From NCBI GenBank assembly GCA_030295235.1, contig AP026166.1, positions 1 to 37,290 on the forward strand: a DNA stretch of 37,290 nt, in the 5' to 3' direction. The position numbers and the translations under genes are program-made. The notes below the pieces were generated by a model. It was not told the DNA's origin. It was given only the letters and a program-made list of their open reading frames with translations, and searched no databases. The DNA comes from Fistulifera solaris. Its lineage: Eukaryota > Bacillariophyta > Bacillariophyceae > Naviculales > Stauroneidaceae. Below are positions 1 to 37,290 of the stretch, piece by piece. Each line of letters opens with the position of its first letter. Position 1 is the stretch's first letter.

Positions 1-470
1 CCTAACCCTAACTCCTAACCCTAACCCTAACTCCTAACCCTAACCCTAACCCTAACCCTAACCCTAACCCTAACCCTAACTCCTAACCCTAACCCTAACC
101 CTAACCCTAACCCTAACCCTCTAACCCTAACTCCTAACCCTAACCCTAACCCTAACCCTAACCCTAACCCTAACCCTAACCCTAACCCTAACCCTAACCC
201 TAACCCTAACCCTAACCCTAACCCTAACTCCTAACCCTAACCCTAACCTCTAACCCTAACCCTAACCTCCTAACCCTAACCCTAACCCTAACCCTAACCC
301 TAACCCTAACCCTAACCCTAACCCTAACCCTAACCCTAACTCCTAACCCTAACCCTAACCCTAACCCTAACCCTAACCCTAACCCTAACCCTAACCCTAA
401 CCCTAACTCCTAACCCTAACCCCGACCCCGACCCCTCAAACCCTCAACCCTAACCCTAACCCTAACGGTG
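1..470. repeat. Telomeric repeat tract, C-rich strand
   Basis: Tandem CCCTAA units (TTAGGG on the other strand) fill the start of the window. This C-strand-first orientation is expected at a left chromosome end. Several units carry an inserted CTC, giving CTAACTCCTAACCC variants at about 8, 78, 130, 227, 339 and 405. From about 420 the repeats decay through CCCCGA and CCCTCAA forms, then end in three perfect units before unique sequence at about 467. TTAGGG is common to many eukaryotes and does not identify the organism by itself. Confidence 0.97.
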
Positions 471-504
471 ACTGCCGAAAGCGCGAATGCCTTGATAAAA
501 CGGT

Positions 505-1755
505 GTGAGTCATCATGATTGGAACAACTGTTGGTATAATCGAAACGGAAATAACTACAATCCAAATAAAATCCGCAAGATCAATGAAACCAAGAACAGC
601 AAGACAGCACCTCAAGATCATGCTAAAATCACACAAGAAACTCCTTCAAAACCAGCCGGAATGATAGCGCAAAACGACTTGTATCCGAATCAGTTTTATG
701 GTAGGTCATCGTGCTTCAGAATAACTGCCGATGAAAATTTATTGTCTGATCCCAGAATATCGTCTTCGCAGAGTGAATCAAATGTATCTTCTTCTATATC
801 ATTCACATCTTTATGCTAACGATATTTATTATTCTGAGATTTAGACATTAAATTAATACCTAATTACATGATACAACAATCGCAAGACACGCCGCCCTAT
901 AACTATCATGTCAGCTAAATATATTCAAGGCCAAGAAAACAAGCATCCATTAAAAATATTGTTTGATTCAGGATCAGATCATACAATGTTTAATCAAAGA
1001 GCTTTACCAAAAGGTGCGACGCCAAAACTCATTCAAGGTAAACGATCGCCGGTCTTCATGGCGTTGAAACCCATAACAATCAAGTTGAACTTCAAGACAT
1101 CTCATTACCCGAGTTTTCCGCCTCTCAACGAAAGTGCCAGGTCCACTTCCATGTATCATTTTCGATAACGCTCAAACGATCTAACGACGAATCATCGGAA
1201 ATGACTTAATGACCAAACTCGAATCGACATTCACAATTCAACGAAAACAGTATCATGGTTCAAAACCAAATACCATTTCGATCAAGTGACTATTTCATAC
1301 CAACTACTTTCTGCACACTTTACCTCCATGTCCGATCTCTTTGAAAACGATAAAATTAATTCGCTCAAACTTTCATTACAGAAGAACAAATCAAGGAGGC
1401 AGGATACAAATCAAAAGAGATTCTACCAGCGAAATATGAAGAAACCAATCCAAATATAATTGCACAAAGCAAGATCATCTAAACGATGTGCAAAGGACCA
1501 ACTCGCAAGTCTACTATCAAAATACAAGCGCTTATTTTCAAGCAAACTTGATGCTTTCCGGAAAAGTCCACATAGATATCCAACCTGAAGCAAACCACAT
1601 GCATACCGATATTATTCAATCTCGCCATACAACCGAACCACCTTCCCTATAAAGTTGTCAAGTATTTCAGAACGGAAATTTAACTATCCAACTCAATGAC
1701 ACTGTTCAAGAACATATCAATATCCCACGAGTCAAACCTTATCTACATTGATCTA
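505..1755 (+). mobile_element. Decayed Ty3/gypsy-like LTR retrotransposon remnant
   Basis: Broken reading frames resemble retroelement polyprotein pieces in the right order. A polar, Asn/Ser-rich stretch (505-819) is followed by a retropepsin-like segment (908-1168) with the active-site pattern LFDSGSDHTM. A second frame then reads IIGNDLMTKL, typical of the end of the protease/start of the RT region in Ty3-type elements. After an apparent large internal deletion, 1640-1750 reads like an integrase C-terminus (NLTIQLNDTV, then NIPRVKPY). RT, RNase H and the integrase core are absent and stops are frequent, so the copy is dead. Assignment to Ty3 rather than another LTR group rests on these short motifs only. 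Confidence 0.6.
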
Positions 1756-3560
1756 TCTCAAGTAGACTTGTGACTTCAAAAATTATGCTGCAGTGAAGTG
1801 ACTTCCGCGGTAACCCTTGGCAGTGAAGTGGAAGTGAAATCACTCCCGCGTCGCACTGGCTATACTGTGGGGAAGAGTACGAGTCATCGTGAAGGTTAGC
1901 GATGATGGATGATTGATTATTGATTGGCGATGATCGCCATTCACAATTCACAATCACTCATTCTATAAGCTGTTACGGAGTAATAAACTCATTGCAATTT
2001 TCAATACTTTTCTTTGAACAAAGTTCCTTGATTGTCAATAGCATCACTGAGGTGGAAAGTCCAGACTTCTCAGTAACTTGGTGTTCCTTGTTCCTTTTCC
2101 TACAAGCCGCGGAGCCAACTCGAGACTAGAGAGGCTTAATGAATTTCGGCAACATGATACATGACAACGAACTTACCAGGGCTTTCACCATAGTAGATGT
2201 ATGATAGACTATTTCATCGATGATGTAACGCTGCTCTCTGTCTCCTGTGGCCTGTTTATACTTATTCCACTACAATAAACAATAATTAATCATATAACAT
2301 ATAACTCGCTTGTTGCTTTGTTCTTGTACTTGAGCTCCGGCGCTGTTCGATGTTCGATGGATGTTGATGAGAAGACGCACACAATAAAACAACGAAACTG
2401 CGACGACCCAAACCCAAAAGACCCGATTTTCGTGTAAAAGGACGAAAATGGCAAACCATCGTCGACGTACAGAACTTCTCACATTCTCTACGTAGAATCA
2501 CGTAAACACAGTACTTGGGAGTGAACCCTTCTCGCTCGGCAGTGAAGTGAAGTGAGAAGTGAAATTTCACGGCAGTGAAGTGGACGTCAGCAGTGGAGAA
2601 GTCACATGTCTATCTGCCATCATTACTTTTTCAAGCAATGTTGGGAGGCAGAATGCAGTACACTACATGTCCTCTCTTGTTCTTTACGTTCTGTTCTTAG
2701 AAGATTATGGATCATGGCAATCTATTATCGATTCCATTTACGCTTGGTTCTCATCTATTGAGAACTGCGTCCTGCTCATCTTTTACTTTAGCTGTTAATA
2801 TGCTTATAATATATCTTTATCATCAATTACATTCCTTGTGAGTCAAGTCAATGGAAACCTAGATTTTTGAAAGTAGAAAGTGACCTGATTCGTTTTTCTT
2901 TACCATTCTGTTAACGATGATACTTCATTCTTCTCTTACATCAAACATTCTTCTGTCGACGGTTTTGTACACTTTGTGCCTTCAGATTGTTCTTCATGTT
3001 CTGTCTTTAATTACATCTTAAAGGCCATGGCTCACGGCATTTTTAATTGATTATTGATTCCATTCACGCTCAGCGCTCAGCGCTCAGTTACTCAGTTCTC
3101 ATTACTTAATACTTGTCTATTGAGAACACTTTCCTGTCCATCTTTTGATTTTTGATCCTAGCTACAGTAATCATAGGCATTCCTTGTCAACAAGTCAGAC
3201 GCTCGCCTTTCTACTGTCCAGACTCAAGATTTAAATATTTAAATGTTCTCACTAAAAGCTAGTTTTCGCTCGAAATTTCAGTACTAAAGATTCAAGTGAA
3301 AAGTGACTTTATTCTTGCTTTCCATGTTTCTTCCTACGACTCTGCGACCCTCCCCAAATATACTACTGTCGACAGTTGCCTTCGAATTAAAGATTTAAGT
3401 GCATAATCTTTATTCTCAAGTATTCGGTGTTCGCTTGAAAACCTACCTTTCCTCTTGTTCAAACGATAGAACCCGAACCCCGTACCATTTATTAGATCTT
3501 TTTATCAAAGTGTATAGCGTTTACTGTACTCAGAATTTTTCAATGAATCGTTAGGGCGGA
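1756..3560. other. Subtelomeric DNA, no gene recognised; possible LTR fragment
   Basis: No convincing coding region is seen on either strand. A segment from about 1968 (TGTTACGGAGTAAT) to about 2350, with an AT-rich ATAAACAATAATTAATC stretch before a CTTGTTGCTTTGTTC tail, has the look of a degraded LTR, but no paired copy or target duplication is visible. Short repeats of GGCAGTGAAGTG flank this block (about 1790-1835 and 2538-2582). The rest is AT-rich with scattered short imperfect repeats, such as CAGCGCTCAGCGCTCAG near 3071. Confidence 0.4.
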
Positions 3561-3700
3561 AAAATCTTTCCTAAGATGCGTAGAGCGTACGTCAAACAGG
3601 TAGACTCTCTAGTGATTTCAACGAGTGAAGAAGGAAAGATCGTGAAGAAAATGAAGGTGTCACAAATCTTGCAAGGAAAAACTCCCAAAAGATACACACC

Positions 3701-4552
3701 ATGTCTGAAAGCAACAAGTACGATCTTTTCGGATCGAAGCGCGCAGACAGCCGTGCTTTGGCAGCTGAGTTTGTCGCGACTGCACTTTTGTGTTCACTGG
3801 ATGCGGCGTGGCTGTTTCAGGCCAAACACTGAATGATCGCAACAGTGCGGACGGGGCGGCGAACGATAGTGGCTCTTCTCGTTGCCATTGCTCTTTGGCT
3901 CTTGGCTTCGCCATCTCGGTTCTCGCTTACACGATCGCCCCTGTGTCGGGCGGTCACATTAATCCCGCCGTTACCTTCGCCTTTGTCGTTCTAGGCGACT
4001 TTAACTTGTTCGAGTTCGGTGCCTACCTTGCAGCCCAGTGCTCGGGTGCAGTTTTAGGCGCTGCGATTGTTTGGGGTACCTACGAGAGCACCGTACTCTC
4101 TGATCCTCCTTTGGCCTTGGTATCAACACGGTTCATCCAAGTTATTCCAGGGATCCGCCTTTTGGGTGAGATGATGGGAACTATCATTCTTGTCTGACGG
4201 TCCTGATGACGGCCGTCAGCTCCAAGTCCATCGCTGGCAATCTGGCCCCATCGCCATTGGCTGGAGCGTTATGCTGGCTCACTTGCTCTTGGTCCCCTTG
4301 ACAGGATGTGGCATCAACCCTGCTCGCTCGTTCGGACCCCACGTGGTTGCGGCCTTGGGTGGTTTGGGTGATGAAGTCGGCACCGACGGTTGGTGGGTGT
4401 ACTACACAGCTCCGTTCGTTGGGGCTGCTGGCCGCTGTTACTTGCCAACAAATCTTTGGCGTCATGAAACCCGAGCTGCCGCCGAGACAGATGCTGTGCA
4501 AGGCAAGTCAAGCGCTTCTGTGGCATCGTCCGAACACGAAATGAAGGCTTAA
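3701..4552 (+). CDS. Aquaporin / major intrinsic protein, frame-disrupted
   Basis: This is a membrane channel of the MIP family, expected to pass water or small neutral solutes. The likely start is ATG 3701 (MSESNKYDLFGSKR), followed by a first hydrophobic helix. Both signature loops are present: GGHINPAVTFAF (first NPA at about 3961-3969) and GCGINPARSFGP (second NPA at about 4316-4324). The Arg after the second NPA, part of the selectivity filter, is kept. A length near 280 residues fits a six-helix aquaporin. The frame slips at least five times (near 3787, 3890, 4194, 4250 and 4430), each repairable by one or two bases, and the helices lie in order across the slips. The subfamily and target membrane cannot be told. 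Ending KPELPPRQ then SSEHEMKA gives a short polar tail. Confidence 0.88.
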
Positions 4553-5643
4553 GAAAACAAGAGCTCTCTGATACAGTATATTTGTTTGTCAATGTGAAAG
4601 AAAGTTGTGATACTCCATGGACGAAACGAACTTGCGGGCGTGAGCGTGTGTGTGTGTTCTGGATGGAGTACCTGGTAGTTAACGAATAGAGAATGATAGA
4701 TTAGATATAACCTGTCTTTCTACAAGTGTTATCTATTTACTTACTAGAGTAGTCTTGTTGTCCGTTTTGTACTTTGTTGCGAAGAGAAGTCGGCCTAGCG
4801 TTGTCCATAAAGGGTCCCCTTCGAACATGCTTTGTAAACAACCAGTCGATATTCGATATCGACTACTTAACTACTTTCATAATTTTTCGTTCAGGGTCTT
4901 TATTAGATACGTATACAGATCGCTTTTGTTTGCAACTGGAGTGCATTAAAATTTGGCACGAAAGAAGCAGTAGCGGCTCGGCCGTTCTTTCTCCCTGGAT
5001 AAACGGAGTCATTAGTCTTCGCAAAGCACCGAAACCGACCACAGCAACCTGCTTTGAGAGCAGACGCTAGATGCTGTTCCGGTCCCCAGTACTGCAGTCA
5101 TACATGCAATCGCAATGGCAGATACGCCTACAACTCTGGTTGCATGAATTGTTCCCCATCATGGTTTTCGTAAATTAGAGGTTCACGCTCCGCTTTCTCC
5201 GTGATCATCCAATAATATAACTCTCTTTGAGTAATGCAATTGCCAAAACAAGATCCCTCAATGTTCATCAAGCCAGAACGATTTCACCGCGGCTCTTTGC
5301 TTTTGCTTGGGGCAACCTACGCTACTACGTATGATCAATTGACGGCGGGATCTACAAAGGAGTATTACATAAAATATTACTGAGTATTATACCGGTACCG
5401 GTACCGGTACTCCTTAAGTGCCAACCAAAATTTTATAGACGCAGCGCGGACAGACACAAACAGAGTAATGTCTCGGCTTTCTTTTAATGTACGTTTTCGC
5501 CGTAACCGTAAACCGTAACCGCTCCGCAACACCATGACAATCGACGATGAAGACTATAGCAATCTTTCGATAAAGTGATTCGAATTACCCTGCCATTCAA
5601 TTTTACTAACGTCTCTAGTACAATATCTTGCTAAAATCATACC
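4553..5643. other. Intergenic region with short inverted repeat and GGTACC microsatellite
   Basis: No gene is recognised. The segment 5357-5415 is bounded by the 8-base inverted repeat AAGGAGTA / TACTCCTT and contains GTACCG units at about 5391-5410. It may be a tiny MITE-like relic. The last ~150 bases should hold the CstF-64 promoter and 5' leader, but no clear core element can be assigned. Confidence 0.5.
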
Positions 5644-6654
5644 ATGTGGTCCTCAAACGCTGCAGTTCCTCCGCCTCCGGCCCCTCCTATGTTTACAGCA
5701 AATCCAGCCGCAGCAGCTTCTTCCGGTCCAAAGAACGACATTTTCGTCGGAAATCTCGCATTCAATACAACGGAGGAGCAATTACATCAAGCATTTAGCG
5801 ATATTGGTCGTGTTATTAATGTCAGGCTCGTCACCGATGTTGATACGGGAAAACCACGCGGTTTTGCATTTGTTGAATTTCAAGACGCGCAGGCTGCTTT
5901 GTCAGCTATTCGTAATATGAATGATTACGAGCTTAACGGGCGTCGTCTTCGCGTCAATTTCAGTAATTCGTCGCATCTGGAAGATTTGGCTGGAAAGTTG
6001 GGCATGGATCTGTCTCAAGCGAAGCGCCAGCAGCAAAATCAACAAGTCGGAACAAATGCAGCGCCTACGCCAGGGACTAGTGCTGTCGCTGATGCACTAA
6101 AGGCGATGAGTAAAGCAGAAATGTACGACGTTGTCGCAAAACTGAAAGAACTAGATGCCGAAGAAGCACGTCGTCTGCTCGCAAGTCATCCGCAGCTACC
6201 CGAGGCAATTTTATTCTGCATGAGCAAGTTGGATATGGTCAAAACGCCCGTCACAACTGTTGCGCCCATTTTGGGAACAGCAGTTCCAGCTCCTCCGATA
6301 GCACCCGCACCCACTGCGCAAGCACCACCACGCGATCCACGACAGGTCACGAATGCTCCGGTAGATCCTCGTGCACCTGCTGTGAATCGTGATCCTCGTC
6401 AGGCTACCGCTCCAGTCGATCCTCGTCGCGCGGATCCAAGACTGGCGGCTAGAACAGATCCTAGAGCCGATCCTCGGTCCCGTCCTCCGCCACCTCCACC
6501 GCCACAAATTCAGCCTCTTGCTACTAGCGGAGTCCTAGATCCTGCTTTGGTGCAACAAGTCATGAGCTTGACTCCGCAGCAGATTCAACAGCTTCCCACA
6601 GATAAGCAACAATCGATTCTACAGCTGCGTCAACAAATCACTGGAGGTCGATAA
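5644..6654 (+). CDS. CSTF2: Cleavage stimulation factor subunit 2 (CstF-64)
   Basis: The protein binds the U/GU-rich element downstream of the poly(A) site during mRNA 3'-end cleavage in the nucleus. The 336-residue frame is uninterrupted and has no intron. An RRM lies at residues 32-107, with RNP2 IFVGNL (33-38) and RNP1 RGFAFVEF (72-79). The CstF-64 hinge, which binds CstF-77 or symplekin, is at about 150-200 (ALKAMSKAEMYDVV onward). A low-complexity region at about 235-285 is rich in DPR triplets. The C-terminal helical domain (about 297-333, including VMSLTPQQIQQL) is the part that contacts Pcf11-type partners. All three hallmark regions in order make the call firm. The protein is shorter than the animal form and lacks the MEARA repeats. 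This is one of the few long frames here without slips. Confidence 0.96.
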   Translation: MWSSNAAVPPPPAPPMFTANPAAAASSGPKNDIFVGNLAFNTTEEQLHQAFSDIGRVINVRLVTDVDTGKPRGFAFVEFQDAQAALSAIRNMNDYELNGRRLRVNFSNSSHLEDLAGKLGMDLSQAKRQQQNQQVGTNAAPTPGTSAVADALKAMSKAEMYDVVAKLKELDAEEARRLLASHPQLPEAILFCMSKLDMVKTPVTTVAPILGTAVPAPPIAPAPTAQAPPRDPRQVTNAPVDPRAPAVNRDPRQATAPVDPRRADPRLAARTDPRADPRSRPPPPPPPQIQPLATSGVLDPALVQQVMSLTPQQIQQLPTDKQQSILQLRQQITGGR

Positions 6655-7107
6655 GAAACTGATGAATTCTCCGCTATTACCTGATGTTGGTAGAGGTCCA
6701 GCTCCTTGTTGGGAACAACGATCTCTGAATATATTTGTTTATGAGTGATCGATCTGATCCATGGTTCCTTTGACACTGGTTGCAATCCCTAGTCGACTGG
6801 TCAAAAGTCAGTAAGAAGTTTTGTAGCAAAGTAGAGGCAGTGGCATTACTGGTTTTGCATGACCATTTCGATTTAAATTACGTTCCGCCAGGTTTCATAG
6901 TGGAGAGTCGTCTCCTCGTAGCATCCACTAACTTAGACGGTAACCGTGCAAATGGGAAGCCAAGATGGTCATATATTTTTAGGTATGGGTTTCTACATGT
7001 CAACAATGAAGCACCTAATAACAGTTTCCTAGCCAATTGATGAATGGTACACCCATCATTTGTTTCGTCACATCACGATTAGGGCATCTTTATGATAACT
7101 TGACGTC
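6655..7107. other. Convergent 3' region between CstF-64 and the MsrB-like gene
   Basis: The span holds the 3' untranslated parts of two converging genes. A short plus-strand open stretch (6780-7040) has no recognisable family and is probably not coding. Confidence 0.5.
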
Positions 7108-7808
7108 TTATACTTCCGGCTGACCGGCAACGCTCACCAAATTGATGCAGTAACGATTACCTGATTTATCAGGAATATTGTGTCCCCAGGCCCGGTCGTA
7201 CTTCACGCATTCACCATCTCGCAAGCATCGAACACAATTCCAATTGACTTCCTCGTCGCGGAAACTGGGCCATCCGTGCTTTTGCGATTCTTTCAAAAGT
7301 CTTCTAGGGATCGATTCACAGGAGCCGTGAAAAGAAGCTCTCCAGTGACAGAGTCGTAAAATTTAATAGGAGTTCTCCGGCAGCAGCTGCTTCTTTGCAA
7401 TAATCGAGAAACGTAGTTGTTGTCCAGTAACCAGCGAATTCGGCATAGTGCCGATTGAGGTTGCAAACTGTTTGAACGAAAAACAAGAAAGAGTGAGTTA
7501 ACGCGATTGAGGCTACAGAAAACGATAAATAAAGATGAAATGTATTGCAAATGACATCAACTTACTGCGATCGGCCGTGTCATAATCACAATTCCAGCGT
7601 AGATCTTTCTGCACCGATTTTTCAGAAGTTCCATGTGCTTTCTTACTCATAACACTTTCATCCGCGATGACTGGATATTGGCTGTTCGTGTTAGTGGAGA
7701 ATAAACGATCAAAGACTTGCAACGAAGAGCCACGAGACGGGAGACTATTCGGAATCACAAATGCACGTGCATTGACAAGAAAAACGCAGCGGGCAACGCA
7801 AACTTCAT
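7108..7808 (-). CDS. MsrB-like protein with plastid-type presequence
   Basis: The start is ATG at 7808 and a TAA lies at 7108-7110. The presequence (MKFALPAAFFL, then about five residues later ARAFVIP) is a hydrophobic signal followed by an A-F cleavage context like the diatom ASAFAP motif, which suggests import into the complex plastid. One base must be restored near 7755 to join it to the body. A 98-base GT-AG intron spans 7468-7565. The C-terminal part resembles methionine-R-sulfoxide reductase B: KFYDSVTGELLF, HGWPSF, CVRC and GHNIPDKSGNRYCINLVS. The Cys of RYCIN matches the MsrB catalytic cysteine, and the Cys residues of NCVRCLRDGEC could be metal ligands, although the spacing is not classical. 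A second slip lies near 7375 and a third near 7296. Enzyme activity is inferred from fold-level motifs only. Confidence 0.7.
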
Positions 7809-8240
7809 CTTAGAAACAGGATATTGTAACGCAATAATTCACAATACTACGTAAGTGACGGAAGAGGGAGAATGAATTGTTTTAGTCTCTAACAGAGGCT
7901 GATAAAGTTGTTATTTATCTTTGTTTCGATGAGTTTGCAGGAGGGCGATGAACACGTAAGCGTCCGAAACAACGTCGTAGAATGAAAATTATAGAATAAT
8001 GAGTACATGTAGGATGTAATAGATACCGGAGCGATACATTTTGGTTTCAAAAGAATGAGACTTGAGAAGCATTGCTAATCGAACATCGAACGTCAATCGA
8101 ACGTCAAAAGTTAACTTTAAGGAATCATCATCATCATTACAAAAGTGACCTTTCTTTCATTAATTTATCATCGACGTTGAAATTGCTTAGCGTGGTCCAA
8201 CTTTGTCGACGGCAGAAGCGACAGTAAATATCAAGGAAGA

Positions 8241-9026
8241 ATGAATCATCAACAAAACGGGTCCGTACGCAAGATGAGTTGCTTTCATTCTATCGTAAAG
8301 CACCAGCAACATGCGCAACGAACCAGTACAACAAGGGATCGATGCACCCTGACTCAACTTTCTATCGCAAGTACGGCTTGCCGTTAAACGGCGTCGCCGC
8401 AATCATCAACGAGATACAAAGAAAACAAGACACCCTTCAATCAATTACATTGTACGATATAGAACTACCCGCGGACTATCCTGATTTCTACCTTGATCCG
8501 CTTCTGCAAATGATTGCAATGGTACCTCATCTTCAATGCTTTGACTCATCAGTTCGAACTTGGGACGACGAAGACCACCATCTTCGCCGTCCGCTTGTCA
8601 AGCCGGAAACGTTACGGCGCTTCTTAGAACTGTCGTGCAATTTAATTGAAGTTACCCTCTGGAACTGGAATCTAGGAGACGAACATTTTGTTAAAGGTTT
8701 CCGATTCTTGTCTTTTCGTCAAACGTTCAGTTCCTGAGTCTAAGGCGAAATCCGTGTATTTCATCCATGGCGTGGCGTTATCTTTACGAGGTGGCGGAAG
8801 CTAAAATGAGCTCGCTTACATCATGTCAGACACGACTTATATGCCATCGGATCGACAGCTGTTTTATTTGGATCTAAATCGGAAAGGACGCGGCAGTATA
8901 CTAGCAAGAAAAGATCGAAATACACTATCCGTGCTGGAAAAATCTTCTCGTTCGCCGGATTCCCTTTATTACTGGGTACAGCAGCTTGTTCCTTGTCTCT
9001 TGGCATCTCATTCCATCAGAACTTGA
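8241..9026 (+). pseudogene. Fragmentary LRR-family gene
   Basis: An ATG at 8241 would start the locus, but the longest frame begins in a different phase (8279-8737). It contains leucine-rich-repeat-like pieces: SITLYDIELP, then TLRRFLELSCNLIEVTLWNW. A separate piece at 8823-9026 resembles the C-terminal cap of diatom LRR proteins (FYLDLNRKGRGSIL followed by SPDSLYYWV). Between them, 8738-8820 contains stops, and no clear intron joins the parts. Only two or three repeats are present, where such proteins usually have eight or more, so most of the repeat core is missing. It may be a pseudogene or a gene damaged by sequence errors. It diverges from the MsrB-like gene with about 430 bases between starts. 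Confidence 0.45.
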
Positions 9027-9029
9027 TCT

Positions 9030-9724
9030 AATTGTGGCTGTTACGACCACTAGCGTGACCTTACTATGATCGCACTGTGATTCTTTTATGTGGGCAACCT
9101 AGATCTCGCTTTTAAGTATGCTTAATATATTTTATCTGTTACTGAGTATCAATTAGAAGCAATCGCACAAAGGATGTGGACCCTTTTCGATGTTACAGCG
9201 ATGAACCGGTCATGGAAAGCAACCAGTCAAACTTAGCAGAGTAGTTTTTCTTGTTCGACTCAATTCATTTTTCCAGTCCCAGAACTGAGCGTCGCATACG
9301 GAAATTGCTTTCCGAAAGCCACGCAAGGAACGCCGGTACATTCTTCATAGAGTGATTATAGAAAGCCATCTTATTAACATACCCTAGAAATGAATCATTC
9401 AATTTTTGCAAACTGCGTTTCGTAATTGATTGTCATTCAATGATGGCAGCCTAAATTCTCCCTCTGTTCACGACTAACATATTTGTTTCAGTCCCAAACT
9501 GTAGATTGCGACGTGTCTCTTGTCTCTGAGGCTTTTGTCGTCCAATCAAATCGACGCTGGTCGAAAGGTCGGTGGCGGTAACAGTACGACACCATGAGAA
9601 AGATCGGATGGACAATCTTTTTCGCATTTTGTTGGCGACGTTGTCTCGTGCCAGGCAACATAACACGTATTGATGAGATCTTAATTGTATTGATTAAAGT
9701 ACCTAATTGCTCGCTGTCTTTACA
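9030..9724. other. Upstream region of the cyclic-nucleotide kinase gene
   Basis: No gene is recognised on either strand. The short open stretches here show no family motif. Confidence 0.45.
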
Positions 9725-12710
9725 ATGGGTTGTAGCTCTTCAAGAGCCGTCGCGGATCCCGCCGCAGCAACATCAACAAGGGCAATTCCTGAAGCCAATA
9801 CGGATGCGAATGTCCCCAACGTCCAAGTGCGAATGTTTCCGGAAGCCCGCGTCACGAAGGACGGAAGGCTTCTATTACGGCCCCGATCGTTAAAAGCGCA
9901 CAGCAAGTAGGAAAAGGTGTGCAAACTGCTGGGAAAAATGTTCAAAAAGTGAGTGATCATGCGATAAAAGGAGCCGTAAAAGGAGTTCAGAAGAGCGTCG
10001 ATGTCACTGTCAGCGTCGGTACAACTGCTGTACAAGGTGTTCAGAAAATGAGCGATCATGCAATCAAAGGGGCCCAGAAAATCGGTGCAGCCGTAAACGT
10101 TGGAACGACAGCTGTTCACGGCGTTCAAAAGGGAGCGCAAAAATTGGTGAAACCGCAGTCAAAGGCGTTAAAACTGTAGGAAAGGTGCAAAACGAGGGAT
10201 GGATGATGCCCTTCGGCGTCTGTCCGTGGTGGGAAATAGATTCTTAGACCCGGGCTAGCGCTTCAGCTGCTTCGTCCAATCGGAGACAAGATGAATGAAG
10301 GAGCACACCACGTCAAGAATATCTTCGCCATACCTTTGAACTTCAAAGATAGTTACAAGCCGCCGTACCACGAAAAGACAGAAGACGAAAGAGCTTGCAT
10401 TGAAACCGCCTTAAGGGTAACTTTGTCTTTGAATCGTTAAGTGACTTCAATCCCTTAATTGACGCATTCGAGAAAGTTTCGTTTAAAGCTACTGATGCAA
10501 TCATCAACCAAGGCGACGACGGAGACTATTTTACACAGTTTTGCAAGGTGAGATTGAATTCGTGATTAATGACAAGCAGGTTGGAACAGCCGGGCCTGGT
10601 GTGTCGTTCGGTGAACTGGCTTTGCTCTATACGTGTCCGCGCGCTGCTTCTGTTAAAGCTTTGGACGACGTTGTGTTGTTCCGCGTTGATCAGACTTGTT
10701 TCCGGTATTTGTTAAAAACTTTAACGGAAAAGTCACAAGGAGAGAAGATATCTTTGCTGACTGGGGTATCTTTCCTAGAGACATTATCGCACCACGAACA
10801 TAACAAACTTTCGCGTGTCATGGTCCCTGTTCGTTTTCGAAAAGACGATTTCTTGGTGAAAAAGGAGATTCAGGTGATAGTTTCTTTGTCGTGAGTATGG
10901 GTGAGTTAAAGGCTACGAACATCGAATCGACGATCATGAAAGCTGGAGATTTCTTTGGTGAAAAGTCTCGTGTCTGAGAGCCCCATACGGCCGACGTTGT
11001 CGCGCTCACCGATGGGCTCGCCTTTCGCATCGACAAGGCAACATTCGAACGCGTTCTCGGAAAACTGAGTAAGTTGATTCTTCGGGCTCAAGAACAGAAA
11101 ACGTTACAAGAGATTCCGTTAATCCAAGAATCGAACCTTGATGAGCAAACGTTACTGTCTCTTGCAAAATTGATCAAAGAAAAGAAGTTCAAATCAGGGA
11201 GAGCATATTTGTAAAATGTGCCCGCGCAGGCTGCGATGTATTTTGTTCGTGAAGGGAAGGTTCAAATCCAAATGGATGACGAGGTCGTTATAAAGTTGCA
11301 GGCGATTGCTTCGGAGAGGAGCAACTACTTGTAGACGCAAAGCTTGGTGATTCAAAATGATGAAATCTACAAAGACGGTGCCTATCTCCACAGCTCAAAT
11401 CATTGCGGACTCTACACTTGGGGTCTTGACTTTAGAGGATTGCCGGAAGATTCTGGATACGCAGTCGCTTGAAAGTCGGAATTATCTATAAAAGACAGCT
11501 TAATTGATCGCGCCGTCTCCGAAAAGGAGCTCAAACGCCACAAAATTCTCGGTGCCGGAACATTTGGGCAGGTTTGGCTTGTCTCGAACTCCCATGGTGA
11601 GAGTACCCTATGCACTCAAAGTTCAATCCAAGTACGAACTCATTCAGGACGGGCAAGCGAAAGCTGTCGTGCAGGAAAAGAACATCATGGCGACGTTGCG
11701 TCATCCTTTCTTGATTCGCTTGGTCAATTCTTATCAGGATGAAAGTTTTGTATACATGGTTATGGAACTTATTCAAGGTGGAGAACTATACAACGTTATT
11801 CACACTGATGATCACGATTCTCTTCCGGAAGACCAAGCTCGCTTTTACGGTGCTGGGATCTCGGAGGGACTAGTGTTTATGCACAAACGTGGCTTCGTCT
11901 ATCGTGATCTTAAACCAGGTATGAAACAATTGATCGGTTGGTTTTGCATTGCTTTATGTTCCTTCTTTTACTCAAACTCTCATCGACACAGAAAACGTAC
12001 TGATCAATGCGCATGGGTATCCGGTAATTATCGATTGTACGTTTTCTTGCTCAATGTTTTGGCGTACGAAGCGCTCACACTTGCGTTCAATCCCTCAATC
12101 ATGCATTTGATACATTCAGTCGGATTTGCAAAATGTGTAACGGACAAAACGTACACACTTTGCGGAACTCCGCTTTATTTGGCGCCTGAAGTGGTAAGTG
12201 CACGAAGATGTTACTAACGAGAACGAAGAGGTGCTCTCATAATTCACAATGCGTCGATTTTAGATTCTCAACCGCGGTCATAATTGGGGGCGGACCACTG
12301 GAGTATGGGCGTTCTATTTTATGAAATGATCACCGGGGACGCCGTTTTATCGTTCCGGAATGCAGAAAATGGATTTGTTCCGCGCAATAGTGAAAGGCTC
12401 GTTCAATTTGGACAGCGACCTATGCAGTGAAGCTTGCTCGGATATCATCCACTGTCTTCTTACCAGAAATCCGAGTCAGAGATTGGGAAGTTTGGCTGGG
12501 GCTGAGGATGATATTCTTAATCACGAATGGTTCGGTGATATTGATTTTGACATGTTGCGCGGCTATGAGATCGAACCGCCGTACATCCCCGAAATCACTG
12601 ATCCTTTGATGGTTCACATTTCGAAGATTGAGTCATCTCGACGATAAGACGAAAAGAGATTCCCCAAATTGAAGAAGGAAGAAGCAGACATCTTTGCAAA
12701 TTTTAAAGTG
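9725..12710 (+). CDS. cGMP-dependent-type protein kinase (PKG-like), frame-disrupted
   Basis: The gene starts with MGCSSS, a typical N-myristoylation/palmitoylation signal, so the kinase is probably membrane-attached. About 9915-10180 encodes a repetitive amphipathic segment (SDHAIKGA and VGTTAV units twice each). Three cyclic-nucleotide-binding domains follow. Domain A (about 10420-10720) has an intact phosphate-binding cassette, FGELALLYTCPRAASV. Domain B (about 10760-11080) reads FGEKSLVSESPHTADV, with His for the usual Arg. Domain C (about 11100-11470) has FGEEQLLV but lacks the P-R-A/T-A segment. The AGC kinase domain (about 11490-12620) shows GAGTFGQVW, YALK, YRDLKPEN, DFGFAK (split by an intron) and GTPLYLAPEV. 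Introns are 11919-11991, 12037-12119 and 12194-12263; the last carries TACTAAC. At least eight single-base slips occur. The end is uncertain: it is either 12647 or, after one base, the IFANF reading near 12707. Nucleotide preference (cGMP or cAMP) is inferred from architecture. Confidence 0.88.
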
Positions 12711-13339
12711 GACAAGCGCATTCACGTAATGTGTTTCCTTCTAGCTTGTTGTTTCGCTTGTCTTGGACTCGTAGGTTGGCTTGAGCGCCATAGATGAGGA
12801 ACAACCTCGGTTATTACTCCGTATTCGTAGATCAGACCGGGATTGAAAATAGTCACCAGTTTGTCAAGATTCAAGAACAAGAATGGGAATAAAGAATCAA
12901 CAATAAACGATGGGAACGTACTTGGCTAAGTCGTACGAAGTAGTCTCTAGAGTCTAGAGTCTAGATAGAGTCATTTTGGGGCTTGTGGCTTGTCTCAAGT
13001 CTCAATACTCAATAGTAGATAGTTAGGTATGGTACGTAATGTCATTACTTCCGTTTATAGCCTTTGCCCTTTGTGATTGTGAATTATAAACTTGAGGGAC
13101 GACTATTCTGCCTTATCAGCGAAGGCGTTCGGCGCATGTTGTTTGGGGTGTTCGGGTGTGTTCGATTAGCATGACACGAAGAATGAAGAAGAAGAAGGAA
13201 CACAACAAGACTTCCACCTCCAACATTCGACTGAATAATCATCATCCAAAATGCGAACAAAAATAAAACCAGGCACGGTGAAGGGGAACAGTGAGCAAAC
13301 AATAATGTTTACACAAATACATGATGTCTAATGAGAAGC
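12711..13339. other. Intergenic region with TCTAGA repeats
   Basis: No gene is recognised. The segment 12944-12966 holds three overlapping palindromic TCTAGA units in about 23 bases. Related runs recur in other intergenic stretches of the window. Confidence 0.5.
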
Positions 13340-14040
13340 ATCATTTATTGGTATTTCATACAGCATCGTCGTCCCAATAGAAATCGAAAAGCTTTGTGCG
13401 CAGCAGAACCGCATTTAACTCTGGTTTCACATTTTGAACACTTCGTAACCATTTTCCATTGCCTCTTGGCGAGAGCAAAATTCGCAATGTGCATGGCAAG
13501 AATAGGTCCATCTCGTCGACAATGCGTAAATCGACTGAACAAGTTTCTTGGTCAAGAAACATGAATAAGGATTTTGAGGCCGGCAAGGAAGAATCGTTAA
13601 ATTTTGCTGCCCCGCCGCAATATATCATCGTGATCGTCAAGCAGTGGCCACAAAATGATGCTCGAAAAGTTCAGGGTGGTTGTCGATGAAAATTGCGACG
13701 ACCTATCAAGTGACAGTTCTTTATCTTTCTCATCCGGGGAATCGCATAATTGTCGATGGTTTTCTGCTTTCTGCACATTCTCAAGGTGTGTCTCCCACTG
13801 GGGATCGCTTAAATTCTTTTCTTAACAAGCCACTCAGATATACTGAGCGTTCTTCGAAATGCAATATCGCACAAGCGGAGCTCGTCTACAAGACAGTCCA
13901 TCGATCTGACACCCAGCATACCAAATGGCGCTCGTTCTCAAAGGATTATCGAGACGAAGGACAACGCCTTACCTGTGGCTGTCTTGGGGCTGAGTTTTTC
14001 TCATGAAATGATGTCATCTGTTGCAAGGTCTGCTTGATAC
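13340..14040 (-). CDS. Possible minus-strand gene, unrecognised and frame-broken
   Basis: The longest piece (13356-13640, 94 residues) ends LFDFYWDDDAV and reads as plausible protein. The neighbouring minus-strand frame over 13345-13542 contains KCSKCETRVKC, a Cys-rich zinc-ribbon-like pattern, and upstream minus-strand fragments (GLSCRRAPLVRYCISK near 13880) could be earlier parts. No family can be named and no single frame joins these pieces. It is listed because minus-strand frames stay open with coding-like composition over ~600 bases in a region otherwise without a gene. It could equally be chance. Confidence 0.25.
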
Positions 14041-14234
14041 CAGGTAAGGTTTTGGGTGGCTTTAGGCTTCGTCAAGAAAAATTATAGCATCATCAGACCT
14101 CATAAGATAATGAATTTCTTGAAAGCAATGGAAGTACCAGGGTACGCTTTATGTTTACACTATTGCTCATCAATAGATCTGGATAGGTTTGACGAAACGC
14201 TACCTCAGTGCACGCACGTCTTGCTTTCGCGTCC

Positions 14235-14402
14235 TCAGAAAATCTGGTCCAGTTTTGCTTTCAAGTTTCCAGAAAATCTGGGTATTGGTGTTTTCATGCC
14301 CACGGGAGATAATTATGTGTTGTCCACGGAAAATCCGGCGGAGATTTTCAATCACCCAGAAAATCTGGGTGTGCGATATTTTGACTTGTCTAGAAAATCC
14401 GG
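14235..14402. repeat. Five-copy dyad-symmetric 13-mer, CCAGAAAATCTGG type
   Basis: Copies lie at 14235-14247 (TCAGAAAATCTGG), 14269-14281 (CCAGAAAATCTGG), 14326-14338 (ACGGAAAATCCGG), 14356-14368 (CCAGAAAATCTGG, extendable to 15 bases) and 14390-14402 (CTAGAAAATCCGG). Each has short arms around a central AAA. In the third copy both arms have changed so that pairing is kept (CGGA/TCCG). Start-to-start distances are 34, 57, 30 and 34 bases. The cluster ends about 100 bases before the ATG of the BRCA2-like gene. Function is unknown. Confidence 0.7.
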
Positions 14403-14500
14403 GCGCTGCTGTTTTTCACAAACGCGCATTTTGCTGCGAAGCCGGGCTCATCATCATTTTTCATGAACTATAACAATGACCATTGACCTTTTCAATAACC

Positions 14501-17500
14501 ATGCCGAAAAGAAAGCTCGAAATTGAAAACAATCGTTTGAATCTATAGGAGAAGAAGAACGCTGGATTTGCACTCGCTGCACTTTACAAAATCCTTCGCG
14601 AAGACGTCGATGTGAAGCCTGTGAGTCTCATCGCCCGGTTGCCGAGCTATCAAGAAGCGACAACACATCAGCGGCATCTACTTTGAATAGTAATTCTTCA
14701 ACCTCTTCTTCTATTGTGGCGACATGGCTACGGAAACGTCGGCGACGAACTTATCAATGCGTGAATGATAATCAACCAAGTCGCGATGAGCCGCTGGCTT
14801 GCGACGCAAAGCAATGCAGCTCGAAGCAAGACCACGAGGAAGCTGCGAAAAGCAAGATTTCGTCTCACTTATCCCCAAAACTCATACTTGTATAGAAAAT
14901 CTTGGTATAGAGCTCGCAGTTCCTGAAGACATTGAACAGTCATTGACTGAAACAAGCCGCAACGTTCACGAGGCTGGTTTTAGTACGTACACAGCACCAA
15001 GCAACCGAACCGTCTCTTTATGAAGGAAAGCGGAAAAGACTCAAATTCGGACTTTGGTCTGTGCACAGAAAAGCTTCGAAGGAGGAACGTCACGTCACAG
15101 AGAACGGCGGTGTTGATTCTAAACACCTGGCAAGCGCTGCAGAATCACAATGCGTCAAAGAAGATGGCAAGAAAGGGTTATCATACGCAGTTAAACAATG
15201 TCTGAAAGCTTTAAACGTGGCTGATAGTGTTGTTCAACATGACGACACTTGTGAGAAGGAGAACATATGCGATAATGACAAAGGAAATCACAAACAAAAC
15301 CACCTTCTCCATTCTCACGGCAAGGCTACAACCGAGAAACCGACGAAAACACCGAAGTTCGTTGAAAAGTTGCCACAGAAAATAAAGTTGAATTCTTTTA
15401 TACACCTGCCAGTCAATCGCAGAGAGACGAATACGATGCGGGCAAACCTGTGGCGCGCACGTCTAGTCATCGCAATACCCGATCGAGTGAGGAGACGTTA
15501 CAATCGTACGATTCAATGCAGAATCACTCATCTTTCAAGGCAGCGGACTGCTTACTCCCCATCAACAAGAAGTATGTCACGAATCAATCCCTGCAGATAA
15601 CACCTCAGTTCTAATCCATGGAGTAAAAACGATCAAGACGAGGCGCTTTACCAGAAATCAACGCTCCATTGGTTACCTCAGTCGATGAAGTGGATGTGGT
15701 TTTGAAGGAATGAGCAAGGGTTGAATGTGACAACCATGTTGCCTAGTGGAAAGTCAAGCTTGCATTCTGCGTCGAGCACGTTAGACTTCCATTTGTCTTC
15801 CGAATCAGAAACTAACTTTGTCGCGCTCGCCACTGCCGGTTCCCTTACGGTATCGAAATTACGTAAACAGGTATTTGACACAGAACAGACAATCGATTCT
15901 TGTGGTTTAAGTTTTTCGTCGGTACCTCTCCCTGCTGGAAAGAGACTTCTCTTAAATGCGGTTTCGACTGTCGGAGTTGACGATGCAGTTGAACTACCCA
16001 AGCAGAGTCGGGAAGGGACACGTAGGTCATCCTGTACCGTTTGTTTATCATCATCCCCAACCGGACAGGAAAAGTCTGTTAGGAGTTGTACTGAATGTGG
16101 CAGTGCTGATAAAGAGTCCAGAGTGGGCATCGAACTGACAAAAGAGTTGCTTGGTCCTGATGTTAAACACCTCCTGGCTCCATGTTCGACTGTTGAAGTG
16201 TTCGCTGAAAGTCGGGTTGCTTTCTTCATTCGCCACTGCCGGATCAGGATCGATAGTGGAGGTTTCTGCGGAGGCACTGAAGAAGGGGAGCGCTCTGTTT
16301 ACCGGAGACTTAACTGTGCTGCCACACGTATCGTCCGATAATACTGTTGCTGCCAAAAGCGATGATTGTGTTTCATTTACCACTGCCGGATCGGGATCGC
16401 TAGTGAAGGTTTCTGAGGAAGCAATGAAGAAGGGGAACACTCTATTTAGTGGGAACTTGGTTTCTTTTTCAATTCCGTCATCGAATCAGCTGACTTTTTC
16501 CAAATCATCTGCTTTGCCTTCTTTCGCTACTGCCGGATCGGGATCTCTAGTGAAGGTTTCTGATGAGGCAATAAAGAAGGAAATGCTCTTTTAACGGCGA
16601 CTCGAGCGCACTATTAGAAACGCCTGTCGATGTTACTCTTTCTGTCAAAAGCGTCGCTTGTGCTCCATTCGCCACTGCCGGATCGGGATCGATAGTTGAG
16701 GTTTCTGATGAGCGAATAAAGAAGGAACCGCTCTTTTAGCGGAAATTTGGGTTCATCGTTAATTCCATCATCGAATCAGCTGGCCTCTTCCAAATCATCT
16801 GCTTTGCCTTCTTTCGCTACTGATGGGTCGGGTTCCTTAGTAAAGGTATCTGAGGAGGTCCTGAAAAGGTGCACGCATTTTTATCGGAAACTCGATCCCA
16901 TCGCCAAACTTGTCATCAAATCAACCGACTTTGTCCAAACCTTCTACTTACGTCTCAATCGCTTCTGCTGGGTCGGATTCAATAAATATGGTACCGGCGG
17001 AGTCATTGAAGAAGGGAAACGCCTTAGTTTGCGAAGGCTCAAATGCCGTACCGAATCTTTCATTTGGTGCTATTGATTCCGCCACTAATGACGCTCTTGC
17101 TTCATTCGCCACTGCAGGATCGGGCGCAATAGTGCAGGTATCGGATGAGGCGCTAGAGAGGGTGAATGCTCTTTCGTTGGAGACTCCTGCTCCTCGTTGA
17201 ATCCAGCACTGAATCAGCAGGTTACGTCTTATCGTGCGTTCGCTACTGCTGGATCGGGCTCTCTAGTCGACGAATCTGAGGAGGCATCAAAGAAAGGAAA
17301 TGCTTTATTTTGCGAAGAATTAAACGAATTATCACTTCTGTCAGCCAGCACGAGTGTTTCCGCCAAAACAATGCCAAAGTTTCGTTCTCTACTGGTGGAT
17401 CGGGTGCAGTAGTGCAGGCATCAGAAAATGCAATAAGAAAGGCGGGCGCTTTTGCGATGAAGATTCGAGATCACCTCCGATTCCGTCGTCGGATAACGCG

Positions 17501-20467
17501 GGATCCTCCATGTCATCTCCTTTTGCTGCTTTCGCTACTGCTGGGTCGGGCTCTATAGTGAAGGTATCGGAGGGGCTCTGAAGCATGCGAAGAACATATT
17601 AGCGGGTAATGTTGGCCAGATTGTGGCATCGCCGCCTGTTGAACAATATTCACCTTCTCTTGCTCTCGATTCCACATCTTTCAGAATGCGACGAATCGCA
17701 TCGCTTCTGACAAGATGACATACCAATCCATATCTTCCGTGCCGGAAGGGATTTCCCATGATGGTATCAAGTCGTCAGCGAATTCTCCCTTTCTTGTTCT
17801 ACCGACAGGTCTCACGCTATTCCGGTACCTGGACACAATGAATTCGAGTTTGAACGTACTGTTCGTGAGCTCGATAATCAGCACGGCTTATGGTCATGCA
17901 ACGTGTGCGTTCGCTTGCCTTGTACGTGTTACGCCTCCACACCGAAAAATCTGCGAATCCTGTCACTCCCTTTAGGCAGTCAGATCCCTCTCCGCTCCCT
18001 CTTTCACCTATTGAAGACTCATGCTCGAAAAAGAATGGTTGCAAGAGTGTCGTTATGTCCATCACCTCCTCCGCCTCAATTGGACGCTTTGTGTCGACAA
18101 GACTCTGCACAAAATTTGAAACCAGCCACAAATCCCATTGTAGACGAAACCATCAGGATGACTCAAGACGAATCCAACCTTGTTGCAAAATTCATGGAAG
18201 CACAAAGAGTGGGGCTTATGGCCAATTCCTCGATTGATCTTTCGTTGATCGATCTTCCACATGTAGTTCTTTGTGTCGATAGTACCAATGGTCCATCAGT
18301 TCGGTACGATAAAGAATCGTATCTACCGAAATGCATACTACAGCAGACCCATAACTTCAACGAAGATAATCTGGGAACGTTCGACGACTTTCGCGCGGTG
18401 TTGGTTGGACGTGGCTGCAAAATGTCCATCGTGACAGATAAATGGCTAGCCAATCATTTACGGTGGATAACTTGACGCTGGCGTCTTTGAGAGGAGATTC
18501 GCCGCGTTTCTTTCACGACGCTGTCTTTTGTATTCGCACGTTGTCGAAAAACTTCGAGAACGCCACGACCGCGAGAACAAGGATAATTTTCGCTCGCCAC
18601 TTCGCGCGGTGTTGAATCGTGATATTCCATCCCAGCGATTAATGATTCTTTGCGTTTCACAGCTGAAACCAAAATCATCTCGGGAAGGCACGATTTGTGA
18701 GTGTGCCGAGATTGAATTAAGTGACGGGTGGTACGCTACACGTGCGATTGTCGATTTACAGCTGACACGTTTCATTCAACAAGAGCGCATTCGGGTCGGA
18801 ACAAAGCTATTGATAAGTGGCGCCAGTCTTAGGGGCTTTGACGACGGAGTTGATCCCTTAGATTCTTCTTTGACAGCTTTGATGAAGAAAAAGTCCAGCT
18901 TTGATACTATACGCGAATTCTTGTCGGATAGCAAAGTGGAACGCCAAACTTGGGTTTGTATCAAATAGATTCTCAGGGTGAATGAAGGCCTCCTACGCGT
19001 AAAAGTACACGCGATTTACTTCAAAAGGGAGGAAGAGTACCTTTGATGGATCTGGTGGTGCTGCGAAGAGACCCTTTGATGTTTCTTCACAAGCAAGACG
19101 ACAGTTTAGTACGAGTACTTTCCGAACAGGAAGAAAGCGAGAGAATAAGAATATCGGAAGCTCTGAAGCTGGATATTGTCGACGAGCTCTCTGAGTCATT
19201 CCGCGAACAATGTCTTAAGGTAAGTTTTCTGAACAGAACCGAGTTACTAAAAGATTCAAACTGACGAGTCAAAGAGTATCGAGGACACAGCGCCTGATGT
19301 ATGGAAAAGAATGACGTGCCATCCATCACCGTCTGACTTTTACGATGGCTTGAATACCCACGATAGACAGACTGTCGACAGGTGGGCGCAGGAGCGATCT
19401 TCTTTGCTTCATGATCAGCTTTTCAAGGAGATTGGGCAAAAGCTTTTCGAGCTTGGTAAAGAGACTGTACCTAGCACGTCTTTCCTTAGGCTCCTTGTGC
19501 AAACGCAAGAAGACCATCTGTTACAAAACTCTAATAAAACACATGCGATCCTGACCATATGGAATCCCAACGAGGAGCAACTTGACGAAATAAAGGAAAA
19601 CACCCTGTTACGAGTAAAAATACCGAAGTGAAACCGATTCGCTTTAACGGACTATTGCAACTTTCTGGAGGCTCGTGTTGTGTTCTAAGAGATGGTAAAC
19701 GCGGTATTGATTGTGGCTCACATAAAAACTGCGGCGATACGTTGCGCTTTACTAGCTTTTTCCGATTGTTTGTCAATTTGTCGAAGCAGGTGGTCGACCG
19801 ACCTACTGCCTGGTGTCCTCTCCGGGAAAATATCGTGGGGATAGTGCTTAGTGCTGAATACCAAGCTTCTGGCTGGTCCATTCTCCTATCAGACGAATCC
19901 GGAAAATTTGTGCGGCTGATGGGTGAAGATTCTGTCGCTCTAAACGAGTTTAAATGCGGGTTGACCAGAGATGTTACCGACTCACCACGATCCACATTAC
20001 TGGAGAACGTCTTTGCTGTAGCTGCCTTTCAAAATGTTATCATAGCTGGCTACGACATGCAGCGAACTTGTTTAATTGGACGGTATACAAGTGATTCAGC
20101 GTTTGTGGCTGCCCCATCGCCTCGCGAGCTATTATTACGAAAGTGGTTCGAGTCGCCGCGGGGAGGTCTAGACTCTTACAAGCAGTATGCTCACTTGAAG
20201 TCTGTCGTAGCAATTCGTTTAATGTGGTTGTGGGTTACATTTGCGGTATGCATGTTGTTCCATCGAAAGAGCTTCTTTGGAAGTGGATTTGTGTGGGCAA
20301 ATACAAACTTTAGTCTTGCCGCTTCTCCTTTTGTCGCTTTCTCCGTCGGAGGAAGGAGATATTTTGCGGAGAAAGAAGATAAACAGATAGAGCAATTCCG
20401 TAAGCTGGGGAAAATGCTTCGGTCTCGGAAATCTCTATTCTATCATGACACGCCCCATCTTTTCTGA
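14501..20467 (+). CDS. BRCA2: BRCA2-like recombination mediator, frame-disrupted
   Basis: BRCA2 loads Rad51 onto single-stranded DNA during homologous recombination in the nucleus. The proposed start is ATG 14501 (MPKRKLEIENN, a basic possible NLS). After one restored base it runs into a RanBP2-type zinc finger (RWICTRCTLQNP...CEAC, about 14558-14620). A Ser/Lys-rich region of unclear structure follows to 15.8 kb. Ten clear BRC repeats (FATAGSG...VSEEALKKGNALF type) lie at 16229-17601, with one degenerate copy near 15824. The FxxA Rad51-binding tetrad is present in most. A helical domain ends in KWLANHLRWI (about 18440-18475), like the WVYNHYRWI of animal BRCA2. OB1 includes CAEIELSDGWYATRAIVD (about 18691-18760). 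OB2 with a short tower-like insert spans about 18975-19640, and OB3 about 19640-20150. A 55-base GT-AG intron is likely at 19220-19274. More than a dozen small slips break the frame. The C-terminal end could be 20313 or 20467. Confidence 0.85.
16229..17601 (+). repeat. BRC repeat array, ten units of ~147 bases
   Basis: The FxxA-type positions of successive units start at 16229, 16376, 16523, 16668, 16813, 16958, 17105, 17239, 17385 and 17531. Start-to-start distances are 147, 147, 145, 145, 145, 147, 134, 146 and 146 bases. The basic unit is therefore 49 codons, and most departures are one or two bases. Unit six has IASA in place of F-x-x-A, and unit nine has FSTG. The spacers also resemble one another (for example IPSSNQL with KSSALPSF before units three and five), showing that the array grew by duplication of the whole 147-base block. 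Confidence 0.9.
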
Positions 20468-20802
20468 TTGGGGTTACCAAGCAGGTCGTCAGTATCCAGA
20501 AGACCACAACGCTGGCTTTGGCGACATTGTATTCCGGACAAGCCTGATGTTCCTCATTCTTATCACCTCCTTCTTGACGAGCCGCGTGCAAGGATTTCAT
20601 CTTTTACCCGCAGCCTTCTAAAAATTAATTTCACTTGCGTTGTACCAAGCTAAAGAAAGCCAGATTTCGTTCATGCTTGAAACATCCTACGAATTATTCG
20701 TTTGGTTTAGCAAAATGGGGCTACATCTATAAAACATTTTAGCTTCAAGCAGAAAAAGCGTATCGACGGATGCATTCCGATAGGCAATAAAAGTTGCGAT
20801 GA
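20468..20802. other. Convergent 3' region
   Basis: The span lies between the end of the BRCA2-like gene and the stop of the minus-strand deacetylase. Nothing coding is recognised. Confidence 0.45.
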
Positions 20803-22421
20803 TCAATTGCAGGAATCCACGACGCAGGACGTAACAGCTCGTGCCCAGTTACAAACGGATCGAGCGGCGTCAAAGAGAAGACCGCTCGCGCAATAAGTCG
20901 TCGACCCACTCAGTACGTTTCCATTCAAGCAACGATAAAATGCCTTGCATCCATCAAAGGCACGGTATCCGGAAAACCAGCTGGACAGCATTGACTAGGG
21001 CCAACTGGTGCAACAACGGGCGTGGGCACAGGAACCGGAACGGATACCGGCGTTGGAACTGGAACCGGAACGGATACCGGCGTTGGAACTGGAACTGGAG
21101 CATTGACCGGCGTTGGAACTGGAACTGGAGCATTGACTGGCGTGGGCACTGGAACTGGAGCATTGACCGGCGTTGGTACTGGAACTGGGGCATTGACCGG
21201 CGTTGGTACCGGAACAGGAGCATTGACCGGTGTCGGCGCAGGCACAGGAGCAACAGGCTGCGTCGGGCATTTGGCGAATTCGGTGCAAGCTCCGTCGGGG
21301 CCTCGACAGTAAGGTGGAGTACAATCGCACTGACAAGTAACTCCATTAAAGGTCCCAAAGAGGCATCCGTTGCTGCGGGCGCGAAGCATAGTCTCTGGTT
21401 GGGACAGCTTTGCACATATTGCGAAGCCAGGACGGGATTTTTCATCCACTGCAAGATCTCGTAGGATGTAACGAAAAGACATCATCATAGGTGTCCATGA
21501 TGCTCTGAATCCACGTAGCAAAAGCATCTCCGTTCGCTACTAGCCACGACGCATGAAAGAATAGTCCAAACGGAGCCCGATTCCCGTTGTAATGCTTGAG
21601 AAAGTTGGGATGGATTAGATTCGGGATGACTGTATTTGCTCCGTTAGGATTCGGATAATCCATGGGGATGACAGCTCGATTACTGCTGTCGTACAGAGAC
21701 CACATGGGTATCTCCCAGAGTCCTGGAGCGGGAGTAAGCTGGATTCCGGTTTCACCGTCTTAAATTGATTGATGTTTGCTTGCTCGAGTGTGAAAGGCCA
21801 CGTGTGATTTCCAAACAGATTTTCCGTATGATCGACCGGCCCGATCGAAGAATCGTAAAGAAAACCAAGTTGATGCAAATTCTGAAGAGTGCTGTCATTC
21901 CAGTTCAAAATGGAGTTCGAAAGCCTCTCTCTTCTCTTGGCACTCCACAACGTGTAGCTAGCCAGTCAACGGCTCCCTGAATCTGTGTCATATTCGGCAA
22001 TCCTATATGATTGAGAGTATGCGTCGCAATTTCGTGTCCACCCTGTCGCAGGCCTTGGACGTACTCGCATTTTGTGTTGGTTCCTTCGATTGAAACGTAG
22101 AAAGTCGCTTTCAAATGACATCCCGTATGAGGATCGTTCGTTCGAGCGATTTTCGAAAAAGAAAGGAAGCGTAAGGCGTCACAGAATCATCGAAAGTAAT
22201 TGATATAAGCTGCGGTGTGTCTTCAATCGGAATCACATCTTTGAAGGGTAGGCGGGAAAAGGAAAGAAGTCAACAACCTTTGATGGTAAAAAGATGAGAG
22301 AAAGACGATTGAAGGGAATCGTTTCGAAATGAAAACTCTTTCAATCGTTTACCTGTTGACTTTGAGCCCATTTGATCACGATAAAGAAGAAAACAAGACG
22401 TTTGATTATTGTCGTCGTCAT
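20803..22421 (-). CDS. Chitin-deacetylase-like enzyme with CBM14, frame-disrupted
   Basis: A secreted polysaccharide deacetylase that probably removes acetyl groups from chitin or a related polymer. Exon 1 starts at ATG 22421 and encodes a signal peptide ([19 protein letters not shown]). A 75-base GT-AG intron spans 22278-22352. The NodB-type domain shows motif 1 ISITFDDSV, motif 2 [10 protein letters not shown] and motif 3 RTPF, then IPMWSL and [15 protein letters not shown], which are typical of this family. A Cys-rich linker leads to about nine 10-residue Pro-Val repeats ([10 protein letters not shown] type). The C-terminus is a CBM14/peritrophin-A chitin-binding domain ([17 protein letters not shown]), ending at TGA 20803-20805. 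Metal-binding Asp and His residues are visible. Slips occur near 22255, 22180, 21925, 21750, 21460 and 20990. Chitin as the substrate is suggested by the CBM14 rather than shown. Confidence 0.85.
21010..21262. repeat. 30-base minisatellite encoding Pro-Val repeats
   Basis: About eight or nine copies of a 30-base unit (GGCGTTGGAACTGGAACTGG on the plus strand plus ten more bases) encode [10 protein letters not shown] or [10 protein letters not shown] on the minus strand inside the deacetylase gene. The unit contains no stop in several frames, so overlapping open stretches on both strands are by-products of the repeat. Copies differ at a few positions, so the array is not freshly expanded. Confidence 0.9.
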
Positions 22422-24330
22422 GAAAAGGTTAATGCTGCAAATGCGGCTTCTCGCTTGAAATGCACCGCATCAAATGCAAATGAGGCAAATGCAAAACGTC
22501 GAAATTCGAAATGAAGCAGCTCGTCCTCCCATTCCTCATTCTTCTTTCTCGGTCACCCTCGTGCTATCTACAAAGCACTCTCTAGAGTACTCTGCAGAAG
22601 GTTATCGGGTATACTTTGTATGCCAAAAGTGTACCGCAGCTGATGACAGTCAATCACGAGTTGATCTTCCTCTACTCTACTACGCCGATAGTCGATAGTA
22701 ATTAATTATGAGTTACTTGATGATTCCCAAACGTGCGCTGGTCTTTTCAATCCAAGCCGCTCTTGTTCCTGCAGCCACGCCAACCAGGGGATCATCATTA
22801 TTTAAGCCCTCCATTTGTTTGCTTGCGATAGACGAAACGAAAAATGGAAATTCAGTCGAATGTCAAAATTATATTCTGACTTGAGGAAATTAGAAATAAA
22901 TATTTTAGTGTTTGTGGTTTCGTGAAAAAAAAGAAAAGGGCAGCGGTGAATTGACAAGTTGACTGTTGGTAAATCTAAGATTTACGGAGTAGAATATGGA
23001 GTACGAAGTAAATGCTGGATACTCTAGAGAGTCTAGAGAGAAACTAGAAAACATTATTTTGAAGCATCATCGTTATTGCACAGCCAAACGTCCAGCAGTC
23101 CAGCAGTCCAGCGTCCAGCGTCAACTAGCCTAACCTATGGTAAAAAGTACAAGTACCAGGTAATATGCCAAGTGCAAGAGCCATAAACTCAACAAATGAA
23201 CTACAAGTATCTTGAAGCCTTGAAGCAGATCATGGCGCAACAAGCTACCAAACACAAGAAAGAGATGGACAGTAGTTGATGCTAATGACACGAAGGAGGA
23301 ATTATTCCTGCTTCATCCGTTCAAAAAATATGCTGGAGATGGAGAATGCTTTTGTCTCTATGCTATATGAGGGTATGAGCTTCAATTGTAGAAAGCTAGT
23401 CGCCGTGTATGCAGGATAGTTCCTAAGGGCTTCCAACCGCATCACGAGGAGATTTGATTGTAATTCCAGCCGAAAGTCGTTCCATTCGCATTAAAGTTTC
23501 TGTTTGTCCAGGTCCTTCGTGGGCGCAGCCTTGGTGGATAACTCGGAGCACGGAGTAATTCTCGTCAGGCCGCACAATCACAAATGACAAGCAACAATTA
23601 AACAATGCTATGCTTAAGTCCGAAATTCGGCACCAGAATCATAACTTTTCTTGATGATGTGAAACTACCGTCTGTTCTTTCTTCTACTATATAGTAGACT
23701 ACTTTGTATAGGTGGACGGGCGGACCTTTGCGGCGTTTTTGGTTCTTTGTTAGGGTTGAAAGGTGAAAGGCGAATGCCGAAACCGGAGTAATAATTAACG
23801 AGATTACAACTTAACTCTTCTACGTAATTACTACTCCGTAGTTACTACGCGCCACGCGCAATCCCGCTTCCGATTCTTACGGACAACAAAGGTTAGGAAC
23901 TAGGAACGGCCTATCGCAATCACAGAACACTGTGATGACAAATGTCAATATTTACGTAGAATTTCGAACTGCACTACCTGCAGGCCGCGCAAGCCGCAAG
24001 CGCAAACTTCCCAAGCCACGTCAGGAGCGGGACAAGTCGGTAGAAATTACACGAACGCAAGGCATTTAACATTATTCAACAAACAACAAATAAAAATATC
24101 AATCAATAAGTAAACACGTTGTCAATCGAGCAGTACCGGTACCGGTACCGAAAACCCAAATACCGAAACGGGAAAACTAAAACACCGAATGCAGGCACAC
24201 CAACATCCACATCCGTTGCTTTTTACATTTATGTTCCGACGAAACATCTCCTCAACAATAAACGTCGTCAGCATCTTTTTCCTCACGTTTTTGCTTTATT
24301 TTCTGCTAGCCCCTCGAAGGACAATACAAG
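22422..24330. other. Large intergenic region, no gene recognised
   Basis: The span separates two divergently transcribed genes. It contains a TCTAGA-type repeat run (23022-23040), CAGTCCAGCAGTCCAGC tandem repeats near 23096-23116, several ACGGAGTA/TACTCCGT motifs (about 22984, 23551 and 23835) and a GTACCG microsatellite at 24133-24150. A stretch near 23198-23278 (MNYKYLEALKQIMAQQ) looks faintly coding and may be a transposon relic, but no family can be assigned. Confidence 0.5.
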
Positions 24331-25047
24331 ATGATGGTAAAGTCCTGCAATGCCAGTTCCAGTTTTCTGGATAAGTATCCTATACTTCTTCCAAGTACGA
24401 TGATGGATGTCGATAATGGTACGAGATCACTGGGGCATCCGCCGATTCGCTCATACCCAAATAACCTACAAAGTGGTTCGTCGACTACAACAGAACAAAA
24501 CGCAGCAGCTCGGGAAGGAAACACTGTTGAGAGCTTGCCATTCTTTTCGACATCTACGTGTCAACCGTCAGTCATCGAACAACAGAAAATTTCATACAAC
24601 GCGCACGACCTGAACCAATTTTCTATCCTTTCTGCCTTATCGGAAGCACAATATGTGCCCAAGTCACAACTCCAGACTCCACTACATCAAGTTGGGGCGT
24701 TGGAGGAGCAAGCCATATGTTTGCCTCCCACTGTCGATGATGTTGTTTGCTCGCGCGGAAAGCGATATTTTCGCCATCCCGGCAACCAGCGCTTTCGGCG
24801 GATCATACAAGAATCTGTCCAGGAATACATCGACGCGGAGACAAGAATGGATAAATCCATTGTAATCGACTCTATCATTGAATCTGTCCGAGCGCAAGAC
24901 AGCTCTCGGCTTGTCCGTTTCATGAAACACCAAAGTAGGTCTAACACATGGACTGAGTTGCCATTGGAAGAAATTCGAGATAAAGTTAGCCACGCCCTCC
25001 GTGATGCCGTAAATGGAATGGTTAGAAAGAAAGGTCCTGGTCATTGA
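24331..25047 (+). CDS. DUF6824-domain protein
   Basis: The 238-residue frame is uninterrupted and ends with TGA at 25045-25047. The C-terminal half (about residues 134-228) matches the DUF6824 pattern common in diatoms: DVVCSRGKRYFRHPGNQRF, then a helix ending YIDAE, SIVIDSIIESVR, then F-x5-S-x2-W-x-EL and IRDKVSHALRDAV. The N-terminal half is Ser/Thr/Gln-rich and probably disordered. The start is one of several nearby Met codons (24331, 24334 and others), so the first residues are uncertain. The family's molecular role is not established. The gene converges on eS25, whose stop lies 240 bases downstream. Confidence 0.88.
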   Translation: MMVKSCNASSSFLDKYPILLPSTMMDVDNGTRSLGHPPIRSYPNNLQSGSSTTTEQNAAAREGNTVESLPFFSTSTCQPSVIEQQKISYNAHDLNQFSILSALSEAQYVPKSQLQTPLHQVGALEEQAICLPPTVDDVVCSRGKRYFRHPGNQRFRRIIQESVQEYIDAETRMDKSIVIDSIIESVRAQDSSRLVRFMKHQSRSNTWTELPLEEIRDKVSHALRDAVNGMVRKKGPGH

Positions 25048-25287
25048 TTTCCTTAAAAACATTTTGAATGGCTTACGTTCTCCTTCTTTGTAACAGTAAC
25101 GATTAGGTCCGTCGTAGTGCTTGCATGTTAACTGAAGATTGTTTAAAAAGGGATAACTTTCGTTATCCGATAAATAGACAAACACATTCAGAAAGAGGAA
25201 GGCGACTCCTCGATAACAAAAATCAGTCAAAACCTTAGCGGACGAAATAAGAAGGGGCGCTATTATTATCTGGTTTTGGTAATTAAT

Positions 25288-25777
25288 TTACTCGTCATCT
25301 TCAGCAACGTTGCGTGTGTAAATTTGCTGTGCTCGAGACAACAAAACGGGGCGGATTTTTCCTTCCTCAGCCAAGTCACGCAGAGCTCGTCGAGCCAAAC
25401 CTCCGTTCACCTTCAGTTTTCAACAACAGCAGATACTGTGATAAGTTTCATCTTAGGAACTTCCTCATGTAAGCGATCGAATTGCTCCTTTGACAGTAGA
25501 ACTTTGTTGTCTACCTTATCACGGGCTTTTCCCTTGGACCACTTCTTTTCTTTCCTTACCACCGGCCATGGCGGCGGCCATTTTGTTCTTTCGATTTCTG
25601 CTGGACTTTCGGCGGCTACGGTAAAACAGAACGAGAAGACGATAACATTAGAACGTAGTATAACATGAGGAGACAAATTCGAAAGACAAGAAGCGTTTCT
25701 CGTCAGTATATTGATAGCTTCCACTGTCTCAGAAGGTCGTAAGCTTTCTACAATTCAAGCCTTTCAACACTCACCAT
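25288..25777 (-). CDS. RPS25: 40S ribosomal protein eS25
   Basis: A small-subunit ribosomal protein. Exon 1 is only the ATG (25775-25777), followed by GTGAGT and a 159-base intron (25616-25774, ending CCGTAG). Exon 2 opens with PPKVQQKSKEQ, giving the MPPK start typical of eS25. The conserved core follows: KWSKGKARDKVDNKVLL, FDRLHEEVPKMKLIT, VSAVVEKLKVNGGLARRALR and SRAQQIYTRN, ending EDDE and TAA at 25288-25290. Three homopolymer slips (about 25582, 25545 and 25425), each one A too short, must be allowed. The length near 110 residues fits the family. The intron directly after the start codon is supported by the MPPK join and good splice signals. Confidence 0.92.
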
Positions 25778-26145
25778 GGTAAAGAAACTTTGTTAATGGA
25801 TCAATAAACCACAATCGTTTTGAACACAAGAACGATAGATGTTGCGCGTTGCGTAGCTGCAAAGGAAGAGAACGTGAAAAATCAACCTAAGTAAGGCGGT
25901 ACGCGGTAATAAGCCTTGACTGATTTTTCAGTCACTAGTAGCGCGTCATTTATGAAGGTATAACGCTTCGTTTTCCGTTGAAAAGAGGCCCGAACATGGA
26001 CGAAAAATGACGAACGTAGTCAGCGCCTAGATCATCATCAAGCATCACCCGAGACATCACGTGTGATGTCGATTCTGGCACTCTAGACTCTAGATATCGT
26101 TTTATGATAGTTTGATGGAAAAGCTATATACGTAAAATTAATCTC
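25778..26145. other. Region between eS25 and HSF genes
   Basis: The span holds the eS25 5' region and the HSF 3' region. No gene is recognised. A TCTAGA pair lies at 26081-26094. Confidence 0.45.
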
Positions 26146-27279
26146 TTATTTGATTGAGGGCTCATTCGAGTAGTTTCTCCAAAGATATCCTAATTGAGCG
26201 TCGTCTTGAATGTCTGGCTCCACCGAAGCAGTAGGATCCCAATCTTGCACAAACTCCGATATGTTCGACTCAGAGAAGACGTCCATGAAGAGTTCATCCA
26301 CTGCCTCATCGAATACACGATCCGTCAAACGGCCGTACTCTACTTCGGGTCTACTAGCCTCAAATAGCATGTTCATAGGAGAGCTTCATACTGTTGCAGT
26401 GGCATAGGATCAAACATTTCTTGCTGAGATTGATACAATATCGGTTGCTGATAGCCTCCGTCCGTTCCATACGAACCCTCTTCATCCGAATGTTGAGGTG
26501 TGACTCGAACAGGAGCCATGGTGTAAAAGTCAGGTTCGTTTTCGGGAGAAGATGCAGCTTTGAACATCGTTCCCTTGACTTTCGTGCGCTGCATTCGCGA
26601 GCAAAGATTAACTTTTCCTCGAAGAAAAGTTCGTGGTAATAACCACCAGCATCAGGCCCTCGTGTCAGTCGAGAGAATCCGTACTGAAGGCAAAACGTGT
26701 AAGCTCGTGCGCGTTACAAAATGGAAAAGAGAAGGATAGAGACACTTACCAAATTGAGCTGTTCTGAAAGCTCGTCAACTTGGATTGACGAAAGTAACGC
26801 GGCATTACGTATTCAACAAATTCTTGGGGTTATGTATGACGAAGCATCTACCGTGCGACTGCCAGGAGATAATGAGAGAGTCCATCAGCTTCTACCTGGT
26901 CAAGGACGGCGTGAAGCTTATTCGAAATGGGACCGCACACTTCCGCGATGGCGTTCATGCTCTTCTTCTACAAAATAGTCATCATCATTTGCGTGATCGT
27001 GATAGTTGTGAATCACAAAGTGCCTATCGTGCATCTTTGCTGTCTTGCCCGGTTTCTGGGGCTTGCGGCGGCGTTTCGGGCGCGACTTTTCAACATTTGG
27101 CTGGTAGCAGGATTCAACTCGCTGCTGCGGATAATCCGAGGACTTTTGAACACCAGTAGGAACAGTTGAAGGAATCCTCCGGCAAGGAGACGCTGGGCTA
27201 ATGGTCCTGCATTGAGGACCTGATCTTGGGTCAAAGAGATTGCTGGAACACGACGGTGGGTTGTATTGGTGACGCACAT
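26146..27279 (-). CDS. Heat-shock-factor-type transcription factor
   Basis: The HSF DNA-binding domain recognises GAA-type heat-shock elements in the nucleus. The start is ATG 27279 (MCVTNTTHRRVP). The N-terminal region includes QVLNAGPLAQRLLAGG, a basic cluster RPKRRRKPQKPGK and an H/D-rich stretch. The DNA-binding domain spans about 26618-26915 in pieces: HAVLDQVEADGLSH, HGRCF, EFVEYVMPRYFRQSKLTSFQ, then QLNL joined across a 66-base GT-AG intron (26684-26749) to YGFSRLTRGPDAGGYYHELF. The intron falls inside the recognition region. After the domain come LCSRMQRTKVKG and an acidic, Gln-rich tail (DEAVDELFMDVF). Slips lie near 27165, 26920, 26870, 26840, 26765, 26620 and 26380. Diatoms have very large HSF families, so orthology cannot be stated. 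No clear HR-A/B coiled coil is visible. Confidence 0.9.
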
Positions 27280-29015
27280 GGTCAAAGTTTGTGGTTGATT
27301 TGAAGCGAAATAGAAACTATGGCGTCTATCGAGGGAATTCGCTGTCGACCTCTACGAAATCACGTTCAAACCACTACGGCCTTTTACGTGATAGAACGCG
27401 CTCGTTCCACAATCTTGCCAATACAAGAGCTCTGGAACGGCAAAACGGGGAGATGGTCGACTGTCTAGTTTGATGTACATTTCAGAAGTTTTTCGGCCTT
27501 ACTCGGGCAAAATAGTCATGGCAAATACACTTTATAGTATAGCATCCATGGTCTTTCTGAGAGAACAACACAAATGCGAACTTCAAGCTAACCAATCAAA
27601 GGGACATTTATACTCTATTGTATCGGGGAAAATTTCTTCCTCACTCCGGACAGGTGGCAGTTCCTTCGAATTCTTCATCATTCTTCATTAATATGGTTGT
27701 GTATGCGGCCAAATGCCTAATGCCAACAACAACTTTCGGTTGTCACTGGTCTAACAAGAAAACGCAATTAATACCGTCAAAGGAAAATAGAGTACGTGTA
27801 CAGTGCCGTACGAAGCATGTCTCTTCGCTTAACAGCGGCTCACCACTCACCACTCACCACTTACCATCAACCCTCAACCAAAAATATCAACCGCATTGGT
27901 ACCCAGCCTTTGAATAAAATTAATCGCTACATAGTCACACCGTTACACACACTCAACCGTCACTGTTAATCACCCATCACCCATCACCCATCACCCATGC
28001 TATCCTATTACGAAACCGTTAAATTTGCCTTGTTGTGGACACAACGTAGAATCTTGTACTAGGAGGCAGAATTTTAACGTCTTCCCAGGGATGCTCGTTC
28101 GTCGCTACCTGGTACAGTACACGCGCTATTCTTTTGTCGAGTCATTTTGACATACCGGTACGGTTTTACGGTACGGTACCAGTACCGGTATCTGAAACAC
28201 ACGATGTTAGAATCTTCTCGACGATTTTATTCACTGCCTTCGTACGTTTAGAGCTGTTTCGTTCACTCATCGCATTCAAAATTTCTCTTTGTATTTGTAG
28301 CTCGTAACTTATGATACATTTGGTTCAAGAATACGGACTTTGTAATGTACTGCCATTGCCGCAACTGTCAACTTCATTTAATTGACACGATTGCTTACTT
28401 GGCCGACTGTGTGAAAACACATGCAATGAAAAATGCTAGACCTGCTTGTGAACAACTCTGAAGTCCAATCGTCGAATCTACCTTTGCTTGAGATAGCGGG
28501 TTTTACAATTTAAAGACTATTTTCGACGTCGCTTGGTCAGAGTACCTGTAGGGCACAGGCTGTTCATCCATTGCAAGCTTGACAGTATTCTTTAGGAAGA
28601 GCTTCAGGTAATGCAAGAAACCGCGCGTAGTCTAAACTATTTGAATCATAATCGGGCGTGCCATTAAACAATAAATTATGACTCGTGACTGAAATTTGAA
28701 AGCCAGTTGATTCAATAGTAGTCTAAAACATTTACTTTTGATGTCGCAGCGGAGTATTACATCTATATTTTGATCATTGCTAAGACACCGTCCTTACTAC
28801 AAAGTAGTTTGTATAACCTCGAATGCAGGCTTGCGTGTCGGAAATGAAATGAGGAACCGAGCCGTTTCGGCGATGCTGTGCGCTATACAAGGTACAGTAC
28901 CTCTTGAAGGATGAGAATGAATGCAAAACAGGCAAGTGTTGTTTGCCTTTGCGGAGCAGTCATTCTTGCTGTCTTTAAGCCTTTCTTTCGTTTTATAAAA
29001 AATTTTCAAGTAAAC
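27280..29015. other. Large divergent intergenic region
   Basis: The span lies between the HSF (minus) and tepsin (plus) starts. It contains CACTCACCACTCACCAC repeats (about 27841-27860), CACCCATCACCCATCACC repeats (about 27970-27998) and a GGTACC/ACCGGT-rich segment (28153-28190). No coding region is recognised. Confidence 0.5.
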
Positions 29016-31294
29016 ATGGACCGCGGTATGCTAGCACGTGCTACGGAAGGCACCGACGCCCCAACGCCCGGCTATTTATACATTGATTTGACCAAAGCTG
29101 CCTCTTCGAATCCCATGGCTTGTCAGGAAATAGCTCGCTATTTGTCGAATCGTTTGCAATCGAAACAAAATCCCAATGTTAAAGCGAAATGCTGCAAAGT
29201 TATTGCGAAATTAGCCGACGGCGTCCCGCGTAATCAAGTTTCGTTGTGAAGTCGCACAAGATCCTTCGGCCATCACTGCTATTAAAGAAGCTATGAATTT
29301 CCGCGGGCCGATGGATCCTGTGCGAGGAGACGAACCCAATGCTAGAGTTCGACAAGCTGCGAAAGAAGCGCTTGATGCGGTTTACCGAGAAGCGCCGTCA
29401 GTGGAAACGTCTGCAGTCACCAGTGGAAGTTACGGGCCTTCACCGCATGATGTCGGAGGATACAGTAGCAGCAGTGCGGCATATCCGGGAGGACGACGAA
29501 TGGAAGGTGTCGGCAACCCCATGTTCAGCGACCCTCGTAACGATCCTCGCTACAACGGAACCCAGCCTAGTTCTTTCAAAGAAGCCGTGCGTGAAGCCGG
29601 TGATGTGTTGGTGGGCATGATCAAAGATCCACTTGCGAGAAACATTCCATCGGCGCCGCAAGTACATCATGTGCCTCGCCAGGGACACTCGGGTGACTTG
29701 CCTGGATATAATCGTTCGCAGGTAAGTGTGAGAAGAATGGAGAGGTCTTCGTTTGTTATATTCCGATCCATCTTACATTTATCAACCTATTCTTTGTCAC
29801 TGTAACAGACTTACGGACGGCCACCTCCGGAGCATCGGAGTTGAGTCGTCAAACTGGTGGACAATGGACTATGGCGTCGAATCGTGGTCCGCGCTATCAA
29901 CACTGAAGCATCTGCATATTCACGAAGTGCGAACTCGGGAGCTGTCGGTGGATCGTGGGGAAGCGCTTCTGTTCAGCACTCAATGCCCACCGTTACAATT
30001 AACCACAGCACCCCTCTTCCTCATACACGATGTCTCCTACTGCACAAGCAGCGGTATCAGACGGCTCTTACGAAACCAATTTGATAATGGAGCTCTGCCC
30101 GCCGGGTGGTTTAAAACCCGTCCCGCCGCCGGAAAAATTGGCTGAGTTTTCGAGAAATTTGCCCTCTTTGAATGCTGACTTAATTTGCCCGGCTGTATTA
30201 GACTGTTTGGAAGAGGGACAACCCTGGATTATTCGTGCCAAAGCGCTTTGTGTCATGGAAGCGTGTATTCAGCACGGGACACTCTTGACGACCGGCCAAA
30301 ATCCGTACCGTGACTTCTTCCACGCTTGCCGTGAAGAGATTATTCCCTCAGTCAACATCCTCGTGCTGCTATTCACGATCCTGCACGTAGGGTGCTACAA
30401 ATACTCGGTTTACAAGTAGATACAACTCCTACGACTCCGGTGAGCCCTCCCATCGGGTCTGTACCGGTGAATTTGCTGGACTTCGATCAAGGTCCAGAGC
30501 CAGAGGCCACATTAATGGCGGCATCTCCTGCAGCGAACTTGTTTGGTGGGATGCAAGTAAAGGAACCCGTTCCAGCTCCCGCTGCAGCTCCACCGGTACC
30601 GGATGCTACCGACTTGTTAGGTGGGTTCGAGGATAGCGCCCCGTTCCTGTTTCACAACCTGCGGCTCCTAGTCTGTTGGACGGGTTTTCACGCCAATACT
30701 CAAGCCACGGTAGCTTCCACTTCGAGTATGTTTGCGCAAATGAATCTTAAGGAGAATGACACTAAACGTGGTGCCCCAGTTGCAATTAATGAAGGCATAG
30801 AAGATCTTTTAGGCTCTGGAACGAACGACGCAACAACAACGACAGCAAGCACTACGGTTAATGGCTCTGCATTTAGTTTCATTAACAAGGAGAACACATT
30901 GTCGGATTTGGCGAAGAAGGAAGAGGTAGTTTCACCGACGAATACGACTAGTACCGTAAACAACGCTGGCACCATTCCTGTATTTGACCCGCTTCAAAAT
31001 GTGACTCCGCAAACCGCGCAGCGTAAAATTATGAGTTTATCGACGGAACAAATGCAAGCCATGGCCTACCAACAAAATATGTGGATGCAACAACAGCAAC
31101 AGATGCAGATGGCTCTTCTTTGCAACAGCAACGTGGCGCCTTGCCTCCTGGAATGGTTCTTCCTTTCCTGGCATGGCTCCGCCGGTCATGAAACCGGTGA
31201 CTACCGCCGACGCACGTCCTGTCCAGAAAGATGACAAAAGTTCGACTTTGTCCTAGATGCGATGAAAACTGCAGGTAGTGGTCCCAAGACGTAA
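29016..31294 (+). CDS. TEPSIN: Tepsin-like AP-4 accessory protein (ENTH/VHS), frame-disrupted
   Basis: Tepsin is a partner of the AP-4 adaptor on trans-Golgi-derived vesicles. The start MDRGMLARAT (29016) opens an ENTH-like domain (to about 29390) with TPGYLYIDL, NVKAKCCKVI, FRGPMDPVRGDEPNARVRQAAK. A Gly/Ser-rich linker contains an 87-base GT-AG intron (29722-29808). A second VHS-like helical domain (about 30060-30415) includes KLAEFSRNLPSLNADLICP, WIIRAKALCVMEACIQHG and VLQILGLQ. The tail is disordered. It carries LFGGMQV (30539-30559), which fits the beta4-ear motif LFxG[ML]x[LV], and SAFSFIN (30866-30886), which fits the epsilon-ear motif S[AV]F[SA]FLN apart from I for L. A Gln/Met-rich stretch precedes the end, FDFVLDAMKTAGSG and TAA at 31292-31294. 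A GTAAGT at the stop could instead be a splice donor. Slips occur near 29243, 29830, 30020, 30350, 30640 and 31125. Confidence 0.82.
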
Positions 31295-31492
31295 GTTATA
31301 ATAAATGATGGTATGCTTATCAGTGCACGAACTGCTCTTGGGTATAGAAATAATGTGATACAACCGTATACTAAAGAGTGATTCCCATGGCCACAAAGTT
31401 AAAGTCGTTCTTCCTAGATTTGTGAGGTAGTAGTGCTAGTCAAATGTCCACTTTTCGTACCAAGTCCAAGACAGAATACTGGTCGGTGATCC

Positions 31493-31699
31493 ATGGGTGA
31501 TCGGCGACAAAAGATACCTGTCGTTTTAGATTTACAGTGCATGAACTTGAAAAAACATTATTTTCTGCATTACGATGAACTGGTGCACAGTAGATTAGAG
31601 AAGCTACGGCTCCCCTCTGACGATAAGTTTCCCTACGAGAGCTACGTGAAATTTACAGAGACTCTAAACGATGCATCTTTCAATCTTCTTACGCATTGA
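31493..31699 (+). CDS. Small hypothetical ORF, 68 residues
   Basis: An uninterrupted frame (MGDRRQKIPVVLDLQC to FNLLTH) lies between the tepsin-like gene and the next membrane protein. Its composition is protein-like (charged, with Leu and Tyr), but no domain is recognised. A neighbouring frame upstream (from MSTFRTKSK near 31444) might join it if a base is missing. It may be a short real gene, part of a broken one, or chance. Confidence 0.3.
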   Translation: MGDRRQKIPVVLDLQCMNLKKHYFLHYDELVHSRLEKLRLPSDDKFPYESYVKFTETLNDASFNLLTH

Positions 31700-31981
31700 A
31701 ATCAATTTTTGTTTACTAACGCCACCTGTAGCCAATAGTAGACCCTAATTTCCACGCAATGCATCGCGCATCGAACTGTTTTGAGAACTGTGACAAATTG
31801 TGTGTTGCTAAGACACGAAGACGGATCGCCGGGTGTCCGTTGAATAATCGCAAAATAAAGATCGATTAATTGTGAAGCAACGGTAGCGATTTGATCGAAC
31901 GAACAAGAAATCGTATCCTTCTAATCGTTTTCGTGTTTTTTGTGTCATGACTGTAAGACACCGTCATACTTCAAAGATTCG

Positions 31982-32275
31982 ATGCTCCGCAACTCCAAGA
32001 AAGACGAAGAATTTGACGAAGAAAGCGGCGACGAAACCCCGTTGATTGTTCCTGGTTCACGAGGCCGCGAGAAGAAGAAGAAAAAGAACAATACATCTTC
32101 TTATTCCCCATTGAATTGGGTTTTAATGCTTGCCTTTGTTGTAGGAATTGGCGTAGGTGGGTGCCTCATCGAGATGCGAACGAAGAAAGCGTCTTTTATC
32201 GTATGTTTGTTGCTGGGTCCCGGTTCACTTTGAATCATCAGTGGTGACGCAGCCGCCGAATGGGCTCGCTCAAAC
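31982..32275 (+). CDS. Small single-span membrane protein, putative
   Basis: From ATG 31982 the protein starts MLRNSKKDEEFDEESGDE, with a Lys-rich run (REKKKKKNN) just before one hydrophobic helix, NWVLMLAFVVGIGVGGCLI (about 32116-32172). After KKASFI a donor GTATGT (32201) and an acceptor ATCATCAG (about 32240) would join a short last exon, GDAAAEWARSNM with TAG at 32273-32275, if one slip is allowed. The alternative is that this is the first exon of the EEP gene that follows. No family is recognised. Confidence 0.4.
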
Positions 32276-32384
32276 ATGTAGCCGTTGCTTTTCTTATTGC
32301 GTTTTGTTGCAATCGCTCTTGGTTCTTCTATCAATATTCTTTCCTCTTGACAATCAATCTACAATTACATCTTCAAAGAGATCA

Positions 32385-34225
32385 AATGTCGAGTGCTTTT
32401 ACTCGTAAAGTCATAAACGGTCGTCCTTTGATCGCGCGAAACGTCTCGGAGGAGAAATGGCAAATCGAACGCCTCCTCGTGATATTCAATGGATTGCTTT
32501 GTGTTCTATTTTGGGCTATGGTCTTCTTGTATACGGCTGTCTATTATCAATCCGGTTCGTTCATCGTCCATAGTCCACTCGTTTCTTGCTGTGATTGATT
32601 CATTCAAAAACGCTCAATCGTACTATTTGCTAACGCTATCTACTTTCTGTCTCGACAGGAGGAGCTCGGCATTATTTGATGACATCGTCATCGGCGATTA
32701 CTTCAGCAGCAGCACGAGCTGGGACTCTCCAGGTTACTACTTGGAACGTGGCTGCTATCAACAATAATCCCTTTGAGTACTGGATTACCTATAATGACGA
32801 ATACGAGAAACTGATGATTCAAATTGAGCAATTCATCAACACACCGACCGAAGCGCAAGATGTTCCAGTGCATAAAGTATTCACGCAAGATATGTTTCAA
32901 GAACTCGATCACGAATTAACGGAGAGGGCCAAATGGAAGTCTGTGGCAGAATATTGGGAGAAAGAATATGCGAATCGCAAGATTGTGTCCGAGTTTTGAA
33001 AGATCCTCTTCTTGGTTCCAAGCGGCTCGCTAGTATGCCAGATCGTATCACCAACACAATCAATTTAGCCAATGGAGAGGCCGTGTTCCGTCCCACTGTC
33101 ATTAACATGTATCAGGGATCGTTAGACAATCAGCAACAGTGGTGGAGTGCCTGGAAAGAGTTCATGTTTCGTACTACTCTCTCCATCAATGATAAGACCG
33201 GACAGACAGTGAAACAAATCCCTTACCAGATGCTGCAGCCAATTAGTCCGGCCAAGTATCCTGATATCACCCCTCAAGAAGCGCAAGACTCGCTTCCCTT
33301 ACAAACACTTTGCGGTGCCATCTTTGATGCCATCCTCGTTCACATGATGAACGAGTGTGCTGCGTCACCCAAAGCATGGCAGGCATTGAAGAAAACGATG
33401 GTCGAGAAACTCAACAAACAGAAAACAAGCAAAACATTGAATATTCTCGCGGATTCGCACTATGTGAAATCCGACATTGTTACTTTACAAGAAGTCTCGA
33501 GTTTAGTCGAGCTAGCTCGAAAACATGCTATCCTCGGGAAACAGTTTCATATTATAGTTTCGTCGGAATTTTGATCCAGTACGCGATCAAAACTCGGTTG
33601 TTTTTGAACAAAGACTCGTTTCCCGCGGGTGTCGATAAAGAGATTACCAGTCAAGTCATGAAGCAGTTTGATGAGAATGTTCCGGTAGCGGTAGGAGATG
33701 TTCTCGCTGTGACGGCCACAAATGTACAAGGGGATCGCTATCTCATTGCATCCTTCCACGGCGATACTAATGGGCTAGCCACAAACCTGTTGTTCAAGCT
33801 GTAAACGCAATAGTACCTGCGGGCATACGCTAATCTTCGGATTGGATGCGAATACGTATGAACAGGGAAACCCGGTAAAACTCAAGACGTATCGGAATTC
33901 GCGCAGTTCTTTTCCACGGAACTGCACTTGACCTCGTGTTGGGGCGATACGGTCAACGCGTCTAACTACACCACGTTCAATGCGAGAACATTCTTACAAC
34001 CGCAACTTCAGAAGGGCTGCCGATCCACAGAGAAACGTAGCAAAGGCGATGTCAACCCGAAGGATTTCATTTCTTTCCGGAAAGACCTTTTCGATTCAAA
34101 AACTTGAAAGATAATACAGGCGAGGCCAAGTACACAGAGAATATGGCCTTCCCCCAACGCTTTGACTCTTCTGAGTGGACCATGGTATCTGGGCCACCAT
34201 TTTAGCAAAGAATTCAAATATTTAA
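32385..34225 (+). CDS. Membrane-anchored EEP-family hydrolase, frame-disrupted
   Basis: The family is endonuclease/exonuclease/phosphatase-like; the substrate is unknown. From ATG 32385 (MSSAFTRKVINGRPLI) a helix RLLVIFNGLLCVLFWAMVFLY anchors the N-terminus. A 104-base GT-AG intron (32555-32658) joins YYQSG to GARHYLMTSSS. The catalytic body starts VTTWNVAAINNNPFEYWITY; TWN is the first EEP motif. LQEVS (about 33488) fits the conserved Glu, FGLDANTYEQ (about 33838) the D-x-N motif, and DHG near 34172 the terminal His. The long insert between TWN and LQE (over 200 residues, with LASMPDRITNTI and VFRPTVINMY) is far larger than in ordinary EEP enzymes and marks an algal subfamily. Slips occur near 32990, 33568, 33805, 33890 and 34150. 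The start could be upstream if the preceding small ORF belongs to it. Confidence 0.75.
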
Positions 34226-36235
34226 CAACGAAGAAAGTGAAAGTAATATAAATGATCACTACCTGGTAATTAATTGCCCGCAACCATTTGTTTCGGGATG
34301 CTCATCCGTTATAGTTATAGTCTATCCAGCTGCGAAACCACCCACGTGCGATTACCCAGGACAAACTTGTGTCGAAAGCGTTCATCAACCTGGTTTGTTA
34401 CACCTCTTGCATGTATCTACGATAAAACTTGGTACTCTCTTTTGCGAATCATAAAATTTGACTTTGGGGAACTATTTTTGGTGTTTTGATGTTAGTTCGC
34501 ATGGGCCATAGGCAATTCCGTGATTATTTTAACATCCGCGAATTCTTTGGCAGAAGAAAACGTAACACAAACACTAAAATATTTACAAGTATATTCCTAA
34601 TTTCCTGAAGTCAGAATGTAAAGTGTAATTTTGACATTCGAGTCATGCGGCTCTACAAATCTACTCCAGGTATCGAACATCGAACATCGAACATCGATGT
34701 TCGATGCAGTTAAAGGTCCCGTGTTCCGTGTTTTATCTTTTAGTATTCTTTCGGCATTTGATAGGGAGGAACAGAATGGCCTACTCTAATTCTAATAGTA
34801 AACGTACGAGTATCTTTGTTTTCGAGCGTTCTAAAAAAGCTTCCACGTTCTTCTGCTTTCACATGCACATGGTGTGCGTTTGCGCCTTTATCCGGCGGCA
34901 CAAGAAAAGTGGGCTTGATGTTGGGGTCGCAACACGAACACTCTTCCCTATTTCCTACTTTCGCTTCATTTCGTTGATTACACAAATTGACCGGTGAACT
35001 AGTTTTAAAGATGTTTATGTCAAAACTTTTCCTAAAGCCGTCCATATCAATTCCCAACACCAAAATCACCGCCGGCGAGGTAAGCGTACAATATCCACCA
35101 GACCTCATCTTCTGCAAGGATTTGAAGAGCTGCCAAAGCCAAGTCTTTCAAAATGGGTAAGCATACGAAACACTCATCGTCTTGATCAAGACGAAGACGA
35201 TATCACGATTGATAGTGTTCTTCTATTATCCTCAGAAGAAATCGAATCATCGCGATGGCTGTCATCGCATTCACTGAACGACTCGCAGCCAATAATGCCG
35301 CTAAGACGGAACTTGAGCTAAGGCTTTGGTTATTGAAAGCAGTCATAATAGCGAAAAGTTTTGTTACTTGTAGAGGGAAAATGATGCGTAAAACCATACC
35401 AAACCAAACCAAACCAAACCGATAGCATATCTGATCGTAAGCTACCTGCTTTTGCAAAGAAGCATAACGTCAAACTTATAAGATGAATCAATAGGAGGAA
35501 AAGTTGAAGGATTACTTTGATGCGATGTATTTAGTGCGTGAATGAGAAACGAAAGTGGCTATGAAATAACTTTGCTTAACCCTTTTTATTACTTGCTGAT
35601 TATAAAGCTCATATTCTTGCCTGTTTTGTAGGTACTTAATAAACAGTTAATGACTAAACCATCTTTTGGTGAAACCTAGAACCTAGACTAGAGACTAGAG
35701 AGACAAGAGAGAAGAGAGACAAAACTAAAGAATCAGTCGTCAGTCTGTTCACTGCAATTGCTCTACCACCTACCACGTATACGTATCCCACGGGCTTTGC
35801 GGATTTCGTACAATCTCGTTGACTGTGCAATTAGAACGGCCAGCTCAACGTCCAGTTTCCAGTTCAACTCTCAAGGCTGTAATAAGTAATAAATCCTTGA
35901 GTCTTTGAGTCTTGAACTTTGACCACATCAGACAAACGACACATACGTCATTGTGAGTGTGAGGTATCGAAAGGGCCATTCGCCATTCAGCTTAGCTGGT
36001 TTAAACGCGTTTCAAGTTTGCTAGCTAGGAGCTGCGACTCTAGAGGCTAGGAGGGACTAGGGTCAAGTAAATCATGCAACCGAAACTCGACCCTAGGACT
36101 AGACACGGAGGCTTATCTGTTCAAGGCAATCTATAGTCTACAGTTTAAAGCAACTATTGGAGTCGCACTTTACAAAGTAAACTTCCAAGGATAGATTCAT
36201 GGATTTTGAACGACGGTAATGATTAGTGATAGATT
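34226..36235. other. Intergenic region, no gene recognised
   Basis: The span holds ATCGAACATCGAACATCGA tandem repeats (about 34675-34700), a CCAAA pentanucleotide run (about 35396-35420) and CTAGA-rich stretches near 35675-35702 and 36035-36065. Open stretches on both strands near 34704-35117 and 35203-35457 show no family motif. A plus-strand piece near 35012-35150 has a GTAAGC donor-like site, but no second exon can be identified. Confidence 0.5.
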
Positions 36236-37254
36236 TTAATGAGAACAAGTTATGGTATTTTCGCAGCCTTGCATGATTGGTATGAAAACAGGATGGCACG
36301 CGATCAAAATCGATTCATTCGTTTGTTGGGTTGTCTCAGCAGGTGCGCGTCTTTTGTAGGATCGAAGCAACCATTCGAATCCAATGTCTTCGAGTTCCTG
36401 AATTCTAGCTTGTGTCATGTTCGACGGCTTTCCTTCCATGTAAAGCTTGTACTGGCGTCTTTGGCATTTAACCCAAGTAGCCAGCTGAGGGTTGCTGGTG
36501 AAGTTGGAAGGGACATTACTGTGACCGACATTGTTACGGAATTCCTTGAGTTCATTCAACCGCTCTCCCAAGCAGCACCTTGAGAGTCCCATACAAAGCC
36601 GATATCTTCAAGAGCCTTGACTCGTTCCTCTGTCATCGTGGAAGCTTTCTTTCCATCATGAGCTTGTACTGATAGCGCTGTCTCTTGACCCAGCGAGCCA
36701 AGGGAAGATTTTCTTTGAAAGTGTGAGGAACGAGACAGTTTCCTGTGCGCTTGCGGTATTCGACGAGGTCGTCGAATCGATCCGACCATTGTCCTGCTTG
36801 ATAAGAGCGGAAGCGTCCTTCTTTATTCAGTCCGTCTTCATCGAAGTCGTCGTTGTTGATGTTGTCGTCGTCGTCGTCTTCCTCTTCCTCTTCTTCGACT
36901 TGACGTTGTCGCTTTTTCGATTCCGCCGATTTCATGACATCGGGTGTAACTGTAGCCAGATTCATAGAAATCGGAGTTAGCGGAGGAGAGATCATCGTAG
37001 GTCTTTCCGAGTAAATACTCGTGATTTGTGCGACTGTTTGACAGTCGGGAATGTTAAGAGGAGGGAGCAAGAACATCGGCAGCGTTGGCTTGACTATCGA
37101 AGAGAAAGTCGTCAGTAAGATCGAGAAGTTCTCGAAGACTCATATCCTTGTATTCATCGACGGGATGAAAGGCAGCACTTGCGGAGCTAGGCTGATGAGC
37201 AGGAAGAGGCTCCATCGCATCAACAGGCATCGCGTCGAGATCGTACATCGCCAT
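36236..37254 (-). CDS. Helicase-associated (HA) domain protein, frame-disrupted
   Basis: The proposed start is ATG 37254 (MAMYDLDAMPVDAMEP). The frame stays open to the window edge, so an earlier start outside cannot be excluded. The N-terminal half is acidic and Ser/Pro-rich, with an E/D run (about 36860-36900) and a basic KKRQR. Two HA repeats follow: WSDRFDDLVEYRKRTGNC with LARWVKRQRYQYK and ALEDIGFVWDS, then RLNELKEFRNNVGHSNVP with LATWVKCQRRQYK and ELEDIGFEW. Each HA repeat is a three-helix unit about 70 residues long. In diatoms such proteins often stand alone without a helicase, as here. The domain is thought to bind nucleic acid, but the function is unproven. Slips lie near 37060, 36640 and 36565. 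A poorly conserved tail (SYKRRAPAETTQQTNE) runs to the stop at 36236. Confidence 0.85.
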
Positions 37255-37290
37255 GCTGAAAGCGATTCCGGTTGAGCTCCGTAGAATCTC

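Follow-up and report, generated by a model that had tools for sequence, protein, structure and literature searches.

Whether the regular tandem repeats of a gene near a telomere of the diatom Fistulifera solaris are the BRC units of a BRCA2 homologue, and how such an array grows and changes in length in a unicellular alga, are the questions raised by this locus. The window, meaning the whole stretch of DNA analyzed (37,290 nucleotides), is the entire contig AP026166.1 (C54), part of a genome of 51.7 Mb in 61 contigs; F. solaris is an allopolyploid diatom (PMC5935921). The contig begins with about 75 CCTAAC telomere copies (window positions 1-466), and the gene lies ∼14.5 kb from this telomeric end. 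The neighboring genes carry DUF6824 and a helicase-associated domain, both of which are common in diatoms, and an open reading frame downstream (20928-21536, reverse strand) contains about seven 30-base repeats coding for a Val/Pro/Thr-rich stretch, with no Pfam family at an E value of 0.001.

The gene very likely encodes a BRCA2 homologue, organized with an N-terminal zinc finger, about ten BRC units that would dock RAD51, and a helical/OB DNA-binding domain. The RanBP2-type zinc finger (14554-14637, forward strand, as are all gene features below) matches PF00641 with an E value of 2.4e-10 and 39.9 bits, above the cut-off of 27, and the finger of a related locus on contig C17 (residues 28-55) scores 37.1 bits; the first 727 residues of the C17 protein form a single open frame holding the finger and three of the BRC units. 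The closest PDB relatives of the finger are Nup153 (0.0047) and RBM10 (0.059), which do not settle the choice of ligand among RNA, ubiquitin, and Ran. Part of the BRCA2 helical domain (PF09169) lies at 18359-18469, at 15.6 bits and below cut-off in the window and above cut-off on contigs C18 (8.3e-11) and C17 (2.5e-11), followed by the OB1 domain (18594-18881; PF09103, E value 4.6e-24, and 3.6e-31 in C18), which is found at three places only in the genome, on C54, C18, and C17. A phmmer search with the C18 piece matches the BRCA2 structure chains 1mje, 1miu, and 1iyj, from mouse and rat, the best being 1mje at 1e-32 over 272 residues. These OB1 and structure matches bear out the placing of the BRC-like units within a BRCA2 gene by the earlier note. 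The 1mje and 1miu matches extend beyond OB1 in C18, and the C-terminal part (18882-20467) probably completes the DNA-binding domain and may include OB2 with its tower and OB3. Its beginning is matched in C18 and the remainder is unrecognized: the final 337 residues read in C18 have no match to any family or chain, a two-sequence profile of them finds only one unrelated chain at an E value of 1, and a structure model of 19619-20230 is unusable (pLDDT 34). A GT...AG stretch at 19220-19274, between two open frames, resembles an intron in the DNA-binding domain. A candidate second zinc finger (WSCNVC at 17891 and CESCHSL to 17972, from 17952) was rejected, its halves being in different frames. The gene region has no match among phage records. 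No relative could be confirmed in viral contigs, scanned with both the unit profile and the OB1 piece, or in prokaryote contigs, scanned with the latter.

A motif scan places the array of ten units at 16229-17620, of which TRF covers 16380-16857. The unit cores, with spacers assigned to two classes, A and B, are U1 (16229-16306, FATA, class A), U2 (16376-16453, FTTA, class B), U3 (16523-16600, FATA, class A), U4 (16668-16745, FATA, class B), U5 (16813-16890, a degenerate FATD, class B, breaking the alternation), U6 (16958-17035, a degenerate IASA, class A), U7 (17105-17182, FATA, a weak member of class B), U8 (17239-17316, FATA, class A), U9 (17385-17462, FSTG in C54 and FSTA in C17, class B), and the last unit, U10 (17531-17608, FATA); U3 and U4 both lose frame near their ends in C54. 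The ten starts and nine spacings given by the earlier note (147, 147, 145, 145, 145, 147, 134, 146, and 146) are exact for C54. Of the 11 occurrences of the unit pattern in the window, 10 fall inside the array, and 30 random windows matched in first-order composition contain none; the pattern was composed after the units were known, so this comparison speaks for regularity and not for identity. A candidate further unit upstream, around 15826, agrees at 15 of 16 bases, but its score of 28 is within chance, with 500 shuffles giving a mean of 19 and a maximum of 29.

The 3′ half of the gene matches two further places in the genome, on C18 and on C17, where the locus is ∼87% identical; CSTF2 lies ∼11 kb further on in both. 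The window is collinear with C18, whose end has repeats similar to the C54 telomere. Over 9.5 kb, BLAST reports no mismatches and 49 gap openings. A MAFFT alignment, with three mismatched columns, contains 47 indels, of which 45 are deletions in C54 and 33 are of a single base. Over the whole contig the BLAST identity is 98.8%, with 51 mismatches and 267 gap openings, and a second alignment shows 7 to 17 deletions per 2 kb throughout, with substitutions most frequent within the first 4 kb and around 34-36 kb; a 1.1-kb segment with the CSTF2 gene is identical in both. Judged from these alignments, C54 is a redundant copy of the C18 end and probably the less accurate of the two, and frameshifts in C54, together with its 145- and 134-base spacings, are therefore not to be taken as biology. 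Departures from the 147-base period in C54 are thus in part sequence error. The spacings are 147, 146, 146, 146, 145, 147, 135, 147, and 146 in C18 (10 units) and 147, 150, 146, 150, 147, 141, and 120 in C17 (8 units). The first 13 residues align without gaps across all 18 units, and seven of the ten C18 units and seven of the eight C17 units retain the FxxA motif.

Neighboring spacers mostly differ, with classes A and B alternating apart from one slip at U5. This pattern points to a duplicated block that is mainly two units, or ∼292 bases, instead of the single 147-base unit with similar spacers that had been proposed; the ten-unit array of the earlier note is real and its spacings correctly read, but the likeness of adjacent spacers is not borne out, and the C54 spacings are in part error. 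In C18 the unit cores are 51 to 86% identical and the spacers, including the flank of U10, 19 to 86%. The C18 spacers proper are 33 to 64% identical to one another, with only the second and fourth (s2 and s4) reaching 86%, a divergence that speaks against recent growth of the whole array, contrary to the fresh-looking expansion suggested earlier, and argues that most of the duplications are old. C18 s2, C18 s4, and C17 s2 are all 86% identical to each other and give no order of events. Among the 45 pairs of C18 units, the first 13 codons have a pS of 0.46 and a pN of 0.17, with 132, 61, and 250 changes at the three codon positions, a sign that the motif persisted as the spacers diverged. Growth by in-frame duplication, as the earlier note had it, is supported, and the array would have been built mostly in two-unit blocks.

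Unit number varies, with 10 units on C18 and its copy C54 and 8 on C17; the earlier note anticipated differences between strains, and the difference seen here is between two related loci of a single assembly. C17 lacks 291 bases, or two units, that are present in C18 and equivalent to 16609-16898 of the window (coordinates transferred by hand from C18). The first 75 bases of C17 unit 3 are most like C18 U3 (89%, compared with 84% for U2, 81% for U4, 80% for U1, and 67% for U5), and its last 50 bases are most like U5 (88%, compared with 72% for U2, 66% for U4, 58% for U1, and 56% for U3), which suggests that it is a hybrid of a U3 core and a U5 spacer, as recombination between units 3 and 5 would leave. 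The U3 spacer of C18 is at most 60% like any other spacer in either copy, whereas the seven matched C17 and C18 spacers are 86 to 93% alike (the flank after the last unit is 74%), and loss in C17 is therefore favored. Assemblies can collapse tandem arrays, and the smaller C17 count could be such a collapse with no real contraction; the loss of a multiple of three bases stands against this, as does the hybrid unit, although collapse within C17 could leave the same junction, and we consider this reading unlikely. The favored alternative is that the array shrinks by recombination between like units.

The reading frame is broken in all three contig copies, many times in C54, and C18 changes frame inside the array; together with the gene's position near the telomere, this could be taken to mean that the locus is a decaying BRCA2 pseudogene with real frameshifts. 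C18 and C17 both change frame inside the gene, where a hand count finds 23 indels between them, 8 of which are single bases. All 15 of the longer ones are multiples of three, however, and what separates C54 from C18 is mainly small deletions, spread over the contig and not confined to the gene. Moreover, the two DNA-binding pieces give dN/dS values of 0.30 and 0.36 between C18 and C17 (the N-terminal piece gives 0.50 and the linker 0.59), and, with OB1 found at these three loci only, no other, intact BRCA2 is seen, so that a pseudogene is very unlikely and we favor a functional gene. In the array cores dN (0.099) and dS (0.094) are about equal (dN/dS 1.05, on small counts of 12 synonymous and 35 nonsynonymous changes), and single units may therefore be weakly constrained; spacer ends give 1.86 on 4 synonymous and 22 nonsynonymous changes, and these array values leave out U4, U5, and spacers 3 and 4, which are absent from C17. 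For the first 13 codons of the eight C18-C17 unit pairs, pS is 0.077 and pN is 0.050. On small counts, the array has about half as much synonymous divergence between the two loci (0.09 and 0.07) as the remainder of the gene (0.18 to 0.22), and conversion between the copies is a possible cause.

Two families are listed for the window piece and two for the first C17 piece. In each case one of them is the Pfam BRC family (PF00634, cut-off 20.3 bits), at 11.1 bits in the former and 15.5 bits (E value 0.012 over the whole library) in the latter, both below cut-off. For single natural units, the BRCA2 repeat is the only family listed in two of four, and none is listed in the other two. The profile search proposed earlier as a refuting test thus returns PF00634 matches, but no natural piece or unit scanned reached 20.3 bits; a six-frame search of the whole genome gave no candidate, probably because the model is short (29 positions), and a profile of the units found no BRC chain in the PDB. 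The units read T-A-G-S-G-S, and their turn following FxTA, ahead of the V-x-V part, exceeds the Pfam model by one residue. In four of the five PF00634 matches listed, the matched part of the protein is longer by one residue than that of the model, and the fifth does not span the turn. Removing one turn residue raises the score in three of four units (from no hit to 17.4, from 12.1 to 19.5, and from 15.2 to 20.7 bits, the last above cut-off), the fourth having no hit with or without the removal, and removal of one residue further on left no hit in either of two units, one of which had none beforehand. The low scores, the extra residue, and the PDB result would also fit a different Ser/Gly-rich repeat that lies in BRCA2 by chance and does not bind RAD51, but the location within BRCA2, the listing of the BRCA2 repeat as sole family for two of four natural units, and the passing of the cut-off by one unit after a residue is removed make this very unlikely, and BRC units with a longer turn are the preferred reading.

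The partners RAD51 and DSS1 are both encoded in the genome with BRCA2, and BRCA2, RAD51, and DSS1 each have two related copies. RAD51 genes lie on C27 and C29 (best E value 9.9e-122), with an ATPase core whose alignments to RAD51 chains score up to 370 bits and an FKTA linker motif upstream of it, and DSS1 genes are on the same two contigs. RAD51-family genes and DSS1 occur in pairs on contigs C15/C16, C19/C20, and C27/C29, as expected of an allodiploid genome. By analogy with human and Leishmania structures (PMC9162458), the FxTA units would occupy the site that binds the motif of RAD51 itself, and FxTA and the following helix-like segment would hold RAD51 protomers, with the helical/OB domain and DSS1 placing RAD51 on single-stranded DNA for repair. 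We infer from this analogy that this BRCA2 binds and loads RAD51, and the likeliest role of several units would be as a redundant tether for many RAD51 molecules. U5 (FATD), U6 (IASA), and U9 (FSTG) are probably weaker binders, and a glycine cost Leishmania BRC1 only about threefold (PMC9162458). Recombination is impaired by fewer repeats in Trypanosoma brucei (PMC2408642), and in mice one repeat is enough for viability while several give resilience (PMC12803100).

T. brucei BRCA2 has, like the diatom gene, a head-to-tail regular array in a unicellular eukaryote, with a stricter 44-residue period and 15 predicted BRC repeats (PMC2408642), and ten or more units in a unicell are thus not unprecedented. 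However, 14 of its 15 predicted units are identical, in contrast to the diverged diatom units with two spacer classes, in which no such near-identity is found. Its repeat number varies from 5 to 12 between strains and alleles, attributed to expansion and contraction (PMC2408642), whereas the diatom difference is between two related loci that are ∼87% identical. A likeness is seen in Drosophila, where odd and even repeats form two clades in the melanogaster subgroup, counts change from 3 to 5 and are 7, 9, or 11 in D. pseudoobscura strains, and a model of unequal crossing over involving a hybrid repeat has been put forward (PMC2882388), and the array is therefore not set apart from those of animals as the earlier note had it. 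D. melanogaster BRCA2 lacks a canonical DNA-binding domain (PMC12412785), whereas the diatom gene has helical and OB1 domains. Leishmania infantum BRC1 is a protist BRC with FxxA and a T-A-S-G-K turn that closely resembles human BRC4, binding with high affinity without an LFDE-like motif (PMC9162458); in Pfam alignments the diatom turn, T-A-G-S-G-S, is one residue longer before V-x-V. Taken as a whole, the earlier interpretation stands for BRC-like units in BRCA2, in-frame duplication, and a varying count, but not for a single 147-base block, fresh growth, or the contrast with animals.

BRCA2 is listed in six of six diatom datasets (five genomes and one transcriptome) and BRCA1 in none; the text of that paper covered here contains nothing on the BRC number, spacing, or zinc finger of diatom BRCA2 (PMC4647503). 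A literature search on BRC repeats in diatoms and algae, on BRCA2 and RAD51 in Phaeodactylum, and on BRCA2 with a RanBP2 zinc finger, found no description of the array or the finger in a coverage that leaves out most subscription journals. As far as that search goes, what is new is a diatom array with its spacers in pairs, the longer turn of its units, and the zinc finger. T. brucei already provides a precedent for regular arrays of variable count, and Drosophila one for odd/even classes and unequal crossing over. A bolder proposal, which we hold to be quite improbable, is that a pair of units with two linkers is a heritable BRC module reached separately in flies and diatoms, that alternate linkers let neighbors hold a RAD51 dimer for nucleation, and that the diatom adds the longer turn and a zinc finger that, at sites of damage, brings the protein to RNA or ubiquitin. 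The presence of two spacer classes, a feature shared with flies, suggests that units may be gained or lost two at a time. Why BRCA2 proteins carry many BRC units or one is debated (PMC2408642 and PMC12803100), and a free-living alga whose genome carries one BRCA2 locus with 10 units and a related one with 8 would give a natural comparison.
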